A stretch of DNA of 59,795 nt, from the IMG/VR virus record IMGVR_UViG_3300045135_002103, positions 1-59,795 of that record. One strand, given 5' to 3'. Below, piece by piece: positions 1 through 59,795 of the stretch (positions are counted from its first letter, which is position 1; the number at the start of each line of letters is the position of its first letter). Below the pieces are notes generated by a model, which was given only the letters and a program-made list of their open reading frames with translations, was not told the origin of the DNA and searched no databases. The stretch is from a virus. The translations under genes were made by a program, and so were the position numbers.

Positions 1-1
1 C

Positions 2-316
2 GGTAGGAAATACTTCTGGTCATTTAGAAAACCTCCCGGTAAAAAACGTCGAGTAAAAAAAGAATCTGATTGGAAAAAGTATTATGGGTCTTGTCCGGAA
101 CTTAAAGAAGACATTGAACAATTTGGCAGACAAAATTTTAGTAGAACTATCCTGTCACTACATAAAACACCTGGCAAAACAAACTACGAAGAGACAAGAC
201 AACTCTTCACCAACAACGTCCTCACCGAATCACTTGACAAGGGAGTCCCCAGATACTACAATAGTAACATCCTCAGCAGATACTTCCGAAAAGATTATTA
301 TGAAGATGGAGACTGA
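2..316 (+). CDS. T4-like putative endonuclease-type protein, C-terminal part
   Basis: The reading frame is open from the first bases of the window and stops at TGA 314-316, so the start lies outside. About 104 residues are visible, basic and aromatic, with the segment KKYYGSCPELKEDIEQFGRQ followed by an NF.R.IL block, a TNYEE stretch and a YNSNILSRYFR end. This pattern recalls proteins of T4-like phages labelled putative endonuclease, but no catalytic motif is visible in this part. The stop overlaps the next start by 17 bases. The function is not secure. Confidence 0.5.
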   Translation, partial: GRKYFWSFRKPPGKKRRVKKESDWKKYYGSCPELKEDIEQFGRQNFSRTILSLHKTPGKTNYEETRQLFTNNVLTESLDKGVPRYYNSNILSRYFRKDYYEDGD

Positions 317-506
317 AGATATCATTGCCCATATTCGTAACTGGTCAATTGATACTATTCAAACAAAGAAGAATAGTGTTGAAGATCAGATTGCTATCAT
401 GGAAGAATTCTATGAATGGCTCAGTCCAGACGATGATGATTTAGAAATTGTTTCTTTGGAAGAAATAACTGAAGAAGAATACGAAGACTTTATTGAACGG
501 GGTTGA
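300..506 (+). CDS. Small acidic hypothetical protein (68 aa)
   Basis: The ATG at 300 lies inside the end of the preceding gene. The product is strongly acidic towards the C-terminus (SPDDDDLEIVSLEEITEEEY) with no membrane segment or cysteines. An in-frame ATG at 84 would add 72 residues, but those are an out-of-frame reading of the preceding gene, so the short form is preferred. No family is recognised. Confidence 0.6.
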   Translation: MKMETEDIIAHIRNWSIDTIQTKKNSVEDQIAIMEEFYEWLSPDDDDLEIVSLEEITEEEYEDFIERG

Positions 507-516
507 CACCCCCTTT

Positions 517-589
517 GGGTCAGTAGCATAATGGATAATGCCCCCGCCTTCTAAGCGGTAGATTGTAGGTTCGAGTCCTACCTGACCTG
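517..589 (+). tRNA. tRNA-Arg (anticodon TCT)
   Basis: A complete cloverleaf can be folded: acceptor GGGTCAG with CTGACCT (one G-T pair at the end), D arm, anticodon stem CCCGC/GCGGT with loop CTTCTAA, and T arm TAGGTTCGAGTCCTA. The anticodon UCU reads AGA, a codon favoured by AT-rich phage. CCA is not encoded. Confidence 0.95.
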
Positions 590-606
590 TTACCTAAATA
601 TGTGGT

Positions 607-1107
607 ATGAAAATAGGATTTAACTGTAGTTCATTTGATTTATTTCATGCTGGGCATGTCACTATGCTTAAAATGGAAAAGGAAAAATGTGACTATTTAA
701 AAGTTGCTCTTCAGGTTGACCCAACTATTGATAGACCTGGAGTTAAAAATAAACCAACTCAAACTGTTTATGAAAGATTTGTTCAACTTCAAGGTTGTAA
801 GTATGTTGATGAAATTTTAGTATATGAGACTGAAGCAGATCTGCTAAATCTTATTAAGACTCAGACTATTCACATTAGGTTTTTGAGTGAAGAATATAAA
901 GATAAAGATTTCACTGGTAAGCAGTATTGCATTGATAATGGAATTGAATTATTCTTTCACTTGAGAAGGCATCAATACTCTTCAACTGAACTTCGCAATA
1001 GGGTTCATGATCTTGAAGAGATGAAAAGAAATGAGAAAGAACAGTCAAACGATGAGCAGTATTCTCCAAAACTTTTAGAAAAGTACAAACTTGACAATAA
1101 ACAATAA
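607..1107 (+). CDS. Cytidylyltransferase-like protein (TagD/glycerol-3-phosphate cytidylyltransferase type)
   Basis: A nucleotidyltransferase of the alpha/beta phosphodiesterase (HIGH) superfamily. The N-terminus has the Rossmann strand MKIGFNCSSFDLFHAGH with the nucleotide-binding HAGH at residues 15-18, and the second signature appears as YSSTELRNRV near residue 125. The core is the usual 125-130 residues; the last 35 are a charged tail. Relatives join CTP to glycerol phosphate or another phosphorylated alcohol to make an activated head group. The fairly poor conservation leaves the substrate open. Its 3' end carries a sigma70-like promoter for the downstream tRNA genes. Confidence 0.8.
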   Translation: MKIGFNCSSFDLFHAGHVTMLKMEKEKCDYLKVALQVDPTIDRPGVKNKPTQTVYERFVQLQGCKYVDEILVYETEADLLNLIKTQTIHIRFLSEEYKDKDFTGKQYCIDNGIELFFHLRRHQYSSTELRNRVHDLEEMKRNEKEQSNDEQYSPKLLEKYKLDNKQ

Positions 1108-1119
1108 ATCTATTATATT
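1091..1119 (+). promoter_or_regulatory. Sigma70-like promoter before tRNA-Gly
   Basis: TTGACA (1091-1096), 17-base spacer, TATATT (1114-1119). It overlaps the end of the cytidylyltransferase gene. Transcription would start near 1126 and run into a GAGAGAGACCACC leader and then tRNA-Gly and tRNA-Val. Confidence 0.6.
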
Positions 1120-1177
1120 ATGATTTGGGCGTCGAGAGAGACCACCACCACCTCCTCTCTTGTGTAAGTCCCGCACT

Positions 1178-1249
1178 GCGGAGTTAGTTCAGCGGTAGAA
1201 CGCTATCCTTCCAAGTTAGATGTCGTCGGTTCGATTCCGATACTCCGCT
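1178..1249 (+). tRNA. tRNA-Gly (anticodon TCC)
   Basis: Acceptor GCGGAGT pairs with ACTCCGC, discriminator T. The anticodon loop is CTTCCAA and the T arm is TCGGTTCGATTCCGA. It reads GGA and GGG. CCA is not encoded. Confidence 0.95.
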
Positions 1250-1275
1250 TGTCCTTCGGGACACACAATAATTCA

Positions 1276-1347
1276 GGGTGAATGGCGCAGCGGTAGCGCA
1301 GTAGATTTACATTCTATTGGTCGGGGGTTCGAATCCCTCTTCACCCA
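1276..1347 (+). tRNA. tRNA-Val (anticodon TAC)
   Basis: Acceptor GGGTGAA pairs with TTCACCC, discriminator A. Anticodon stem GTAGA/TCTAT closes loop TTTACAT. The T arm is GGGGGTTCGAATCCCTC. It lies 26 bases after tRNA-Gly, so the two are probably one transcript. Confidence 0.95.
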
Positions 1348-1370
1348 TTCCTTAAGGAGACCTATGACCC

Positions 1371-1619
1371 ATGATTATCGTCAGATGCAAAGACTGCAAC
1401 ACAGAGTTAAAAAGCAATAATAAAACACAAGTATGTGGTTGTCCAAACATGATGACAGTTACTGGAGACAAAGTAACAGCACTTGATTTAAATAGAGTTG
1501 TAATGATAAACTCTATGAAGAAAGAACAAAAAGAAAACGTTCTATCTAATAGTGACCTTGCATATCAAGAAGCAAGGAGACGGCGTAAAGTTCGTAAGTT
1601 GGACTTTGATGTCCGATAA
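1371..1619 (+). CDS. Small zinc-ribbon-like protein (82 aa)
   Basis: The N-terminus has a CxxC (CKDC, residues 6-9) and a second CGC pair at residues 22-24, as in a one-knuckle zinc ribbon; the rest is basic with an EARRRRKVRK stretch. The AAGGAG sequence lies rather far from this ATG. An ATG at 1364 is closer to it but opens only an 18-codon out-of-frame reading. The gene sits between tRNA-Val and tRNA-Ser. Its function is unknown; nucleic-acid binding is a guess from the fold. Confidence 0.65.
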   Translation: MIIVRCKDCNTELKSNNKTQVCGCPNMMTVTGDKVTALDLNRVVMINSMKKEQKENVLSNSDLAYQEARRRRKVRKLDFDVR

Positions 1620-1624
1620 CACCT

Positions 1625-1711
1625 GGAGAGGTGGCAGAGCGGTTTAATGCATCAGTCTTGAAAACTGACGTGTCTTCACGGGCACCGTGGGTTCAAATCC
1701 CACCCTCTCCG
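1625..1711 (+). tRNA. tRNA-Ser (anticodon TGA)
   Basis: A class II tRNA of 87 bases with a long variable arm (GTGTCTTCACGGGCAC). Acceptor GGAGAGG pairs with CCTCTCC, discriminator G. The anticodon loop CTTGAAA reads UCA and UCG. Confidence 0.95.
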
Positions 1712-1771
1712 TTTTATAAAGAAATACTTAAGAAGTATTGTGTCATCTATATACAAATATATGTAAAACTA

Positions 1772-1990
1772 ATGGTATTGTTTTATCTTATTATCCTGAC
1801 ATTTATTGCTTTAGTAGCATATGTCGGTTATGATGTAACCATGCGGTTAATAGCATATATTGATATTGTCATTAGACATAAAATAGTGCTACTTAAGTTG
1901 TGGTTTATGAGAATAAAATTAGAAGCACGTCTTGAGAAAGAATCTGCATACTACAAAAAACTCATAGAGGAAACCAAAAATGACCGATGA
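1772..1990 (+). CDS. Small single-pass membrane protein (72 aa)
   Basis: The product begins with a hydrophobic segment MVLFYLIILTFIALVAYVGY (residues 1-20), followed by an amphipathic basic helix rich in Lys, Arg and Glu. The frame is open further upstream to 1631, but that reading is inside tRNA-Ser, so ATG 1772 is chosen. It overlaps the next gene by 11 bases. No family is recognised. Confidence 0.6.
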   Translation: MVLFYLIILTFIALVAYVGYDVTMRLIAYIDIVIRHKIVLLKLWFMRIKLEARLEKESAYYKKLIEETKNDR

Positions 1991-2267
1991 CAGAGAACTG
2001 TCTGATCTAAAACTAGATAGAAAAGAATGTGAAAAATGTGGTGCAATTTGGATCAACGGACAGCATATTTGGGGAGGAACTGGTAACACAAGTGAGAATA
2101 GTGAACTAGATCTTGCGGGTTTGGTTTGTAATAAACTTGGAAACCATCAATGCATAAACCCCAAAAAAGGACAAGATGGTGGACAGACTTGGGAATATAG
2201 ATCGGGATATATTGAAGGCAAGATTGATGAGCGTAAAAAAATATTAAAAGAAATGAACGACCTCTGA
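1980..2267 (+). CDS. Cysteine-containing hypothetical protein (95 aa)
   Basis: CEKCG at residues 17-21 and two later cysteines (LVCNKLGNHQC) could form a zinc site. It is followed by a Gly/Gln-rich turn and a helical charged C-terminus. It is translationally coupled to the preceding membrane protein. I do not recognise a named family. Confidence 0.6.
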   Translation: MTDDRELSDLKLDRKECEKCGAIWINGQHIWGGTGNTSENSELDLAGLVCNKLGNHQCINPKKGQDGGQTWEYRSGYIEGKIDERKKILKEMNDL

Positions 2268-2282
2268 TAGGGACAAGAACCT

Positions 2283-2399
2283 ATGGACAAAGACGAAAAG
2301 AGGGAGTTTTATAAACAACTCCGAGAACGAATAAAGCAACTTAGAATGCAACATTTGTTTGAAGAACCCTGTCCATTATATGAAGAAGATGAAGAATGA
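2283..2399 (+). CDS. Very small charged protein (38 aa)
   Basis: ATG 2283 to TGA 2397-2399. The sequence is a charged helix (DEKREFYKQLRERIKQLRMQ) with an acidic end. The stop overlaps the next ATG in an ATGA junction, the same arrangement as its neighbours, which supports real translation. The function is unknown. Confidence 0.5.
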   Translation: MDKDEKREFYKQLRERIKQLRMQHLFEEPCPLYEEDEE

Positions 2400-2605
2400 A
2401 ATCTTTAATTCTTATTGCTTGTTTATCACCAATTGCAATCATATGGATTGTAATGAAGTTAAGTGTATTGCTGTTCTCAGCAAACGATGAACGAAAGTAT
2501 GTCAGAGCAGAATCCAAAAAACCACACGGACCTTATGTGGCAGACGCATATGCAGATGTTGACGAAGAGGAAGAGGAGTATGGAGATCGCACAGATTATC
2601 GATGA
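2396..2605 (+). CDS. Small membrane protein with acidic tail (69 aa)
   Basis: Residues 3-27 are hydrophobic (LILIACLSPIAIIWIVMK...), giving one membrane helix, followed by a hydrophilic tail with a run of acidic residues (DVDEEEEEYGD). It overlaps the genes on both sides. No family is recognised. Confidence 0.6.
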   Translation: MKSLILIACLSPIAIIWIVMKLSVLLFSANDERKYVRAESKKPHGPYVADAYADVDEEEEEYGDRTDYR

Positions 2606-2726
2606 ATCATTATTCAGATATTATTCTGACTTGGAAAAACCTGTTCCTCAATGGAGAAAAAACAAAGATCCAGATTGGTGGATTGAATATCTAGAAGATC
2701 TTGGAATTGATAGGAGAAACCCATGA
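2580..2726 (+). CDS. Small hypothetical protein (48 aa)
   Basis: ATG 2580 lies inside the end of the preceding gene, with GAAGAGGAAGAGGAG as ribosome-binding sequence just upstream. The product has a Trp-rich middle (PQWRKNKDPDWWIEYLEDLG). A longer reading from 2463 exists but is entirely out of frame within the preceding gene, so it is not used. Confidence 0.5.
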   Translation: MEIAQIIDESLFRYYSDLEKPVPQWRKNKDPDWWIEYLEDLGIDRRNP

Positions 2727-2806
2727 CTTTATTGTTTTTATTTGCTTTTATTTCGTTGCTTATTGCTGGAATGCAACTAACATGGCCAGGTCGATATAGA
2801 GGATAA
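2723..2806 (+). CDS. 27-aa membrane peptide
   Basis: The ATGA overlaps the previous stop and the TAATG overlaps the next start. Residues 2-20 are hydrophobic (TLLFLFAFISLLIAGMQLT) and the peptide ends PGRYRG. The size and shape resemble small photosystem or cytochrome b6f subunits, but I cannot match it to one. Confidence 0.45.
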   Translation: MTLLFLFAFISLLIAGMQLTWPGRYRG

Positions 2807-2964
2807 TGCATCATATTCAACTGTTCGTTAGGTCTGTAATGCAAACCCCTTGGTGCCTTGGACTCATGGGTTTTTTTCTTGTGTTTGTTCCTATCATTGG
2901 TATGCATTTAATTCATAAGTATGGATGGGAACACTGGGAACCATTTGACAAGAAACACAAGTAG
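2806..2964 (+). CDS. Small membrane protein (52 aa)
   Basis: It starts at the shared base of TAATG with the preceding peptide. A hydrophobic helix (CLGLMGFFLVFVPIIGMHLI) is followed by an aromatic and charged tail (HKYGWEHWEPFDKKHK). A consensus promoter for downstream DNA lies inside its last codons. Confidence 0.5.
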   Translation: MHHIQLFVRSVMQTPWCLGLMGFFLVFVPIIGMHLIHKYGWEHWEPFDKKHK

Positions 2965-2973
2965 TGTTATATT
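2945..2973 (+). promoter_or_regulatory. Sigma70-like promoter
   Basis: TTGACA (2945-2950), 17-base spacer, TATATT (2968-2973). Both hexamers are identical to the 1091-1119 promoter. It reads into the structured intergenic segment at about 2980. Confidence 0.6.
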
Positions 2974-2978
2974 ATATG

Positions 2979-3056
2979 GGTGGTTGAGAGACCACTGCGG
3001 TAGTTCCCTTCGGTAGGTTCAGAACTAGCGGCGATAGGAACCTATCACCATTTTAA
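2979..3056 (+). ncRNA. Candidate structured small RNA or leader
   Basis: No reading frame is visible between 2965 and 3097. The RNA expected from the promoter at 2945 can fold GTGGT-tgagag-ACCAC (2980-2995), TAGTTC with GAACTA (3001-3027) and GATAGG next to CCTATC (3033-3046). The first hairpin resembles the start of the transcript predicted at 1126. The family is unknown; this is inferred from promoter plus folding only. Confidence 0.3.
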
Positions 3057-3087
3057 AGGTTCAAACCTCATAAATAGGTTTGAACCT
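3057..3087 (+). repeat. Perfect 12-bp inverted repeat around a late-promoter-like loop
   Basis: AGGTTCAAACCT (3057-3068) and AGGTTTGAACCT (3076-3087) are perfect inverted copies; the loop CATAAAT together with the next base reads CATAAATA, close to the T4 late element TATAAATA. It lies 11 bases before the HNH gene. It could act as terminator, late promoter or RNA processing site. Confidence 0.6.
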
Positions 3088-3097
3088 ATTTGATATT

Positions 3098-3418
3098 ATG
3101 CCAGCAAAAAACCCAAAAGAATACGCATCCAAGCACTACCAAGAAAATAAATCTAAGTATGCTGCTGCTGGTAAGGCAGCACGACAGCGTGTTAAGGAAT
3201 GGTATAATGGAATTATGGAAGACCACTCTTGTGAAAAGTGTGGTGAATCCGATACTGTGGTGCTAGAATGGCATCATATCGACCCCTCAAAAAAAGACAT
3301 GTCAATTGCTGATATGCTCTCTCGCAGGGGTCGCAAAACTATCTTGGAAGAGATAGATAAATGTATGTGTTTGTGTGCTAATTGCCATAGACGTTTACAC
3401 CACGAACTCCGGATTTAG
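3098..3418 (+). CDS. HNH endonuclease-like protein
   Basis: A 106-residue protein with a basic N-terminal helix (KAARQRVKEWYNG) and an HNH/treble-clef core: CEKC at 45-48, EWHHIDP at 57-63 and CANCHRRLH at 93-101. Such proteins cut or nick DNA and are common free-standing homing-type genes in T4-like phages. ATG 3098 is preferred over an in-frame start at 3080 that lies in the hairpin. The last ten bases of the gene are also the first bases of tRNA-Pro, which is unusual. Whether it is active is unknown. Confidence 0.8.
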   Translation: MPAKNPKEYASKHYQENKSKYAAAGKAARQRVKEWYNGIMEDHSCEKCGESDTVVLEWHHIDPSKKDMSIADMLSRRGRKTILEEIDKCMCLCANCHRRLHHELRI

Positions 3419-3482
3419 CGCAGTTTGGTAGCGCACTTCACTTGGGCTGAAGGGGTCGGGGGTTCAAATCCCTCAATCCGGA
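3409..3482 (+). tRNA. tRNA-Pro (anticodon TGG)
   Basis: Acceptor CCGGATT pairs with AATCCGG, discriminator A. Anticodon stem CTTCA/TGAAG closes loop CTTGGGC, and the T arm is CGGGGGTTCAAATCCCTC. Its 5' end overlaps the HNH stop codon. Confidence 0.95.
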
Positions 3483-3502
3483 CTTACTAAATATCCGTAA
3501 CG

Positions 3503-3670
3503 ATGAAGATTTATTCTGTGGAACACTGGCAAGAGAACTGGGAAGAACTGATGGAAAGAGTTGAGAAGGGAGAACATATTGGGGTGACAAACGGAGAAAA
3601 TACTGCTATAATGATGCCTGCGGATGATGAACTCATACGCATGTATACAGACCACGAAGAAGGTTCTTAA
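3503..3670 (+). CDS. Phd/YefM-type antitoxin-like protein (55 aa)
   Basis: The sequence matches the prevent-host-death antitoxin pattern: a short N-terminal strand, W..NWEELMERVEKGEHIGV, then the turn NGENTAIMMPADDE. Members bind DNA as dimers with this domain and use a C-terminal tail to block a toxin. Here only about ten residues follow the domain, and no toxin-like gene is adjacent. An ACTAAATA late-type element lies at 3486-3493. The stop codon abuts tRNA-Ile without a gap. It may act as a repressor or counter a host toxin. Confidence 0.65.
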   Translation: MKIYSVEHWQENWEELMERVEKGEHIGVTNGENTAIMMPADDELIRMYTDHEEGS

Positions 3671-3745
3671 GGGACTGTCGCCTAATGGTTAAGGCCCACT
3701 GCTTATAACGGTGTGATCTGGGTTCAATCCCCAGCAGTCCTACCA
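3671..3745 (+). tRNA. tRNA-Ile (anticodon TAT) with encoded CCA
   Basis: Acceptor GGGACTG pairs with CAGTCCT (terminal G-T), discriminator A3742 and CCA 3743-3745. Anticodon stem CACTG/CGGTG closes loop CTTATAA, so the anticodon reads TAT. The T arm is CTGGGTTCAATCCCCAG. Bacteria usually read AUA with a CAU tRNA modified to lysidine, so a UAU anticodon is uncommon. It directly abuts tRNA-Met. Confidence 0.85.
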
Positions 3746-3818
3746 GCAGGTTTAGCAATCTGGCGAATGCAGCAAACTCATAATTTGCCTAAGGTGAGTT
3801 CGATCCTCACAACCTGCA
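3746..3818 (+). tRNA. tRNA-Met (anticodon CAT)
   Basis: Acceptor GCAGGTT pairs with AACCTGC, discriminator A. Anticodon stem GCAAA/TTTGC closes loop CTCATAA, and the T arm is GTGAGTTCGATCCTCAC. A lysidine-modified tRNA-Ile cannot be excluded from the sequence. Confidence 0.9.
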
Positions 3819-3819
3819 C

Positions 3820-3848
3820 TTGACGGTTCTCCGTCAAACCCTTATAAT
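3820..3848 (+). promoter_or_regulatory. Consensus sigma70-like promoter with hairpin
   Basis: TTGACG (3820-3825), 17-base spacer, TATAAT (3843-3848), right after the tRNA run. The -35 region sits in a hairpin TTGACGG-ttct-CCGTCAA, which may also end the tRNA transcript. Confidence 0.7.
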
Positions 3849-3870
3849 ACTAAGGTCAACAAACAAGACA

Positions 3871-4086
3871 ATGACACTTACAGAAAAATTCAAGAAAGAC
3901 ATTCAAACCCTTCGTGGTGCAGCAAATGGTGAACTGTTCCTTGATGTAAAGAACCCGAAACTTTTCAAAAAGGTTCGACGCTATTATGAAAATGCTGGTG
4001 TTGTATTCTCTGGTGATCCTCTTGATGATTATGAAATCTTGATGGAGTATCTGTATAATGATCTTGAAACTGTTGAGGTTAGTTGA
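3871..4086 (+). CDS. Hypothetical protein (71 aa)
   Basis: ATG 3871 is 22 bases after the promoter -10 element, giving a short leader. The product is soluble, with helix-forming LTEKFKKDIQTLR and a C-terminal acidic segment. The stop TGA shares its last base with the next ATG. No family is recognised. Confidence 0.65.
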   Translation: MTLTEKFKKDIQTLRGAANGELFLDVKNPKLFKKVRRYYENAGVVFSGDPLDDYEILMEYLYNDLETVEVS

Positions 4087-4325
4087 TGAAAGTTCTTCTT
4101 GAACGTTTCCCCTATCGTTATGTTGAGTCTGGCACACTAGAAAATGGTATGCCAGACTATCGCATTCAGAAAGCAAATAGTTGGACTAAACGATACAGTG
4201 ACATGTATTTGCTTGACAACAAAATGCAACTTATGACTGCGATTGATGACTTTGAGTACACTAAATGGTTAGATCCTGAAGGTGTACCTTGTTACATCAA
4301 AGACTCGGTATCGTCTCAAAACTAG
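4086..4325 (+). CDS. Hypothetical protein (79 aa)
   Basis: It starts at the TGATG junction with the preceding gene. It is soluble, with aromatic residues spread through the sequence (FPYRYVESG, WLDPEGVPCYI). It is probably co-transcribed from 3820. No recognisable domain. Confidence 0.6.
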   Translation: MKVLLERFPYRYVESGTLENGMPDYRIQKANSWTKRYSDMYLLDNKMQLMTAIDDFEYTKWLDPEGVPCYIKDSVSSQN

Positions 4326-4358
4326 CCCTGGTCGGGATACCCCCTTATTTTAGATAGT

Positions 4359-4571
4359 ATGATTGAATTTGATGACATTGAACTCCTACAACTTAAGTTT
4401 TGTATGAGTGAAACTAAAAAAATGATGGCTCACCCCAGTGAGCATGAACGTCATGCATCTATTAGTAAAAAAGTAGATGATGAGATGGAACGACGTAAAC
4501 AAGCAACTGGAGCATATACACGCGAAGGTTTGTTGCGTCAACTTGAGGAAGACATCAAACGTCTTTCATAG
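4359..4571 (+). CDS. Hypothetical helical protein (70 aa)
   Basis: Acidic and helical throughout (IEFDDIELLQLKF at the start, REGLLRQLEEDIKRLS at the end), with no cysteine pair or membrane segment. It lies 33 bases after the previous gene. The function is unknown. Confidence 0.6.
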   Translation: MIEFDDIELLQLKFCMSETKKMMAHPSEHERHASISKKVDDEMERRKQATGAYTREGLLRQLEEDIKRLS

Positions 4572-4622
4572 TCACGGAAGGACTAAAACAGTACTGGTGG
4601 AGTCATAAAGACCCTCTTAAAA

Positions 4623-4629
4623 CTAAATA
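4623..4629 (+). promoter_or_regulatory. Late-type promoter element CTAAATA
   Basis: CTAAATA ends 23 bases before the ATG of the 66-aa gene. The same element at nearly the same distance precedes several other genes in this window. Confidence 0.5.
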
Positions 4630-4652
4630 AAAAAAGAGTTCAATTTTTAAAT

Positions 4653-4853
4653 ATGGCAACCAAAGGAACCGCAGCAAAATCAACAACTGGCGCTGCAATG
4701 TCAAAATATGATGTTGAAGTGGAAGGAAGACTTCAAAAACTCGAAGCAATTGCTCATGAAAAATGTGATGCTGGTGGTGGTGTAAGTCCAGAACTTGAAG
4801 CAAAAATTGAAGAGTTATACCAATGGTATCTTTCAGTAAAGGCAAGAGTTTGA
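4653..4853 (+). CDS. Hypothetical virion-type small protein (66 aa)
   Basis: A low-complexity Ala/Thr/Ser N-terminus (MATKGTAAKSTTGAAMSKY) is followed by a coiled-coil-like helix (VEVEGRLQKLEAIAHEKC). It sits behind a late-type element, suggesting late expression. No family name can be given. Confidence 0.6.
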   Translation: MATKGTAAKSTTGAAMSKYDVEVEGRLQKLEAIAHEKCDAGGGVSPELEAKIEELYQWYLSVKARV

Positions 4854-4957
4854 AAAAAGTTTCTTGCTTCTTTCAAGAGCAAGTGGTGCGGATGGAGGAA
4901 ACTCCCGCCCTGTTTCTTACTTCAGGTTAAAGAGTAAGTACTTAGATTATACTTTCT

Positions 4958-5503
4958 ATGTTCCAAGTTCCTTTTTATCGAACAAATATTTCTAGATGGA
5001 GTGATCACAAAAAAGAAGTGATGTCTAAACTCTATAAAAATCTTGATGGATACATTGAGAAGCATGAGTGTATGACCACTTTTTTTAGTGAAACGAAAGA
5101 TTTAGATCTTCATCTTGAATTATTCAAACCGTTTTTAGATTTTATTAAATCAGATCTTGATGAGTTGAGGAAAATTGAGAGTATGTCTGGGGGATGTCCT
5201 ATGCCAGATATTACTGATATATGGTATCAATCATATACAAAACATCAGTATCATCAACTTCATAATCATGGATCTATTGGATGGTCCGCTATTTTCTATG
5301 CTACTTTTGATAAAAAAGAACATAAAGCAACTAGATTCTACTGTCCTTTTCCTGATGTATCAGGACGAACGATTAGTCATGAACCAGATGTGGATGAAGG
5401 TACATTGATTGTCTTTCCCTCATATTTGCAACATGAGGTAAGATATTCATTGAGTGATAAAAAACGTGTTATCATTTCTTTTAATATGTCCCCATGGAAG
5501 TAG
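4958..5503 (+). CDS. 2OG-Fe(II) oxygenase family protein
   Basis: A 181-residue protein with the double-stranded beta-helix iron site of 2-oxoglutarate oxygenases: HNH at 102-104, a distal His in FPSYLQHEVRYS (H159) and the basic residue R170 in KKRVIISFNM, which would bind 2-oxoglutarate. These are the usual motifs of the small phage oxygenase family abundant in T4-like cyanophages. The enzyme would hydroxylate a protein, sugar or nucleic acid at the cost of 2-oxoglutarate, a nitrogen-status metabolite in cyanobacteria. It is followed by a strong terminator. The substrate is unknown. Confidence 0.8.
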   Translation: MFQVPFYRTNISRWSDHKKEVMSKLYKNLDGYIEKHECMTTFFSETKDLDLHLELFKPFLDFIKSDLDELRKIESMSGGCPMPDITDIWYQSYTKHQYHQLHNHGSIGWSAIFYATFDKKEHKATRFYCPFPDVSGRTISHEPDVDEGTLIVFPSYLQHEVRYSLSDKKRVIISFNMSPWK

Positions 5504-5563
5504 TTTGTTTTCCTGTTTTCCAACTAAACTAAAACAGGTGGCGTGCATGAAAAGACCTTATAG

Positions 5564-5591
5564 AGACCCTTGACACCAAGGGTCTTTTTTT
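5564..5591 (+). terminator. Rho-independent terminator
   Basis: Stem AGACCCTTG (5564-5572) and CAAGGGTCT (5577-5585) with loop ACAC, followed by a run of T. It ends the upstream transcript just before the sugar island. The -35 hexamer of the next promoter lies inside it. Confidence 0.85.
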
Positions 5592-5598
5592 GTATGAT
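5570..5598 (+). promoter_or_regulatory. Consensus sigma70-like promoter of the sugar island
   Basis: TTGACA (5570-5575), 17-base spacer, TATGAT (5593-5598). The -35 is formed from the terminator loop and the T-run is the spacer, so stop and restart signals share bases. The first gene starts 24 bases downstream. Confidence 0.75.
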
Positions 5599-5621
5599 AT
5601 ATAAGAAGAAAAAAATAAACT

Positions 5622-6665
5622 ATGTCTGAATATAGTAAGACAGCACTAGTTCTTGGTGCTGGTGGTTTCATTGGAAGCCATATGGTAAAACGTCTTCGTT
5701 CTGAGGGGTATTGGGTTCGTGGTGTTGATTTGAAGCACACTGAATTTGAAGTGTCTGAAGCAAATGAATTCATTACAGGAGATCTTCGTGATACAGATTT
5801 TGTTCGTCGATGCATTCGTTTTACTGGACATCTTGGCAATTTCTATCAGGATATTGTAGATAAGTTTGCAAAACCTTTTGATGAGATTTATCAGTTTGCT
5901 GCTGATATGGGCGGTGCAGGTTTTGTTTTCACTGGTGAGAACGATGCGGACATCATGCACAACTCTGTTCAAATTAATTTAAACGTTCTTGAAGAGCAAC
6001 GTAAGTTTAATGAAACTGTAGGAAATAAGACTAAGATTTTTTATTCTGGTTCTGCTTGCATGTATCCAGAGCATAATCAACTTGATCCTGATAACCCAGA
6101 TTGCCGTGAAGATTCAGCATATCCAGCAAACCCCGACTCTGAGTATGGATGGGAGAAACTTTTCAGTGAGCGACTCTACCTTGCATACAATCGGAACTAT
6201 GACATTTCTATTAGGATTGCTCGCTACCATAACATTTTTGGTCCTGAAGGAACCTGGAACGGTGGAAGAGAGAAAGCACCAGCTGCAATCTGCCGTAAAG
6301 TCGCCTATCTTCCTGAGACGGGTGGAGCAGTCGAGGTGTGGGGAGATGGCTTACAGACTCGTTCCTTCCTGTTCATTGACGAATGCATTGAAGCGACTCG
6401 ACGATTGATGGACTCTGAGTTCATTGGACCAGTAAACATTGGTTCGGAAGAAATGGTTACTATCAACGAACTTGTTGATACTGTATCAAAAGTGTCTGGA
6501 AAGACCGTACATAAAATTCATATTGATGGACCACTTGGTGTTCGTGGTCGCAATTCTAACAATGATCTTATCCGCGAAAAACTTGGATGGGATTACACTA
6601 TGACTCTCGAAGAGGGTATTCGTAAAACTTACAATTGGATTAATGATCAAATTAGTAATTCTTGA
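5622..6665 (+). CDS. GDP-mannose 3,5-epimerase-like SDR enzyme
   Basis: An extended short-chain dehydrogenase of 347 residues with NAD motif GAGGFIG at 12-18. The active-site pattern follows plant GDP-mannose 3,5-epimerase: Cys146 in GSACMYPE, Tyr175 and Lys179 in YGWEK, and Lys218 in GGREKAPAA. The plant residues are C145, Y174, K178 and K217, one position earlier. The family turns GDP-mannose into GDP-L-galactose and GDP-L-gulose. Here it opens the sugar island, right behind a consensus promoter. A related GDP-sugar such as a heptose could be the true substrate. It overlaps the next gene by 23 bases. Confidence 0.85.
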   Translation: MSEYSKTALVLGAGGFIGSHMVKRLRSEGYWVRGVDLKHTEFEVSEANEFITGDLRDTDFVRRCIRFTGHLGNFYQDIVDKFAKPFDEIYQFAADMGGAGFVFTGENDADIMHNSVQINLNVLEEQRKFNETVGNKTKIFYSGSACMYPEHNQLDPDNPDCREDSAYPANPDSEYGWEKLFSERLYLAYNRNYDISIRIARYHNIFGPEGTWNGGREKAPAAICRKVAYLPETGGAVEVWGDGLQTRSFLFIDECIEATRRLMDSEFIGPVNIGSEEMVTINELVDTVSKVSGKTVHKIHIDGPLGVRGRNSNNDLIREKLGWDYTMTLEEGIRKTYNWINDQISNS

Positions 6666-7179
6666 TGTTGATGGCGTCATGACTGACGGTAAGAAGTATT
6701 ATGATCGTGACGGTAACGTTGTGATGAAAAACTTCTGCGATAAAGACTGGACTGCTATTAAACGTTTTCGTGCCATTGGTATTCCTGTTGTATTTTTGAC
6801 TGGAGATCCTTTCAATGCAACTATCCTAAAGAACAGGAATCTTCCATATGTTGTCAATAGAGGTGAGGGTTTTCACCGCGATAAAGTGAACTTCCTTGAT
6901 GATATTCTGAAAGAATATCAATGTGATGCTAAAGAAACTGTTTATGTTGGTGATGACCTTTTTGATATGGGAGTCATGAAAAAGATTAAGCATGTATATT
7001 GTCCCAGAGATACTCCTAGGTCAGTTCGGGAAATATCAAAAGTATTATCTGCAGAAGCTGGAAAGAACGTTATAATGCATTTGTTCGATACTCTTGAACT
7101 GCATGGTCTAATTCCTTTTGTGCCATATGAAGAAGTAATGGAAAAGATTTATGAACTTGACTTGAAGGAGAAGTTTTAA
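6643..7179 (+). CDS. HAD-family sugar-phosphate phosphatase (KdsC-like)
   Basis: The first HAD motif is DVDGVMTDG at residues 8-16 (nucleophile D8) and the last motif is GDDLFDM near 102-108. The size (178 aa) and lack of a cap domain match KdsC, which removes phosphate from Kdo 8-phosphate. In this island it could instead dephosphorylate a heptose bisphosphate, the step GmhB performs elsewhere. It overlaps both neighbours. About 40 C-terminal residues beyond the KdsC core are unexplained. Confidence 0.75.
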   Translation: MIKLVILDVDGVMTDGKKYYDRDGNVVMKNFCDKDWTAIKRFRAIGIPVVFLTGDPFNATILKNRNLPYVVNRGEGFHRDKVNFLDDILKEYQCDAKETVYVGDDLFDMGVMKKIKHVYCPRDTPRSVREISKVLSAEAGKNVIMHLFDTLELHGLIPFVPYEEVMEKIYELDLKEKF

Positions 7180-7850
7180 TGAAAGACATTTCACTCTATG
7201 GGCATTTGACAATTGATACTATTCTTGATGGTGATAGAGAACGTAAAACTCTAGGTTCAATTGCAAATGTTTGGAAAGCATTACTTGAAGTTGACCCTAC
7301 ATTAGATATTGGGTTGTCTCCTATTGATGTTGGTCAAGCACTTATATATGTTGATAAACCTGCTGCTCAGAGGTATTCAAAGGTAAACCTAAGTCTTGTT
7401 CAACATCAAGCAAAAATCATTGACTCAACTATTCACCATCTTGTATATCTAAATGAGATGACTCGTCATGATTTTATTCCTGCACTGGATGGCATTATCA
7501 CCGCTGATATTTGTCCTGGTAAGTCTGTCAACAAAGACCTTTTGAGTTATGTTGACTATCTTTTCATTTCAGATGAGGACATTGATGAAGACTTGTCAGA
7601 ATATACAAATGCCACAAAGGGATGGGTTATTCTTCACAGTTCTTCTGGCAGTATTGTTTCCAATGGAGACCAAGAGTTTTTCTATAAGTTGCCAGAGGAA
7701 TTGATGCTCAAGAATGTAAATGTTCTTGGTGCTGGAGATATATTCGCCTCTTGTTTCTTATATAAATTATTGAAGAATGAAGGAGATATCCATAATTGGA
7801 TTGAATTTGCTCATTTGAATACGACTGAAATTATTAGGAATTCTATATGA
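7179..7850 (+). CDS. PfkB-family sugar kinase, short form
   Basis: The PfkB C-terminal signature is clear: NVLGAGDIFASCFL at 181-194, with catalytic base D187. Early residues YGHLTIDTI resemble the family's N-terminal strand. At 223 residues it is well short of the usual 300, lacking much of the lid and middle sheet. Relatives phosphorylate ribose, fructose or heptose 7-phosphate. In context it could make a sugar bisphosphate for the nucleotidyltransferases nearby. Activity is uncertain because of its length. Confidence 0.7.
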   Translation: MKDISLYGHLTIDTILDGDRERKTLGSIANVWKALLEVDPTLDIGLSPIDVGQALIYVDKPAAQRYSKVNLSLVQHQAKIIDSTIHHLVYLNEMTRHDFIPALDGIITADICPGKSVNKDLLSYVDYLFISDEDIDEDLSEYTNATKGWVILHSSSGSIVSNGDQEFFYKLPEELMLKNVNVLGAGDIFASCFLYKLLKNEGDIHNWIEFAHLNTTEIIRNSI

Positions 7851-9004
7851 AACCAAATATCCTTGTCCCTATGGCAGGACTTGGGAGCCGCTTTATCAAA
7901 GAAGGTTTTAAAGTTCCCAAGCAATTAATTAATATCAAAGATAAGCATCTAATTGATATCTCTCTAGACTGTTTGGACTATGAAGGATGTAATCTTATTT
8001 TTGTAGTTCGTGATGAGACTGTCTATAATTACCACATGGATGATCTCTTGCGAAAGAAATTTGGAGATGATATCAAAGTAGTTGTTCTTGATAAACTAAC
8101 CGATGGATCTGTCTGCAGTTGCCTCTACGCTGAAGAGTATATTGATAATGACGCTCCTCTTATTATTCATACTCTGGATATTGAGTTTAGACCCGTTTTT
8201 AATCCTCACATTATGAATGACTTGGATGGTGATGGACTTCTCCTCACATTCAAGTCAAACTCTGCAAACTACAGTTATGCAAAGGTAAATGAAAATGGTT
8301 TTGTGACTGAGACTGCTGAAAAGAAAGCAATTAGTAATGATGCTTGTGTAGGCATCTATGGTTTTAAGAAAGGTTCTGACTTCTGCAAGTATGCCAGAGA
8401 GATGATTGAACGTGACTTGAGAACTAAAAATGAGTTCTACATTTCACCTTTGTATAATCTTCTCATTGAAGATGGTAAAAAGATCCGCACTGAACCTGTG
8501 GATAAGATGCACGTCTTTGGAACACCTGATGAGTTCCACTTCTACAAAGACAATGTGACTCGTCGCTTGGGTGATAAACCCATTGCTGTCTGCTCTGACC
8601 ACTCTGGGTTTGAAGCAAAAGAAACCTTTAAGAAAGTGTTGGAAGACAATGGGTATGAGTATATTGACTTTGGAACTATTCTGAATAAAGACTGTGACTA
8701 CAGAGACTATATTTCTCAGGCAGTTAAGTCTATCAATGAAAGAGACTGTGACTATGGGTTTGGGTTCTGCCGCACAGGTCAAGGAGTGAATATTTGTGCT
8801 AACAAGTATAAAGGCATTCGCTCTGCATTGATCTATGATACATTCTCAATGCAGATGGCAATACGTCACAACTGTGCAAACTTCTTTGCTATTCCCTCCA
8901 GGGGAGTGGACTATGAAACACTAGATAGGTATCTTTATCTCTGTGCAAATCATACATTTGATGGTGGTCGCCATCAGATTCGTATTCAGGAGTTGGAGAA
9001 GTGA
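7847..9004 (+). CDS. Fused sugar nucleotidyltransferase and RpiB-type isomerase
   Basis: Residues 1-235 are a sugar-phosphate nucleotidyltransferase: VPMAGLGSRF at 7-16, KVPKQLI with the substrate Lys at 25, and a metal Asp in HTLDIE. Residues 245-385 are an RpiB/LacAB isomerase: CSDHSGFEAK at 249-258 and GFCRTGQGVNICANK at 306-320. C308 fits the RpiB catalytic Cys. The two halves are joined in one frame with no stop. RpiB swaps aldose and ketose phosphates, so one protein may make and then activate a sugar phosphate. The actual sugar is unknown. It overlaps its neighbours by 4 bases. Confidence 0.8.
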   Translation: MKPNILVPMAGLGSRFIKEGFKVPKQLINIKDKHLIDISLDCLDYEGCNLIFVVRDETVYNYHMDDLLRKKFGDDIKVVVLDKLTDGSVCSCLYAEEYIDNDAPLIIHTLDIEFRPVFNPHIMNDLDGDGLLLTFKSNSANYSYAKVNENGFVTETAEKKAISNDACVGIYGFKKGSDFCKYAREMIERDLRTKNEFYISPLYNLLIEDGKKIRTEPVDKMHVFGTPDEFHFYKDNVTRRLGDKPIAVCSDHSGFEAKETFKKVLEDNGYEYIDFGTILNKDCDYRDYISQAVKSINERDCDYGFGFCRTGQGVNICANKYKGIRSALIYDTFSMQMAIRHNCANFFAIPSRGVDYETLDRYLYLCANHTFDGGRHQIRIQELEK

Positions 9005-9321
9005 AACAAGCAAATATTGCTGACTTCAAAGCGGGATGGTTTGTAGGAGACTTTGAACCATCTATTTTTAAAAACCCATTCTTTGAAGTAGCACATCACA
9101 AACACAAGAAAGGTTGTGAAACTTATCCACACACTCATAAAGTTACTAATGAGTTAAACTATATTGTGTCTGGAGAACTCATGGTTTCTGGCAAACATCT
9201 AGAGGCAGGAGATATGTGGATTTATGAACCTAATGAAGTTTCTGACGTTGAGTTTCTTGCAGACTCTGAGTTGATTATAGTAAGATGGCCATCTATTCCC
9301 TCTGACAAGTATTTGGTATGA
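9001..9321 (+). CDS. Cupin-domain protein (106 aa)
   Basis: GTG start at 9001 overlaps the previous stop in GTGA. The cupin motif is visible as HHKHKKGCETYPHTHK (residues 32-47) with a second half SGELMVSGKHLEAGDMWIYE. The histidines suggest a metal site. Small cupins in such clusters are often sugar isomerases or epimerases, but simple ligand binding is also possible. Confidence 0.7.
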   Translation: MKQANIADFKAGWFVGDFEPSIFKNPFFEVAHHKHKKGCETYPHTHKVTNELNYIVSGELMVSGKHLEAGDMWIYEPNEVSDVEFLADSELIIVRWPSIPSDKYLV

Positions 9322-9791
9322 AATTCATTGCACATCGCGGTAACATTGATGGACCTAACTTTGAGCAGGAAAATCAATTAAAGTATGTTGAGAAGGCAAT
9401 AGAAAAAGGTTTTGATGTTGAAATTGATGTTTGGTATTTGCCTCAAACAGATCAACTTTATCTTGGACACGATAAACCACAATACTTAGTATCTTGGTTT
9501 TGGTTGGCAAAGTATATTGATAAGTTGTGGATTCATTGTAAGAACATCGATGCTCTACATAAATTTACTAATACTGGTGGTTACAATTACTTCTGGCATG
9601 ATACAGATAAATATACATTGACAAGTAAGAATTATATCTGGACATATCCTGGACAACCATATACACCAAAGTCTGTAATGGTTATGCCAGAAAATATGAA
9701 AGTATTTCCTCAGTTTAAGACTGAGTTTTCTGATATGAAAGCATATAATTGTTATGGTATTTGTAGTGATTATGTTGGAGAAATGAAATGA
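9318..9791 (+). CDS. Glycerophosphodiester phosphodiesterase-like protein
   Basis: The N-terminus IAHRGNIDGPNFEQENQ (residues 4-20) followed by FDVEIDVW near 38 matches the GDPD/PLC TIM-barrel start: catalytic His, Arg, then Glu and Asp metal ligands. LGHD at 54-57 fits the next conserved strand. At 157 residues it is shorter than usual GDPD (about 240). The role in a sugar island could be release of a glycerol or lipid head group, but this is a guess. Confidence 0.65.
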   Translation: MKFIAHRGNIDGPNFEQENQLKYVEKAIEKGFDVEIDVWYLPQTDQLYLGHDKPQYLVSWFWLAKYIDKLWIHCKNIDALHKFTNTGGYNYFWHDTDKYTLTSKNYIWTYPGQPYTPKSVMVMPENMKVFPQFKTEFSDMKAYNCYGICSDYVGEMK

Positions 9792-10411
9792 CATCAACCA
9801 TTGCTTCATCATTTGAGGATCTTAAGAAGTATGATAAAATTAATGTCATTGATGTTGGTGCCGCAAGAGCATCTTTTCTTGTAGAACTGGGAAGATATTT
9901 TGATCTTGAAAACGTATATTCAATTGGAATTGATCCTTTTGATCATGGCGAAAAAGATCGTTATAATAAATTTTATCAGGCATGTATTGATGATGTAAAA
10001 GAACCTGTAGAGATGGACTTTTACAAGAACTCTAAGGATGATCAGGCTAGTTCTCTTTGTTCTCCTGTTAAGGACAAAGAATCATTCAGTGAATCAATGA
10101 AAGTTCAAGTTTTAAATTTAAATGATATTATTGAGGAAAATATACCAGAGGCAACAATTCACTTTTTGAAGATTGATGCTGAGGGAAAAGATCTCCACAT
10201 TGTTAAATCTCTAAAGAAAGAAGTTCTTAGTAGAATTAAATATATTGCAGTTGAATGTCCAATGACAAAACCAAGATTTGAGGAGGAATTTGTTAAGGGA
10301 CAATGTATTGAATATTTTAAGTCTATCAACTTTGAGGTATTTTATACTTATGATAGCAGTAATGGTAGTGATGTAAGTGATATTGTATTTGTTAATGGTA
10401 TTGAATTATGA
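9788..10411 (+). CDS. FkbM-type methyltransferase
   Basis: A Rossmann methyltransferase of 207 residues. The SAM-binding strand is NVIDVGAARASFLVELGRYF near 19-38, followed by an acidic IGIDPF, and later LKIDAEGKDLHIVKS, which matches the FkbM signature (KIDVEG..). FkbM enzymes O-methylate sugars and other small molecules. Here it most likely methylates the glycan sugar built by neighbouring genes. Overlaps by 4 bases on both sides. Confidence 0.75.
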   Translation: MTSTIASSFEDLKKYDKINVIDVGAARASFLVELGRYFDLENVYSIGIDPFDHGEKDRYNKFYQACIDDVKEPVEMDFYKNSKDDQASSLCSPVKDKESFSESMKVQVLNLNDIIEENIPEATIHFLKIDAEGKDLHIVKSLKKEVLSRIKYIAVECPMTKPRFEEEFVKGQCIEYFKSINFEVFYTYDSSNGSDVSDIVFVNGIEL

Positions 10412-11148
10412 AAGTAGCACTATGTTTATCGGGACAACCCAGAGTCGTTGATGTTGGATTTAATAAAATAAACCAAGCAATACTACAAAACAATGATGTT
10501 GATGTGTTTATTCATACTTGGTTTGATCCAGACAATCTAAGCACTAACTCAGTCATTCCTGGAAGAGAGGGTCATACTTTAGACTCATTAGCAATTGATA
10601 AGTTAAAAAAATATTACAACCCTAAAAAAATACTAGTAGAAAAACCAAAGAAATGGAAACGCGACTATGGGTTCCCTGATAAGTGTTTTACTAATGCTTG
10701 GACTTGGGCTTTAGAAGTTCAAGGAGGACTAGATGTAGCAAAAGAATATATTAGTGACACTACGCATAGTATGTTCTATAGTATGATGATGGCAAATCAA
10801 CTTAAGGAGCAATACTCTGCTGAAACTGGTATAGAGTATGATATTGTTATTAGAAATAGAATTGACTATTCTCCTCATGTTGTATTAGACTTGAAAGATG
10901 TTAAACTGGATGATGATGTATTGGTGTACCAAGATTTGAACCAACCTGATGGTATGATCAGTGATTGGTTTGGTATGGGAACTACCAATACTATGAATGT
11001 ATTTTGTGGAGTTTATAACCATATTGGTCAACTCATTAGACAGTCAAGTGAAGTTGATGGGTATTGGTGTAATGAACTCTTATTGAAGCACCATATTGCC
11101 AATAACAAAATTAGGAGAAGTCCAGTAGATTTTCAGGTTCATTTTTAG
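10408..11148 (+). CDS. Probable glycosyltransferase-like protein, unknown family (246 aa)
   Basis: It begins MKVALCLSGQPRVVDVGF and carries VDVFIHTWFDPDN, a start seen in uncharacterised surface-polysaccharide proteins. IVIRNRIDY near 150 and a DWFGMGT segment could be donor-site elements. I cannot place it in a numbered GT family. Position within an operon of sugar genes supports a transferase role. Confidence 0.5.
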   Translation: MKVALCLSGQPRVVDVGFNKINQAILQNNDVDVFIHTWFDPDNLSTNSVIPGREGHTLDSLAIDKLKKYYNPKKILVEKPKKWKRDYGFPDKCFTNAWTWALEVQGGLDVAKEYISDTTHSMFYSMMMANQLKEQYSAETGIEYDIVIRNRIDYSPHVVLDLKDVKLDDDVLVYQDLNQPDGMISDWFGMGTTNTMNVFCGVYNHIGQLIRQSSEVDGYWCNELLLKHHIANNKIRRSPVDFQVHF

Positions 11149-11149
11149 T

Positions 11150-12166
11150 ATGAAAACGGTATTCGCAAAAGCACCTCTCAGACTTGCCCTTGCGGGGGGA
11201 GGAACTGATTTATTTCCATATTGGAAACACTATGGAGGTATTGTTCTGAATGGGACTATTGACCAGTATGCTTATTGCAAAATTGAACCTAGTGATAAAT
11301 GGATATTTAAAAGTGTAGATCTTGAAAGAGAAGAGACGTTTGATAATGTAGAAGATATAATGTCCAAAACAACACTCAAGTTGTTGGTGTCAACATATCA
11401 ATATCTTACTAATGACTGTGAGAAAACTCCTGTTAAAATAACGACTTTTGTTGAAGCTCCACCGGGAAGTGGATTGGGTAGTTCTAGTGCTCTAGTTGTT
11501 TCTCTTATTGCTGCTATATCGGAATATTATAGTATACCTCTTGGTGAATATGATATAGCAGATATGGCAGTTGATATTGAAAGAAATATTTGTGACTTAC
11601 CTGGAGGAAAGCAAGATCAATTTGCTGCTGCTTTTGGTGGTTTCAACTTTATTGAATTTTTGCCTGATGGTAGAACAATAGTAAACCCTTTACGGTTAAA
11701 CTTTAAGACTCAAAATATGCTTGAGTTGAGTACAGTTTTGTACTATGTTGGTAAACCAAGGATGGATGAAAGAGTTATTGAGAATACATCACAAAACCTT
11801 CTCAACAACGATAAAGGAACTCTGCAGGCAACACATAGAATTAAATCTGCTGCCATAGAATATAAAAGAAGTCTTCTTTTAGGTGATGTGGATAAAATTT
11901 GTGAAACTATGAATACCTACTGGAAAAACAAAATTCAGACTAACGAAAAGGTCGTATCTCCAGAGTTGCTAGATAGTTACGAATTTGCTATGAAAAATGG
12001 AGCAAAGGCTGCTAAGATATCTGGTGCTGGTGGTGGCGGACATATGATTCTTTTTACTGATTTTGAAAAAAGGCATCAACTTATTAGTGCCCTTAAAAAA
12101 AGAAAAGTAGGAAGAGTTGTTCCTTTTAAATTTGTTAAGCATGGAGTTGATGTGTGGCGGGTATAG
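11150..12166 (+). CDS. hddA: GHMP kinase, HddA-like (D-glycero-D-manno-heptose 7-phosphate kinase)
   Basis: Motif 1 of the GHMP superfamily is APLRLALAGGGTDLFPYW at 8-25; the ATP loop is PPGSGLGSSSALVVSL near 104-119; motif 3 is KISGAGGGGHMILF near 291-304. The GGGTD plus LPGGKQDQFAAAFGG pattern is that of HddA, which makes heptose 1,7-bisphosphate in the GDP-heptose pathway. Length (338) is normal. The neighbouring guanylyltransferase fits the next activation step. A fucokinase-like specificity is a less likely alternative. Confidence 0.8.
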   Translation: MKTVFAKAPLRLALAGGGTDLFPYWKHYGGIVLNGTIDQYAYCKIEPSDKWIFKSVDLEREETFDNVEDIMSKTTLKLLVSTYQYLTNDCEKTPVKITTFVEAPPGSGLGSSSALVVSLIAAISEYYSIPLGEYDIADMAVDIERNICDLPGGKQDQFAAAFGGFNFIEFLPDGRTIVNPLRLNFKTQNMLELSTVLYYVGKPRMDERVIENTSQNLLNNDKGTLQATHRIKSAAIEYKRSLLLGDVDKICETMNTYWKNKIQTNEKVVSPELLDSYEFAMKNGAKAAKISGAGGGGHMILFTDFEKRHQLISALKKRKVGRVVPFKFVKHGVDVWRV

Positions 12167-12504
12167 AAATTCATCCTAAAGGATGGGGATACGAAAAGTG
12201 GATCGTAAATGTAGAAGAGTATTGCGGAAAACTTCTTTTCTTTGAAGAGGGGAAGAAATGCTCTTGGCATTACCATAAAATTAAAGACGAAACATTTTAT
12301 TTACAATCAGGAAAAATTCTTTTGTACTATGGGGATACTGATAACCTTGAAGATGCAAAGAGTATTACCTTAGTTCCTGGTGACAAGTTTCATATCTATC
12401 GTGGATTGAGACATCAGATGGTTGCAATTGAACCATCAGAACTTTTTGAGTTTTCTACACAACATTTTGAAGATGATAGTTACAGAGTTATCAAAGGGGA
12501 CTAA
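12154..12504 (+). CDS. Cupin-type sugar isomerase-like protein (116 aa)
   Basis: GTG start at 12154, 13 bases inside the end of hddA. The sequence KGWGYEKWIVN...LFFEEGKKCSWHYH (residues 8-41) is typical of the cupin domain at the end of mannose-6-phosphate isomerase and guanylyltransferases; the HYH, E47 and a later H85 are candidate metal ligands. It may isomerise or bind a sugar phosphate. Confidence 0.65.
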   Translation: MAGIEIHPKGWGYEKWIVNVEEYCGKLLFFEEGKKCSWHYHKIKDETFYLQSGKILLYYGDTDNLEDAKSITLVPGDKFHIYRGLRHQMVAIEPSELFEFSTQHFEDDSYRVIKGD

Positions 12505-13114
12505 GTTATATCTGCTAGTAGGTGGTCGTGGAACTAGACTTCTCTCTGTTACTAATGGAAAACCAAAACCCATGGTTGATATAAAAGGAAAACCTTTTGT
12601 ACAATGGATATTGGACAACCTATCTGGTTTTGATGTTACTCTAGTTTGTTCTGATTTAAACTATGAATACTTCAAGAACTTAGGTGTTGATGTTTTCAAC
12701 GAAGGAGAACCATCAGGAACTGCGGGGTTTTTGCGTAAAGTAAATCTACCAGAAACTTTTTATGTTATGAACGGTGATACTTTTTTTTCTGATAACATAA
12801 ATCTTGATAGTGAAAAGTCAACTATTTTTGTTGCAGAAGAAGAAGTAACAAATGATGTTGGATATATTGAAGGCAAAGATGGTATGGTTCAATACTTTGT
12901 AGAAAAAGATCCTGGTGCCTGGGGCAAAAAACTTGTGAGTCTAGGTATTTACAAATTGTATAGAGATGAAATAGAAATACCAAATACATTGCCTATCAGT
13001 ATGGAGTATGATATACTGCCAAAGATGGAACTATCTTATAAGGTAGTTAACACAGATAAATTTGATATCGGAACACCTGAAAGACTTAAAAAATTTAGAG
13101 ACTGGGTATGTTAA
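12473..13114 (+). CDS. hddC: Sugar-1-phosphate nucleotidyltransferase, HddC-like
   Basis: The nucleotide-binding motif LVGGRGTRL lies at 14-22, followed by GKPKPMVDIKGKPFVQW. The metal-binding aspartate is in YVMNGDTFF near 95-103. The 213-residue length and pairing with HddA suggest D-glycero-alpha-D-manno-heptose 1-phosphate guanylyltransferase. The start is uncertain: ATG 12473 is the nearest in-frame ATG upstream of the motif; another lies at 12422. Both sit inside the cupin gene. A general hexose-1-phosphate specificity remains possible. Confidence 0.75.
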   Translation: MIVTELSKGTKLYLLVGGRGTRLLSVTNGKPKPMVDIKGKPFVQWILDNLSGFDVTLVCSDLNYEYFKNLGVDVFNEGEPSGTAGFLRKVNLPETFYVMNGDTFFSDNINLDSEKSTIFVAEEEVTNDVGYIEGKDGMVQYFVEKDPGAWGKKLVSLGIYKLYRDEIEIPNTLPISMEYDILPKMELSYKVVNTDKFDIGTPERLKKFRDWVC

Positions 13115-13926
13115 AAATTATTGGGGCAACTGGAAACGTTGGTAGGAGACTTTTAGAGAAGTCTTTGAGTGTTTGGCATAATGATGTTGAAGCAATTGCA
13201 ACGAGATTGGATAATGATGAACTTGAATATGATTTCAGTTCTCTTTCATATAAAGATACCATTGCATTTTGTGCTGCTATTTCGGAGCCAACAGTATGTG
13301 CCAATAACCCTGAGTTAGCAAGGAAGGTAAATGTAGAGAAGACTATTGAGTTTATTGAGAAATCAACTCAATATGGGGCAAAAGTTGTCTTCATGTCAAG
13401 TGATGCTGTGTATGGTCATGTAGACAAACCTTTTGACGAACAATGGGCAACAAAACCTATTGGCATTTATGGTCAAATGAAAGAGGAAGTAGAAAAGTAT
13501 TTCATCGGAAATCCAAATGTAAAAATACTTAGATCATCATATAATTTTTTCCGAACTGATAGATTTACTTCGTATCTAGAAAAGTGTGCATTGAATGGAG
13601 ATGTTGCAGAAATATTTTCTCCATTTAAAAGATCAGTTATTCACCTTGATGATACTGTAGATGCTATCTTGAGTCTCTCTAAAAATTGGGATGGTCCACA
13701 AATTATCAACTGTGGTGGACCTGATAGTCTTTGTAGGTCAGAGTTTGCTCAGATACTAAAAGAAGAAGTTTTCCCCAACTTAGAACTAAAGATCGTTAGA
13801 CCTCCAGAAAAGTTCTACAAGGATAGACCTAGTGAAGTTTCAATGATGTCTATTTCTCTTAAGAATATTCTAGGAAAGTCACAAAAGTCTTTGAGAGAAG
13901 CAGTTCGTGTGGAGTTTGACGTATGA
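13108..13926 (+). CDS. RmlD-like NAD(P)-dependent sugar reductase
   Basis: SDR fold with a shortened cofactor loop IIGATGNVG at 4-12. The catalytic serine region is VVFMSSDAVYGHVDKP and the YxxxK is YGQMK near 124-128. The pattern (SSDxVY, FFRTDRF) is that of dTDP-4-dehydrorhamnose reductase. In this pathway it may reduce the 4-keto product of the adjacent dehydratase. Start overlaps the preceding gene by 7 bases. Confidence 0.75.
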   Translation: MLKIIGATGNVGRRLLEKSLSVWHNDVEAIATRLDNDELEYDFSSLSYKDTIAFCAAISEPTVCANNPELARKVNVEKTIEFIEKSTQYGAKVVFMSSDAVYGHVDKPFDEQWATKPIGIYGQMKEEVEKYFIGNPNVKILRSSYNFFRTDRFTSYLEKCALNGDVAEIFSPFKRSVIHLDDTVDAILSLSKNWDGPQIINCGGPDSLCRSEFAQILKEEVFPNLELKIVRPPEKFYKDRPSEVSMMSISLKNILGKSQKSLREAVRVEFDV

Positions 13927-14942
13927 AAAAAGTATTAATAACAGGAATCACAGGTCAAGTTGGTTCTCAATTGGCAGATTATATTCTTGATAATACTGAC
14001 TATGAGGTAGTTGGTATGATGCGCTGGCAAGAACCACTTGATAACATCTATCATCTGACTGATCGTATCAATAAGAAAGACCGAATCAGTATCTACTATG
14101 CTGATTTGAATGATGGAATGTCTGTAAGGAGAATGATTGAAGAGGTTAAACCCGAATACATTTCTCACCTTGCAGCACAATCTTATCCAAAAACTTCTTT
14201 TGATATTCCTATTGAAACTTTACAGACAAATATTATTGGCACTGCAAATTTGCTTGAGGCTATTCGTCAAACAAAAGAATATGATCCTGTAGTTCATGTT
14301 TGTTCTTCAAGTGAGGTTTACGGCAAAACACCTACAGGAGTTGTTCTGGATGAAGATACTCCTATGCATGGAGCAAGTCCTTATAGTATAAGTAAAATAG
14401 GTACGGACCACTTAGGAAAATTCTACGGTGAAGCATATGGTATAAAAACATTTATGACTCGTATGGGGACACATACTGGACCCAGGAGAAGTGATGTTTT
14501 CTTTGAAAGCACTGTAGCAAAACAAATTGCATTAATCGAAGCAGGATATCAAGAACCTTTTGTTTATGTTGGCAACTTGTCTAGCACTAGAACATTTCAA
14601 GATGCAAGAGATGCGGTAAGGGCATACTTTATGTTATTAGAAGCAAGTGCTGAAGGTAAAATTAAACCAGGAGAGCATTTTAATATTGCTGGTGATGAAG
14701 CATATAACCTAGAAGAAGTTGTTGATTTATTACTCAGTTTTAGTACACGTCTAGATATAAAGGTCAAAACCGATGTAAATCGATTACGACCCATCGATGC
14801 AGATTATCAGATGTTTGATAATACAAAAATTAAAAACACCATTGATTGGAAACCTGAAATTTCAACTATACAGACGTTCAGCGATCTTCTAGATCATTGG
14901 AGAGAGCAAATTAAAATGGGAAAAATTCCATTGAATCGTTGA
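13923..14942 (+). CDS. GDP-mannose 4,6-dehydratase-like enzyme
   Basis: An extended SDR with ITGITGQVG at 6-14. The dehydratase active site is CSSSEVYGK with Ser, Glu and the YSISK pair near 158-162. TRMGTHTGPRRSDVFFES is the Gmd substrate loop, usually TRAFNHTGPRR in such enzymes. The reaction would give a GDP-4-keto-6-deoxy sugar, from mannose or from a GDP-heptose (WcbK-type). The stop codon overlaps the -35 of an internal promoter. Confidence 0.8.
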   Translation: MKKVLITGITGQVGSQLADYILDNTDYEVVGMMRWQEPLDNIYHLTDRINKKDRISIYYADLNDGMSVRRMIEEVKPEYISHLAAQSYPKTSFDIPIETLQTNIIGTANLLEAIRQTKEYDPVVHVCSSSEVYGKTPTGVVLDEDTPMHGASPYSISKIGTDHLGKFYGEAYGIKTFMTRMGTHTGPRRSDVFFESTVAKQIALIEAGYQEPFVYVGNLSSTRTFQDARDAVRAYFMLLEASAEGKIKPGEHFNIAGDEAYNLEEVVDLLLSFSTRLDIKVKTDVNRLRPIDADYQMFDNTKIKNTIDWKPEISTIQTFSDLLDHWREQIKMGKIPLNR

Positions 14943-14967
14943 CTGTTTAACCACTACATTCTATAAT
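14939..14967 (+). promoter_or_regulatory. Internal sigma70-like promoter in the sugar island
   Basis: TTGACT (14939-14944), 17-base spacer, TATAAT (14962-14967). It overlaps the stop of the Gmd-like gene and lies 20 bases before the next ATG, so it may drive the second half of the island. Confidence 0.7.
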
Positions 14968-14986
14968 ATAAAAAATATCATCAATT

Positions 14987-15940
14987 ATGGACAAGAGTAA
15001 AAAGATCATTCTGTGGGGACATAAGCATTATACCGACACAGCTTCATATTTTCTAGTTTGTATCTATAGGACATTTGAAAAACTTGGTTATGATGTTCAT
15101 TGGTTTGACGACAGAGACTATCCAAATACCACAGAATTTGACTATAACGATTCTGTTTTCTTTATTGATAATCAGTCGGGTACTGATATCAACTGTCCAG
15201 TAATTTCTAGTGGAATTTATATTTCTTGGGATAGATTCCGTAATCTCAATAAGTATCTTGGCAATGTAAAACGTCTCATTAATATGAGAGTTCCTGAATT
15301 TAAACGACCCAACCCAGATGGTGTGCGTTTTATTGAGGCAGATAAAGGAGTTATCTATGATAAAACTCCAGAAGTTCCATATGAAGTGATGTATTTCTCA
15401 CTGGCAACAAACATTTGGCCAGAGGAAATGGAAATTGAAGATATTGATATTACCAGAAACAATGAATATAATTTCATTGGGACCATTCATATGCCAAGAC
15501 CTAATGCGGAACCTCTGCATCAACAGTTTATTGAGATCGTGAAACAGAACGGTATTGCGTTCAATCATTATGATGCAGAGACTGCACATGTCCCCTCAGG
15601 CGATCGTGCTGTAGATGAAGAGACTAATATTAAGTTGATGCAGAAGTCTTTCTTTGTTCCTGACTTTAGACCACAAGAGCAGAAAGACACTCTTTATGTT
15701 TCCTGTCGTGTAATGAAAGCGATTAGTTATGGTTGTCCTGTTGTATGTGATGCTCCTTATGTAAAAGACTTTATTGATAAGGAAGTTTTATGTGCTGAGA
15801 CTGCACAAGAAATCTTTGATCTTGGTGTAGAGCATCAATACGATAAAGAGAGGATGCGTCACTTGTTTGAAGTTGTTAAGAGAGATCATACATATATGAA
15901 TCGCTGTAACGGAATTATTAAAATTATTGATGGTCTTTGA
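14987..15940 (+). CDS. Probable GT-B glycosyltransferase (317 aa)
   Basis: The N-terminus KIILWGHKHYTDTASYF and the C-terminal VMKAISYGCPVVCDAPYVKD give the outline of a GT-B protein. The second motif is where retaining transferases bind the donor nucleotide. Family level cannot be fixed. It is the first gene behind the internal promoter at 14939. Confidence 0.55.
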   Translation: MDKSKKIILWGHKHYTDTASYFLVCIYRTFEKLGYDVHWFDDRDYPNTTEFDYNDSVFFIDNQSGTDINCPVISSGIYISWDRFRNLNKYLGNVKRLINMRVPEFKRPNPDGVRFIEADKGVIYDKTPEVPYEVMYFSLATNIWPEEMEIEDIDITRNNEYNFIGTIHMPRPNAEPLHQQFIEIVKQNGIAFNHYDAETAHVPSGDRAVDEETNIKLMQKSFFVPDFRPQEQKDTLYVSCRVMKAISYGCPVVCDAPYVKDFIDKEVLCAETAQEIFDLGVEHQYDKERMRHLFEVVKRDHTYMNRCNGIIKIIDGL

Positions 15941-15942
15941 TA

Positions 15943-16911
15943 ATGATATTTGTAACAGGTGGTGCAGGTTTTATTGGCAGCAATTTTGTTCACTTCATTA
16001 AAGACAAAATTGATGAAGAGATAGTTATCATTGATAAAATGACTTATGCGGCGGATATCATTAATTTGTATCCGCTTCGTTTTAATAGAAGTAAAACTGG
16101 TAGAGAGAAAGGTAATATTACTCATGAGATGGTTGACCTTTCTGATTACGAAGAAGTCAAAAGACTTTTTAAACAATACAAACCATCCGCAGTATTTCAT
16201 TTTGCTGCAGAGAGTCATGTGGATAATTCTATCAAAGATGTTACGCCATTTTTAGCAACCAATATCATTGGTACAACTAATTTGCTAAGATGTTCTGTTG
16301 ATTATCCAGTAGATATTTTTCATCATATTTCTACAGATGAAGTTTATGGTGCTCTTGGGGAGTGTGATACTCCTTTCACTGAGAGAACTGCATACGATCC
16401 TCAGAACCCATATTCAGCATCAAAGGCATCAAGCGATCATTTTGTGATGGCGTACAAAAATACTTTTGACTTGCCAGTTAAAATTACTAACTGCTCTAAC
16501 AATTATGGTCCAAGGCAAAATAAAGAAAAGTTGATTCCTAAAACAATAGATAACATCATTAATAATAAAAAAATTCCAGTGTACGGATGTGGAGAAAACA
16601 TTCGTGACTGGATTTATGTTGAAGATCATTGTGAAGCCATCTATGAAGTTTACAAGCGTGGTAAGGTTGGTGAGAAGTACAACATTGGTGGCGAATGTGA
16701 AATCAAGAATATTGATTTAGTATACAAATTAATTGATATGCTTGGTGGTTCTAAAGACCTTATTGAATATGTTGATGATCGTCCAGGACATGACTTGCGA
16801 TATGCTATCAACAATGCTAAAATTGCTTCGGAACTAAACTGGAAACCAAAGCACACACTGGAGCGGGGTTTAGAAAAAACTATTAAATGGTATAAGAATG
16901 ATTGGACTTAA
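15943..16911 (+). CDS. dTDP-glucose 4,6-dehydratase-like enzyme (RmlB type)
   Basis: Cofactor motif TGGAGFIGSNF at 5-15. FHHISTDEVYGALGE contains the active-site Thr, Asp and Glu of dehydratases, and YSASKASSDHFVMAY holds Tyr and Lys. NCSNNYGPRQ is the classic RmlB signature. The product is a 4-keto-6-deoxy sugar nucleotide. No dTDP-glucose synthase (RmlA) is visible unless the fused nucleotidyltransferase does this. ATG 15943 is used; a TTG six bases upstream is also in frame. Confidence 0.85.
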   Translation: MIFVTGGAGFIGSNFVHFIKDKIDEEIVIIDKMTYAADIINLYPLRFNRSKTGREKGNITHEMVDLSDYEEVKRLFKQYKPSAVFHFAAESHVDNSIKDVTPFLATNIIGTTNLLRCSVDYPVDIFHHISTDEVYGALGECDTPFTERTAYDPQNPYSASKASSDHFVMAYKNTFDLPVKITNCSNNYGPRQNKEKLIPKTIDNIINNKKIPVYGCGENIRDWIYVEDHCEAIYEVYKRGKVGEKYNIGGECEIKNIDLVYKLIDMLGGSKDLIEYVDDRPGHDLRYAINNAKIASELNWKPKHTLERGLEKTIKWYKNDWT

Positions 16912-17719
16912 TTATCTTGGCAAAATGGGACAACTGGGAAACCAGATGTTTCAGTATGCTGCTCTCCGTGGTATTGCAAAAAACCGTGGTTTCAACTTCT
17001 GCATTCCTTACAATAAAGAAGTTGTAGTTGATAGTCTTGGAAATAAACTTAGGATCGAACTATTCGATCCTTTTGTTATGTCTAGCATTACTCAGTTGAA
17101 CATTCAATATATTGATAAGGATCGTCCAGTTGTACAAGAGGATGGTTTTTCTTTTAATGAAGAACTTTTTAATAACTGTTCAGATTGGGTAAGTCTTCAG
17201 GGATATTTTCAAACAGAAAAATATTTTAAACATATTGAAGATGAAATTAAAGAAGACTTCACTTTTAAAAATGAAATCTCATTGCTTTGCAAGCATAACA
17301 TGAGTGAGATGGATAGACCTATTGCTCTTCATATTCGTCGTGGCGACTTCTTGAAAAATTCTGGCAATCATACAAACCTTGGTCTTGACTATTATGAAAA
17401 GGCTTTGGATGTATTTGAGAAAGATAGAACTGTTATTATTTTCTCTGATGATCCTGGATGGTGTAAAGAACAGGATTTGTTTGAAGGTGACAGATTCCTT
17501 GTGGCGGAGGGTAACGATAGTTACACTGATCTGTGTTTGATGAGTCTCTGTTCTGATTTTATCATTGCAAATTCTACATTCTCTTGGTGGGGTGCTTGGT
17601 TGTCTAAGAGTCTGAGTAAAACTGTTTGCTCTCCTGATCCTAACATTTGGTTCGGTCCTAATAACTCACATCTTGATACATCTGATATAATTCCAGAAGA
17701 CTGGACTATTATTAAATGA
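16898..17719 (+). CDS. GT11 alpha-1,2-fucosyltransferase-like protein
   Basis: Motifs of GT11 are clear: GQLGNQMFQYAALRGIA at 11-27, ALHIRRGDF near 143-151 (GDP-sugar-binding HxRRGD) and ANSTFSWWGAWL near 223-234. The length (273 aa) fits. These enzymes transfer fucose, or a similar GDP-linked 6-deoxysugar, which agrees with the Gmd-like gene upstream. Start overlaps rmlB-like by 14 bases. Confidence 0.85.
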   Translation: MIGLNYLGKMGQLGNQMFQYAALRGIAKNRGFNFCIPYNKEVVVDSLGNKLRIELFDPFVMSSITQLNIQYIDKDRPVVQEDGFSFNEELFNNCSDWVSLQGYFQTEKYFKHIEDEIKEDFTFKNEISLLCKHNMSEMDRPIALHIRRGDFLKNSGNHTNLGLDYYEKALDVFEKDRTVIIFSDDPGWCKEQDLFEGDRFLVAEGNDSYTDLCLMSLCSDFIIANSTFSWWGAWLSKSLSKTVCSPDPNIWFGPNNSHLDTSDIIPEDWTIIK

Positions 17720-18477
17720 TATATCTTACTGGTGCTAATGGGCTTGTAGGGAGTAGGTTATCTGTATGTCTTGGTGATATGAAAGTCACCAAGATATCTT
17801 ATAGGGATGAAGTTCCAGATGTATTTGAATCGCACAATGAATCATATCTTATTCATCTTGGATGGTCTTCTACAACTAGAGCAAAGGATAAGTCTATTGA
17901 GAAGGATGTAGTTAATAGTAAAAAACTATTTGAACTTTACCAAAAAAAGAATCCCAACGGTCACATTATATTTCTATCAACAGCAGGTGACTTGCATAGA
18001 GATATTGAAGATGATATTCCTACTCCACATTCACTCTATGGAAAATGTAAACTCCATGTTGAGAATATTCTGAATGAACTTGAATGCAATACAACTATCT
18101 TCAGGGTGACCAACATTTGGGGTGGTGTTGTTGATAAGAAGAGAGTTAATGGTCTTGTAGATAAACTTCTCACACTTCTTGACACTGATGAATTTGTAGA
18201 AATATATGCAAATCTAAAGACCGTTGTGGATATTATTCATGTTGATGATATTATAAGTCTGATACAAAAAACAATACAGTGTCCACCACTCACAAAACAT
18301 AGAACGTTCTTAGTTGGTTCTCAAAACATCACCATCTATGATATAATAGATAGAGTGTCAATGCGTGGTACTCTGAACCTAAAACTAAATCAAAAAGCAG
18401 AAAAGTCATATCTGAATATTGATAATAGTAAGGTGAAAGAAACCTTTGATTGGGAACCCAAACATTATCTAAAATGA
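17716..18477 (+). CDS. NAD-dependent epimerase/reductase (SDR), 253 aa
   Basis: TGANGLVGSRL at 5-15 is the cofactor loop; IIFLSTAGDLH and SLYGKCKLHVE supply the Ser and YxxxK active-site residues. The family includes UDP-glucose 4-epimerase and 4-keto reductases. It is short, with the C-terminal substrate half reduced. The exact substrate cannot be given. Confidence 0.7.
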   Translation: MIYLTGANGLVGSRLSVCLGDMKVTKISYRDEVPDVFESHNESYLIHLGWSSTTRAKDKSIEKDVVNSKKLFELYQKKNPNGHIIFLSTAGDLHRDIEDDIPTPHSLYGKCKLHVENILNELECNTTIFRVTNIWGGVVDKKRVNGLVDKLLTLLDTDEFVEIYANLKTVVDIIHVDDIISLIQKTIQCPPLTKHRTFLVGSQNITIYDIIDRVSMRGTLNLKLNQKAEKSYLNIDNSKVKETFDWEPKHYLK

Positions 18478-19205
18478 AACTTGCTATTACATTTTGGGGA
18501 ACTCAAAAGTATATTGAGTTCCTTCCAGAATGGTATGAAAGACTTGAAAAGTATTTTGTGCCTAATGTAGAAAAACAATACTTTGTTTTTACTGATGGAG
18601 ACCTTGAGGGGTGTCCAGATAATATTACAAAAATGGAAATACCTCATTATGGTTTTCCTACGACATATCACAAAACCTTTGAGGAGATGCTGAAACTTCA
18701 AGATAAAGTTTCAGACTTTGATTGGTTGGTGACAGTTGATGCCGATCTCTATGTTCAACAAAATGTTGAGTATGGAGAGTTTTTTGATGAAAGTAAAAAA
18801 TATTTTGGCGTCCAACATCCCTGCCAATATCTAGACTTTCCTCCTCATAATGAATATCCAGGATCTTTTGATGTAAATCCAGCATCAAATGCTTTTATTG
18901 ATAATAGTATTATGGATATGTCAGTTTATTATCAAGGGTGTTTATGGGGTGGCAAAGTTCCATACATCTTTGATATGATGAAACAAATAGATGAATGGAC
19001 AAAAGATGACTTAAGTAGAAATGTTTCAGCAAGATACTTTGAGGAGAGTTACATGAATAAGTGGTATGCAACTCATAAAGCAGAAACTCACACTGTTCCT
19101 CCCAGTTACGCATATCCAGAAATGTTTGCAAGTTATTGTACTTTTGAAAATAAGATGATGCACCTTGCAAAAGATAATAAAGCACTAGACAATAATCAGT
19201 GGTAA
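18474..19205 (+). CDS. GT6-family glycosyltransferase
   Basis: Resembles bacterial and cyanophage members of GT6, the family of animal blood-group A/B transferases: KQYFVFTDGD at 39-48, DFDWLVTVDADLYV with the donor-binding acidic triad, YYQGCLWGGKVPYI and RYFEESYMNKWY late in the protein. Members add galactose or N-acetylgalactosamine in alpha-1,3 linkage while retaining configuration. ATG 18474 is used rather than an upstream in-frame ATG at 18450 inside the previous gene. Confidence 0.75.
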   Translation: MKLAITFWGTQKYIEFLPEWYERLEKYFVPNVEKQYFVFTDGDLEGCPDNITKMEIPHYGFPTTYHKTFEEMLKLQDKVSDFDWLVTVDADLYVQQNVEYGEFFDESKKYFGVQHPCQYLDFPPHNEYPGSFDVNPASNAFIDNSIMDMSVYYQGCLWGGKVPYIFDMMKQIDEWTKDDLSRNVSARYFEESYMNKWYATHKAETHTVPPSYAYPEMFASYCTFENKMMHLAKDNKALDNNQW

Positions 19206-19209
19206 AATT

Positions 19210-19974
19210 ATGAAAACAAATGTTTATTATCATATCTGGTCTCCCGCAGATACAGATCTGTGGAAGATCATGGTTGATGAGCAGATCAAACGACTGTATC
19301 GTTCTGGACTTCCAGAAGTTGCAACAGTAAAATGTGCTATCAATGGACCGCAAGCGTCTAGAATCAAACAGTTTGTGTCTCTATACGACTGGATCAATAT
19401 TGTTGATTGTAGGGATAGTGATGAAGAATATGAAGGATTTACTCTTAAGCATCTTTACGAAGACTGTTTGAATGAACGTGCTACAAAGGTGATGTATTTC
19501 CACACAAAAGGAATTAGTCATATGTGTGGTGTACGAGACCAGTATTCTGACCGTAAGGTACGTGCAATAAATAGTTGGAGACACCTCATGGAATGGGGTT
19601 GTATTGATAAATGGAAAGAGAACCTTGAACGACTTGATACGTATCAAGTCACCGGAGTCAACTATTGCTTGGACCCATGGCCACATATGAGTGGTAACTT
19701 TTGGTGGGCGAGAGCAGACTATATTGCAAATCTTCAACATCCTACTAAAGATGCTTTCGTCAGAGAGAAGGAAGACTTTGGTCCTATTGAAAGGATGAAC
19801 TTTGAGAAGTGGGTGGGTATGAAAGACCCATCTGTCTTCAGTTTTTATAACCCTCCATTTAGCTACGATTTTAAGGACTTAGTTCCTGACGTTCAACCTA
19901 CTCCTCCAGGAGAACCTCATTGGTTCTGGTTGTACCGTGACGACATTCATCCACACTATTTGAAAGAAGCATGA
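19210..19974 (+). CDS. Putative glycosyltransferase-like protein (254 aa)
   Basis: VMYFHTKGISHM and SGNFWWARADYI resemble a group of uncharacterised phage and bacterial transferase-like proteins, in which the second segment looks like an acceptor or donor loop. No DxD motif is obvious. Placement between GT6 and another GT-A protein supports a role in glycan assembly. Confidence 0.5.
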   Translation: MKTNVYYHIWSPADTDLWKIMVDEQIKRLYRSGLPEVATVKCAINGPQASRIKQFVSLYDWINIVDCRDSDEEYEGFTLKHLYEDCLNERATKVMYFHTKGISHMCGVRDQYSDRKVRAINSWRHLMEWGCIDKWKENLERLDTYQVTGVNYCLDPWPHMSGNFWWARADYIANLQHPTKDAFVREKEDFGPIERMNFEKWVGMKDPSVFSFYNPPFSYDFKDLVPDVQPTPPGEPHWFWLYRDDIHPHYLKEA

Positions 19975-20699
19975 CCGCAAAATTCGGATGTTTTCATACA
20001 GTTTATGAAAACAAAAAGGCAACTGAGTTTATTCTCCAAGAGTTTAGAAAGTTTCATCCAGATGCACCATACACTATTTGTTGTGATGGTGGTGTTGATT
20101 ATTCTGACCTTTGTGAAAAGTATAATGTAAACTACGTCCATTCATATATGAGGATTGGTCGCAGGAACTCTGGTCATGAGTCTGGCATCTATGGATTCAC
20201 TAAAGATGAAAGTCTTCATTGGATTCATATGTTCCGTGAAGCAGCACGTTTTGTGAAAAAGAATGGTGGAACACATATGATCATGATGGAGGATGATGTT
20301 CTGACACAACATCCTATTAAGATTGATCCTAACTGGCAGTGTGCTGGGTTTGATGTTCCTGGCAATAAAATTACTCCACAACTTCTTCAATATTTGAAGA
20401 CAAAATATGGGTCAACTCCTAATGTTGATTGGTATGGTGCTGGTGGTGGAAGTGTCTATAATATTGATACTTTCCTTGACAACTATCACAAAATCTACGA
20501 CTTCATTGATTTTGACTTTGATTATATTTTGAAGTTTCTTGACTATCGCTTTGGGTGGTTGGATCTTTATATGCAGATTGCATATTTTGTTCTTGGAAAA
20601 GATTATTCTATCAATACCAACCTAACCGAAGTTTGGAAAACTCCTAACTTTCGCGAAACTGACTTCGCACTTGTACACGCATATAAGGAACTTTACTGA
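19971..20699 (+). CDS. GT-A type glycosyltransferase (242 aa)
   Basis: MIMMEDDVLTQHP near residue 103 is a GT-A acidic metal motif and GAGGGSVYNIDTFLDNY is a plausible acceptor loop. The N-terminal half has YTICCDGGVDYS. Family assignment is not possible by eye. Stop shares bases with the next ATG. Confidence 0.55.
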   Translation: MTAKFGCFHTVYENKKATEFILQEFRKFHPDAPYTICCDGGVDYSDLCEKYNVNYVHSYMRIGRRNSGHESGIYGFTKDESLHWIHMFREAARFVKKNGGTHMIMMEDDVLTQHPIKIDPNWQCAGFDVPGNKITPQLLQYLKTKYGSTPNVDWYGAGGGSVYNIDTFLDNYHKIYDFIDFDFDYILKFLDYRFGWLDLYMQIAYFVLGKDYSINTNLTEVWKTPNFRETDFALVHAYKELY

Positions 20700-21676
20700 T
20701 GAAACTTGCAATGATTGGACCAGGCATTATGCCTATTCCCCCTGATGGTTGGGGTGCTGTTGAAAGTCTTATTTGGGACTATGCCCTAGAACTTGACGAA
20801 TTGGGACATGAAGGAACTATCACAAACACTCAAGACTGGGATGAAATTATCCGATTGTTGAATGAAGATGAGTTTGAGTTTGCTCATCTTCATTATGATG
20901 TGTTCCATCCTCTTATGGATAGAGTTGCTGCCGAAACCAATATTCCTAAATTGGCAATGAGTAGCCATTATCCATATATTGATCAACCTCATATGCATCG
21001 TCGTGATGGATATGATCGAACTTTTGACTGGATCATCAACAACAAACGTTACTATATCTTCTGCATCTCTAAGAAGGACTATCATACCTTCAAGAATGCA
21101 GGTGCTGATGAGAGTAGACTGCTCTTGTCAGAGAATGGTGCAAACCATAAACGTTTCACCTATCGTAGTGAAGCAGTTCTGCCAGACCGTTCTCTGTATC
21201 TTGGACAGATTTATCATCGCAAGAAGCAGTGGCTCTATCAGGATATTGAGTCTATTGACTATGTTGGACAGGATACTGGTGCAACTCCATTTGACCAATC
21301 TAAGAACTATCTTGGTGAATGGACTGATGCCTATAAGCGTGAGCACTTCACTGACTATGGTAGTCTGGTGCTTCTGTCAGATGGTGAGAATGGAACGCCT
21401 CTGGTGGTCAAGGAGGCACTAGTAAATGGTCTTGGAGTAGTTATCTCTAAGTATGCTGCACATGACCTTCCAGAGGGTCTTCCGTTCGTTACAGTCATTC
21501 CTGACGACAAACTGACTGATATTGAATACGTTGAGGAGAAAATCAAAGAGAACCGTGAGGTGTCTGTTGGTATGCGTGACGAAATTCGTGAGTACGCTAT
21601 TGATAACTTCTCTTGGGAAAGTCTTGTGAAACTCTATGCACAAAACATTGAAAAGTTGGAAGCAAATGCGAATTAG
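20699..21676 (+). CDS. GT4-like glycosyltransferase, copy 1
   Basis: N-terminal GPGIMPIPPDGWGAVESL (7-24) is typical of GT-B donor-type proteins of GT4. The C-terminal domain has LVLLSDGENGTPLVVKEALV with the E-x7-E donor motif region, and GLGVVISKYA. A close relative lies immediately downstream, sharing these blocks, so they arose by duplication. Confidence 0.75.
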   Translation: MKLAMIGPGIMPIPPDGWGAVESLIWDYALELDELGHEGTITNTQDWDEIIRLLNEDEFEFAHLHYDVFHPLMDRVAAETNIPKLAMSSHYPYIDQPHMHRRDGYDRTFDWIINNKRYYIFCISKKDYHTFKNAGADESRLLLSENGANHKRFTYRSEAVLPDRSLYLGQIYHRKKQWLYQDIESIDYVGQDTGATPFDQSKNYLGEWTDAYKREHFTDYGSLVLLSDGENGTPLVVKEALVNGLGVVISKYAAHDLPEGLPFVTVIPDDKLTDIEYVEEKIKENREVSVGMRDEIREYAIDNFSWESLVKLYAQNIEKLEANAN

Positions 21677-22616
21677 TATTGTTGGACCAGCACTTCCCAT
21701 TCCACCAAATGGTTGGGGTGCTGTTGAGTCTCTGATATGGGACATGAAGTTGTCTTTAGACAAGTTGGGTCATGAGGTACAAATAGTAAATGTGCCTGAC
21801 CCACTTCAAATCATTCGGATGATAAATGAGTTCCGTCCAGACTTTGTGCATATTAACTATGACGACTGGGTGCCTTTATGTGAATACATTCAATATCCTT
21901 GTGCAACCACTACACACTTTGCATATATTGAACGTCCAGAACTAATGGGTGGATATAAACAAAGAGTGTTTGATCATTTCACACGTATTAAACCAAATGT
22001 ATTCGGACTTTCTGATGGTATCAATAATATCTACAATGATATTGCAGATATTCCTAGAGAAAAACTTTATTTGAATCCTAACGGAGTGATGATAGAGAAC
22101 TTTAGAACTACCATGGAACCCGAGTTTCCAGATAGATCAATTTACTTAGCAAAAGTTGATCATAGGAAGAGGCAATACTTATTTCAGAATATTGACTCTC
22201 TTTGGTATGCTGGTAACATCGCAGAACAAAGGTTTGACCAGTCCAAGAACTATCTTGGCGAATGGCAGAAAGAAGTTCTATATCAGAACCTAACTGATTA
22301 TGGCAATCTTGTTCTTCTTTCTGATGGTGAAGCGCATCCATTAGTATGCATGGAAGCATTTGCCGCTGGACTTGGTGTGGTTGTTAGTGAGTGGGCAACT
22401 GCTAATCTTGACCTAGATAAGAAGTTCATCACTGTTATTCCAGAAGAAAAGGTGGACGATGTTGCATACGTTGAAGAGAAGATCGTTGAGAACAGAAAAT
22501 ATTCTGTAGATCATCGTGAAGAAATACTTGACTATGCAAAAGAATTTGAATGGTGTAAAATACTAAAAGAATATTACTTACCAAATATACAAAAAGTTAT
22601 CAATGGTTACTCTTAA
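21666..22616 (+). CDS. GT4-like glycosyltransferase, copy 2
   Basis: Parallel to the preceding gene: GPALPIPPNGWGAVESLIWD near the start, FDQSKNYLGEW in the middle and LVLLSDGEAHPLVCMEAFA in the donor domain. ATG 21666 is used (an upstream in-frame ATG at 21636 lies within copy 1). The two copies differ in the N-terminal acceptor half, suggesting different acceptors. Confidence 0.75.
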   Translation: MRISIVGPALPIPPNGWGAVESLIWDMKLSLDKLGHEVQIVNVPDPLQIIRMINEFRPDFVHINYDDWVPLCEYIQYPCATTTHFAYIERPELMGGYKQRVFDHFTRIKPNVFGLSDGINNIYNDIADIPREKLYLNPNGVMIENFRTTMEPEFPDRSIYLAKVDHRKRQYLFQNIDSLWYAGNIAEQRFDQSKNYLGEWQKEVLYQNLTDYGNLVLLSDGEAHPLVCMEAFAAGLGVVVSEWATANLDLDKKFITVIPEEKVDDVAYVEEKIVENRKYSVDHREEILDYAKEFEWCKILKEYYLPNIQKVINGYS

Positions 22617-23436
22617 GCAAACTCTAGATAAAAATAAGTCGTCTTATAAACTGAAGAATTTTGGTCCCATCTACTGTATTAATCTTGATGGACAACCAGA
22701 ACGTTGGAAGTATATGGAAGAACAGTTTGAATACTGGGATATTGATAACTATCAACGTATTTCTGCATACGATGGTCGTGAAGATGACTTGGGAGATATC
22801 TTAAAAGGAAGATATCCTGATAATATGACTTCTGGTGAAGTCGGTTGTGTCACTTCTCACCTTAAAGCAATTAAGCATTGGTATGAAACTTCAGATAGTC
22901 CATATGCAATCATCATGGAAGATGATTGCAATCTTGACCTAGTACGGTATTGGAACTTCACTTGGAATGATGCTATTTCCAGAGTTCCATATGATTGGGA
23001 TCTACTTCAACTTGCCATTATTTGTACAGGAGATATTCATATTAAAATTCATAAACGTTTTGTAAATGAGTTTTCTACTGCTTGCTATGCAATTACAAGG
23101 CATCATGCCGAAAAAATGATTCGTCTTCACTGTCGAGGAGACAAATATAAACTGGATAATGGTGTTCGTCCACGCCCTGTTGCGGATGACTTGTTGTACA
23201 ACTCAGGAAATTCATATTCAATTCCATTCCTTCTTTATAAGATTGAGATGGGTTCTAGTATTCATCCAGAACATGTTGAAATCTTTCACAAAGGCAACCA
23301 CAAAGCAATTATGAACTTTTGGCAAACCCAGGGTGCGGGCTTTACAATTGATGACCTGATGGACTATAATCCTTATCTAGGCAGGACGGTTGAAAGTTCT
23401 GCCCAGAACCAAGGTGAGGAAAACCCACCTACTTGA
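22603..23436 (+). CDS. GT25-family glycosyltransferase (LPS/LOS type)
   Basis: The GT25 signature is visible: YCINLDGQPERWKYM near 25-39, GEVGCVTSHLKAIKHW near 80-95, then the acidic motif IIMEDDCNLDL. Members add galactose to lipooligosaccharide. It is the last gene of the island; its stop codon overlaps the -35 of the next promoter. Confidence 0.8.
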   Translation: MVTLKQTLDKNKSSYKLKNFGPIYCINLDGQPERWKYMEEQFEYWDIDNYQRISAYDGREDDLGDILKGRYPDNMTSGEVGCVTSHLKAIKHWYETSDSPYAIIMEDDCNLDLVRYWNFTWNDAISRVPYDWDLLQLAIICTGDIHIKIHKRFVNEFSTACYAITRHHAEKMIRLHCRGDKYKLDNGVRPRPVADDLLYNSGNSYSIPFLLYKIEMGSSIHPEHVEIFHKGNHKAIMNFWQTQGAGFTIDDLMDYNPYLGRTVESSAQNQGEENPPT

Positions 23437-23466
23437 CAGTTCCAAAAGAAACTGTTAGTATAAATA
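23433..23466 (+). promoter_or_regulatory. Composite promoter: sigma70-like plus T4 late element
   Basis: TTGACA (23433-23438), 17-base spacer, TAGTAT (23456-23461), with the exact late sequence TATAAATA at 23459-23466 overlapping the -10. ACAGTT and AACTGT form a small inverted repeat in the spacer. Early and late transcription could start almost at the same base. The same geometry precedes psbA and psbD. Confidence 0.65.
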
Positions 23467-23581
23467 CTTAACCTTTTGTCTTTCAGTAATTAAAGTAACA
23501 AAAGGATACAAACGGGGAGTTGTCGATTCCCCTTTCATCTGCGGGTAACCATTCCGCAAGTAAACAAACGAGGTAAAACAA

Positions 23582-23947
23582 ATGATTAAATCTGTATTCG
23601 CAGCAACTGCTGCTCTGTCTATGTCCGCAGGCGCTGCCCTTGCAGGTCCTTATGTTAATGTGGAAGCAAATGCAGGATGGACGGGAGACGATTACTCCGG
23701 AGCAACTACAGATGTCCATGTAGGCTACGAGGGTGCTCTGGGTGATGCTTCCTACTATGTCCAGGCAGGTCCAGCAATCGTTGCTGTTGATGGAGAAGAC
23801 ACCGAGACCCGTTTCTCTGGTAAAGCAGGCGTTGGAGTCCCTGTTACAGATGCTATCGGAGTCTATGGTGAGCTCTCCTTCCAAACTGCTGACGACGCTG
23901 ATGATCTTGGCGTCGGTGGTAAACTGGGTGTGAAGTACAACTTCTGA
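23582..23947 (+). CDS. Secreted small beta-rich protein (121 aa)
   Basis: Residues 1-21 are a clean signal peptide ending ALA-GP. The remainder alternates polar and aromatic residues and ends in YNF, like a small outer-membrane or porin-type barrel. Leader of about 115 bases contains CCTTTTGT and ACAAAAGG as an inverted repeat, and an isolated CTTAACCT. The upstream GAGGT is a good ribosome site. A role in the outer membrane of the infected cell is inferred. Confidence 0.65.
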   Translation: MIKSVFAATAALSMSAGAALAGPYVNVEANAGWTGDDYSGATTDVHVGYEGALGDASYYVQAGPAIVAVDGEDTETRFSGKAGVGVPVTDAIGVYGELSFQTADDADDLGVGGKLGVKYNF

Positions 23948-23967
23948 TTCTAATATCATAATATCCT

Positions 23968-23995
23968 AACCCCCTCTTTAGGAGGGGGTTTTTTT
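23968..23995 (+). terminator. Rho-independent terminator
   Basis: Stem AACCCCCTC (23968-23976) with GAGGGGGTT (23982-23990), loop TTTAG, then a T-run. It separates the first secreted protein from the pstS operon. Confidence 0.9.
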
Positions 23996-24042
23996 ATGGT
24001 AAAATTTTGGTTAAACTGCTCTATATACCAAGGTTTGTATAA

Positions 24043-24072
24043 GATTAAATCAACTTAACTTGATCTTAAATA
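24043..24072 (+). promoter_or_regulatory. Pho-box-like triple repeat upstream of pstS operon
   Basis: Three 8-mers spaced by three bases: GATTAAAT-caa-CTTAACTT-gat-CTTAAATA. The cyanobacterial PhoB box is tandem CTTAACCT-type octamers with 3-base spacing. TATAAT at 24092-24097 could be the -10. This predicts control by host PhoB under phosphate starvation; a late-element reading of the third repeat (TTAAATA) is the alternative. Confidence 0.55.
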
Positions 24073-24145
24073 CAGATTCCGAAGACACTGTTATAATAAC
24101 AAGGTCTTCAAATGACAAACCCGCAAACATTACCAAAGTATTCAA

Positions 24146-24517
24146 ATGAAAACACAAGCACTTGCCGCACTGGCACTTTGCGCCCTGGCGACACCTGCTA
24201 TGGCTGGTCCCTATGTTTCTACTAAGTCGGAATTCAAGGGAGACGAAGAAGGATATAGCAAAACTGTACACCAAGCCCGATTTGGTTATGCAACCAAACT
24301 GAGCAATGGTATTAAACCCTATGCTGAAATCGGTGCAGGTCTTTCTGCTGCTGATGGTGTAGAAATTCTGGATGGTGATAACTTCACTGTTGCAGAAGTC
24401 GGAGCATCAATCCCCATCACTGAGTCTTTCTCTGCAAAGGCAAAGTTTGAGCACAAGTGGGGTGATAATGATGCCCGTGATTGGAAGTTTGAAGTCGGTA
24501 CAAAGTATAAGTTCTGA
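24146..24517 (+). CDS. Secreted small beta-rich protein, second copy (123 aa)
   Basis: Signal peptide MKTQALAALALCALATPAMA, cleaved before GPY as in the 121-aa protein upstream. The end YKF and alternating pattern again suggest a small beta-barrel or surface beta protein. It is the first gene after the Pho-box-like array and lies 11 bases before pstS, so it is probably co-expressed under phosphate stress. Confidence 0.65.
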   Translation: MKTQALAALALCALATPAMAGPYVSTKSEFKGDEEGYSKTVHQARFGYATKLSNGIKPYAEIGAGLSAADGVEILDGDNFTVAEVGASIPITESFSAKAKFEHKWGDNDARDWKFEVGTKYKF

Positions 24518-24528
24518 GGAATTGAAAA

Positions 24529-25524
24529 ATGAAACGTTCACTTCTCCTTGCGGCAGGTATCACTGCTGCTATCAGTATTCCCGCAGCTGCACAGGCTTTC
24601 TGGTGGGGTGGGGACAAGAAGGCAGACGCCCCTGCTGTCTTCAAACTCAACGGGGCAGGTGCGACATTCCCTGCTCCCCTGTATAACTCTTGGTTCCAAT
24701 CTTTCAATAAAGAAACTGGAAATCAAGTGAACTATCAAGCAGTTGGTAGTGGTGCTGGTGTCCGTCAGTTTACTGCTAAGACTGTTGACTTCGGTGCTTC
24801 TGATGGTGCTGTGTCAGATGCTAAGCAGAAACTACCTATGATTCATGTCCCCATGACTGGTGGTGCCATTGTTCCTGCTTATAACCTGCCTGGTTGTGAT
24901 GCCAAGATGACTCAGACTGAACTTGCTGATGTCTTCCTTGGTAAGATTACAAACTGGAGCACTTTCGGTTGTGCTGACAAGCAGATCGTTACGGTCCATC
25001 GTTCTGATGGTTCTGGTACTACCAAAGGTTTCACTAACTCTCTGGCAGCATTCTCTCCCGAGTGGAAGAAAACTGTAGGAACTGGTAAGTCTGTCCAGTG
25101 GCCTGTTGGTGTTGGTGGTAAGGGTAACTCTGGTGTTGCTGGTGTTATCAAGAACACTCAAGGTGCTATTGGTTATCTGAACTATGGTTATGTGAACGGT
25201 GGTAAGTTCCAACAGGTTGCTCTGCAAAACAAGGCAGGTAACTTTGTAAAAGCAAACAGTGAAACTTCTGCTGCAGGACTTGCCAAGATTGTCTTAGATG
25301 ATAAACTTCGTGGGGCAGATCCTAACCCTGCAGGTGCGAATGCTTACCCAATCGTATCTCTGACCTGGATCCTTGCTTATCCTGAATCCAAAACTGGAGT
25401 GAAGGAAACTCTTCGTTATATGTTGAGTGAAAAAGCACAATCCGTTTCAGATTCTTTGGGTTATGTTCCTCTCCCAGAGTCTCTTCGACAGAAATCTCTT
25501 GCTGCTGTTGACTCTATTAAGTGA
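24529..25524 (+). CDS. pstS: Phosphate-binding protein PstS
   Basis: A periplasmic phosphate-binding protein of 331 residues with a signal peptide (1-23). The ligand loops are GAGATFPAPLYNSWF near 43-57, VGSGAGVRQF near 77-86, SDGAV near 95 and HRSDGSGTTKGF near 163-174, all conserved in PstS. It would deliver phosphate to the host PstCAB transporter; no transporter genes are nearby, as is usual for cyanophages. It ends just before a strong terminator. Confidence 0.95.
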   Translation: MKRSLLLAAGITAAISIPAAAQAFWWGGDKKADAPAVFKLNGAGATFPAPLYNSWFQSFNKETGNQVNYQAVGSGAGVRQFTAKTVDFGASDGAVSDAKQKLPMIHVPMTGGAIVPAYNLPGCDAKMTQTELADVFLGKITNWSTFGCADKQIVTVHRSDGSGTTKGFTNSLAAFSPEWKKTVGTGKSVQWPVGVGGKGNSGVAGVIKNTQGAIGYLNYGYVNGGKFQQVALQNKAGNFVKANSETSAAGLAKIVLDDKLRGADPNPAGANAYPIVSLTWILAYPESKTGVKETLRYMLSEKAQSVSDSLGYVPLPESLRQKSLAAVDSIK

Positions 25525-25543
25525 TATAAGTATAAATCACTAC

Positions 25544-25572
25544 AAAGCACCTCTTGACAGAGGTGCTTTTTT
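25544..25572 (+). terminator. Rho-independent terminator after pstS
   Basis: Stem AAAGCACCTC (25544-25553) with GAGGTGCTTT (25560-25569), loop TTGACA, then T residues. The loop is also the -35 of the next promoter. Confidence 0.9.
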
Positions 25573-25582
25573 ACTATATACT
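25554..25582 (+). promoter_or_regulatory. Sigma70-like promoter built into the terminator
   Basis: TTGACA (25554-25559) is the hairpin loop; 17-base spacer; TATACT (25577-25582). It would drive hli, with AGGAGGT just before its GTG start. Same design as at 5570. Confidence 0.75.
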
Positions 25583-25609
25583 ATGTAAAGAAATATAACA
25601 GGAGGTAAC

Positions 25610-25828
25610 GTGACTGTTACAACTAATGAGCATGGACAGCAAAATCTTTTTGCAAAAGAACCACAGATGTACATCTCTAAGACAGATGCAGAACGTTATG
25701 GTTATGAAACCTATGCCGAAAAAGCAGAGAAGTTGAATGGACGCACTGCTATGCTTGGATTTGTTGCTGCTATTGTTTCTTATACTTTCAGTGGTAGCGT
25801 ATTTTTCTTTGGAGCATTTGGATTCTGA
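25610..25828 (+). CDS. hli: High-light-inducible protein (Hli)
   Basis: 72 residues from GTG 25610 behind AGGAGGT. The chlorophyll-binding helix EKLNGRTAMLGFVAAIVSY (39-57) carries the invariant E, N and R of Hli/Scp proteins. They bind chlorophyll and protect photosystem II during assembly or light stress, which would prolong host photosynthesis. The C-terminus is hydrophobic (SGSVFFFGAFGF). It is followed directly by a small membrane peptide. Confidence 0.9.
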   Translation: MTVTTNEHGQQNLFAKEPQMYISKTDAERYGYETYAEKAEKLNGRTAMLGFVAAIVSYTFSGSVFFFGAFGF

Positions 25829-25914
25829 TGACTGAAGTAATTTTCACTTTAACTTCTGTTGCATTTTTTGTGCTTCTGGGTTATTCTGTACAACAACTCG
25901 CTGAAACTTATTGA
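25828..25914 (+). CDS. 28-aa membrane peptide
   Basis: ATG 25828 overlaps the hli stop. Hydrophobic residues 4-21 (VIFTLTSVAFFVLLGYSV) then QQLAETY. It resembles tiny photosynthetic subunits, but I cannot match it. TGATG junction with the next gene supports translation. Confidence 0.45.
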   Translation: MTEVIFTLTSVAFFVLLGYSVQQLAETY

Positions 25915-26204
25915 TGAATAAGTTCTACCTCTTTTCTAAAAAGTCTTGTGGACCTTGTGCTCTTGTAGATAAATACATGGCAGCAATCAAGGATGAACGC
26001 ACTTCTCTTTTAGAAAAAGTAGACCTTGAAGACTTTAGTGATACCCCCATTCCACAGGAGAACCTTGACCTTGCATCTAAGTACGGTGTAACGGCAACTC
26101 CTGTTCTTATCGTCACATCACCCAACGGTACGTTGCTTGATGAAAAGATTGGGGGTATGCAGATTACACAAAACATTAGAAAGTTATTTGACCAATATGC
26201 CTGA
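25914..26204 (+). CDS. Thioredoxin-like protein with CGPC motif
   Basis: 96 residues with CGPC at 12-15 and the cis-proline region GVTATPVLIV near 61-70. This is the thioredoxin redox site. T4-like phages encode similar small proteins that reduce ribonucleotide reductase; a role in redox control of photosynthetic proteins is also possible. ATG 25914 is preferred to the TTG just before it. Confidence 0.8.
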   Translation: MNKFYLFSKKSCGPCALVDKYMAAIKDERTSLLEKVDLEDFSDTPIPQENLDLASKYGVTATPVLIVTSPNGTLLDEKIGGMQITQNIRKLFDQYA

Positions 26205-26346
26205 TCCAGACGCACTATGGAAAGATGTCCAGAAACTCGACGATTTGTATGAAGAGCTACTGTGGCATCCTGACGATGAGTTACAATTCACCCATGATGG
26301 CAAAAGGGTCATCATTACAAACAAAACATTAGAGGAAAAACAATGA
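26197..26346 (+). CDS. Small hypothetical protein (49 aa)
   Basis: MPDPDALWKDVQKLDDLYEE at the start suggests an acidic amphipathic helix, followed by a beta-like DELQFTHDGKRVIITNK. It overlaps the previous stop and the next ATG. No named family. Confidence 0.55.
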   Translation: MPDPDALWKDVQKLDDLYEELLWHPDDELQFTHDGKRVIITNKTLEEKQ

Positions 26347-26450
26347 ACGAAAAAGCAGAACGTATTAATGGTTGGGCAGCAATGATTGGAGTCATGGCTG
26401 CAATGGGTTCATATGCAACTACTGGGCAAATCATCCCAGGAGTATGGTGA
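26343..26450 (+). CDS. hli: Short high-light-inducible protein (35 aa)
   Basis: The sequence EKAERINGWAAMIGVMAAMG (3-22) is the Hli helix with its E, N and aromatic pattern; the conserved Arg is at position 7 and the product is reduced to little more than that helix, ending IIPGVW. Such minimal Hli proteins occur in cyanophages. Starts at an ATGA junction. Confidence 0.8.
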   Translation: MNEKAERINGWAAMIGVMAAMGSYATTGQIIPGVW

Positions 26451-26587
26451 GCGACGTGTTAGTCATAGCAGCGGCCATGATAGGGGGATTTATATTTGCT
26501 GCCCTATTAACCGATGGAAACGTTGATGATGATGACAATGGACCAGGTGGTGGGATGCTACAACCTGCATACGTTCCCACCCCTTGA
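26444..26587 (+). CDS. Small membrane protein (47 aa)
   Basis: ATG 26444 (or GTG 26447) lies inside the end of the short hli. Residues 5-23 are a membrane helix (VLVIAAAMIGGFIFAALLT) and the tail is acidic then Gly/Pro-rich. The stop overlaps a consensus promoter. Confidence 0.5.
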   Translation: MVSDVLVIAAAMIGGFIFAALLTDGNVDDDDNGPGGGMLQPAYVPTP

Positions 26588-26612
26588 CAAACACAATTAA
26601 ATACTTTATAAT
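26584..26612 (+). promoter_or_regulatory. Perfect sigma70 consensus promoter
   Basis: TTGACA (26584-26589), 17-base spacer, TATAAT (26607-26612), both hexamers perfect. It lies at the end of the 47-aa gene and reads into the SleB-like gene. Confidence 0.75.
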
Positions 26613-26641
26613 TGGGGAGCAAATTCTTGTTCCCTATTTTT

Positions 26642-27028
26642 ATGCTCGCACTTATTCTGGCACTCAGTGCCGTTGATTACGATCATCTTGCTAGGACTGT
26701 TCAGGTTGAGGCTGCAAAGGGGACCATGGATGAATACTGTGTTGCAGTCTCTGTCTTAAATCGTGTCAGGAGTCCCTATTTTCCAAACACGGTTGCTGAT
26801 GTAGTCTATGCTCCTGGTCAATATCAGGGGTTTGATTATCATAGACCTGTAGCAGATTCTAGAGTTGTTGCTCGACTAAAGGATAATAGCAAGATGCTCA
26901 CAGCATATAGTATCATCGGAGATCGTACAGACTTCAAAGGTCAAAGTCAGCTACCATATCGGGTTGCATCCGAAGATCCTATGTGTCATAATAAAGGAAA
27001 TTTCTACCACCACTTCTGGCAAAAATGA
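26642..27028 (+). CDS. SleB-like cell-wall hydrolase
   Basis: After a hydrophobic start (MLALILALSAV), DHLARTVQVEAAKGTMDEYC begins the hydrolase_2/SleB domain; the N-terminal Glu in VEAA is the expected catalytic residue. VLNRVRSPYFPNTVADVV and PGQYQGF complete the pattern. Such enzymes cut peptidoglycan glycan strands. The start is uncertain: ATG 26642 has no ribosome site, TTG 26627 has GGGGAG, but the predicted mRNA begins near 26619. It could aid lysis or virion entry. Confidence 0.75.
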   Translation: MLALILALSAVDYDHLARTVQVEAAKGTMDEYCVAVSVLNRVRSPYFPNTVADVVYAPGQYQGFDYHRPVADSRVVARLKDNSKMLTAYSIIGDRTDFKGQSQLPYRVASEDPMCHNKGNFYHHFWQK

Positions 27029-27447
27029 TTATTAAAGCAATCAAAGAAACTCTGAGTGTTTTTACTAGAGAACCTGCTACAAGTGTAAACTGGACTAAGA
27101 CCACGGAAGAAAAAATTGAATGTGCTATCGATGATAACATCGTAGATTGTGCAGAAATGAATACTCCTCAATATGTTGGTATTCCTGCACCCGCATATCT
27201 AGAAGATGATGAATGGTTTGGTCCTGCTCCAATTCTCACAGAAAAACAAGAAGAATATATTCGACAACAAGAAGCAACTGAAAGACTGCATGAAGATATG
27301 CGTAGAGAGTCTGGGAATGTTGAGTCGAAAGATATTCATCAGGTGATGTATGATATGGCAACTAAGAACTCTGCCACTACTCTTCAACTTGATCCTATCG
27401 GTGGATCTGAAAACTTCCAAGGAGGTTCAGAGAATGTCCATCGATGA
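27025..27447 (+). CDS. Hypothetical protein (140 aa)
   Basis: Starts at an ATGA junction. Acidic, with a helical middle (EKQEEYIRQQEATERLHEDM) and a Gly/Ser-rich end. The last bases contain GGAGG for the next gene. No domain recognised. Confidence 0.55.
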   Translation: MIIKAIKETLSVFTREPATSVNWTKTTEEKIECAIDDNIVDCAEMNTPQYVGIPAPAYLEDDEWFGPAPILTEKQEEYIRQQEATERLHEDMRRESGNVESKDIHQVMYDMATKNSATTLQLDPIGGSENFQGGSENVHR

Positions 27448-27655
27448 TTGGCGATATAGTGACCATAAAATGAAAGTCAGAGAACAATCACTCAAAGTGT
27501 TGCTTTCAAAATTTGGTGGACAACTGAAAGATTCTATCCCTAAATATAGCAACCAATCAATCTATGAGTGTGTTCATGATTGGGTATCCCAAGGAAACAT
27601 GCACACTGCAGGGATTGTAAAATACTATGAGGCATATTATGCAAAAGGTAATTAA
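27434..27655 (+). CDS. Hypothetical protein (73 aa)
   Basis: ATG 27434 follows GGAGG by ten bases. MSIDDWRYSDHKMKVREQSL suggests a small helical soluble protein. The longer in-frame reading from 27350 is within the preceding gene and is not used. Function unknown. Confidence 0.55.
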   Translation: MSIDDWRYSDHKMKVREQSLKVLLSKFGGQLKDSIPKYSNQSIYECVHDWVSQGNMHTAGIVKYYEAYYAKGN

Positions 27656-27863
27656 TGTTTTAGCAGTTCTATCATTTGTAGGAACTGCAGGTATCATCGG
27701 TGGAGGAACATATATTTTCCTTCAGAAAGATGCTATCATTGATGGTATTAAGAAGCAGGTGACGGAAGCAGCAGTTGAGGGAGTATCGGGAGCACTTCCT
27801 GGTCTCATTGATGCTGCTATGCCTGAACTTCCCAATACTACTGGTCCCTCTGTTCCTTTTTGA
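27639..27863 (+). CDS. Small membrane protein (74 aa)
   Basis: Residues 4-28 are hydrophobic with a Gly-rich turn (VLAVLSFVGTAGIIGGGTYI), followed by an amphipathic segment with a run of Ala, Val and Gly. ATG 27639 is chosen; 27627 also possible. It abuts the secreted HEGWH gene. Confidence 0.5.
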   Translation: MQKVINVLAVLSFVGTAGIIGGGTYIFLQKDAIIDGIKKQVTEAAVEGVSGALPGLIDAAMPELPNTTGPSVPF

Positions 27864-27864
27864 T

Positions 27865-28542
27865 ATGAAAAAAATTATTATGAGTTTGTTGGCTGCAGCA
27901 GCAATGTCTGTTCCAGCACTTGCTGATCCAATTAACGAAGATGAGTACTTCACTCCCCATGCTCAGGGATGTATGTTACTCCTAGAGTGTACCGATCATG
28001 TCCAAGAACTCAAAACAGTTTCCGACCTTAACAAGCATAAGGAACTGTCTGATATTAATTACAGTATTGTTGCTAATGAGTTTAACTCTCTCGTCCGATC
28101 ACTTAATAAGGTCGGAGCTAGGGTTTTTCTAGCAGACATGCGATACTTCCCAGTTGGTCATCGTGGTGTCTATCATACTGTAGGCAACAACTTTTTTCTG
28201 AATGTTGCTCATATGCATCGTCCTGGCACTATGATGTCAGTGATGCGTCATGAGGGATGGCACGCTGCACAAGACTGTATGGCAGGAACAATTGAGAATA
28301 ACTTCATTGCCATTATTCACAATCAAGAGGATGTTCCAGAGATGTATCAGGCAATCGCAAAGAGTGCTTATCAGTCTCAACCAAAGGCAATCCCCTGGGA
28401 AAAGGAAGCATATTGGGCAGGACATACTGAAGGTATGACTGCAGCAGCACTTGAGTCTTGTGCTGCAGGAACTATGTGGACTGACTATGAACCCACACCT
28501 ATGACTCGTGAATGGTTGGTAGAAAATAACTACATTAAGTAA
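27865..28542 (+). CDS. Secreted protein with HEGWH (HExxH) motif
   Basis: 225 residues: signal peptide MKKIIMSLLAAAAMSVPALA (1-20), then a globular domain with MRHEGWHAAQDCMAGT, H129-E-x-x-H133, the zincin signature. No third ligand is obvious, although E180s and other His exist downstream. It would act in the periplasm as a metallopeptidase or amidase-like enzyme. It sits near other envelope-directed genes. The start is ATG 27865 after the 74-aa gene; a longer upstream reading has no signal peptide. Confidence 0.6.
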   Translation: MKKIIMSLLAAAAMSVPALADPINEDEYFTPHAQGCMLLLECTDHVQELKTVSDLNKHKELSDINYSIVANEFNSLVRSLNKVGARVFLADMRYFPVGHRGVYHTVGNNFFLNVAHMHRPGTMMSVMRHEGWHAAQDCMAGTIENNFIAIIHNQEDVPEMYQAIAKSAYQSQPKAIPWEKEAYWAGHTEGMTAAALESCAAGTMWTDYEPTPMTREWLVENNYIK

Positions 28543-28748
28543 TGCCAAGGAAAAAGAAGGAAGAATTTAAGTATACTAATTCTAAAGACAGTAAACTATT
28601 TCCACATAAAATATTTCCATGGAGACTTGAGGATAAAAAAGAAAATAAACTTTGTTGGTTTGAGTGTCAAGAACATGTCATAAAATATGTTGAAAGATAC
28701 AAACTAACTAAAACAGAGTATAAATGCCAGTTCAATACATCTAAATAA
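28542..28748 (+). CDS. Small basic protein (68 aa)
   Basis: TAATG junction with the previous gene. Lys-rich (PRKKKEEF at the start) with CWFECQEHVIKY and a final CQFNTSK, giving three cysteines. No domain recognised; its last codons contain a CTAAATA element. Confidence 0.5.
   Translation: MPRKKKEEFKYTNSKDSKLFPHKIFPWRLEDKKENKLCWFECQEHVIKYVERYKLTKTEYKCQFNTSK
28741..28747 (+). promoter_or_regulatory. Late-type element CTAAATA
   Basis: CTAAATA lies 21 bases before the ATG at 28769, the spacing seen for other late elements here. Confidence 0.5.
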
Positions 28749-28768
28749 CTGAGACTTGCTACTCTACT

Positions 28769-29074
28769 ATGGCAGATACAAAACCCAAAGTAGAGAAGGA
28801 AGACCATGATGAAGATAAAAGTGAAGTTCTTGGTAATCTGGTGAAAGTCGTAGTACTTATTTGGTCTGCATCCCTTCTCACATTTAGTTACGTTAGACTT
28901 CCTAACGGTCAAAAGATTTTAGATTTTGATCCAACCTTCATTGCATCGGTCTTTTCTGGTTCATTAGCTGCATTTGGTTTGAGTCCTGCTAAAGCAGGTG
29001 GAAATAGTAATGGCAAAACAGTCAAAAAGAAAGAAGAAGAACCACCTGTAAGATCTGCGATAGAACCAAAATGA
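28769..29074 (+). CDS. Two-helix membrane protein, holin-like (101 aa)
   Basis: Charged N-terminus, a first hydrophobic segment (LVKVVVLIWSASLLTFSYV, 25-43), a polar turn, a second (TFIASVFSGSLAAFGL, 57-72) and a basic tail: the class II holin outline. Other envelope genes and a SleB-like hydrolase lie within 3 kb. Late-type element upstream supports late timing. No sequence signature proves holin function; a small membrane scaffold is possible. Confidence 0.45.
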   Translation: MADTKPKVEKEDHDEDKSEVLGNLVKVVVLIWSASLLTFSYVRLPNGQKILDFDPTFIASVFSGSLAAFGLSPAKAGGNSNGKTVKKKEEEPPVRSAIEPK

Positions 29075-29088
29075 TAGTTTAACTTAAT

Positions 29089-29292
29089 ATGAAGTTTGAT
29101 TTAGATATGGAAGATTTTACAATCATCCAAAATGCATTACATTATTATAAACATGTTGAGAAAAGAGGGCATTTTTCAACATTTGATGAAGAGCGTGTAA
29201 ATAGGTTGAGAGACAAATTGTCTTATCAATTGATACCCAGTAAAGATAGTAAAGATGGAACTGTTCCTTCGCCCTCTAGAAAATCCAAATGA
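29089..29292 (+). CDS. Hypothetical protein (67 aa)
   Basis: Helical, with FTIIQNALHYYKHVEKRGHF then a charged C-terminus; no membrane segment. The end overlaps the next gene. Function unknown. Confidence 0.55.
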   Translation: MKFDLDMEDFTIIQNALHYYKHVEKRGHFSTFDEERVNRLRDKLSYQLIPSKDSKDGTVPSPSRKSK

Positions 29293-29461
29293 CCCAGTAT
29301 GGAGTGTGATTATTTCGATAATCATACTCCTTTTTGGTGTTGGTTATTATATTCGCTATATAATGCGTATGGCTTTTGATGAGTTGAACGATGCCAGAAC
29401 AGATCAACCAAAAGGACGCGGATCAGGATCAAATGATAGCACTCCTGACACACAGGATTGA
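29255..29461 (+). CDS. Small membrane protein (68 aa)
   Basis: One membrane helix (WSVIISIIILLFGVGYYI) in the middle and a polar tail with Gly, Asp and Ser. It overlaps both neighbours by tens of bases. May belong to the same lysis or envelope cassette as the flanking genes. Confidence 0.5.
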   Translation: MELFLRPLENPNDPVWSVIISIIILLFGVGYYIRYIMRMAFDELNDARTDQPKGRGSGSNDSTPDTQD

Positions 29462-29657
29462 AGATACTGAAAAAATGGCACAAGAACTTCGTGACCGTGT
29501 TCGTAAACTTGAAAGATGGGTGTGGGGTGCAGGTGCCATCATTACTGCTCTTATAACTATAGTTGGACTAGTCGAAGCAGTAGATTCAAAGGAGATCGAT
29601 TATGGGCGCAATGACACCACCAAGCAGGAAGTCGTGTTACAACTTCCGCGTAGTTGA
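29391..29657 (+). CDS. Coiled coil plus membrane helix protein, XhlA-like (88 aa)
   Basis: Residues 15-42 form a charged heptad helix (RIEDTEKMAQELRDRVRKL), then a membrane segment WVWGAGAIITALITIVGLV and a short tail. This layout matches haemolysin XhlA-type accessory proteins of phage lysis modules and other small spanin-like proteins. The call is by layout only. Confidence 0.5.
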   Translation: MPEQINQKDADQDQMIALLTHRIEDTEKMAQELRDRVRKLERWVWGAGAIITALITIVGLVEAVDSKEIDYGRNDTTKQEVVLQLPRS

Positions 29658-30060
29658 GATCAATAGAGTTCTTGATGGAGACACAATTGATGTCACCATT
29701 GATCTTGGATTTGATCTTTATAAGAAAGAAAGAGTTAGAGTTGCTGGTGTAGATACTCCAGAGAAAAGAACTAAAGACCTGGAAGAAAAAGAGTTAGGTT
29801 ATGATGCTACTAACTGGCTCAAGGAGAAACTAGAAGGTGCTATTTCTGGCGACGATGAACTCGCAGTTAGAACTGAACTGGTTGGTGGTGTGGGTAAGTA
29901 TGGTCGCCTTCTTGGTTGGTTATATATTGGAGATGCAGAAGTATCGTTAAATGAGCAGATGATCACCGAAGGATATGCCTGGGCATATGATGGTGGAACC
30001 AAGCAAAAGAATTTTGAAGAACTACGTGAAATTCGTAGAGCACACGGAACCTTAATATAA
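29602..30060 (+). CDS. Thermonuclease (staphylococcal nuclease-type)
   Basis: SNase fold with RVLDGDTIDVTIDLGF near 22-37 and RVRVAGVDTPEKR near 45-57; the acidic metal residues D and the Arg/Glu catalytic pair are present. KYGRLLGWLYIGD and LNEQMITEGYAWAY follow the family order. It would degrade host or competing DNA or RNA. ATG 29602 is used (29611 also possible). Overlaps the XhlA-like gene by 56 bases. Confidence 0.85.
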   Translation: MGAMTPPSRKSCYNFRVVEINRVLDGDTIDVTIDLGFDLYKKERVRVAGVDTPEKRTKDLEEKELGYDATNWLKEKLEGAISGDDELAVRTELVGGVGKYGRLLGWLYIGDAEVSLNEQMITEGYAWAYDGGTKQKNFEELREIRRAHGTLI

Positions 30061-30085
30061 GTTAGTTAAAAATTAATGAGAACTG

Positions 30086-30092
30086 TTAAATA
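30086..30092 (+). promoter_or_regulatory. Late-type element TTAAATA
   Basis: TTAAATA 21 bases before ATG 30114, matching the spacing of other late elements in this window. Confidence 0.45.
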
Positions 30093-30113
30093 GTTGATAT
30101 ATTTAGTATTATT

Positions 30114-30239
30114 ATGGCACAATCTACAAGAAGAAAAAAAACTGTTTACGTTAACAACAGTGCATCAAACGAGTTCTTTCTCTTTGTTGCTTTTCACTCA
30201 GCAATGAATGCAATAGCGAATTTTTTCAAAGATGATTGA
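30114..30239 (+). CDS. Small basic protein (41 aa)
   Basis: Starts AQSTRRKKTVYVNN and continues with an aromatic, moderately hydrophobic helix (FFLFVAFHSAMNAI). TGATG junction with the next gene. Not recognised. Confidence 0.5.
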   Translation: MAQSTRRKKTVYVNNSASNEFFLFVAFHSAMNAIANFFKDD

Positions 30240-31024
30240 TGCCAATACCTGATATTCGTTTTAATGATATACAAATAAAGGATGTTTCAATCCCAGAAAT
30301 GCCAAGATGGATGTCATCAAATCCACCTCAGGCAATTCCAATTTACCCACCTGTGACAACGCAGGTGGGTGTTCCTATTGTCAATATGCCTGGATGTGTA
30401 GAGGCGCATATTGATAGTAGTGAGAATCAATCTCTTAAGGATGAAGATCCTAAAAATGTTAGAACCTTTTGTGATGCAGGAACTCCATCATTCAATCCAA
30501 TTGAATATGATGCAAATAAATTGGAGTATGAACATGAAGCACCAGAAGCACCTCCAATCAAACCTCCTGCTAAACCAGAGGCACCTCAAGCACCATCACC
30601 ACAGGTTCCTAAACAAACAACTCCAGAAAGACCTGAGTGCCCTACAAGAGCACAGCAGTTAAAAGATCCTGTAGGAAAAATCCTAGAGGGAAATAAAAAG
30701 ATCGTTGCATATGAAACAGTCGGGAAAGAATGTCTCCCAGTATTTGAGACACTTTCTATCCCCGACCAGATTATTCAGAACATACCATCAGCAGGTATGG
30801 TAACTACTACCGCCTCCATTGCGGTGGTAGCGACGAGTTCCGCACTCCTTGCAAAACCTCTTGCTGATCTTTTGTTAAAAGTGGTGAAACCGACTGTGAA
30901 GAAGGTAATGAAGAAGATTGCGACCTTACGGGGTAAGAAGATCCCGGTACAATCGAAGTCTGAGAGGATTTCTGAACAGAGGATTCGGAACCACGCGATC
31001 CGGAAACTGAAGGGGAAGGAATAG
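30239..31024 (+). CDS. Pro-rich protein with C-terminal hydrophobic segment (261 aa)
   Basis: The N-half is polar with repeated Pro; residues 100-140 are Pro/Glu/Ala-rich (PPIKPPAKPEAPQAPSPQ). Around residue 190-208 a hydrophobic stretch (TTTASIAVVATSSALLA) is followed by a very basic tail with many Lys and Arg. A late element precedes its operon. A virion or membrane-anchored structural role is plausible. Its last 218 bases are also read on the other strand by the minus-strand gene. Confidence 0.6.
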   Translation: MPIPDIRFNDIQIKDVSIPEMPRWMSSNPPQAIPIYPPVTTQVGVPIVNMPGCVEAHIDSSENQSLKDEDPKNVRTFCDAGTPSFNPIEYDANKLEYEHEAPEAPPIKPPAKPEAPQAPSPQVPKQTTPERPECPTRAQQLKDPVGKILEGNKKIVAYETVGKECLPVFETLSIPDQIIQNIPSAGMVTTTASIAVVATSSALLAKPLADLLLKVVKPTVKKVMKKIATLRGKKIPVQSKSERISEQRIRNHAIRKLKGKE

Positions 31025-31781
31025 TATGTAAATGTGGTTTGATATAGTTCACATTTTGAACTATAACATCAGCACATATCGCAGCATATCTACTCTTGGG
31101 GTGAAAAGTGATTCCTGCCTTCATTAACTCACCACAATTTTTAAGTCTGGCAATCTCAAAGTCTAATCTTTTATTAGCAGTCAACTGTTGTTGTAATGCA
31201 ATTTGAGTATCTGCTGCTTGCTTACATCTTTCTTGTAGTCCACCATCAAGTGGAAGGGAGAGTGTTGCGGAAAGACCAAGACTTGTACTGTAGTTTCTAG
31301 TCATACCAGTTCTTACTGGTTTTTGCCAAAGTTCATCTCCTGGGTTATCTGGAACACCATCTGGTTGCATCTCCATAACAGTGATGGTCATGTCAGCACC
31401 ATCTTCAAATGCTCTTACTTCATCACCATCTGCATTGATATATGTTCTATCATCATACCAAGTTTCCCAAGGGTAGTTTTTAACACTCTTTTGAACTTCG
31501 ACCATACGACCTTCAAAATCTCTTGCATCATATTGAGGTTCCATGTAAAAAGTTTCAAATGGATCCTTATCATTACGAGCATGAGTAATGTATGGTGTGA
31601 AATTCATAGTTGGTCCTTGACAACTAATACCCCCACCATATGTGTTAGTAATGTAAGGACCTTGTAAAACCTGAATGGCTTGATTGGTTACTGAACCTGA
31701 ACTGTTTGCGATTGGATTAGCAGTCGCAGAAACACCTCCCACATCAGCAGCACTGACGGGGGAGGATACTAATAACGCAAT
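30807..31781 (-). CDS. Secreted/virion-type protein of the minus-strand operon (about 324 aa)
   Basis: The frame contains SSPVSAADVGGVSATANPIA, an Ala-x-Ala signal cleavage region, then a domain with TYINADGDEVRAFEDGADM and a coiled section of RCKQAADTQIALQQQLTANK. The C-terminus is Ser/Pro-rich. No ATG, GTG or TTG is placed to give the signal peptide; the only junction-like start is ATT at 31781-31779, sharing one base with the upstream stop (TAATT), as TAATG does at other junctions. Either ATT is used or the ATG has mutated. Its end overlaps the plus-strand gene by 218 bases. Confidence 0.55.
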   Translation of the reverse strand: MALLVSSPVSAADVGGVSATANPIANSSGSVTNQAIQVLQGPYITNTYGGGISCQGPTMNFTPYITHARNDKDPFETFYMEPQYDARDFEGRMVEVQKSVKNYPWETWYDDRTYINADGDEVRAFEDGADMTITVMEMQPDGVPDNPGDELWQKPVRTGMTRNYSTSLGLSATLSLPLDGGLQERCKQAADTQIALQQQLTANKRLDFEIARLKNCGELMKAGITFHPKSRYAAICADVIVQNVNYIKPHLHTIPSPSVSGSRGSESSVQKSSQTSIVPGSSYPVRSQSSSLPSSQSVSPLLTKDQQEVLQGVRNSSLPPQWRR

Positions 31782-32251
31782 TACTGGGTAAAGATACTTG
31801 TGGTATCTGTTACCGAAGTAACTTCTGTTACTCTTTGAATCACAGTTTGGTTTGTGACCCCAGGACCTTTGTAGGTTTGAGTAAACTGGAATGCTTCTCC
31901 AGGATTTGAGATTGTAAAATTCTGACCATTTAAATTTAGAGAGGAGTTTGGACTTGTTACTTGCCCCTCTGTTCCTCCCAGTGGATTTATCACCACTGAT
32001 GAGTTGTTCGTGCTTGGATTCAATGGTTGTCCGTTGTTGGAAACATTGTTTCCCGATACTGAATATTGCCATCCTGTTGAATAATCTATAGAGTTAATCG
32101 TTTCGGTCACTTTTGATGTTGTTTCTGTATGGCTAGTCATGGAGCCTTGAGTGAAATTTGGCACAACTGGAACTGAATATGAAGGTTGTGCCAATCCATG
32201 TATTACGCCAAGAACCAATCCAAGACCGATTGCTTCTTGTAATCTATCCAT
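31781..32251 (-). CDS. Ser/Thr/Asn-rich structural-type protein (156 aa)
   Basis: From ATG 32251, sharing a base with the upstream stop in TGATG. The N-terminus has a hydrophobic helix (AIGLGLVLGVIHGLA) and the rest is rich in Asn, Ser and Thr (VSGNNVSNNGQPLNPST). YSVSGNNV and GEAFQFTQT resemble YSISGSNV and GEAFSFSSS in the next gene, so the two look related by duplication. Possibly fibre or surface decoration. Confidence 0.55.
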   Translation of the reverse strand: MDRLQEAIGLGLVLGVIHGLAQPSYSVPVVPNFTQGSMTSHTETTSKVTETINSIDYSTGWQYSVSGNNVSNNGQPLNPSTNNSSVVINPLGGTEGQVTSPNSSLNLNGQNFTISNPGEAFQFTQTYKGPGVTNQTVIQRVTEVTSVTDTTSIFTQ

Positions 32252-32748
32252 CAGTCTATTACAGTGATCTCAGATACAAATTGTCCTACAGCAGATGTAC
32301 CAGCTCCACCAGCTGTCAAAGTAATACCACCATCAGTTACAATAGTACCAGCTAAGGTATCCTTGGTTCCTGATGCATAAGAAGTTTGACTTGAGAAGTT
32401 ACCCACAGCACCTACAGAAGGAGCTGAAGTTGGAACTGCATCACCTTGTAAGAACGATGAACTAAATGAGAATGCTTCTCCAGAAGTTGCTTGTGTTGCA
32501 GTGATAGTGCCAGGATCGTAAATGCCACTAGAAATAGAACCAGTAGTTACGGCACCCGCATTTGTACCATCTGAAGTAGTTACATTAGATCCAGATATAC
32601 TGTATTGAGAACCCAGTCTAGTCGCAGTGGTTCTTGCAGTATCTACAGTTAATTGTACACTTGAACTCATTTTATGAACTAATCCTCCAGCATTAGCTGC
32701 AGATGTAGTCATTAGTAACATACCAAAAGCTAGTAACGCTTTTTTCAT
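32251..32748 (-). CDS. Secreted Ser/Thr/Gly-rich protein (165 aa)
   Basis: A clear signal peptide (MKKALLAFGMLLMTTSAANA) is followed by a Gly/Ser/Thr-rich body (GAVTTGSISSGIYDPGTIT). The leader has a late-type CTAAATA on the minus strand at 32781-32775, 27 bases upstream. First gene of the three-gene minus-strand operon. Confidence 0.6.
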   Translation of the reverse strand: MKKALLAFGMLLMTTSAANAGGLVHKMSSSVQLTVDTARTTATRLGSQYSISGSNVTTSDGTNAGAVTTGSISSGIYDPGTITATQATSGEAFSFSSSFLQGDAVPTSAPSVGAVGNFSSQTSYASGTKDTLAGTIVTDGGITLTAGGAGTSAVGQFVSEITVID

Positions 32749-32774
32749 TAACTTATTACTATTAACGATAAAAG

Positions 32775-32781
32775 TATTTAG
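32775..32781 (-). promoter_or_regulatory. Late-type element on minus strand
   Basis: CTAAATA read on the minus strand, 26 bases before the start of the 165-aa secreted protein. Confidence 0.45.
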
Positions 32782-32949
32782 AACATAGTAGAATTACTTA
32801 AGCTATTAATGTATCCTGAAGAACAACAAACCTATTCTAGACACTTTTTTAAGTGGCGTCAAGTCTTGACTTAGTATTAAATATCACCTACATTACATAG
32901 GTCTTCGGGTTTTACCACTGTCCCCAAATGGGAACTACCAAATGGGGAC

Positions 32950-32983
32950 TTGACAAGTGGCGAAAACCGTAGTACTATAAATA
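32950..32983 (+). promoter_or_regulatory. Composite promoter of psbA
   Basis: TTGACA (32950-32955), 17-base spacer, TACTAT (32973-32978), with exact late TATAAATA at 32976-32983 overlapping the -10. Same phase as the 23433 and 39691 promoters. Confidence 0.7.
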
Positions 32984-33024
32984 AGTCAACGGCTCAAGAA
33001 CGTTAAGTTCTGTAAAGTTGTAAC

Positions 33025-33123
33025 ACACCCCTTAAACCGAGACCTCTAGGGTGTCTAAAGCACGTCTCTCATATCCTGTCTAAGGGTGACAGGAAATAGT
33101 AACTCCACCATTTCCCTGATGGT
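33025..33123 (+). ncRNA. Structured psbA leader with possible H-type pseudoknot
   Basis: ACACCC (33025-33030) can pair with GGGTGT (33049-33054), while GAGAC (33039-33043) in its loop can pair with GTCTC (33064-33068), an H-type pseudoknot. TCCTGTC/GACAGGA (33074-33094) and ACCAT/ATGGT (33107-33123) follow. No Shine-Dalgarno lies before ATG 33145. Its place recalls the PhotoRC RNA motifs known upstream of cyanophage psbA; identity not checked. Confidence 0.45.
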
Positions 33124-33144
33124 CTTACTTTTTCGTACAAAACA

Positions 33145-34221
33145 ATGGCTACAACTCTTTCAAGGCAACAATCATCCACTTGGGAAAACTTCTGCGAGTG
33201 GGTAACATCTACCAATAACCGTCTCTATGTCGGTTGGTTCGGCGTTCTGATGATTCCAACTCTGTTGGCAGCAACTATCTGTTTCATCGTCGCCTTCATC
33301 GCTGCTCCTCCTGTGGACATCGATGGCATCCGTGAACCCGTCGCTGGTTCACTCATGTATGGTAACAACATCATCTCTGGTGCAGTTGTTCCCTCTTCCA
33401 ACGCAATTGGACTCCACTTCTATCCCATCTGGGAAGCCGCATCTCTCGATGAGTGGCTGTATAACGGTGGACCTTTCCAACTCGTAGTTTTCCACTTCCT
33501 GATCGGTATCTATGCCTACATGGGACGTGAGTGGGAACTTTCTTATCGTTTGGGTATGCGTCCTTGGATTTGCGTTGCATACTCTGCACCTGTTGCAGCA
33601 GCATCCGCAGTCTTCCTGGTCTATCCTTTCGGTCAAGGTTCTTTCTCTGACGCAATGCCCTTGGGTATCAGTGGCACCTTCAACTACATGCTTGTTTTCC
33701 AAGCAGAGCACAACATCCTGATGCACCCCTTCCACATGCTTGGAGTTGCTGGTGTCTTTGGTGGTTCACTGTTCTCCGCAATGCATGGTTCTCTGGTTAC
33801 CTCTTCTCTGGTTCGTGAAACCACCGAAACTGAGTCCCAGAACTATGGTTACAAGTTTGGTCAAGAAGAAGAGACCTATAACATTGTCGCCGCTCATGGT
33901 TACTTCGGTCGTCTGATCTTCCAGTATGCATCCTTTAACAACTCACGCTCTCTGCACTTCTTCCTCGCTGCGTGGCCTGTTGTCGGCATCTGGTTCACTG
34001 CTCTTGGTGTTAGCACCATGGCATTCAACCTTAACGGGTTCAACTTCAACCAGTCGATTGTTGAGTCTCAAGGCAAAGTGATCAACACTTGGGCAGACGT
34101 TCTGAACCGTGCTGGTCTTGGTATGGAAGTCATGCACGAGCGTAATGCTCACAACTTCCCACTTGACCTGGCTGCTGCTGAGTCCACTCCTGTGGCACTT
34201 CAAGCACCTGCTATCGGTTGA
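33145..34221 (+). CDS. psbA: Photosystem II D1 protein
   Basis: 358 residues, all five membrane helices and family motifs in order: [38 protein letters not shown] and [20 protein letters not shown]. The high-light form is indicated by Glu at the position of D1 residue 130 (MGREWELSY). The C-terminal extension after the FPLDLA region is present for processing. Expression would replace photodamaged host D1 during infection. Followed by a strong terminator. Confidence 0.99.
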
Positions 34222-34245
34222 TACTAGACAAAAACTGAATATTAC

Positions 34246-34273
34246 AAAGGCACCTTCGGGTGCCTTTTGTTTT
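34246..34273 (+). terminator. Rho-independent terminator after psbA
   Basis: AAAGGCACC (34246-34254) pairs with GGTGCCTTT (34259-34267) across TTCG; T-rich tract follows. Confidence 0.9.
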
Positions 34274-34275
34274 CT

Positions 34276-34422
34276 ATGATAGACGATAACATTCCATATA
34301 AACTCAAAGAGATTATAATGGACACATGGCCTCAACTATACTGGTTAAACAAAGAGGAAAAAAATGAGACTGGAACCATTGGAACCGGAAGAACGTATTA
34401 TGAGCGAACCAACGATTTTTGA
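34276..34422 (+). CDS. Possible small protein (48 aa)
   Basis: ATG 34276 right after the psbA terminator, reading IPYKLKEIIMDTWPQLYWLN. It overlaps the next gene by 59 bases in a different frame, so one of the two starts may be wrong. No ribosome site is clear. Confidence 0.35.
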   Translation: MIDDNIPYKLKEIIMDTWPQLYWLNKEEKNETGTIGTGRTYYERTNDF

Positions 34423-34723
34423 ACAAATTAATACACTAGTAGAAAAACTGAATTGGGAAACTGGTGATGATATTGCAGTTGAAGTTGGCGGAACTTCTGT
34501 TTATGAGATTGAAGGTGCTGGTACTAAGTGGGCACCTGTAAAAGGAACTCGTAAGTATAATAAAGATGCATTCATTATTATCAAAAACAGGTCTCGCAAT
34601 CCCACAGTTTCCTCTATTCCAAATCCTAATCTAAAAGGTCAACACCTTAAAACTGAGAAAGAACTCGCTGCCGAATTGAAGGAGCGTGATGACAAACTTA
34701 ATTACGACACTTATAGCAAATGA
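34364..34723 (+). CDS. Hypothetical protein (119 aa)
   Basis: ATG 34364 has AGAGG seven bases upstream; an internal ATG at 34400 ([17 protein letters not shown]) gives 107 residues and may be the real start. The protein has [20 protein letters not shown], an alternating beta pattern, and a charged helical end. Its stop overlaps the ferredoxin ATG. Not recognised by function. Confidence 0.55.
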
Positions 34724-35010
34724 CTTACACAATTACTTTAAAAGATGCTGACGGCACTGAAAATGTTGTTCAATGTTCCGAAGAAGAATATATTCTTGAT
34801 GCTGCTGAAGAAGCAGGTATTGATGTTTCGTATTCCTGTCGTGCCGGTGCTTGTTCATCTTGTGCAGGAAAACTTATCGAAGGTGAAGTTGATAACGAAG
34901 AACAGTCTTTTCTTGATGATGAACAGATGGAAGAAGGATTTATTCTTACTTGTGTTGCATATCCTAAATCCGATTGTACTATTCTTATAAATCAAGAAGA
35001 GAACCTTTGA
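34720..35010 (+). CDS. petF: Plant-type [2Fe-2S] ferredoxin
   Basis: 96 residues with cysteines C40, C45, C48 and C78 in [12 protein letters not shown] and ILTCVAYP, the plant-type ferredoxin cluster site. It carries electrons from photosystem I to ferredoxin-dependent enzymes. In cyanophages it likely supports biosynthetic reductions during infection, possibly bilin or nucleotide routes. ATGA overlap with the preceding gene. Confidence 0.9.
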
Positions 35011-35019
35011 TTTCCTTGG

Positions 35020-35223
35020 GTGTACCGAGAACCTCATCTTCAAAAGAAGTCTGACGAATGTGCTGTCATTTGGTATGAATGGCAGCATTTTCAGTATGAA
35101 GTAAAAGATGAAGAAAAAGCAAAAAAAATAAGAAAAAAATGGTGCGACTGTGTTACAGAATTTGGTGAAATGGTAAGTGAGGAAGTCAAAACAAATCCCA
35201 GATATCATGGTATACAGAAGTAA
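35020..35223 (+). CDS. Small hypothetical protein (67 aa)
   Basis: GTG 35020 is the only start that gives this frame. It has CAVIWYEWQHFQYEVKDEEK and a Lys-rich middle with CDC near residue 43. Not recognised. Confidence 0.5.
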   Translation: MYREPHLQKKSDECAVIWYEWQHFQYEVKDEEKAKKIRKKWCDCVTEFGEMVSEEVKTNPRYHGIQK

Positions 35224-35249
35224 TATATACTGCAGTTGAGTAAACTTAA

Positions 35250-35573
35250 ATGAAGTTTTTTCTCGCATTTCTTGCCACACTCTTTCTTGCTGCACCTGCT
35301 TGGGCTGTAGATGTCATGATGGGTGCCGATGGCAACCTAGTTTTTGAACCAGCAGAGATTACTATTTCTGCTGGCGAGTCAATTCATTTTGTAAATAATA
35401 TGCTCCCACCTCACAACGTTATTGTTGAGGATCATCCTGAATTGGGTCACGAAGCCCTGGCAATGTTACCAGGAGAAGAGTTCGATGTTGCATTTCCAGA
35501 AGCAGGAGACTATACTTACTGGTGTGGTCCTCACAAGGGAGCAGGTATGATTGGTACAGTACACGTAGAATGA
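35250..35573 (+). CDS. petE: Plastocyanin
   Basis: A signal peptide (MKFFLAFLATLFLAAPAWA) precedes a cupredoxin of about 88 residues. Copper ligands: H55 in PPHNV, C92, H95 and M100 in WCGPHKGAGM. It would carry electrons from cytochrome b6f to photosystem I in the thylakoid lumen, together with the phage ferredoxin, PsbA and PTOX nearby. Length is normal. Confidence 0.95.
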   Translation: MKFFLAFLATLFLAAPAWAVDVMMGADGNLVFEPAEITISAGESIHFVNNMLPPHNVIVEDHPELGHEALAMLPGEEFDVAFPEAGDYTYWCGPHKGAGMIGTVHVE

Positions 35574-35590
35574 AATACACACATAATTAC

Positions 35591-36244
35591 ATGAAAATTT
35601 TTCTTGACACCGCAGACACTGAAGTTATTAATGAATACTTTAAAACTGGATTGGTAGATGGTGTTACTACTAATCCCACTCTTATTATGAAAGCAGGCAA
35701 AAATCCTGATGATGTTTACCAAGAGATCAAAGATATTGGTGTGAAGGATATTAGCATGGAAGTTGTTGGTGATGAAGGTGAAATGTATCGTGAAGGCAAA
35801 CGTCTTTATGAAAAGTTTGGTAATGTATGTACAGTTAAAGTCCCATGTACGCGAGAAGGACTTGCAGTTTGTAAATCTCTCTCTGATCAGAACATTAAAG
35901 TTAATGTCACATTGATCTTTTGTGCTGCTCAGGCAGTCCTGGCAGCAAAGGCAGGGGCAACATACGTTTCCCCCTTTGTAGGGCGCTTAGACGACCAGTC
36001 AGTGGCAGGTCTGGAGGTTGTAAGATCTATCTCCGAACTGTATCGTATTCATGGAGTCAAGACTCAGGTTCTGTCTGCATCTATTCGTAGTGTCCAACGT
36101 GCTATTAGGTCGTGGTATAATGGTGCTCAAATTTGTACAATGCCACCAAAGGTATTTGATCAAATGTATGATCACATTTTGACAGATAAGGGACTTGAGA
36201 TTTTCGACAAAGATTGGGAGTCTGTAAATGCAAAAGTTCAATGA
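35591..36244 (+). CDS. talC: Transaldolase TalC
   Basis: 217-residue short transaldolase with DTADTEV at 6-12, GVTTNPTLIMKAG at 24-36 and Schiff-base lysine K83 in VKVPCTREGL. It moves a three-carbon unit between sugar phosphates, including sedoheptulose 7-phosphate, in the pentose phosphate route. Cyanophage TalC is thought to pull carbon away from the Calvin cycle. ATG 35591 fits the family start. Overlaps PTOX by 17 bases. Confidence 0.95.
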   Translation: MKIFLDTADTEVINEYFKTGLVDGVTTNPTLIMKAGKNPDDVYQEIKDIGVKDISMEVVGDEGEMYREGKRLYEKFGNVCTVKVPCTREGLAVCKSLSDQNIKVNVTLIFCAAQAVLAAKAGATYVSPFVGRLDDQSVAGLEVVRSISELYRIHGVKTQVLSASIRSVQRAIRSWYNGAQICTMPPKVFDQMYDHILTDKGLEIFDKDWESVNAKVQ

Positions 36245-36728
36245 GGTTACATTAAATATTACTGTATCAATCATTGATTTTCTTTATCAAGGTAGAGACT
36301 TTCAGCGTTTCTGGGTGCTTGAGGAAATTGCCCGAGCGCCCTATTTTGCATTCTTAAGTGTATTGCATTTGAGAGAATCTATGGGATTACGTGGACCAGA
36401 ACACATTTATCTGATGGAGGAACATTTTGCTCAAACACTTAACGAAACAGAACATCTGGAATATATGGAAAGTCGGGGCGGTAATGCTTATTGGGTGGAT
36501 CGCTTTTTCGCCAGACACCTTGTACTTATCTACTATTGGATCAACGTGGTTTATTATTGGATATCTCCTCGCTCTGCTTACCATCTCTCCTACGAAGTAG
36601 AGATTCATGCAGCAGAAACATATGGAAAGTATCTTGCGTTGAATGGGCATGATGATAAGATCCTTGAAATCTTAAACGATGAATTAGAACACTCAAAAGA
36701 ACTGCACAATGCTATGGAGATGATCTGA
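36228..36728 (+). CDS. Plastoquinol terminal oxidase (PTOX/alternative oxidase)
   Basis: Diiron oxidase of 166 residues. Ligands in ARAPYFAFLSVLHLRESMG (LEEIA before), LNETEHLEYM, YEVEIHAAETYG and DELEHSKELH. Two hydrophobic helices anchor it at the membrane. It oxidises plastoquinol and reduces oxygen to water, relieving over-reduction of the photosynthetic chain while still allowing proton pumping by photosystem II. Known in T4-like cyanophages. Confidence 0.9.
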   Translation: MQKFNEVTLNITVSIIDFLYQGRDFQRFWVLEEIARAPYFAFLSVLHLRESMGLRGPEHIYLMEEHFAQTLNETEHLEYMESRGGNAYWVDRFFARHLVLIYYWINVVYYWISPRSAYHLSYEVEIHAAETYGKYLALNGHDDKILEILNDELEHSKELHNAMEMI

Positions 36729-36946
36729 TGTTCAAAAACTGGGGTGATAATATTGAACCACCTGATTTTGCAACTAAAGAAGAAGTGCAGGAGATGATTG
36801 ATGATGCAATACGCAGACACAATCGTAATGCTGGAATTATTTCTATGTGTGTTGGGTGGGTTGTTCTTGCACTTTTTGCTGAGGGTCTTCTTCGACTTAT
36901 TGGAATAGTGCCCCCATTATTGCCATGGTTAAAAATAACACTTTAA
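36728..36946 (+). CDS. Small membrane protein (72 aa)
   Basis: Starts at the TGATG junction with PTOX. Helical charged N-terminus (EEVQEMIDDAIRRHNRN) then a membrane segment (ISMCVGWVVLALFAEGLL) and a short tail. Co-expressed with PTOX; a subunit or anchor role is conceivable. Confidence 0.55.
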   Translation: MFKNWGDNIEPPDFATKEEVQEMIDDAIRRHNRNAGIISMCVGWVVLALFAEGLLRLIGIVPPLLPWLKITL

Positions 36947-36958
36947 ATAGGAGAAACA

Positions 36959-37126
36959 ATGAGTAGATTTGAAGATTTTACCGACAAAGAAAAACGTATG
37001 TTTGCTGAAGCACTTTGGAGACGCCAAAGATGTTTTGTTGCTGGTGACAGGATGTTCAGAGATTATGAAAAAGTTTTGAATGAAGTTTTAGAAGAAATTG
37101 ATTATATTCCAGGAAGAGTATTATGA
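36959..37126 (+). CDS. Small charged protein (55 aa)
   Basis: ATG 36959 with AGGAG upstream. Helical (DKEKRMFAEALWRRQRCFV) and ends at an ATGA junction with gnd. Not recognised. Confidence 0.6.
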   Translation: MSRFEDFTDKEKRMFAEALWRRQRCFVAGDRMFRDYEKVLNEVLEEIDYIPGRVL

Positions 37127-38160
37127 AAGTAGGAATCATTGGTTTAGGGAGAATGGGCGAGGGTATGTCTCGTCGTATGCTAAAAGCAGGTATCGAGGTT
37201 CATGGGTATCGTAACAACTATAAAAAAGCTTGTGAGCAATATGAAAAGGGTTATATCAGTGGATGTACCACTTCTTTGGAAAACCTTGTTCAAGTAGTTC
37301 ATAACCAGGATGGGTTAGTTGGAAAAGCACCTGGTATCTTTATGATGGTTGTACCAGCAGAAACCGTAGAGGACACACTTAATGAGTTACTACAATTTTG
37401 TGTGGAAGGTGATATTATTATTGATCATGGCAATTCCAATTTTAAGGACTCTAGACGCAGGGCAGAAAGGTTGTCTAAGATGGGCATCCAATATATTGAC
37501 TGTGGTACTAGTGGTGGTGTTTACGGTCTGGAGCGTGGATACTGTCTTATGGTTGGTGGTACAAATACTGCAGTATCCGTCTGCTCTCCTATCTTTAGGG
37601 CACTCGCACCAGGTATCGGATCTGCCCCTCGCACAAATCCAACCAGTCGTGCAACATCTGCAGAGTATGGTTGGTTGCATTGTGGACCACCAGGTGCAGG
37701 TCACTTTGTGAAGATGGTTCACAACGGAGTCGAGTATGGAATCATGCAAGCATACGCAGAAGGATTTAATATCCTGCATGAGGCTAATGCTGGCAGCAAG
37801 TACGTCAAGGCAGGTGATGCTGAGGTGGCTCCGATGGAGAATCCGGAAGATTACTGCTATGACATTGACTGTGCTGAAGTGGCTGAGTTGTGGCGTCGTG
37901 GTAGCGTGGTTGGTAGTTGGTTATTGGATCTTACTGCGGATGTACTTCGAGGCAATACAGAGCTTGATAAGTTCGATGGAGGAGTTTCCGATAGCGGTGA
38001 GGGCCGCTGGACTGTTCATGCCGCTGTCGATTTGGGTGTTCCCACTCCTGTCATTTCTACGGCACTGTTTGAACGTTTTGAATCGCGTCGTCTGGGCGCT
38101 TTCGCTAATAAGGTTTTAAACGGAATGCGTTACATGTTCGGAGGACATCATGTCAGATAG
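37123..38160 (+). CDS. gnd: 6-phosphogluconate dehydrogenase (short type)
   Basis: 345 residues. Cofactor motif GLGRMGEGM at 7-15; substrate site DCGTSGGVYGLERGY near 127-141 and the catalytic lysine in GAGHFVKMVHNGVEYG near 191-206. It makes ribulose 5-phosphate and NADPH from 6-phosphogluconate. Zwf, the first enzyme of the same oxidative branch, is encoded a few hundred bases downstream. Length suits the short family (about 300-345). Confidence 0.95.
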   Translation: MKVGIIGLGRMGEGMSRRMLKAGIEVHGYRNNYKKACEQYEKGYISGCTTSLENLVQVVHNQDGLVGKAPGIFMMVVPAETVEDTLNELLQFCVEGDIIIDHGNSNFKDSRRRAERLSKMGIQYIDCGTSGGVYGLERGYCLMVGGTNTAVSVCSPIFRALAPGIGSAPRTNPTSRATSAEYGWLHCGPPGAGHFVKMVHNGVEYGIMQAYAEGFNILHEANAGSKYVKAGDAEVAPMENPEDYCYDIDCAEVAELWRRGSVVGSWLLDLTADVLRGNTELDKFDGGVSDSGEGRWTVHAAVDLGVPTPVISTALFERFESRRLGAFANKVLNGMRYMFGGHHVR

Positions 38161-38230
38161 CACTCATTGGATTTGTGGTAAATGTGGTGGCAAAGGATGC
38201 AAACACTGTAATAAAGGATGGGAGAAATGA
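38150..38230 (+). CDS. 26-aa zinc-finger-like peptide
   Basis: Starts inside the end of gnd. CGKCGGKGCKHC is a DnaJ-type cysteine pattern (CxxCGGxGC...C). Ends at an ATGA junction with the next gene. A small zinc-binding role is inferred from the cysteines. Confidence 0.5.
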   Translation: MSDSTHWICGKCGGKGCKHCNKGWEK

Positions 38231-38358
38231 TATTTGCCGATATTCTTAAATGGATCGCAATACCCTTTGTATTATCCACAATATATTTCGGGGTACGAAA
38301 AGGTGAAAATAACTACTACGAAACAGATAAGTACGATGGAAACGGAACCGCTCACTAA
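38227..38358 (+). CDS. Small membrane protein (43 aa)
   Basis: One hydrophobic helix (ILKWIAIPFVLSTIYFGV) followed by a polar tail. Its 3' end overlaps zwf by 23 bases. Not recognised. Confidence 0.5.
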   Translation: MIFADILKWIAIPFVLSTIYFGVRKGENNYYETDKYDGNGTAH

Positions 38359-39673
38359 AGGTATAGTAATCTTCGGAGCAACTGGAGATCTATGCAAAAA
38401 AAAACTTATTCCAGCATTATATAAACTCTGGGATAAGTATCTTCTTCCGAAGAATTTTACTATTACTGGTGCTGCCAGAAGAGATCCTGGTAGAGAAACA
38501 TGGGTAAAATCTTTAGGAGAATATCCCGAAGAATTTAAACATATGCTTGATTATGTTTGTTGTGATTTAGATAATCCAGAAAGTTTGAATAAACTTCCCG
38601 AGACTGACGACACAACTTACTTTTTATCTGTTCCACCTGAAAGATACGAGTCGGCAATCATCAACCTCAAGCAAGGAGGATTTTTAGATGACCCAGAAAC
38701 ATCGCGTGTTGTTATTGAAAAACCCTTTGGGTACGATCTTAAATCTGCTGATCATCTACAGTCAGTGGTGGGCAGGCATCTACGCGAGAAACAAGTTTAT
38801 CGCATTGACCATTATCTTGGTAAAGATACTGTCAATAATATTCTTGCTACTCGGTTTGGGAATATTCTTCTTGAACCACTTTGGAACAGGGAGTATATAG
38901 AGGAAGTTCAAATCTTTGCAACTGAGACTATTGGTTGTGAAGGACGTTCACAATACTATGAAGGTGCAGGTGTAGTTAGAGATATGTTGCAGAACCATAT
39001 GCTTCAGGTTCTGTCACTGATTGCTATGGAAGCACCATGCAGAATGGATGCTAGAGAAATTAGACGTGAGAAGACAAAAGTTCTTTCGGCAACTAGACTA
39101 GGACATAAAGTAATTTTTGGTCAGTATGAATCTTACAAATCTGAAGAGGGTGTCGATTCTAATAGTAATACTCCTACCTATATCGCTGGTGATTTATACG
39201 TCGATAACTGGCGTTGGAAGGGAGTTCCTTTTTACTTCATGACTGGTAAGAAAATGCCATACCAGTGTGTTGAGGTTGTTGTCAAACTCAAAGCACCTCC
39301 TGTTGGATTGTTTGAGGGTGAAACACCTGGACGTATTGTTATGCGATTACAACCACATGCTCACCTTGATATTCAAATTGATGTGAAGTCTCCTGGACTT
39401 AGTGAACAAGTTGAGTTGGCAACACTTACTCACAGGTATCCTGATTGGTTGGGTGTTGATGGGTATGAAAAACTTCTTTATGATGCAATCGATGGAGATC
39501 AATCACACTTTGTTCATTCTGAAGAAGTGATTGAGTCTTGGAGAATTGTTGATGACCTTCTTTGTACTGGTGATAAGTGTCCTATAAGAACAAAACCTTT
39601 TATCTATATGGGGGGTAACTGGGGTCCTACACATAAAACTAATTTTATTACCAATTGGGACTACCCTGGATAA
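38336..39673 (+). CDS. zwf: Glucose-6-phosphate 1-dehydrogenase
   Basis: 445 residues. NADP motif GATGDLCKKKLIPALY at 13-28, EKPFGYD near 124-130 and the active-site YRIDHYLGKD near 152-161. It makes 6-phosphoglucono-lactone and NADPH, feeding Gnd. ATG 38336 is used; the frame remains open upstream to 38234, but those bases belong to the 43-aa gene. Slightly shorter than host enzymes (about 500). Confidence 0.95.
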   Translation: METEPLTKGIVIFGATGDLCKKKLIPALYKLWDKYLLPKNFTITGAARRDPGRETWVKSLGEYPEEFKHMLDYVCCDLDNPESLNKLPETDDTTYFLSVPPERYESAIINLKQGGFLDDPETSRVVIEKPFGYDLKSADHLQSVVGRHLREKQVYRIDHYLGKDTVNNILATRFGNILLEPLWNREYIEEVQIFATETIGCEGRSQYYEGAGVVRDMLQNHMLQVLSLIAMEAPCRMDAREIRREKTKVLSATRLGHKVIFGQYESYKSEEGVDSNSNTPTYIAGDLYVDNWRWKGVPFYFMTGKKMPYQCVEVVVKLKAPPVGLFEGETPGRIVMRLQPHAHLDIQIDVKSPGLSEQVELATLTHRYPDWLGVDGYEKLLYDAIDGDQSHFVHSEEVIESWRIVDDLLCTGDKCPIRTKPFIYMGGNWGPTHKTNFITNWDYPG

Positions 39674-39690
39674 ATGAGCATTATCACTCA

Positions 39691-39724
39691 TTGATCTTTT
39701 AAGTAAAGTTATGTAAACTAAATA
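39691..39724 (+). promoter_or_regulatory. Composite promoter of psbD
   Basis: TTGATC (39691-39696), 17-base spacer, TAAACT (39714-39719), joined to CTAAATA (39718-39724), 21 bases before ATG. Same phase as psbA and 23433. A small hairpin AATGAG/CTCATT precedes it. Confidence 0.55.
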
Positions 39725-39745
39725 TGAAAAGATATATTGGAGGTT

Positions 39746-40801
39746 ATGACAACTTCAACTTTAAACATTCCACAACGGGGGTGGTTCGATGTCCTGGATG
39801 ACTGGCTTAAACGAGATCGCTTTGTCTTTGTGGGTTGGTCTGGACTACTTCTTTTTCCCACTGCTTATCTTGCAATTGGTGGCTGGCTTACTGGCACAAC
39901 GTTTGTTACGAGCTGGTATACCCACGGGTTGGCGTCTTCTTACCTTGAGGGTGCTAATTTTCTCACGGCAGCAGTGTCAACTCCTGCTGACGCTATGGGT
40001 CATTCTCTTCTTCTACTTTGGGGTCCTGAGTCTCAGGGAGATTTCATCCGCTGGTGCCAACTTGGGGGACTCTGGAATTTTGTGGCGCTCCACGGAGCCT
40101 TTGCTCTCATAGGATTCATGCTTCGACAATTTGAACTTGCACGTCTTATCGGTATCCGTCCGTACAATGCGATCGCTTTTTCTGGCCCTATTGCTGTATT
40201 TGTCTCTGTATTCCTCATCTATCCTCTCGGACAATCGTCTTGGTTCTTTGCGCCGAGTTTTGGTGTATCAGCGATTTTCCGCTTCCTTCTCTTCCTCCAG
40301 GGCTTTCATAACTGGACGCTCAATCCCTTCCATATGATGGGAGTTGCTGGTATACTGGGAGGAGCACTCCTGTCAGCAATTCACGGAGTCACTGTAGAGA
40401 ATACTCTGTATCAGGATGGTGAACAAGCAAATACATTCAAAGCATTCGACTCTACCCAAGAGGAAGAGACTTATTCGATGGTCACTGCCAACCGTTTCTG
40501 GTCTCAAATCTTTGGTATTGCGTTCAGCAATAAGCGTTGGCTCCACTTCTTTATGTTGTTTGTTCCTGTTATGGGTCTTTGGACAAGTTCCATCGGTATT
40601 ATTGGTCTTGCTCTCAACCTTCGTGCTTATGACTTTGTATCCCAAGAGATCAGAGCAGCAGAAGATCCAGAGTTCGAGACGTTCTACACAAAGAACATCC
40701 TATTGAATGAAGGTCTTCGTACTTGGTTAGCGCCTGTTGACCAACCACATGAGCAGTTTGTATTCCCTGAAGAAGTATTGCCTAGAGGTAATGCTCTGTG
40801 A
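39746..40801 (+). CDS. psbD: Photosystem II D2 protein
   Basis: 351 residues with GGAGGTT as ribosome site and D2 motifs [19 protein letters not shown], then [20 protein letters not shown] and FTEEEE-like QEEETYSMV. Five membrane helices. D2 pairs with D1, here encoded 6 kb upstream, at the centre of photosystem II. Length is standard (352). Confidence 0.98.
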
Positions 40802-40807
40802 TATAAT
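40778..40807 (+). promoter_or_regulatory. Sigma70-like promoter before glutaredoxin
   Basis: TTGCCT (40778-40783), 18-base spacer, TATAAT (40802-40807), inside the psbD 3' end. Confidence 0.45.
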
Positions 40808-40809
40808 TA

Positions 40810-40834
40810 GGGGGTGTAACAACCCTCTTTTTTT
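40810..40834 (+). terminator. Hairpin and T-run touching the glutaredoxin start
   Basis: GGGGT and ACCC can pair around GTAACA, followed by seven T that lead straight to ATG 40835. It may end psbD transcripts and also form the 5' end of the next mRNA. Confidence 0.55.
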
Positions 40835-41071
40835 ATGACTTTTACTATATACTCTAAAGACGGATGCCCATATTGCATTAAAGTTCAACAGGTGCTAAAG
40901 TTGGCAGAGTTGAAACATGTTGTCTACAAACTTGATACTGATTATTCTCGTGAGGAATTTTATGAAAAATTTGGAATGGGTTCAACCTTCCCTCAAGTGG
41001 TTTTAGATGATTTAAATATCGGCGGATGTCAAGAAACTGTAAAGTATCTACGGGAAAACAAACTAGTTTAA
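40835..41071 (+). CDS. Glutaredoxin
   Basis: 78 residues with CPYC at 11-14 and TFPQVVLDD holding the cis-proline. The usual size of phage glutaredoxins such as T4 NrdC-type proteins. It reduces disulfides, e.g. in ribonucleotide reductase. A relative without the CxxC lies near 43.7 kb. Confidence 0.9.
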   Translation: MTFTIYSKDGCPYCIKVQQVLKLAELKHVVYKLDTDYSREEFYEKFGMGSTFPQVVLDDLNIGGCQETVKYLRENKLV

Positions 41072-41430
41072 TGGAAAACAATCTTCACGAAATTTACACA
41101 GATGTTGAAAAAGCAATTGATTATGCCTTTGATGGAAAATTTGTATTAAAGTTTTATGATTATCTGAAAATTCGTAAAACTAAACGTCATGAAATAGAAG
41201 AGTTTATTGAAAGTAGCACTGCAGCTGAACTCAGTGATATGACTTTGGAACTCGAAGAATACATCAAAGGTGGTAGTGATGATGAGCATAAACAACTTCG
41301 TGAAGGATATGGTCACATTTCAAAACCACAAGCAAGAAAAATAAAGCAGTATTTGTACGGCATTCTAGAAGATGCATGGAGGTATAGTCGTGACAGAAGA
41401 CCTGGGAGGAGAAAAAAGCAAACTAAATAA
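41071..41430 (+). CDS. Hypothetical protein (119 aa)
   Basis: TAATG junction with glutaredoxin. Helical and charged (ENNLHEIYTDVEKAIDYAFD at the start; basic end RRPGRRKKQTK). Not recognised; may be DNA-binding from the basic tail, but this is speculative. Confidence 0.55.
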   Translation: MENNLHEIYTDVEKAIDYAFDGKFVLKFYDYLKIRKTKRHEIEEFIESSTAAELSDMTLELEEYIKGGSDDEHKQLREGYGHISKPQARKIKQYLYGILEDAWRYSRDRRPGRRKKQTK

Positions 41431-41596
41431 GTCAGACCCCCATATTAATCGTGGGGTTGAGTTGCTGTTACGCAACAGGAGGAGAAAACCGGAACCACCA
41501 AAAACTTTTCAGATAAGGTTTGGTAAGATGGTTTCTCTCTTCCGTAGAGAAATTGTTTTTAACCTAAACTTCTATCTGGATATTAGGAAAAAATAA
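41390..41596 (+). CDS. Small basic protein (68 aa)
   Basis: GTG 41390 with GGAGG seven bases upstream; inside the end of the preceding gene. Basic, with LLLRNRRRKPEPPKTFQIRF. An upstream in-frame ATG at 41372 is less well placed. Not recognised. Confidence 0.5.
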   Translation: MTEDLGGEKSKLNKSDPHINRGVELLLRNRRRKPEPPKTFQIRFGKMVSLFRREIVFNLNFYLDIRKK

Positions 41597-41616
41597 TTCT
41601 CTGGAGATAAAGGAAA

Positions 41617-41838
41617 ATGTTAGCAGTAACCCTCACCATTGGAACTTTAGTTTCCATTATGATGTTTTTTGTAGGAGGTGTGGTAGGATGGTTGGCAAAA
41701 GAACATGTATATCAAACACAACCAGTATTCACACACCCAGAGATGTTTGATGAAAATGGGAACATTCTTCCCGATGAAATTTTAGCAGTACGATTTGAAA
41801 ACAATTATGACGACTACGAAGAAGAAGACGACGACTAG
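41617..41838 (+). CDS. Small membrane protein with acidic tail (73 aa)
   Basis: Hydrophobic helix VTLTIGTLVSIMMFFVGGVV (4-23), then PEMFDENGNILPDE and an acidic run. Overlaps the next gene. Not recognised. Confidence 0.55.
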   Translation: MLAVTLTIGTLVSIMMFFVGGVVGWLAKEHVYQTQPVFTHPEMFDENGNILPDEILAVRFENNYDDYEEEDDD

Positions 41839-42406
41839 ATCTAAGGCATCTACTTCTACAAGAAAAAGTGCAACACCAATTCCAGATCTTCCAACCAATC
41901 CATTTGTGTTTGAAGTTCTGGAACTTGCATCTAAGCAACGTTCTAATGCAAAAAAGGTAGAGGTTCTGAAAAAGTATGAGCATGACTCATTGAAAAGTAT
42001 TTTTATTTGGAACTTTGATGAATCTGTGATTAGTCTTCTTCCAGAGGGGGATGTTCCTTATGGTGATGCAGAAGATCAATCTGTTTATAGTGGAAGTTTG
42101 TCACAAAATATTCAACGTGAAGCTGCGGGTGGAGAATCTGCAACTGGACAAGACTTAGATGGTCGAGGAAAAACTTCTCTTCGACGTGAGTGGCAAAATC
42201 TTTACCACTATGTTCGTGGTGGTAACTCAAGTTTGAGTAATATTCGTCGAGAGATGATGTTTATCAATCTTCTTCGAGGACTTCATCCCAAAGAAGCAGA
42301 GGTCGTGGTCCTTATTAAAGATGGAAGATTGAGTTCTAAATATAAAGTATCTTTTGAGAATGTGAAAGAAGCATATCCCGACATTCAATGGGGTGGGCGT
42401 TCATGA
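41807..42406 (+). CDS. T4-like conserved protein (199 aa), DUF6433-like
   Basis: Lys/Thr-rich N-terminus then PFVFEVLELASKQRSNAKKV and later RREMMFINLLRGLHPKEAEV. This arrangement recalls the conserved T4-like family I know as DUF6433, of unknown role. ATG 41807 is chosen over 41795. Confidence 0.55.
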   Translation: MTTTKKKTTTRSKASTSTRKSATPIPDLPTNPFVFEVLELASKQRSNAKKVEVLKKYEHDSLKSIFIWNFDESVISLLPEGDVPYGDAEDQSVYSGSLSQNIQREAAGGESATGQDLDGRGKTSLRREWQNLYHYVRGGNSSLSNIRREMMFINLLRGLHPKEAEVVVLIKDGRLSSKYKVSFENVKEAYPDIQWGGRS

Positions 42407-42735
42407 CAGTTACGATAGAAAAGGAAGAGTCTATGGGAAGTAAACCAGTCAATCCAGAAGATCCTTCCACATATGGATGTCAGATTCTTTTGGAAAAAAC
42501 TACAATTGAAATCGCAAATGATAAATCATATCCAACTGACGCAAAACTTATTTGGTATGTTGAAGATGGAAAAGAATATCTAGATCTTACTAGATGCAAA
42601 AAGTCTGTTGACTTATTTGATATGTACTATGATAAGTATGGTCCGGGTTCTGTTAGAAAAATTGATTTTGGATTTGGATCCGTTAAACCAAAACTGTGGG
42701 GATACAAAGCACCTGAGAGTAAAAAAAGAAAATGA
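42403..42735 (+). CDS. Hypothetical protein (110 aa)
   Basis: ATGA junction. Contains YGCQILLEKTTIEIANDKSY and a mixed alpha/beta pattern; C-terminus is basic (PESKKRK). Not recognised. Confidence 0.55.
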   Translation: MTVTIEKEESMGSKPVNPEDPSTYGCQILLEKTTIEIANDKSYPTDAKLIWYVEDGKEYLDLTRCKKSVDLFDMYYDKYGPGSVRKIDFGFGSVKPKLWGYKAPESKKRK

Positions 42736-42923
42736 GTAAAGGTTTTAGTGACTTTGATGTTGAGTTTGATGTAAAAAAGGAAGACATTGATCGTCTTCTT
42801 AAAAAATATAAAAAATTAAAAAAGTATCAAAAGTCTTCTTTGTTTGCACTAAAGACGATGGATGGTACTGAAGAGATTATTAGTAAACTTATTCAAGAAG
42901 CAGAAGATGATCCTATCACTTGA
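42732..42923 (+). CDS. Small helical protein (63 aa)
   Basis: ATGA junction. Lys-rich central helix (LLKKYKKLKKYQKSSLFALK) with an acidic end. The stop overlaps the next promoter. Confidence 0.55.
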   Translation: MSKGFSDFDVEFDVKKEDIDRLLKKYKKLKKYQKSSLFALKTMDGTEEIISKLIQEAEDDPIT

Positions 42924-42948
42924 CAATAGTGGTAAATAGAAATATGAT
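42920..42948 (+). promoter_or_regulatory. Sigma70-like promoter
   Basis: TTGACA (42920-42925), 17-base spacer, TATGAT (42943-42948); 24 bases before ATG 42972. Confidence 0.7.
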
Positions 42949-42971
42949 CTTTAGTATGTATTATTCTCATC

Positions 42972-43163
42972 ATGTATAAACCATACTCACTAGAATGGCA
43001 CAGGTATAGATACCTCAAAGAAGCCATTGACAAATACTTGGATGATTATGTTGAGAACGATGTAATCATGAATGATATCCTAAGTATTGTTTGTGACCGG
43101 CAAGACCGAGCACATGCTGAGTATCATAAGTTAGAAGACTTAGAACTAAAACTGCGAGACTAG
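42972..43163 (+). CDS. Hypothetical protein (63 aa)
   Basis: First gene after the promoter at 42920. SLEWHRYRYLKEAIDKYLDD is a helical aromatic start; acidic throughout. Not recognised. Confidence 0.6.
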   Translation: MYKPYSLEWHRYRYLKEAIDKYLDDYVENDVIMNDILSIVCDRQDRAHAEYHKLEDLELKLRD

Positions 43164-43164
43164 T

Positions 43165-43479
43165 ATGCTATCAACTCAATACAGACTCCGACTAGAGTTT
43201 ATCTGTAAGAAGATTGCTAATAAAGAAGAAGTCAAACTAGAAGATATGATCTGGGCAGAGAAACTTGCTAAGAGACATACAACTGCTAGGGACTGGTTGA
43301 ATAAAGCACGTCGTCAAGCTGCTCAGGATATTGAGGAGGGAAGTATGGATGATTTTATGAATAAGATGGGACTAGGAGACCCCGACCCATCTAATTATAA
43401 AACGGGGTTTGATGGTGCAGATGATATTAATGAATGGTTCGGAAGAGACAAACCAGATGACTGGAGGCAACGTGACTGA
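43165..43479 (+). CDS. Hypothetical protein (104 aa)
   Basis: Helical first half (RLRLEFICKKIANKEEVKLE, WLNKARRQAAQDIEE) and an acidic Asp/Gly-rich second half ending DDWRQRD. One base separates it from the previous stop. Not recognised. Confidence 0.6.
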   Translation: MLSTQYRLRLEFICKKIANKEEVKLEDMIWAEKLAKRHTTARDWLNKARRQAAQDIEEGSMDDFMNKMGLGDPDPSNYKTGFDGADDINEWFGRDKPDDWRQRD

Positions 43480-43612
43480 AAAAATCACACCCGAAACATA
43501 TGAAAAAATGAATGAAGAGTTTGAGGAAGAAGGTCTTGCCTTCCGAATTATTGTACCTACACAAGAAGAAATTGATGAGTGGCAGCAAAGAAACGAAACT
43601 GAATATCACTAA
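43472..43612 (+). CDS. Small acidic protein (46 aa)
   Basis: GTG 43472 follows GGAGG; alternative ATG 43457. Glu-rich (EKMNEEFEEEGLAFRIIVP). Overlaps both neighbours. Not recognised. Confidence 0.45.
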   Translation: MTEKITPETYEKMNEEFEEEGLAFRIIVPTQEEIDEWQQRNETEYH

Positions 43613-43724
43613 GAACTTGGTAGAGAAGATTGCTGAACTGCTGAATGCAGAAGTTCATCATTCCCTTTTAGTTGACCACAAAGGTCAAGAACAAAGAAAA
43701 ATCTCAATTATCTACAAAGACTAA
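43575..43724 (+). CDS. Small hypothetical protein (49 aa)
   Basis: ATG 43575 within the previous gene; VEKIAELLNAEVHHSLLVDH then a short basic end. TAATG junction with the next gene. Not recognised. Confidence 0.45.
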   Translation: MSGSKETKLNITKNLVEKIAELLNAEVHHSLLVDHKGQEQRKISIIYKD

Positions 43725-43960
43725 TGGCAGCAGTAATTTACAGTAACGGAAGTCAAGAGTGTGAGCGTATGGCTCAACTCTTAAAGTCACTTGGTGGAGA
43801 GTTTTTGGAATATAAACTAAACCACCACTTCACCCAAAAAGGATTTGAGGCAGAGTTTGGTAAAGATGCTGAGTATCCTCAGATTAATATTGGATTCAAA
43901 CATGTTGGTAATATGAATGAGACACTTAAGTATATGAAACGCAACGAACTCATTTCTTAA
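43724..43960 (+). CDS. Glutaredoxin-like protein lacking CxxC
   Basis: 78 residues. The fold elements follow the glutaredoxin at 40835: a strand VIYSN, a loop where CPYC is replaced by SQEC (10-13), EYPQINI with the cis-proline, and a helix ETLKYMKRNELIS matching ETVKYLRENKLV. It keeps only the second cysteine. It may bind glutathione or a partner without normal dithiol chemistry. Confidence 0.7.
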   Translation: MAAVIYSNGSQECERMAQLLKSLGGEFLEYKLNHHFTQKGFEAEFGKDAEYPQINIGFKHVGNMNETLKYMKRNELIS

Positions 43961-43996
43961 GATATTATAAAACTGTATCACAAGTTACAAAACTAC

Positions 43997-44025
43997 TTGA
44001 CTATATAATGTGTTCGGTCTATAAT
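43997..44025 (+). promoter_or_regulatory. Sigma70-like promoter before the split-riboswitch units
   Basis: TTGACT (43997-44002), 17-base spacer, TATAAT (44020-44025). Expected start near 44032 puts CGTTCATCC at the 5' end of the RNA. Confidence 0.7.
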
Positions 44026-44032
44026 GACCATA

Positions 44033-44270
44033 CGTTCATCCAACATGTTAGCACTACTGTTGGCACTGAACCTTGCCCATCATGCAGACGGCAATCCTTA
44101 CGGATGGCACATGTCGTGTGAAAGGTTCCTCCAGAAACGAGTTGAAATCCTTATGGACGACAACTTGGATCGTCGCACAAAATATAACCTTATAGGTTAT
44201 TTTAAAACGAAGGTTGATGGAAAGTGTAATAGTGTGCTAATATAGGACGCAAGTAAGTCGCGGAACGGAG
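44033..44270 (+). ncRNA. Split glutamine-riboswitch-like unit 1
   Basis: 5' block CGTTCATCC (44033-44041) and 3' blocks GGACGCAAGTAAG (44245-44257) and GGAACG (44262-44267) match what I recall of glnA/Downstream-peptide glutamine-binding RNAs (CGUUC...GGACGNAAGUAGG...GGAACG). The 66-aa ORF lies between the halves. Identity is inferred from memory of the consensus. Confidence 0.45.
44045..44245 (+). CDS. Small secreted protein inside split-riboswitch unit 1 (66 aa)
   Basis: MLALLLALNLAHHADG looks like a short signal peptide, then a soluble part with two Cys (MSCERFLQKRVEI, GKCNSVLI). An earlier ATG at 44024 lies within the -10 and cannot be used from this promoter. The leader is only about 13 bases and has no clear ribosome site. 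Confidence 0.5.
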   Translation: MLALLLALNLAHHADGNPYGWHMSCERFLQKRVEILMDDNLDRRTKYNLIGYFKTKVDGKCNSVLI

Positions 44271-44450
44271 CGTTCATCCCATGTTTGATTTATTACTTTA
44301 TTCTGGTATTCATTGCACTGATGCTTCTGATATAATCAGTCGTATTGATGCTAATCAGAATATGAATAATCAAGTAAAGGTAGAACTTATTGAAGTAATT
44401 CAAGAGGCAACACCCGAATGTGCATGGGACGCAAACGACTGAAGGAACGG
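44271..44450 (+). ncRNA. Split glutamine-riboswitch-like unit 2
   Basis: CGTTCATCCCATG (44271-44283) pairs with CATGGGA (44423-44429) and GAACG (44445-44449); GGGACGCAAACGA (44427-44438) is the core block. A 53-aa ORF lies between, its ATG being part of the stem. GAACG of unit 1 could also pair with CGTTC here. Confidence 0.45.
44281..44442 (+). CDS. Small protein inside split-riboswitch unit 2 (53 aa)
   Basis: MFDLLLYSGIHCTDASDIIS at the start, then a helical acidic end (QVKVELIEVIQEATPECAW). Start and stop both lie within the predicted paired blocks. Similar small proteins occur in marine cyanobacteria as I recall; function unknown. Confidence 0.55.
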   Translation: MFDLLLYSGIHCTDASDIISRIDANQNMNNQVKVELIEVIQEATPECAWDAND

Positions 44451-44487
44451 GAGATTAAATTCACCCTAGTATTTCAGGAGTAAACAA

Positions 44488-44652
44488 ATGAACACCTTAA
44501 CACTCATCAAAAAACAAATCGACAAGGCAGCAGCACTGCATAATGCTCAAATCAACATCACCAAATATCGTGGTGTAGATTGCAAAGTGCATCAGGCAAC
44601 TGAGGAAACTCATGGCACCTACTGCTATCGTGGTCGCACTTACGTCAAGTAA
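44488..44652 (+). CDS. DUF4278-like small protein (54 aa)
   Basis: AGGAG ribosome site. KYRGVDCKVHQATEE and YCYRGRTYVK are the paired YRG motifs of the small cyanobacterial DUF4278 family, whose function is unknown. It is 38 bases after the second split-riboswitch unit. Confidence 0.7.
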   Translation: MNTLTLIKKQIDKAAALHNAQINITKYRGVDCKVHQATEETHGTYCYRGRTYVK

Positions 44653-44656
44653 AACT

Positions 44657-44752
44657 ATGGAAGCACTACAAGTAACTGGGATCGTATCTCTTTTTTCTGT
44701 AGTATTTCTTGGTTTCATCTATGGAGAGTTACTAATTCTGCGTAGAACTTGA
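44657..44752 (+). CDS. 31-aa membrane peptide
   Basis: One hydrophobic helix (IVSLFSVVFLGFIYGELLIL) with a basic end. Its last codons overlap a promoter-like sequence. Not recognised. Confidence 0.45.
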   Translation: MEALQVTGIVSLFSVVFLGFIYGELLILRRT

Positions 44753-44753
44753 G

Positions 44754-44782
44754 TTGCACTAAAACTGAATAGGTGTTAAACT
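44754..44782 (+). promoter_or_regulatory. Weak sigma70-like promoter
   Basis: TTGCAC (44754-44759), 17-base spacer, TAAACT (44777-44782). It would start RNA near 44789, inside the hairpin that precedes the next gene. Confidence 0.35.
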
Positions 44783-44805
44783 GGGAGGGTAACCTCCCAT
44801 TTTTT
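44782..44805 (+). terminator. Hairpin and T-run touching the next start codon
   Basis: TGGGAGG (44782-44788) with CCTCCCA (44793-44799), loop GTAA, then six T directly before ATG 44806. The only purine-rich ribosome-like bases are in the stem. Confidence 0.7.
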
Positions 44806-44991
44806 ATGGAAAGAGACAAACTTAAACTGATAGTAAGGAACTTAAAACTGTTGGTTGAGGCTCTTGAATCTGAAGTGTATTCTGATCCTGGTGCTTATAC
44901 TGACAAACGGGAGAACTTTGATGATCCCATTCCTTACTCCTCTACAGATTACGACGAAGTATTTTATGACGACGATGGATACCCCGACTAA
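44806..44991 (+). CDS. Small acidic protein before thyX (61 aa)
   Basis: RDKLKLIVRNLKLLVEALES helix then an acidic end with DDPIPY and DEVFYDDDGYPD. Starts straight after a hairpin and T-run. Overlaps thyX. Not recognised; may be co-expressed with thyX. Confidence 0.6.
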   Translation: MERDKLKLIVRNLKLLVEALESEVYSDPGAYTDKRENFDDPIPYSSTDYDEVFYDDDGYPD

Positions 44992-45622
44992 ACTGATTAG
45001 CGTCACTCCTGATGCAGAGAAACACATGGCTTATTGTGCTCGTGTGTCTAATCCAAACAACCAGGATAATGATAAGTTTTCTGGACTACTCAAGTATTGT
45101 GTAAAGCATCAGCACTGGAGTATCTTTGAACAAGCATTTATGACTCTGGAGATCAACACCACCAGGGCTATCGCGGCTCAAGTGCTGCGTCACCGTTCGT
45201 TCACATATCAAGAATTTTCACAACGCTATGCAGATTCATCTCTGCTGGGTTTTGATAAGATTCCACTGCCAAAACTGAGACGACAGGATGATAAGAATCG
45301 CCAGAACTCTATTGACGACCTAGATCCATTCGATGTTCAAAACCTGGAACTTCAGATGCAAACTCTGTTTGATTCTTCCATGGCTTTGTACAAACAAATG
45401 CTGGGAAGAGGCGTGGCAAAGGAGTGTGCAAGAAATGTGCTTCCCCTCTGTGTGCCCACAAAAATGTACATGACGGGATCAGTTCGCTCATGGATTCATT
45501 ATATCGATTTGAGGTCTGCTAATGGTACTCAAAAAGAGCATATGGATATTGCACTGGGTGCAAAAAAGATCTTTATCGAACAGTTTCCTGCTGTTGCTGA
45601 AGCAATGGAATGGACGAACTAA
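44975..45622 (+). CDS. thyX: Flavin-dependent thymidylate synthase ThyX
   Basis: 215 residues. ThyX signature RHRSFTYQEFSQR (residues 64-76) and the FAD/dUMP residues in LRSANGTQKEH near 178-188. It methylates dUMP using methylene-tetrahydrofolate and NADPH, replacing host ThyA-type activity for phage DNA. ATG 44975 (44966 also in frame). It overlaps the acidic gene by 17 bases. Confidence 0.95.
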   Translation: MDTPTKLISVTPDAEKHMAYCARVSNPNNQDNDKFSGLLKYCVKHQHWSIFEQAFMTLEINTTRAIAAQVLRHRSFTYQEFSQRYADSSLLGFDKIPLPKLRRQDDKNRQNSIDDLDPFDVQNLELQMQTLFDSSMALYKQMLGRGVAKECARNVLPLCVPTKMYMTGSVRSWIHYIDLRSANGTQKEHMDIALGAKKIFIEQFPAVAEAMEWTN

Positions 45623-45625
45623 ATA
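45619..45625 (+). promoter_or_regulatory. Late-type element CTAAATA
   Basis: CTAAATA overlapping the thyX stop, 21 bases before ATG 45647. Confidence 0.5.
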
Positions 45626-45646
45626 TCGTATGAGTTAATGTAAATT

Positions 45647-45895
45647 ATGGCAACATATCCTGTAGTTAATAAAGAAACTGGCGAACAAAAGGAGGTTAAA
45701 CTCAGTGTTCATGAGTGGAATAAATGGTTAGAAGATAACCCTGAATGGCAAAGAGACTGGTCCGATCCATCCACTGCACCTGCAAGTGGTGAGATTGGAG
45801 AAGTTTATGATAAACTGAGAAAGTCTCATCCTGGTTGGAATGATGTTTTGCGTAAAGCATCTAAAGCTCCCGGATCAAGAGTAAAACCTGTTTGA
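45647..45895 (+). CDS. Conserved small protein (82 aa)
   Basis: SVHEWNKWLEDNPEWQRDWS and a Gly/Lys-rich C-terminus; resembles small virion or FmdB-like proteins of T4-like cyanophages. Placed behind a late element. Function unknown. Confidence 0.55.
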   Translation: MATYPVVNKETGEQKEVKLSVHEWNKWLEDNPEWQRDWSDPSTAPASGEIGEVYDKLRKSHPGWNDVLRKASKAPGSRVKPV

Positions 45896-45904
45896 ATTTG
45901 TTAA

Positions 45905-46654
45905 ATGGCTAGAAAAAAGACTGTAAACCCCGTTCCATTTGGGATGAGTAATAAACAAATGAAACGTAAAAAACCAATCAATCTTGATCTGATGAGGACA
46001 GTTGATCCTCTTACAGATAACCAAGAAACTCTGTTCAACGCCTACAAAAAAGACCAGAATATTGTTGCTTACGGTGCCGCTGGTACTGGTAAAACTTTCA
46101 TTACTCTTTATAATGCTCTTCAAGATGTTCTTGATGAGCGTTCTCCATATGAAAAAATTTATATTGTTAGGTCTTTGGTCGCTACACGCGAAATTGGTTT
46201 TCTTCCTGGAGACCACGAAGATAAGTCCTCTCTTTACCAAATTCCCTATAAGAATATGGTAAAGTATATGTTTGAAATGCCTGATGACTCAGCATTTGAA
46301 ATGTTGTATGGTAACTTGAAAACTCAAGGAACTATTGGTTTTTGGTCTACATCATTCATTCGTGGAACTACACTTGATAATGCTATCATTGTTGTAGATG
46401 AGTTTCAAAACCTTAACTTCCATGAACTTGATAGTATTATTACTCGTGTTGGTGAGAACTCTAAGATCATGTTCTGTGGTGATGCAACTCAGACTGACCT
46501 TGTAAAAACTAATGAGAAGAATGGTATTGTTGACTTCATGCGTATCTTGAACGTCATGCCTTCTATGGAAGTTATTGAATTTGGCGTAGAAGATATTGTA
46601 CGTTCTGGACTGTGTAAAGAATATCTTGTTGCAAAAGCAGAACTAAATCTATGA
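45905..46654 (+). CDS. phoH: PhoH-like ATPase
   Basis: 249 residues. Walker A GAAGTGKTFIT near 58-68 and Walker B AIIVVDEFQN near 160-169. PhoH proteins are P-loop ATPases linked to RNA or DNA handling; they are near-universal in T4-like marine phages. No Pho box is seen before it, so phosphate control is not evident. ATGA overlap with the nuclease gene. Confidence 0.9.
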   Translation: MARKKTVNPVPFGMSNKQMKRKKPINLDLMRTVDPLTDNQETLFNAYKKDQNIVAYGAAGTGKTFITLYNALQDVLDERSPYEKIYIVRSLVATREIGFLPGDHEDKSSLYQIPYKNMVKYMFEMPDDSAFEMLYGNLKTQGTIGFWSTSFIRGTTLDNAIIVVDEFQNLNFHELDSIITRVGENSKIMFCGDATQTDLVKTNEKNGIVDFMRILNVMPSMEVIEFGVEDIVRSGLCKEYLVAKAELNL

Positions 46655-47334
46655 CATTTACCCATCATAATTTTTTAGGTGAACTTGAACTGAATAAGAA
46701 AGAAACAAATGGCATCCGCTTGTACAATCTTCCAGATGGGCAGTGGGTGCCTTCTATTACTTCTGTAACTTCTTTCTATAATAGACAGATTTTTATTGAC
46801 TGGCGTAAGCGAGTTGGTATTGAAGAAGCAAATCGAATTACAAAAAAAGCAACTGCCCGTGGAACAGACTTCCACGAAGCAGCACAAGCATACCTTGAGA
46901 ATAAAGAACTAAACTGGGAAAACTTTCTTCCTGCTACTCAGTTTATGTTTCATCATGCCAAACCATATCTAGACAAGATAAATAACATACATGCTATCGA
47001 AAGAACCTTATATTCTGAGTTTCTTGGGTTGGCGGGTAGAGTTGACTGTATTGCGGAGTACGAAGGAGAACTTGCAGTCATTGACTTTAAGACATCTGAA
47101 AAAATTAAACCAGAAAAGTGGTTAGAAAACTACTTTGTTCAAGAGATGTTTTATGCTTCTGCCTATTATGAACTAACTGGTATTCCTGTCAAAAAATTAA
47201 TTACTCTGATGGTTACTCCTGGTGGCGAAGTCAAAGTATTTGACAAACGTAACAAAGGGGACTATATTAAATTACTAGTTAGGTATATTAAAGAATTTGT
47301 ACATCACAATACTAGGTCAGAGAATGGAGAATGA
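46651..47334 (+). CDS. PD-(D/E)XK nuclease, RecB/Cas4-like
   Basis: 227 residues. Motifs GTDFHEAAQAYL near 71-82, LAGRVDCIAEYEGELAVIDFKTS near 127-149 (D and DxK of the active site). T4-like cyanophages carry this exonuclease between phoH and gp33. It likely acts in DNA recombination or host DNA degradation. Confidence 0.8.
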   Translation: MTFTHHNFLGELELNKKETNGIRLYNLPDGQWVPSITSVTSFYNRQIFIDWRKRVGIEEANRITKKATARGTDFHEAAQAYLENKELNWENFLPATQFMFHHAKPYLDKINNIHAIERTLYSEFLGLAGRVDCIAEYEGELAVIDFKTSEKIKPEKWLENYFVQEMFYASAYYELTGIPVKKLITLMVTPGGEVKVFDKRNKGDYIKLLVRYIKEFVHHNTRSENGE

Positions 47335-47581
47335 ACTAGAAAAGGAACTAGAGAAAAAGTTTTTCTGCCCCTCTAAGTTTGCTCAAGAGATTGAGCAACT
47401 TGTTCATCTTAATACTGAGATGAATTATATTGATGCTATTATTCACTTTTGTGAGCAAAATAGTATTGAATTGGAGTCGGTTCCTAAACTAATATCAAAA
47501 CCATTGAAAGAAAAAATTAAGTATGAAGCGACTGAACTAAACTTTCTGAAGAGAAGTTCTAGAGCGAAACTACCACTTTGA
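47324..47581 (+). CDS. 33: Late transcription co-activator gp33
   Basis: 85 residues: CPSKFAQEIEQLVHLNTEMN near 16-35, YIDAIIHFCEQNSIELE and the final hydrophobic LPL. This matches T4 gp33, which bridges RNA polymerase and the sliding clamp at late promoters. It supports the late elements listed in this window. ATG 47324 sits inside the nuclease gene. Confidence 0.8.
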   Translation: MENELEKELEKKFFCPSKFAQEIEQLVHLNTEMNYIDAIIHFCEQNSIELESVPKLISKPLKEKIKYEATELNFLKRSSRAKLPL

Positions 47582-47587
47582 GGAATG

Positions 47588-48181
47588 ATGCCTTTTGATG
47601 CATATAAATGCTACTTGTCATTGAAAAATCATTTTACAAAAGACAAGTATGATTATCACAAATATTGTGGTAAAAGTCGTGCGACTGTCCAGTCTTTCTA
47701 TAAAAGGAAAGATCGTTTCTGGTTTGAAAAACTAGCAAGAAATAAAAATAACAAAGAGGTTGAAGAGTTTTTTATTTCCAACTTCATCACATGCACTGAT
47801 CCAAGTAAACTATGGATTGGTGAAATGATTCGAGAAGGTGAAGTTAGATATACTGAATGGAAAAAGAAAACACAATCTCTTTCTTATGTCTTCAAAGAAG
47901 AAGTGGAAAATATTTTTGGGGAAAGGAAAGTTGATGAAGTTTTTTCGTGCAAAAAAGGGCACCCGCAGATCTTAAAAAGTTATCTAAGTGGTAAAACTTC
48001 TATTGAAACTCTAGTTATTCTTGATAAAATTCTTGGATATAGACAAGAATTTGATAAGAATCTCCAAGACCCTGTGTGGGAAACCGTAAGTATGAGAATG
48101 AAAAAATATTCTCCCTTCCTACATATAGATGTATTTCGTTATAAAAAAGTTCTAAAAAATGTTGTTTTGGGGGAAAAATGA
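47588..48181 (+). CDS. 59: Helicase loader gp59
   Basis: 197 residues with MPFDAYKCYLSLKNHFTK and YHKYCGKSRATVQSFYKRKD, the N-terminal DNA-binding part of T4 gp59. It loads gp41 helicase on gp32-coated forks. gp33-gp59-gp32 order agrees with other T4-like cyanophages. GAGGA precedes tandem ATGs at 47585 and 47588; the second is used. Confidence 0.8.
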   Translation: MPFDAYKCYLSLKNHFTKDKYDYHKYCGKSRATVQSFYKRKDRFWFEKLARNKNNKEVEEFFISNFITCTDPSKLWIGEMIREGEVRYTEWKKKTQSLSYVFKEEVENIFGERKVDEVFSCKKGHPQILKSYLSGKTSIETLVILDKILGYRQEFDKNLQDPVWETVSMRMKKYSPFLHIDVFRYKKVLKNVVLGEK

Positions 48182-48522
48182 GTTTTTTCAATTCTGATGT
48201 TGTCCGTGCAGAGATGACTGAAATAAGTGAGTTGCAAGAAGATGTTTACAGAAATGTCTTTAAGTTTCCTACTATGACAAAGGAAGAAAAACTTTTTCAT
48301 GTTTCTCTTCTTGAAAGACTTTTGGATAAACAAAAAGTTCTTTATACTCGATTGAGTCTTTCTGATGACCCTGAAGCGCAGGAGATGAAAAAAAGAATTT
48401 CTGACTCTGCTCAAATGATGGGTCTTCCCCCAGACGTAGACATCAGTGTTGTTTTCAAAAACATGACTGATGTCCTTGAAGCAATGCGTAAAAACATTGA
48501 CGAAACAGGTTCTGACCTGTAG
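48178..48522 (+). CDS. DUF1825-like protein (114 aa)
   Basis: MSFFNSDVVRAEMTEISELQ, then a region with LLDKQKVLYTRLSLSDDPEA. This resembles the cyanobacterial DUF1825 family, also found in cyanophages between gp59 and gp32. Function unknown. Overlaps gp59. Confidence 0.55.
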   Translation: MSFFNSDVVRAEMTEISELQEDVYRNVFKFPTMTKEEKLFHVSLLERLLDKQKVLYTRLSLSDDPEAQEMKKRISDSAQMMGLPPDVDISVVFKNMTDVLEAMRKNIDETGSDL

Positions 48523-48571
48523 AATAACGAAGTACACACAAGCCAAATACAAACAAACCGAGGTAATCCAA

Positions 48572-49507
48572 ATGTCCTTTTCTGATCTCAAAAAGCAATC
48601 TTCTATTGGTTCTCTGACTCAAAAGTTGGTCAAGGAAGTTGAAAAGATGAATAACACTGGAGGCGGTGCTGATGAGCGTCTCTGGAAACCTGAAATGGAT
48701 AAGACTGGCAATGGTTATGCAGTCATTCGTTTCCTCCCTGCCCCTGATGGAGAAGAACTCCCTTGGGCAAAGATGTACTCCCATGCCTTCCAAGGTCCTG
48801 GTGGTTGGTACATTGAAAACTCCCTGACCACTATTGGCGGCAAAGACCCTGTGTCTGAATATAACCGCGAACTGTGGAACAGTGGCATTGATGCTGACAA
48901 AGAAACTGTCCGCAAGCAAAAGCGTAAACTGTCTTACTATGCCAACATCTATGTTGTGCAAGATAAGGCAAACCCCCAGAATGAAGGTAAAGTCTTTCTC
49001 TATAAGTTTGGTAAGAAGATCTTCGACAAGATCATGGAAGCAATGCAACCTGAGTTTGAAGATGAGACTCCTATCAACCCCTTCGACTTCTGGCAAGGTG
49101 CTAACTTCAAACTGAAACTGAAGAAGGTTGCAGGTTACTGGAACTATGACTCTTCTGAGTTTGATCGTCCTGGTCCTCTGCTGGATGACGATGATGCACT
49201 GGAAGCACTGTGGAAGAAGCAGTATTCTCTTTCTGCTCTGACTGCTGCAGATCAGTTCAAGTCTTACGAGCAACTTGAAACTCGTCTGAAGATGGTTCTG
49301 GGTAAGAAGTCTGCACCTCCTCGCCTTGATGAAGAGGTGAATGATGAGGACAATGATCGTGGTAACTTCCAACCTGACTGGGCAGCATCACGTCCTGCAC
49401 CTGAACCCACTTCTGACTTCAATGCACCTGACATCACCCCCAAATCCACTGCAAGTGAAGATGAGGATGATGCTCTGAGTTACTTCCAGCGTCTTGCTGA
49501 AGAGTGA
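48572..49507 (+). CDS. 32: Single-stranded DNA-binding protein gp32
   Basis: 311 residues. Basic N-terminus, OB-core features (YAVIRFLPAPDGEELPWAK, NIYVVQDKANPQNEGKVFLY) and an acidic C-terminus (DEEVNDEDNDR, ASEDEDDALSYF) for partner binding. Its stop abuts the convergent gp53 stop without a gap, so there is no room for a separate terminator. Confidence 0.9.
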   Translation: MSFSDLKKQSSIGSLTQKLVKEVEKMNNTGGGADERLWKPEMDKTGNGYAVIRFLPAPDGEELPWAKMYSHAFQGPGGWYIENSLTTIGGKDPVSEYNRELWNSGIDADKETVRKQKRKLSYYANIYVVQDKANPQNEGKVFLYKFGKKIFDKIMEAMQPEFEDETPINPFDFWQGANFKLKLKKVAGYWNYDSSEFDRPGPLLDDDDALEALWKKQYSLSALTAADQFKSYEQLETRLKMVLGKKSAPPRLDEEVNDEDNDRGNFQPDWAASRPAPEPTSDFNAPDITPKSTASEDEDDALSYFQRLAEE

Positions 49508-50176
49508 TTATTGAAATAGTCTAATATTATCTGCACGTTTAAGGGTGGGGCTCACATACTGAGTTCCACCTTTTTTGTATTTCATCATACTCTTTATATC
49601 GTTAAGAACGACATTAATATAATCTGGTTTTAACAAAAAGATATTTCTCTTCGCATCTTGAATTCTATCTTCGTAGACTTTATTGGTGATGGCAGTAGTA
49701 ATATTTGTGGCAGATATTAAAGTGTTTGATGAATAATCATAATGTTCAACTGAATAATTTTGTGTGACAGTTAAACCTTCAGGAACAATGGTAGCACCAC
49801 TACTATTTTCGACTTTAATAGTTTCATAATGATGAACGTTACTCAATGCTTCTTCACTGCCATACTTATCAAGTAAAAACTCATGATAAGAATGCTGTGT
49901 CATTGGCCATTCAGTTTGAATATTAACAATATTATTTGCAATCAGAACTAACCAGTCTAATGTTTCGTCATCGTATCTTTTATATGCAACATTATCTGGT
50001 CTTTCATCTCCCACAATTTGATACTTAGTGAAGAATGTTAGGTTACCAAATATATCTTCACGAAGTTTCCCTCTTTTAAAAAGGTTTTTTACTTCTGAAT
50101 AATCTGATATATTCTTACCATCCTTTGTGGCATTTGGATATTCAAAGTTTGGGACTTGTTGAAAATAACTTGACAT
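49508..50176 (-). CDS. 53: Baseplate wedge protein gp53
   Basis: 222 residues: YFQQVPNFEYPNATKDGKNI at the start, then LFKRGKLREDIFGNLTFF and YKRYDDETLDWLVLIANNI, features of T4 gp53. It joins baseplate wedges. One base from gp48 upstream; convergent with gp32. Confidence 0.8.
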   Translation of the reverse strand: MSSYFQQVPNFEYPNATKDGKNISDYSEVKNLFKRGKLREDIFGNLTFFTKYQIVGDERPDNVAYKRYDDETLDWLVLIANNIVNIQTEWPMTQHSYHEFLLDKYGSEEALSNVHHYETIKVENSSGATIVPEGLTVTQNYSVEHYDYSSNTLISATNITTAITNKVYEDRIQDAKRNIFLLKPDYINVVLNDIKSMMKYKKGGTQYVSPTLKRADNIRLFQ

Positions 50177-50177
50177 T

Positions 50178-51599
50178 TTAGTAACCTATATGCGACATGG
50201 GAACTTCATCTGTATTATAGTCTTTATTATAAATGGGTTCGATTTCTTGAAACTGTAATGATATTGAGTATGATGTCATTGTTCTCTCTTCATCATTAAA
50301 TGTCATATAACTTCCATCAGGAGTATAGTTCACACTGCAATCTAATAAAGCACACTCTTTAATTTTGTTAATTGATGGGTGTGGATTATTTTCATCAGTT
50401 TGATACTGTATTCTAAAAACATAAGGTTCTTTTAGAAATACATTGGTTTTTGTAGTTCTCACTGACATATTTTGTTTGAAGAATCTTATTATATTTCTAA
50501 CTGCTATTGCTTCACCTTGCTCTCTTGGAGACATTTTAAATGAGAATGAAAATGGTCTCAGTTGAGGACCTTTAAAAAGAAGTTCCATATTTGGATTCAA
50601 TACCGCACCAGAAGTTCTGGAGAGTAAACCTTGAACCCCTGCTGCTTCTTGAGCAAGATAAGTTCTTAGACCTTCTCGTATCTCGTTGTTAGCGGAATTT
50701 GTTAAAAGTTTAAATCCCTCCGTTATAGTACTTCCCGCCATGTTCAACATTTCCTGAACACTGCCTGATTGAGCCAGTCCATAAGATGTTCCTGCAATTT
50801 GAGCTTCAATGGCATTTAATGTCATTCCTGCCCAGTCAACTCTATTGTTGTCTTGTATTACTGGTTGAATTGGAAGCGTGACAGATCCTAGAGAATTTGA
50901 AAATTGTGGTGAACCAATACCTCCAATTTGATTTGCTGTAATTTGTTTTATAGGTCTTGCTATCTTTTCAATTACTGAAAATTTTATTCTATCTTGTTTA
51001 GTACTTTGAATATCTAGTGGATAAAAATACTCTCCGCTATATGCCATTCCAACACCTTCAATCTGAGCGGGATTTATGTCTACAGATTCTCCAACCTCGC
51101 CAGATGCAGCTAGATCTTTAACCCTTGCTTCATCTAATGTCTGTTGGGGTATCTGTGTTCCATTTAATATCGCTGTAGTTCTAGCATTAAGTTCATTTGT
51201 TCCTGGTGTAGTTAAATTGTTATTTTTTGCGCTACGCGTTAATGCATTTTCTACAACTGTTCTTGCGTGTCCATATGTATCTTTTCTTGCCGCCGGATCA
51301 CTAAAATATCTCTCTTCATCAGCATCCGCTCCAGAACCACGATTGAATTTTCCAGATGGCGAGTCATACCATCCAACTATTTTATTTGTGTCTTTTCTGT
51401 ATACCCATACACGACCATCATCGTTGCCTATACCATCGGGTTCGTTAATGAGCAGATAGTAATTTCTTTTTTCATCATAAAGTGTCTTGCCAGATATTAC
51501 TCCGCCTACAATAGTTTTATTTCCTAATTTTGCATTGGGACGAAATACTTCGTTATTGCCATCTTTATCAGGAGCTCCACCACTTCCATATGTAGCCAT
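50178..51599 (-). CDS. 48: Baseplate tail-tube cap gp48
   Basis: 473 residues. The C-terminal half has FSFKMSPREQGEAIAVRNII and CALLDCSVNYTPDGSYMTFN, typical of gp48, on which the tail tube is built. The N-half is longer than in T4 (364 aa). AGGAGG ribosome site lies in a small hairpin; a late-like TATAAATG at 51666-51659 is 60 bases upstream. Confidence 0.75.
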   Translation of the reverse strand: MATYGSGGAPDKDGNNEVFRPNAKLGNKTIVGGVISGKTLYDEKRNYYLLINEPDGIGNDDGRVWVYRKDTNKIVGWYDSPSGKFNRGSGADADEERYFSDPAARKDTYGHARTVVENALTRSAKNNNLTTPGTNELNARTTAILNGTQIPQQTLDEARVKDLAASGEVGESVDINPAQIEGVGMAYSGEYFYPLDIQSTKQDRIKFSVIEKIARPIKQITANQIGGIGSPQFSNSLGSVTLPIQPVIQDNNRVDWAGMTLNAIEAQIAGTSYGLAQSGSVQEMLNMAGSTITEGFKLLTNSANNEIREGLRTYLAQEAAGVQGLLSRTSGAVLNPNMELLFKGPQLRPFSFSFKMSPREQGEAIAVRNIIRFFKQNMSVRTTKTNVFLKEPYVFRIQYQTDENNPHPSINKIKECALLDCSVNYTPDGSYMTFNDEERTMTSYSISLQFQEIEPIYNKDYNTDEVPMSHIGY

Positions 51600-51658
51600 C
51601 AGAAATGTCCTCCTACTTTATAGGAGTTGTCCATTTTAACTTTAAGTAGAATAGAGAA

Positions 51659-51666
51659 CATTTATA
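51659..51666 (-). promoter_or_regulatory. Late-like element on minus strand
   Basis: TATAAATG read on the minus strand upstream of gp48. One mismatch to TATAAATA. The 78-base gap also holds CTCCTA-taaag-TAGGAG, which could mask the ribosome site. Confidence 0.4.
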
Positions 51667-51677
51667 GACTTTTTTCT

Positions 51678-52058
51678 TTATTTATCAATAAAATTGGCAT
51701 AGTTTAATGAACGAAGATAATCTATTTCATTATTTTCAATGACGTGTAGAAAACCTTCCACCTCTTGCCAAGTATAGTTTTTTACAGAACCCCAATGAAA
51801 GTTTAAACCTTTGAACCCCCAACGTTGAACATCTACACAAGCAATTAATGGAAACTGATCAAATTTAATATCATTTGTCTTTGCAGTGTAAATGAAGGTG
51901 TAATACTTTCCAACATCAGGAATGATTTCAGTTTCACGAAAGACACTGAGGATCTCAAACATTATGTCATCAGAGGCAACTAAACCCTTTACCTTTCTTT
52001 TGAGTTCATTTACTCTAGGTGATGATACTTGAATGTCTTCCCCAAAACCTTTTGCCAT
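51678..52058 (-). CDS. Conserved hypothetical protein (126 aa)
   Basis: GFGEDIQVSSPRVNELKRKV then a region with YTFIYTAKTNDIKFDQFPLI and WGFKGLNFHWGSVKNYTW. Between gp48 and gp4 in the structural operon; a virion or assembly role is likely from position. TAATG junction with gp4. Confidence 0.6.
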   Translation of the reverse strand: MAKGFGEDIQVSSPRVNELKRKVKGLVASDDIMFEILSVFRETEIIPDVGKYYTFIYTAKTNDIKFDQFPLIACVDVQRWGFKGLNFHWGSVKNYTWQEVEGFLHVIENNEIDYLRSLNYANFIDK

Positions 52059-52501
52059 TACTTGATACCTAAGTGGTCTTCTGTGATGATCTTAAACTCA
52101 ATAAGTCTATCCTTACACCATTCATCTGCTGCTTTCCACTTTGCTGTATTTACAGCATATGTTTTCACTTCGCTAATATATCTTTTTGTTGCTCTTGCTG
52201 GTTTCTTTGGTTCTTTGGTTTGCTTCTTTGGTTTGACTTCTATAACGTATGTTTTAATATCACCAGTCTGTTCTTTTACCTTAATGATAAAGTCTGGAAA
52301 GTATCTATGTACTCTACCATCAACAGGTGAACGATAAGGAATACAAAACTCTTCTGAACCCCAAAGAATAATATTTTCGTTCATGTCACACCAATGACAA
52401 AACTTGCGTTCCCAACTACTACGGCATATAATATTATTTGGATCGCCTTTATATTTTTTGGGAAATGAGGGTTTGTATTTGCTCTTAATACTTTGTCCCA
52501 T
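52058..52501 (-). CDS. 4: Head completion protein gp4
   Basis: 147 residues. CRSSWERKFCHWCDMNENII and RYFPDFIIKVKEQTGDIKTY resemble T4 gp4, a nuclease-like protein that completes DNA-filled heads before tail joining. The tail has several Lys and aromatic residues. TATAAATA on the minus strand lies upstream. Confidence 0.75.
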   Translation of the reverse strand: MGQSIKSKYKPSFPKKYKGDPNNIICRSSWERKFCHWCDMNENIILWGSEEFCIPYRSPVDGRVHRYFPDFIIKVKEQTGDIKTYVIEVKPKKQTKEPKKPARATKRYISEVKTYAVNTAKWKAADEWCKDRLIEFKIITEDHLGIK

Positions 52502-52534
52502 ATCCTGCCTACATAATATATAACGGTCAAAAAG

Positions 52535-52542
52535 TATTTATA
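52535..52542 (-). promoter_or_regulatory. Late promoter TATAAATA on minus strand
   Basis: Exact TATAAATA on the minus strand, 34 bases before gp4, in the divergent space with gp54. Confidence 0.6.
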
Positions 52543-52543
52543 G

Positions 52544-53377
52544 ATGGCAGGACCAACACCTAGAAAAATAGGAGTATCAGAACTTAAAAGTAAGTTGATG
52601 CGTCCAGCAACAACATCTCATTTTTTATGTGAGTTTGCTCCACCAGCAAATGCAGGGTTACAGTCTTTTATAAAAGACAGAAAAATTCTTGCTGGTTTTT
52701 TGGGAGCAGATTATAACGATGCAGAAAACCGAGAACTGATAAGACTATCTTGTTCTAATGCATCATTACCTGGTTCGTCTTTAGCAACTCATGAAATTAA
52801 TAATGATTATACTGGAGTTACTGAAAGACATGTATACAGAAGACAGTATGATCAACGTTCGGAGTTTACTTTTTACGTTGACAATAATTATAGAATAATT
52901 GATTTTTTTGAAAACTGGATGTCATATATTGTTGGTGAAAATGAAATTACTGATCAATCACTGACTCAACAGAATAGAAATTATTCTTATCGCGTCAACT
53001 TCCCTAGAGATTATAAAACCGATAACCTTTATATTACAAAGTTTGAAAAAGATCTTAATGATAATAGTTTGAGTGGTAGAGACCCTAATAGAACATTGAC
53101 ATATCAGTTTATCAATGCATATCCTATTAGTATAAACTCGATGCCTGTTTCATATGATACATCTGAAGTTTTAAAATGTACGGTATCATTTACTTATAGT
53201 CGCTATATTATTATGAAAGAGAATACTGGAACTAGAAAAGTACTCTTACAAAGACCAAATGGACAATCTCCCATTTCCACATATGTTCAAGATGGAAGAC
53301 CTACTTTAGCACAGTTAGCTGAACAACTTGAGGCAGCGGGTGGAAGAAGTTTTGGTCCTAATATTCTTGGACCTTAA
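52544..53377 (+). CDS. 54: Baseplate tail-tube initiator gp54
   Basis: 277 residues. Resembles gp54 and tail-tube-related proteins: SKLMRPATTSHFLCEFAPP, RQYDQRSEFTFYVDNNYRII and MPVSYDTSEVLKCTVSFTYS with the tube-type ending. It begins tail-tube polymerisation on gp48. Tail tube gp19 itself is an alternative but is usually shorter. Confidence 0.65.
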   Translation: MAGPTPRKIGVSELKSKLMRPATTSHFLCEFAPPANAGLQSFIKDRKILAGFLGADYNDAENRELIRLSCSNASLPGSSLATHEINNDYTGVTERHVYRRQYDQRSEFTFYVDNNYRIIDFFENWMSYIVGENEITDQSLTQQNRNYSYRVNFPRDYKTDNLYITKFEKDLNDNSLSGRDPNRTLTYQFINAYPISINSMPVSYDTSEVLKCTVSFTYSRYIIMKENTGTRKVLLQRPNGQSPISTYVQDGRPTLAQLAEQLEAAGGRSFGPNILGP

Positions 53378-53385
53378 TAGACTCA

Positions 53386-53392
53386 ATAAATA
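53386..53392 (+). promoter_or_regulatory. Late-type element ATAAATA
   Basis: ATAAATA at the end of the gp54 gene region, 27 bases before gp26. Confidence 0.45.
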
Positions 53393-53419
53393 ACCATACT
53401 GAAACTTCTATAGGATATT

Positions 53420-54139
53420 ATGCCTTTACCAAAAATTGCCACACCAACATATGAGTTGGTATTGCCATCTACAGGAAAAAATTTAAAGTATAGACCATTT
53501 CTAGTAAAAGAAGAGAAACTATTAGTTCTTGCGTTAGAAAGTGAAAACACGAAAGAGATTACAACTGCTATCAAGAATGTAATCAAAGCATGTGTTCTTA
53601 CTAGAGGCGTGAAGATTGAAACGCTTCCCACTTTTGATATTGAGTATTTGTTTTTGAATATCAGAGGCAAGTCTGTTGGTGAAGAGATTGAAGTTAATAT
53701 CATTTGTCCCGACGATGGGGAAACATATGTTCCTGTGAAAATTAATATTGATGAAATTGAAGTTCAAAAAAATGACAAACATACAAACAAGATCAAGTTA
53801 GATGCTAAACTTGTGATGGAAATGAAGTATCCATCATTGGAACAGTTCATTAAGTCTAACTTTGATTTCTCTGAAGAAGTTGGAATGGATCAGTCCTTTG
53901 ATATGATTTCAAGTTGTATTGATAAAATTTATAATGAAGAAGAGGTATGGACCGCATCCGATTGTTCTAAGAAAGAACTCATTGATTTCCTAGAGCAAAT
54001 GAATTCTTCACAGTTTAAGGAAATTGAAAAGTTCTTTGAATCAATGCCTAAACTTTCTCATGAAGTAAAAGTTAAAAATCCAAATACCGAAGTGGAAAGC
54101 ACAGTAGTTCTGGAGGGTCTGTCAAGTTTTTTCGCATAG
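53420..54139 (+). CDS. 26: Baseplate hub protein gp26-like
   Basis: 239 residues: YELVLPSTGKNLKYRPFLVK near the start and CPDDGETYVPVKINIDEIE in the middle. The layout follows the gp26-like hub protein at this place in T4-like cyanophages. Followed closely by a gp51-like gene. Confidence 0.7.
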   Translation: MPLPKIATPTYELVLPSTGKNLKYRPFLVKEEKLLVLALESENTKEITTAIKNVIKACVLTRGVKIETLPTFDIEYLFLNIRGKSVGEEIEVNIICPDDGETYVPVKINIDEIEVQKNDKHTNKIKLDAKLVMEMKYPSLEQFIKSNFDFSEEVGMDQSFDMISSCIDKIYNEEEVWTASDCSKKELIDFLEQMNSSQFKEIEKFFESMPKLSHEVKVKNPNTEVESTVVLEGLSSFFA

Positions 54140-54150
54140 GTCTTTCCCAT

Positions 54151-54318
54151 ATGGATCTTGAGTCCTACTACAAGTTAAATTTCTCTTTGATACAGTATCA
54201 TAAATATTCATTAACAGAGATTGAGAACTTAATACCTTGGGAAAGGGACATTTACGTTGAATTGTTAAAGGCACATCTAGAAGAAGAAAAACAGAAGCAA
54301 CAACAAAATGGGACCTGA
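54151..54318 (+). CDS. Baseplate hub assembly protein, gp51-like (55 aa)
   Basis: LTEIENLIPWERDIYVELLK then an acidic and Gln-rich end. The I-P-W-E-R pattern recalls small hub assembly catalysts or tail chaperones encoded after gp26. Much shorter than T4 gp51, so homology is tentative. Confidence 0.5.
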   Translation: MDLESYYKLNFSLIQYHKYSLTEIENLIPWERDIYVELLKAHLEEEKQKQQQNGT

Positions 54319-56338
54319 AGAACTCGACGATCTACTAGCAAGCATTAGAGCAGAATCTAAGGAGGAATCTAAGGAGGAATCTAAGGAGGAACCCAAGGGT
54401 GGTGCTCTTGCTTTGTATGAAGGTGCGAGGGAAACAGATTTAGTTTCTGAAGTCATAGATGAAAGGATATTAAGACTTCTTGGATTAGAGCAAGTCTTTG
54501 ATATTGACTATTCAACTTACATGACTCTCCTGAAGGAGAAGGTGCTTGCTGCCAGAATGGTTAACAGTAAGCTTTCTACTGATGAATCTGAATTAGTCAC
54601 TAATGAATATAGGAGAGTAAAGGGAAAGGTTGGTCGCTTTAAAATAAGTAGAAAGAAAATAACATCCGAAAGTCTGGGAGTATCTGGAAAAGTACCGATA
54701 TCACCAGAAAGATTTTTTTTAACAAGTAAAGCTGTCATTCCTCCACAAAGTAAAGAGGAAGGGGGGGAAGAATCTACTTCTCCAGAAATACTGAACAAGT
54801 TAGATGAACTTATTGCAGCAATAAGAAAGGATAATGATATAGAAAAAAAGAAGCAGGAGACTGAAAGAAGACAGAAGCAAAATAAGAGAAGAGAGGAAAG
54901 AGAAAATAGATTAGAAAAAATATCAAAACCAGTTCAAAGATTGATGAATAAGGTTGTAAAACCTTTTCAAAGTATTCTTGATCGCATTTTAAAATTCTTT
55001 ATTTTTACTTTTCTTGGATTTGCATTTAACAGATTTATGGACTGGTTTGGTGATCCAAAAAACCAGAAAAAAATAGAAAGTATTGGTAGGTTCTTAAAAG
55101 ACTGGTGGCCATCTTTGCTTGGTGCTGCTGCATTATTTTTTACTCCATTTGGTATTTTTGTCAAAGGAACTATTTCTTTACTTAAATTTTTATTACCAAA
55201 TCTCATAAAACTTACTAAGTTGATGTTGGGGACTAAGGGTGGACTGATTGCGACAGCAGTACTTGCTACTGGTGCTGGCGTGATGACCGCTCTGAACCAA
55301 GGAGAAAATGTTGACGAGCAGAGAGATATTCTTCAAAAGATAATGGAATCAACGGATTTGAGTTTACCAGATCCACAAAATCCAGTATCAGCACAAGCAC
55401 AGGGAGGAATGGTTCCAAATCTTGCCAGATCTTCTAAAAAAATTGCTTCTGGTTTTTCTAGAAGTATTTCAGGATTACGTGATAGTGACGGAAAAATTAC
55501 AAAATCTAGAAGTATTTCAGGATTACGTGATAGTGACGGAAAAATTACAAAATCCAGTGGACTGGATATTACTGGCGCTGGTCCAGACACTCAGTTAGTT
55601 GCAGCGAAACCAGGAGAAATTGTAATACCAACAGAAACCGTAAGCATGTACGGTTCTGATTACTTCATGAATCTTATTAGGTCTTCTGGAAATACAGGTA
55701 TTCCTCAAATTATAAATGGCATTCAACTTGCCAATGATGGTGGAATGGTTGGTGGGTTAAGGATTCCTAAGTCTAAACCTAGTTTTAAACCTCCCATGAT
55801 CCCTTCTATGGGTAGAATGAATACTTCAGGTTCTAATTTTATTCCCCCATCTTCAGGAGCAAGTGAGAACATTTCTTCTGGTTCTAATTTTATTCCTCCA
55901 TCTTCAGGAGCAAGTGAGAACATTTCTTTTGGTTCTAAGTTTATCCCCTCATCATCTCCACAGGAAAGTGGAAATGTTTCTCCTATAGGAAGTTTAATTA
56001 ATTCAGCATTAGGATCACAATCCAGTGTATCGGATATTTCTACTGGAGGAGAAACAAACTATTCTTCCCCATCCACTATTCCTTCATCAAGTTATTCTAA
56101 TGTAAAAAATTATAATGTATCTTTAGGGCCAAGAAAAATGTCCGTGCAGATGCCAGGAACTCCTGTTGTTAGAACTAATATGCAAGTAATAAACTTGCCA
56201 CCAGAAACACTACCTCCAAAAACTATGGCAACTCCCGTAAGAACGGGGACAGATATACCTAAGTTTAATGTTGTTTCAAATAATTCTCATAGATCAGTTG
56301 TTTCAACTGTTCTTGGTATTTCAGATCTGGTAGGATAA
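54308..56338 (+). CDS. Large tail/hub-associated protein 1 (676 aa)
   Basis: N-terminus has four ESKEE/EPK repeats. A charged coiled region (EKKKQETERRQKQNKRREE) is followed by KPFQSILDRILKFFIFTFLG and several hydrophobic stretches, then Ser/Pro/Gly-rich repeats: a 16-residue unit twice and a 17-residue unit about three times. Position between gp51-like and gp27 and the low complexity suggest a tail tape-measure or hub protein. The downstream 925-aa protein shares its central helix pattern. Confidence 0.55.
   Translation: MGPEELDDLLASIRAESKEESKEESKEEPKGGALALYEGARETDLVSEVIDERILRLLGLEQVFDIDYSTYMTLLKEKVLAARMVNSKLSTDESELVTNEYRRVKGKVGRFKISRKKITSESLGVSGKVPISPERFFLTSKAVIPPQSKEEGGEESTSPEILNKLDELIAAIRKDNDIEKKKQETERRQKQNKRREERENRLEKISKPVQRLMNKVVKPFQSILDRILKFFIFTFLGFAFNRFMDWFGDPKNQKKIESIGRFLKDWWPSLLGAAALFFTPFGIFVKGTISLLKFLLPNLIKLTKLMLGTKGGLIATAVLATGAGVMTALNQGENVDEQRDILQKIMESTDLSLPDPQNPVSAQAQGGMVPNLARSSKKIASGFSRSISGLRDSDGKITKSRSISGLRDSDGKITKSSGLDITGAGPDTQLVAAKPGEIVIPTETVSMYGSDYFMNLIRSSGNTGIPQIINGIQLANDGGMVGGLRIPKSKPSFKPPMIPSMGRMNTSGSNFIPPSSGASENISSGSNFIPPSSGASENISFGSKFIPSSSPQESGNVSPIGSLINSALGSQSSVSDISTGGETNYSSPSTIPSSSYSNVKNYNVSLGPRKMSVQMPGTPVVRTNMQVINLPPETLPPKTMATPVRTGTDIPKFNVVSNNSHRSVVSTVLGISDLVG
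54353..54397 (+). repeat. 12-base tandem repeat in 676-aa gene
   Basis: GAATCTAAGGAG three times, then a variant GAACCCAAG; encodes ESKE units. Confidence 0.8.
55457..55552 (+). repeat. 48-base perfect tandem repeat
   Basis: Two identical 48-base copies in frame (16 codons, RSISGLRDSDGKITKS). Confidence 0.9.
55829..55981 (+). repeat. 51-base repeat, three copies
   Basis: Units at 55829, 55880 and 55931 of 17 codons (SGSNFIPPSSGASENIS-type); first two nearly identical, third diverged. Confidence 0.8.
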
Positions 56339-56339
56339 T

Positions 56340-59117
56340 ATGGCAACTATTAGTTCTAAAAAATTATTACCATCTGCGGAGGGAAAGAAACAAGTATTTC
56401 TTGTTCCCTTAGCAAATGTAGTACCTTCAACACCTAAACTTGAAGGAATAACTCCGGTTGAAAAGAAAGCAGGAAGTAAGACTACGGTAATTGGCGAAAA
56501 GATTACTGAAGTTACTAGACTTTTTAGATATGGTTTATTATTAAAAGAGAGGGATAGAAGAAGAAAGATAAGATTAAATGAAAGAAAAAGAAGAGAGCAG
56601 AGAGAAACTAAACTAGAAGAAAAAAAACTAGGAAAGAAAGGAGAGCAAGAAAAACTTGCAGTAAAGATACCTGGATCTAGTATTTTTGATAGACTTGAAA
56701 GATTTCTTGGTTTTACTTTATTTGGTTTTATATTTAACAACTATAGTAAGTATCTACCTAGACTCCTTGTACTTGGTAAAGTGATAAAACCTGCAGTGGA
56801 AGGATTTTTAAATTTTTCTGAAACAATCCTTTCTGCAACAGTTACATTTATAAATGAAGGATATAAGGCGTATGATGCCGTTGGACAATGGGTAGAAGAT
56901 ATTGGTGGTGAAAATGCGAAAGCACTTTTTGATAAGTTTTCTAAAGAACTAAATGTATATTTAAATACGGCAATACTTATTGGTCTTGCCGGAATGCGTG
57001 GGGGTGCTTTTACTCCAAGAAGAGGACCACAAAAACCAAAACCAAAACCACCAGGTCGTCCTCCTGGTACTGGTGCTGGTGCTGGTTTTGCTTCTGGTTT
57101 TGCTACTGGGTTTGCTTTTTGTGAACTAAAAGGAAAAGTACCTGCACGACAAATTAATGCTGCAGCAAGAAGTTTAGCAAATGATGCAGCAAAAGGAGTA
57201 TCTGAAGAGGTTATAGAAAACAAGACCAAGAGAATAATAACAAAAAGACTTGCTGAAACTGCAGCTCCAGTAGGGGCTGGATCGGTTGGAGCATATTCTA
57301 CACCTAGAGGAATAGATCCTAGAGGGGGAGGTCGTAATATAAACAGAGGTGGAGGTTTTGCTAGAAGACCTGGTTCCATAGGATCTCAGGGACCAGTTCG
57401 TATTGGGTCGAAGTCAATACCTGATAACGTACTAGTTAATAAAATTTTAAATAATAAAACATTTAACGAATCTTTTGTCGATTTTTTAAGAAATAGTAAA
57501 GAACTTAAAAATAGAGGATTTGATTTAGGTTCAATTTCTAGCATCAATGAATTTGCTCAATTGCAAGGAATTACTCTTGATCAAGCAGTTAAGTCTCAAT
57601 TACAAAATTACAGAGATTATCAAAATCTAAGATCAAGTGGTGCAGTTGTTAGGCAACTGAAAAGAACTTTTCCTGATACTCCAAAAACTACTGATATAAA
57701 ACCAAGTGTTATTGGTCCAGAAGATACAATCCCACAACCAAAACCAACAATTCCGCAACCAAAACCAACAGGTGGAATGTTTTCTAAATTTAAAGGATTT
57801 TTTAGAGCTGGGGCTGTTCCACTTATTGGTGGAGTTATTGATTTTGTACTTAATATAGTATCAGGAGAAAAACCAGCTAAGGCAGGTGTTAGAGCTCTTG
57901 GTTCTACTATTGGTGGTTGGGCAGGGGGTGCATTAGGTACAGCAATAACTGGTGCTACTGCATTCTTTAGTGGAGGACTTGGTTTAATTTTAGCACCAGT
58001 TATTGTTGGTGGTTTGGGTGTTGGTGGTGCAATATTGGGAGACATTTTGTTTGGTATGATATATGATGGACTTGCTGGAGTACTTGGAGGAACCCGTGGA
58101 TATTCACAAGGTGGTATTATAGAATCAAGACAAATTAAGTTAGAAGAGTCTCCCAAAAAGAAAAAAAATATAGTACAACCATCTCCTATAGGTTTCAAGG
58201 CAGAAGAAAAATATAGGGATTATTATAACAAAGGTAACCAGAAGACTCCTTATAGTCTACTAAGAGATGCACATAGTGAACTGTCGGGAATGGGAGGATT
58301 TTTTGGAAGTCTTTTAGCAGGAACAATTGCTTTGTTAAATGGTCAGTTCTTTGAACCTGTGCTATTAAGTTATGTTGGTTCTGCATTTGGACGGACCACA
58401 AAGGCAGAATTGGAATCAACTGGAAGGATCGTTGTAAATATGGTTCGTAATCGGGTTGGTATTGCTACCACTACTACCACTACTACCACCACTACCACCA
58501 CTACACCACCTCAAACACCTCCAAGACGTAGACCTTCAAACTACTTGCCACCAAGTGGTACTAATGGAAGATTGAGTCCAAACCAATTGACTAAGGTTGG
58601 TCAATTAGTAGGTTCCATAACTGGTGGTCCTTATTGGTATGGAAATGGTGCTTATCTGGAAAATACTGCAGCAAAATGGTTTCTAAAAGCAAAACAAGCT
58701 GCTCAGAAAGAAGGTATATCCTTTGTAATTACTAGTGCATATAGATCTTATGAGCATCAGGATGCATTGGTAAAAGCAAAAGAAGATAATCCTAGTGATC
58801 CAAACATTATGACTCCTGCTCCAGCTGGAACATCGAGACATGGTTGGGGAACGGCAATTGATATTTCATATAATACTCCTGGTTATACGTGGTTGGTGAA
58901 TAATGGATCGAAATATGGGTGGGATTATATGAGCTTCCCTGGTGACCCAGTTCACTTTGAATTTGTGGGAGCTCCACAACTAATTTCAAAAACACGTTCA
59001 GCAACCAACTTAAATAACATAGCAAGTGCTAAAGTACTTTCAACTAATACTTCATATGAAGTGGAGTCGAATAATATTCTTATGAGACAAACATTCATTC
59101 AACCAGTAGTTGGTTAA
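56340..59117 (+). CDS. Large tail protein 2 with VanY-type peptidase domain (925 aa)
   Basis: Charged coiled N-terminus (KERDRRRKIRLNERKRREQ), then SIFDRLERFLGFTLFGFIFN similar to the 676-aa protein, Gly/Ala-rich membrane-like segments near 500-590, a Thr run of 13 (58467-58505), and a C-terminal M15/VanY domain from about residue 745: ITSAYRSYEHQDAL, GTSRHGWGTAIDIS and PVHFEF with zinc ligands H, D and H. It would cut peptidoglycan cross-links during tail penetration, in place of T4 gp5 lysozyme. A tape-measure role is also possible. Confidence 0.7.
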   Translation: MATISSKKLLPSAEGKKQVFLVPLANVVPSTPKLEGITPVEKKAGSKTTVIGEKITEVTRLFRYGLLLKERDRRRKIRLNERKRREQRETKLEEKKLGKKGEQEKLAVKIPGSSIFDRLERFLGFTLFGFIFNNYSKYLPRLLVLGKVIKPAVEGFLNFSETILSATVTFINEGYKAYDAVGQWVEDIGGENAKALFDKFSKELNVYLNTAILIGLAGMRGGAFTPRRGPQKPKPKPPGRPPGTGAGAGFASGFATGFAFCELKGKVPARQINAAARSLANDAAKGVSEEVIENKTKRIITKRLAETAAPVGAGSVGAYSTPRGIDPRGGGRNINRGGGFARRPGSIGSQGPVRIGSKSIPDNVLVNKILNNKTFNESFVDFLRNSKELKNRGFDLGSISSINEFAQLQGITLDQAVKSQLQNYRDYQNLRSSGAVVRQLKRTFPDTPKTTDIKPSVIGPEDTIPQPKPTIPQPKPTGGMFSKFKGFFRAGAVPLIGGVIDFVLNIVSGEKPAKAGVRALGSTIGGWAGGALGTAITGATAFFSGGLGLILAPVIVGGLGVGGAILGDILFGMIYDGLAGVLGGTRGYSQGGIIESRQIKLEESPKKKKNIVQPSPIGFKAEEKYRDYYNKGNQKTPYSLLRDAHSELSGMGGFFGSLLAGTIALLNGQFFEPVLLSYVGSAFGRTTKAELESTGRIVVNMVRNRVGIATTTTTTTTTTTTTPPQTPPRRRPSNYLPPSGTNGRLSPNQLTKVGQLVGSITGGPYWYGNGAYLENTAAKWFLKAKQAAQKEGISFVITSAYRSYEHQDALVKAKEDNPSDPNIMTPAPAGTSRHGWGTAIDISYNTPGYTWLVNNGSKYGWDYMSFPGDPVHFEFVGAPQLISKTRSATNLNNIASAKVLSTNTSYEVESNNILMRQTFIQPVVG
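58467..58505 (+). repeat. Thr-codon microsatellite
   Basis: Thirteen consecutive Thr codons (ACC/ACT mixed, last ACA), forming a linker before the peptidase domain. Confidence 0.8.
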
Positions 59118-59133
59118 ATAGTTAATAAAAGAT

Positions 59134-59795
59134 ATGGGCAGCAAAGAGTCTCTACAATATAATAGGTTTGAGATATATCCCAATGAGGGTAATGAGTCTG
59201 TAGATATTCGTGCGGGTGCTCCTAGAATCGAATATCGTGAAAGTGTATTCACACCTTTTGTTCAGATTACTGTATTTGTAATTGAAACAGGTAATGCTGT
59301 TGATGAACTAACAGTACTCGAAGGACTCAAACTTCAAGGGACAGAGAAGGTTTTATTTGAAATAGAGGATGCACTTGGTAATAAAGTATCTCTTGAAGAG
59401 GATAATGATCTGAGAATAGGTAGTGTTGCAAATGTATCTCAGTCATTTAAAAATATTTCATATAGTCTGAATGTAGTATCAAAAGAAATGTTTGATAACA
59501 CATTGTTAGACTCAAGAGTAAGAAGAAGATTGGAAGGAAAGATATCTGATATTGTTCCATCAATAGTGCAAAATGAATTAGGTTCTAGCAAACCTGTATA
59601 TATTGATGTTACTCATAACTCATACTTTGATTTTGGAAAAGATGTTTCTCCTTTCAATAAAATATTAGAACTACAGAGACTATCAATACCAGATGGATTA
59701 TCTGGAAAGAGTGCTGGATATCTTTTCTGGGAAACATCAGATGGATATCATTTCAAGTCACTTGATAAACTATTCAGTACAAAGGGAAAGGTTAT
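59134..59795 (+). CDS. 27: Baseplate hub protein gp27-like, N-terminal part
   Basis: ATG 59134; the frame is open to the end of the window (220 codons). NRFEIYPNEGNESVDIRAGA and RIEYRESVFTPFVQITVFVI are like the hub protein gp27 of T4-like cyanophages, which forms the central ring of the baseplate. TTAAATA lies at 59114-59120. The C-terminal part is missing. Confidence 0.7.
   Translation, partial: MGSKESLQYNRFEIYPNEGNESVDIRAGAPRIEYRESVFTPFVQITVFVIETGNAVDELTVLEGLKLQGTEKVLFEIEDALGNKVSLEEDNDLRIGSVANVSQSFKNISYSLNVVSKEMFDNTLLDSRVRRRLEGKISDIVPSIVQNELGSSKPVYIDVTHNSYFDFGKDVSPFNKILELQRLSIPDGLSGKSAGYLFWETSDGYHFKSLDKLFSTKGKV

Follow-up and report, generated by a model that had tools for sequence, protein, structure and literature searches.

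What does a protein with the fold of an antitoxin do between the tRNA genes of a phage, when no toxin gene accompanies it? The question is raised by a stretch of viral DNA of 59,795 nucleotides (the window, by which we mean the whole stretch analysed). Among named viruses its closest relatives are Synechococcus phages, for instance Bellamy and S-SM2, both belonging to the Kyanoviridae. An initial annotation had described a 55-aa ORF lying between tRNA genes, and the locus is indeed organised in this way: the ORF starts with ATG, tRNA-Pro(UGG) precedes it and tRNA-Ile(UAU) follows it. The tRNA genes in the following list were called by ARAGORN.

3409-3483: tRNA-Pro(UGG), ending 19 nt before the ATG of the Phd-like gene
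3487..3493, + strand: CTAAATA, a possible late-promoter box or operator, 9 nt before the start and in the position taken by TATAHATA in relatives
3503..3670, + strand: gene for the Phd/YefM-fold protein (PHROG_375), 55 aa plus stop, ATG start, recognised as an ORF, by profile and by fold
3608..3610, + strand: AUA codon of Ile36, read from the sequence
3626..3667, + strand: conserved C-terminal tail (residues 42-55), a candidate partner-binding segment delimited by conservation
3635..3637, + strand: AUA codon of Ile45; AUA is used in 131/138 Ile codons at this alignment column
3671..3745, + strand: tRNA-Ile with anticodon UAU, 0 nt after the stop codon of the Phd-like gene
3746..3819, + strand: tRNA-Met(CAU), 0 nt after tRNA-Ile(UAU)
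3871..4086, + strand: PHROG_552 / T4-GC249, a frequent neighbour
4086..4325, + strand: PHROG_481 / T4-GC250, a highly conserved 79-aa protein and frequent neighbour

The ORF is a real gene under purifying selection, since 181 of 185 pattern-matched stretches of viral contigs encode a relative and the median dN/dS of the family is 0.30, with values of 1 or more in 0.02% of 4711 pairs of intermediate synonymous divergence.

The assignment of the protein to the Phd/YefM fold, made in the initial annotation together with the proposal of a profile search against Phd families, is supported by profiles and by predicted structure, although the profile search itself gave a divided answer. The PHROG_375 profile matches the window's protein (E 1.2e-8) and every one of the 12 divergent or longer forms, but PF02604 stays below its cut-off of 29.8 bits for this member alone, at 15.8 bits. 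Among the relatives, PF02604 is found at E<=1 in 41 of 43 (best 7.2e-8), all 12 divergent or longer forms match it too (best 1.7e-9), and DUF5766 (PF19070) matches 22 of the 43 (best 0.0022). An AlphaFold2 model built on 41 aligned relatives shows the order b-a-a-b-b-a with a mean pLDDT of 79.9 and a pTM of 0.56, the pLDDT being about 92 over residues 1-30 and below 50 at residues 45-49 and 52-55. Its top PDB matches, by both Foldseek and VIA, are the Phd, YefM and VapB46 antitoxins. The best Foldseek match is P1 Phd (3hs2, E 3.2e-3, query TM 0.69), with none at 0.001 or below; in VIA the antitoxins occupy the first rows, with a best Z of 7.8 (rmsd 4.4 over 55), a value under 8 that would be weak on its own, and VapB46 at Z 6.4 (rmsd 1.7 over 42). 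We accept the Phd fold in spite of these values because the fold and profile searches agree. The window protein shares the b-a-a-b-b-a fold with P1 Phd, YefM and the N-terminal domain of VapB46, but differs from these antitoxins in having no adjacent toxin, a shorter C-terminal segment and a very acidic core. The name of the protein is itself not new, as PHROG_375 already appears as 'Phd-like antitoxin' in RefSeq for many cyanophages.

The claim that no toxin-like gene follows agrees with our searches as well. No toxin family was found above cut-off among the ten ORFs neighbouring the Phd-like gene, and the PIN, ParE, YoeB and Fic profiles gave 0 matches within the 59.8 kb of the window, which is a fragment of a phage genome. 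One ORF at 4359-4571 was considered as a PIN toxin and set aside (PIN_12, 13.5 bits against a cut-off of 32). PHROG_481 was also considered, on account of its toxin-like size and of the 4-nt overlap with the Phd-like gene in some phages; its model (pLDDT 85.0) gave no good structural match, with a best Foldseek E of 0.88 and VIA Z scores of at most 4.3, PC4, Pur-alpha and AcrIF24 rows being among them and two HigB rows appearing at Z 3.1 and 2.5. We make no toxin claim for PHROG_481 because its model lacks a good match in the PDB. In the search for cellular relatives, our patterns matched 80 and 225 stretches of genome contigs, none of which was confirmed, and the sole plasmid match stood at E=4, under an alpha/beta hydrolase. 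Distant cellular relatives could escape the genome-contig and plasmid scans, since these require pattern matches.

The most informative part of the initial annotation was its remark that the gene touches tRNA-Ile, as this adjacency turns out to be a specific and recurrent link with UAU tRNAs. When the Phd-like gene is taken as the starting point, ARAGORN places a UAU tRNA within 40 nt downstream, mostly at 0 nt, in 62 of 82 rows (80 viral contigs plus S-SM2 and Bellamy). Among the 20 other rows, reading of the sequence shows that three stop inside a recognisable tRNA-Ile and that two carry a type-2 tRNA, a form described below, that ARAGORN missed. A scan independent of the protein was made with two UAU-tRNA sequences against viral contigs (at least 120 stretches each), 6 type-1 and 7 type-2 loci with less than 250 nt upstream being dropped. 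Among the matches listed, the 60 nt upstream of the tRNA contain the end of a Phd-like ORF in 61 of 114 type-1 loci and 88 of 113 type-2 loci; the ORF lies farther away than 60 nt in 5 type-1 loci, and there is none within 3 kb in 48 type-1 and 25 type-2 loci. Furthermore, among the loci listed, 125 of 210 Ile(UAU) tRNAs have a Phd-like gene ending no more than 60 nt upstream, versus 3 of 1152 other ARAGORN tRNAs, all three Met(CAU), where the 1152 come from loci picked for having a UAU tRNA. PHROG_375 adjoins tRNA-Ile in S-SM2 and S-TIM5 as it does in the window, and the family is also present in Bellamy and S-SKS1. The existing PHROG_375 annotation names the protein alone and holds nothing on a UAU-tRNA link or on the AUA bias reported below; no published account of either was found in the literature searched, and, as far as these searches show, the pairing of a Phd-like antitoxin with an AUA-reading tRNA is undescribed.

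The UAU tRNA that follows the Phd-like gene occurs in three unrelated bodies: type 1 is standard, with 72-75 nt; type 2 has 88-90 nt, a short D loop and a long variable arm; and type 3 has 95 nt. Rfam recognises one type-3 locus as a tRNA (56.6 bits); for two type-2 loci its only match is a weak one to tRNA-Sec (35.6 and 30.6 bits, cut-off 47). These bodies swap repeatedly on the tree of 195 Phd genes, where the UAU-linked genes require 26 or more exchanges of one body for another. The tree itself is weak, 42 of its 192 inner branches being starred; when only branches with good support are counted, type 1 requires 17 changes and type 2 requires 13, each type being set against all other rows.

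The unusual UAU tRNA whose D loop is short and whose variable arm is long (GTGAGACTTGGTAGTCAG) follows the Phd-like gene in loci L050, L066, L070 and L013 and occurs in phages S-SKS1 (L088) and S-SRM01 (L087); in the two phages the sequence is present, yet no tRNA is annotated. In loci L043, L049 and L057 the Phd-like gene is directly followed by a remnant 5' end of a type-1 UAU tRNA, which in L049 and L057 is fused to part of a type-2 tRNA, as if caught mid-replacement.

The Phd-like family is, moreover, rich in the rare codon AUA. The window's own gene counts against this, with only 2 AUA among its 4 Ile codons; the 55 ORFs of at least 120 aa in the window have 166 among 990. Over the whole Phd-like family AUA accounts for 543 of 898 Ile codons (60%), and the control ORFs of the loci use it at 25% (50-150 aa) or 19% (all 3546). 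The family ranks first in AUA share (0.605) among 26 gene families that each comprise 20 members and 100 Ile codons or more, for which the next value is 0.413 and the median 0.224. Counting once per 70%-identity cluster, the clusters being built greedily, gives 98/193 (bootstrap 43-59%). In comparisons of linked with unlinked genes, from which six 'short' rows were excluded, the share by cluster is 85/154 with a UAU link and 9/33 without one, and the remaining ORFs are nearly alike in linked and unlinked loci (18.9% vs 20.9%). Seven relatives with no UAU tRNA in the listed neighbourhood (S-RSM4, S-PM2, Syn1, S-SSM7, S-WAM2, S-RIM32 and ACG-2014j) use AUA in 2 of 22 Ile codons summed, and an eighth, DSL-LC03, in 2 of 4. 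On independent tree pairs about 4 favour an association of AUA with UAU linkage and 0 go the opposite way, with a median p of 0.125, which is not significant and leaves the tie between the bias and tRNA linkage suggestive.

Two further properties of the protein bear on its function. The tail motif is kept in 184 of 195 Phd-like sequences; the longer forms (67-68 aa) insert a linker and retain the same ending, and the tail is echoed in the very divergent talC-linked forms of S-RSM4, Syn1 and S-RIM32. The core has a net charge of -5 in the window protein and a median of -6 over the 195 sequences, and across the family Lys and Arg are depleted at the start of helix 1 and at most hairpin positions. 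In an Enterococcus Phd, by comparison, Lys8, Arg10 and Asn14 are required for DNA (PMC13034048). The acidic core disfavours a classical DNA-binding antitoxin, and the suggestion in the initial annotation that the protein could act as a local repressor is weakened.

Of 173 distinct Phd-like upstreams, 38 carry a TATAHATA that terminates exactly 8 nt from the start; it is found at this distance in 0 of 3248 control ORFs, where the peak lies at 20-28 nt. An SD-like sequence is rarer before the Phd-like genes (22/173) than before controls (728/3248). The position of the box, taken with the published late promoter motif of S-PM2, NATAAATA (PMC2984593), suggests that it may give a nearly leaderless late message. 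Several other elements were observed nearby. Right after the CAU tRNA, an inverted repeat (TTGACGG-TTCT-CCGTCAA, window 3820-3837) overlaps the -35 of a sigma70-like promoter; the repeat pattern is present in 43 of 58 distinct such promoters, with complementary inner dinucleotides of several kinds in 33 of the 43, and a symmetric operator or a tRNA 3' hairpin are candidate readings of it. An HNH endonuclease gene, possibly a homing-type element, lies at 3101-3418 of the window (PHROG_3106, 1.3e-24), its 3' end overlapping tRNA-Pro, and a wcaG cis-regulatory RNA at 4855-4952 (RF01761, 78.9 bits) is followed by an ORF at 4958.

The locus and its relatives thus present a Phd fold with no recognised toxin, adjacency to UAU tRNAs across three bodies, AUA-rich coding and a conserved tail. 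The explanation that we favour, tentatively and with somewhat less than an even chance of being right, is that the gene encodes a cyanophage-specific orphan Phd/YefM antitoxin against a host toxin that attacks translation or tRNA, held in one cassette with the tRNA that reads AUA. The protein would dimerise through its Phd core and its tail would hold a host partner, most likely such a toxin, while one phage transcript would supply both the antitoxin and a replacement tRNA. Synthesis of the antitoxin would then depend on the UAU tRNA being made, because its message is rich in AUA. A counter-toxin role is a plausible candidate function for the protein, and T4 Dmd would act alike if the Phd-like protein neutralises a host toxin, a likeness that provides a lead. 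Phage S-CREM1 carries YefM (ORF54), TacA and MazE, which like the window gene are phage-borne antitoxins without a toxin and have been proposed to neutralise host toxins, and UAU is the S-CREM1 tRNA type that is missing from its host CB0101 (PMC9964418). The toxin-antitoxin pairs of CB0101 include phd/doc, yefM/yoeB and vapB/vapC (PMC5498466). Phage tRNAs, for their part, have been proposed to offset host tRNA-cutting toxins (PMC10264068), with tRNA being supplied under attack on the host tRNAs (PMC10264068, PMC11555353); the anti-defence systems described in these two sources consist of tRNAs alone, whereas in the window the tRNA is joined to an antitoxin-like gene.

Several observations count against this orphan-antitoxin explanation: in the talC-linked relatives the Phd-like gene adjoins PHROG_481 and no UAU tRNA is annotated; the S-TIM5 group has kept the UAU tRNA and lacks the tail; the tail of the window family is about half the length of the toxin-binding C-terminal segment of the Enterococcus Phd, residues 52-79 (PMC13034048); no cellular relative was found in the two genome-contig scans or in plasmids; AUA follows UAU linkage only suggestively on independent tree pairs (median p 0.125, as above); and AUA is unevenly placed along the gene. 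A more specific and doubtful proposal is that the antitoxin is interlocked with the tRNA: being coded with AUA and transcribed ahead of the tRNA that reads this codon, it would be made only where AUA can be decoded. The support for this testable idea is mixed.

Other explanations start from the same observations. The AUA bias might have arisen as a side effect of a DNA or RNA signal that overlaps the gene, chiefly its last 14 codons, and that serves, for example, as a promoter or in the processing of the downstream tRNA. AUA does peak in the tail (266/311, 86%, against 244/543, 45%, in the core), an uneven placement from which part of the bias may well be a nucleotide signal, and CTC, CGA and TAC/CAC codons are enriched there too. 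We nevertheless consider a signal quite unlikely as the explanation of the bias, since the core alone stands above every other gene family, no conserved RNA structure besides the tRNA was found in the tail among 28 representatives, and synonymous positions vary across most of the tail. It is also unlikely, if slightly less so, that the protein is a regulator gated by AUA, which would repress or co-repress its own transcription unit; scarcity of UAU tRNA would slow the reading of the AUA-rich message, repression would fall and more tRNA would be made. Such a regulator would fit the AUA enrichment of the family, the co-linearity of gene and tRNA, mostly 0 nt apart, and the box fixed at 8 nt, and the nearest solved structures are the first 57 residues of P1 Phd and Phd bound to operator DNA. 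Against it stand the acidic core and the scarcity of Lys and Arg in the hairpin and at the beginning of helix 1, the places in which a Phd relative relies on basic residues for DNA (PMC13034048), and a simple repressor would not need a conserved tail.

The link with the tRNA might, finally, be a matter of inherited gene order. The Phd-like gene would then form a phage two-gene unit with PHROG_481 into which tRNAs were inserted later, the UAU link reflecting this order and recombination at tRNA genes. In 91 of the 185 Phd matches PHROG_481 follows within 1.5 kb, the two genes overlap directly by 4 nt in S-RSM4, S-PM2 and S-WAM2, and cyanophage tRNA genes have been described to co-occur with non-syntenic genome regions (PMC3037559). 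We regard this history as rather unlikely. Neither PHROG_552 nor PHROG_481 lies within 1.5 kb in 78 of the 185 matches, yet most of the type-2 loci listed (88/113, as above) have the Phd-like ORF upstream; no known toxin fold is recognised in the bbbbaa model of PHROG_481; and inheritance alone leaves the same anticodon on three tRNA bodies, as well as the AUA bias, unexplained.

If the orphan antitoxin is indeed interlocked with its tRNA, the cassette would couple counter-defence to tRNA supply at the level of translation, and this interlock would have been kept while the tRNA body was repeatedly replaced. An antitoxin fold tied to one tRNA by position and by codon use makes two questions testable in a single cassette, namely the reason for which phages carry certain tRNAs and the function of their orphan antitoxins; the cassette belongs to cyanophages that are abundant in the ocean.
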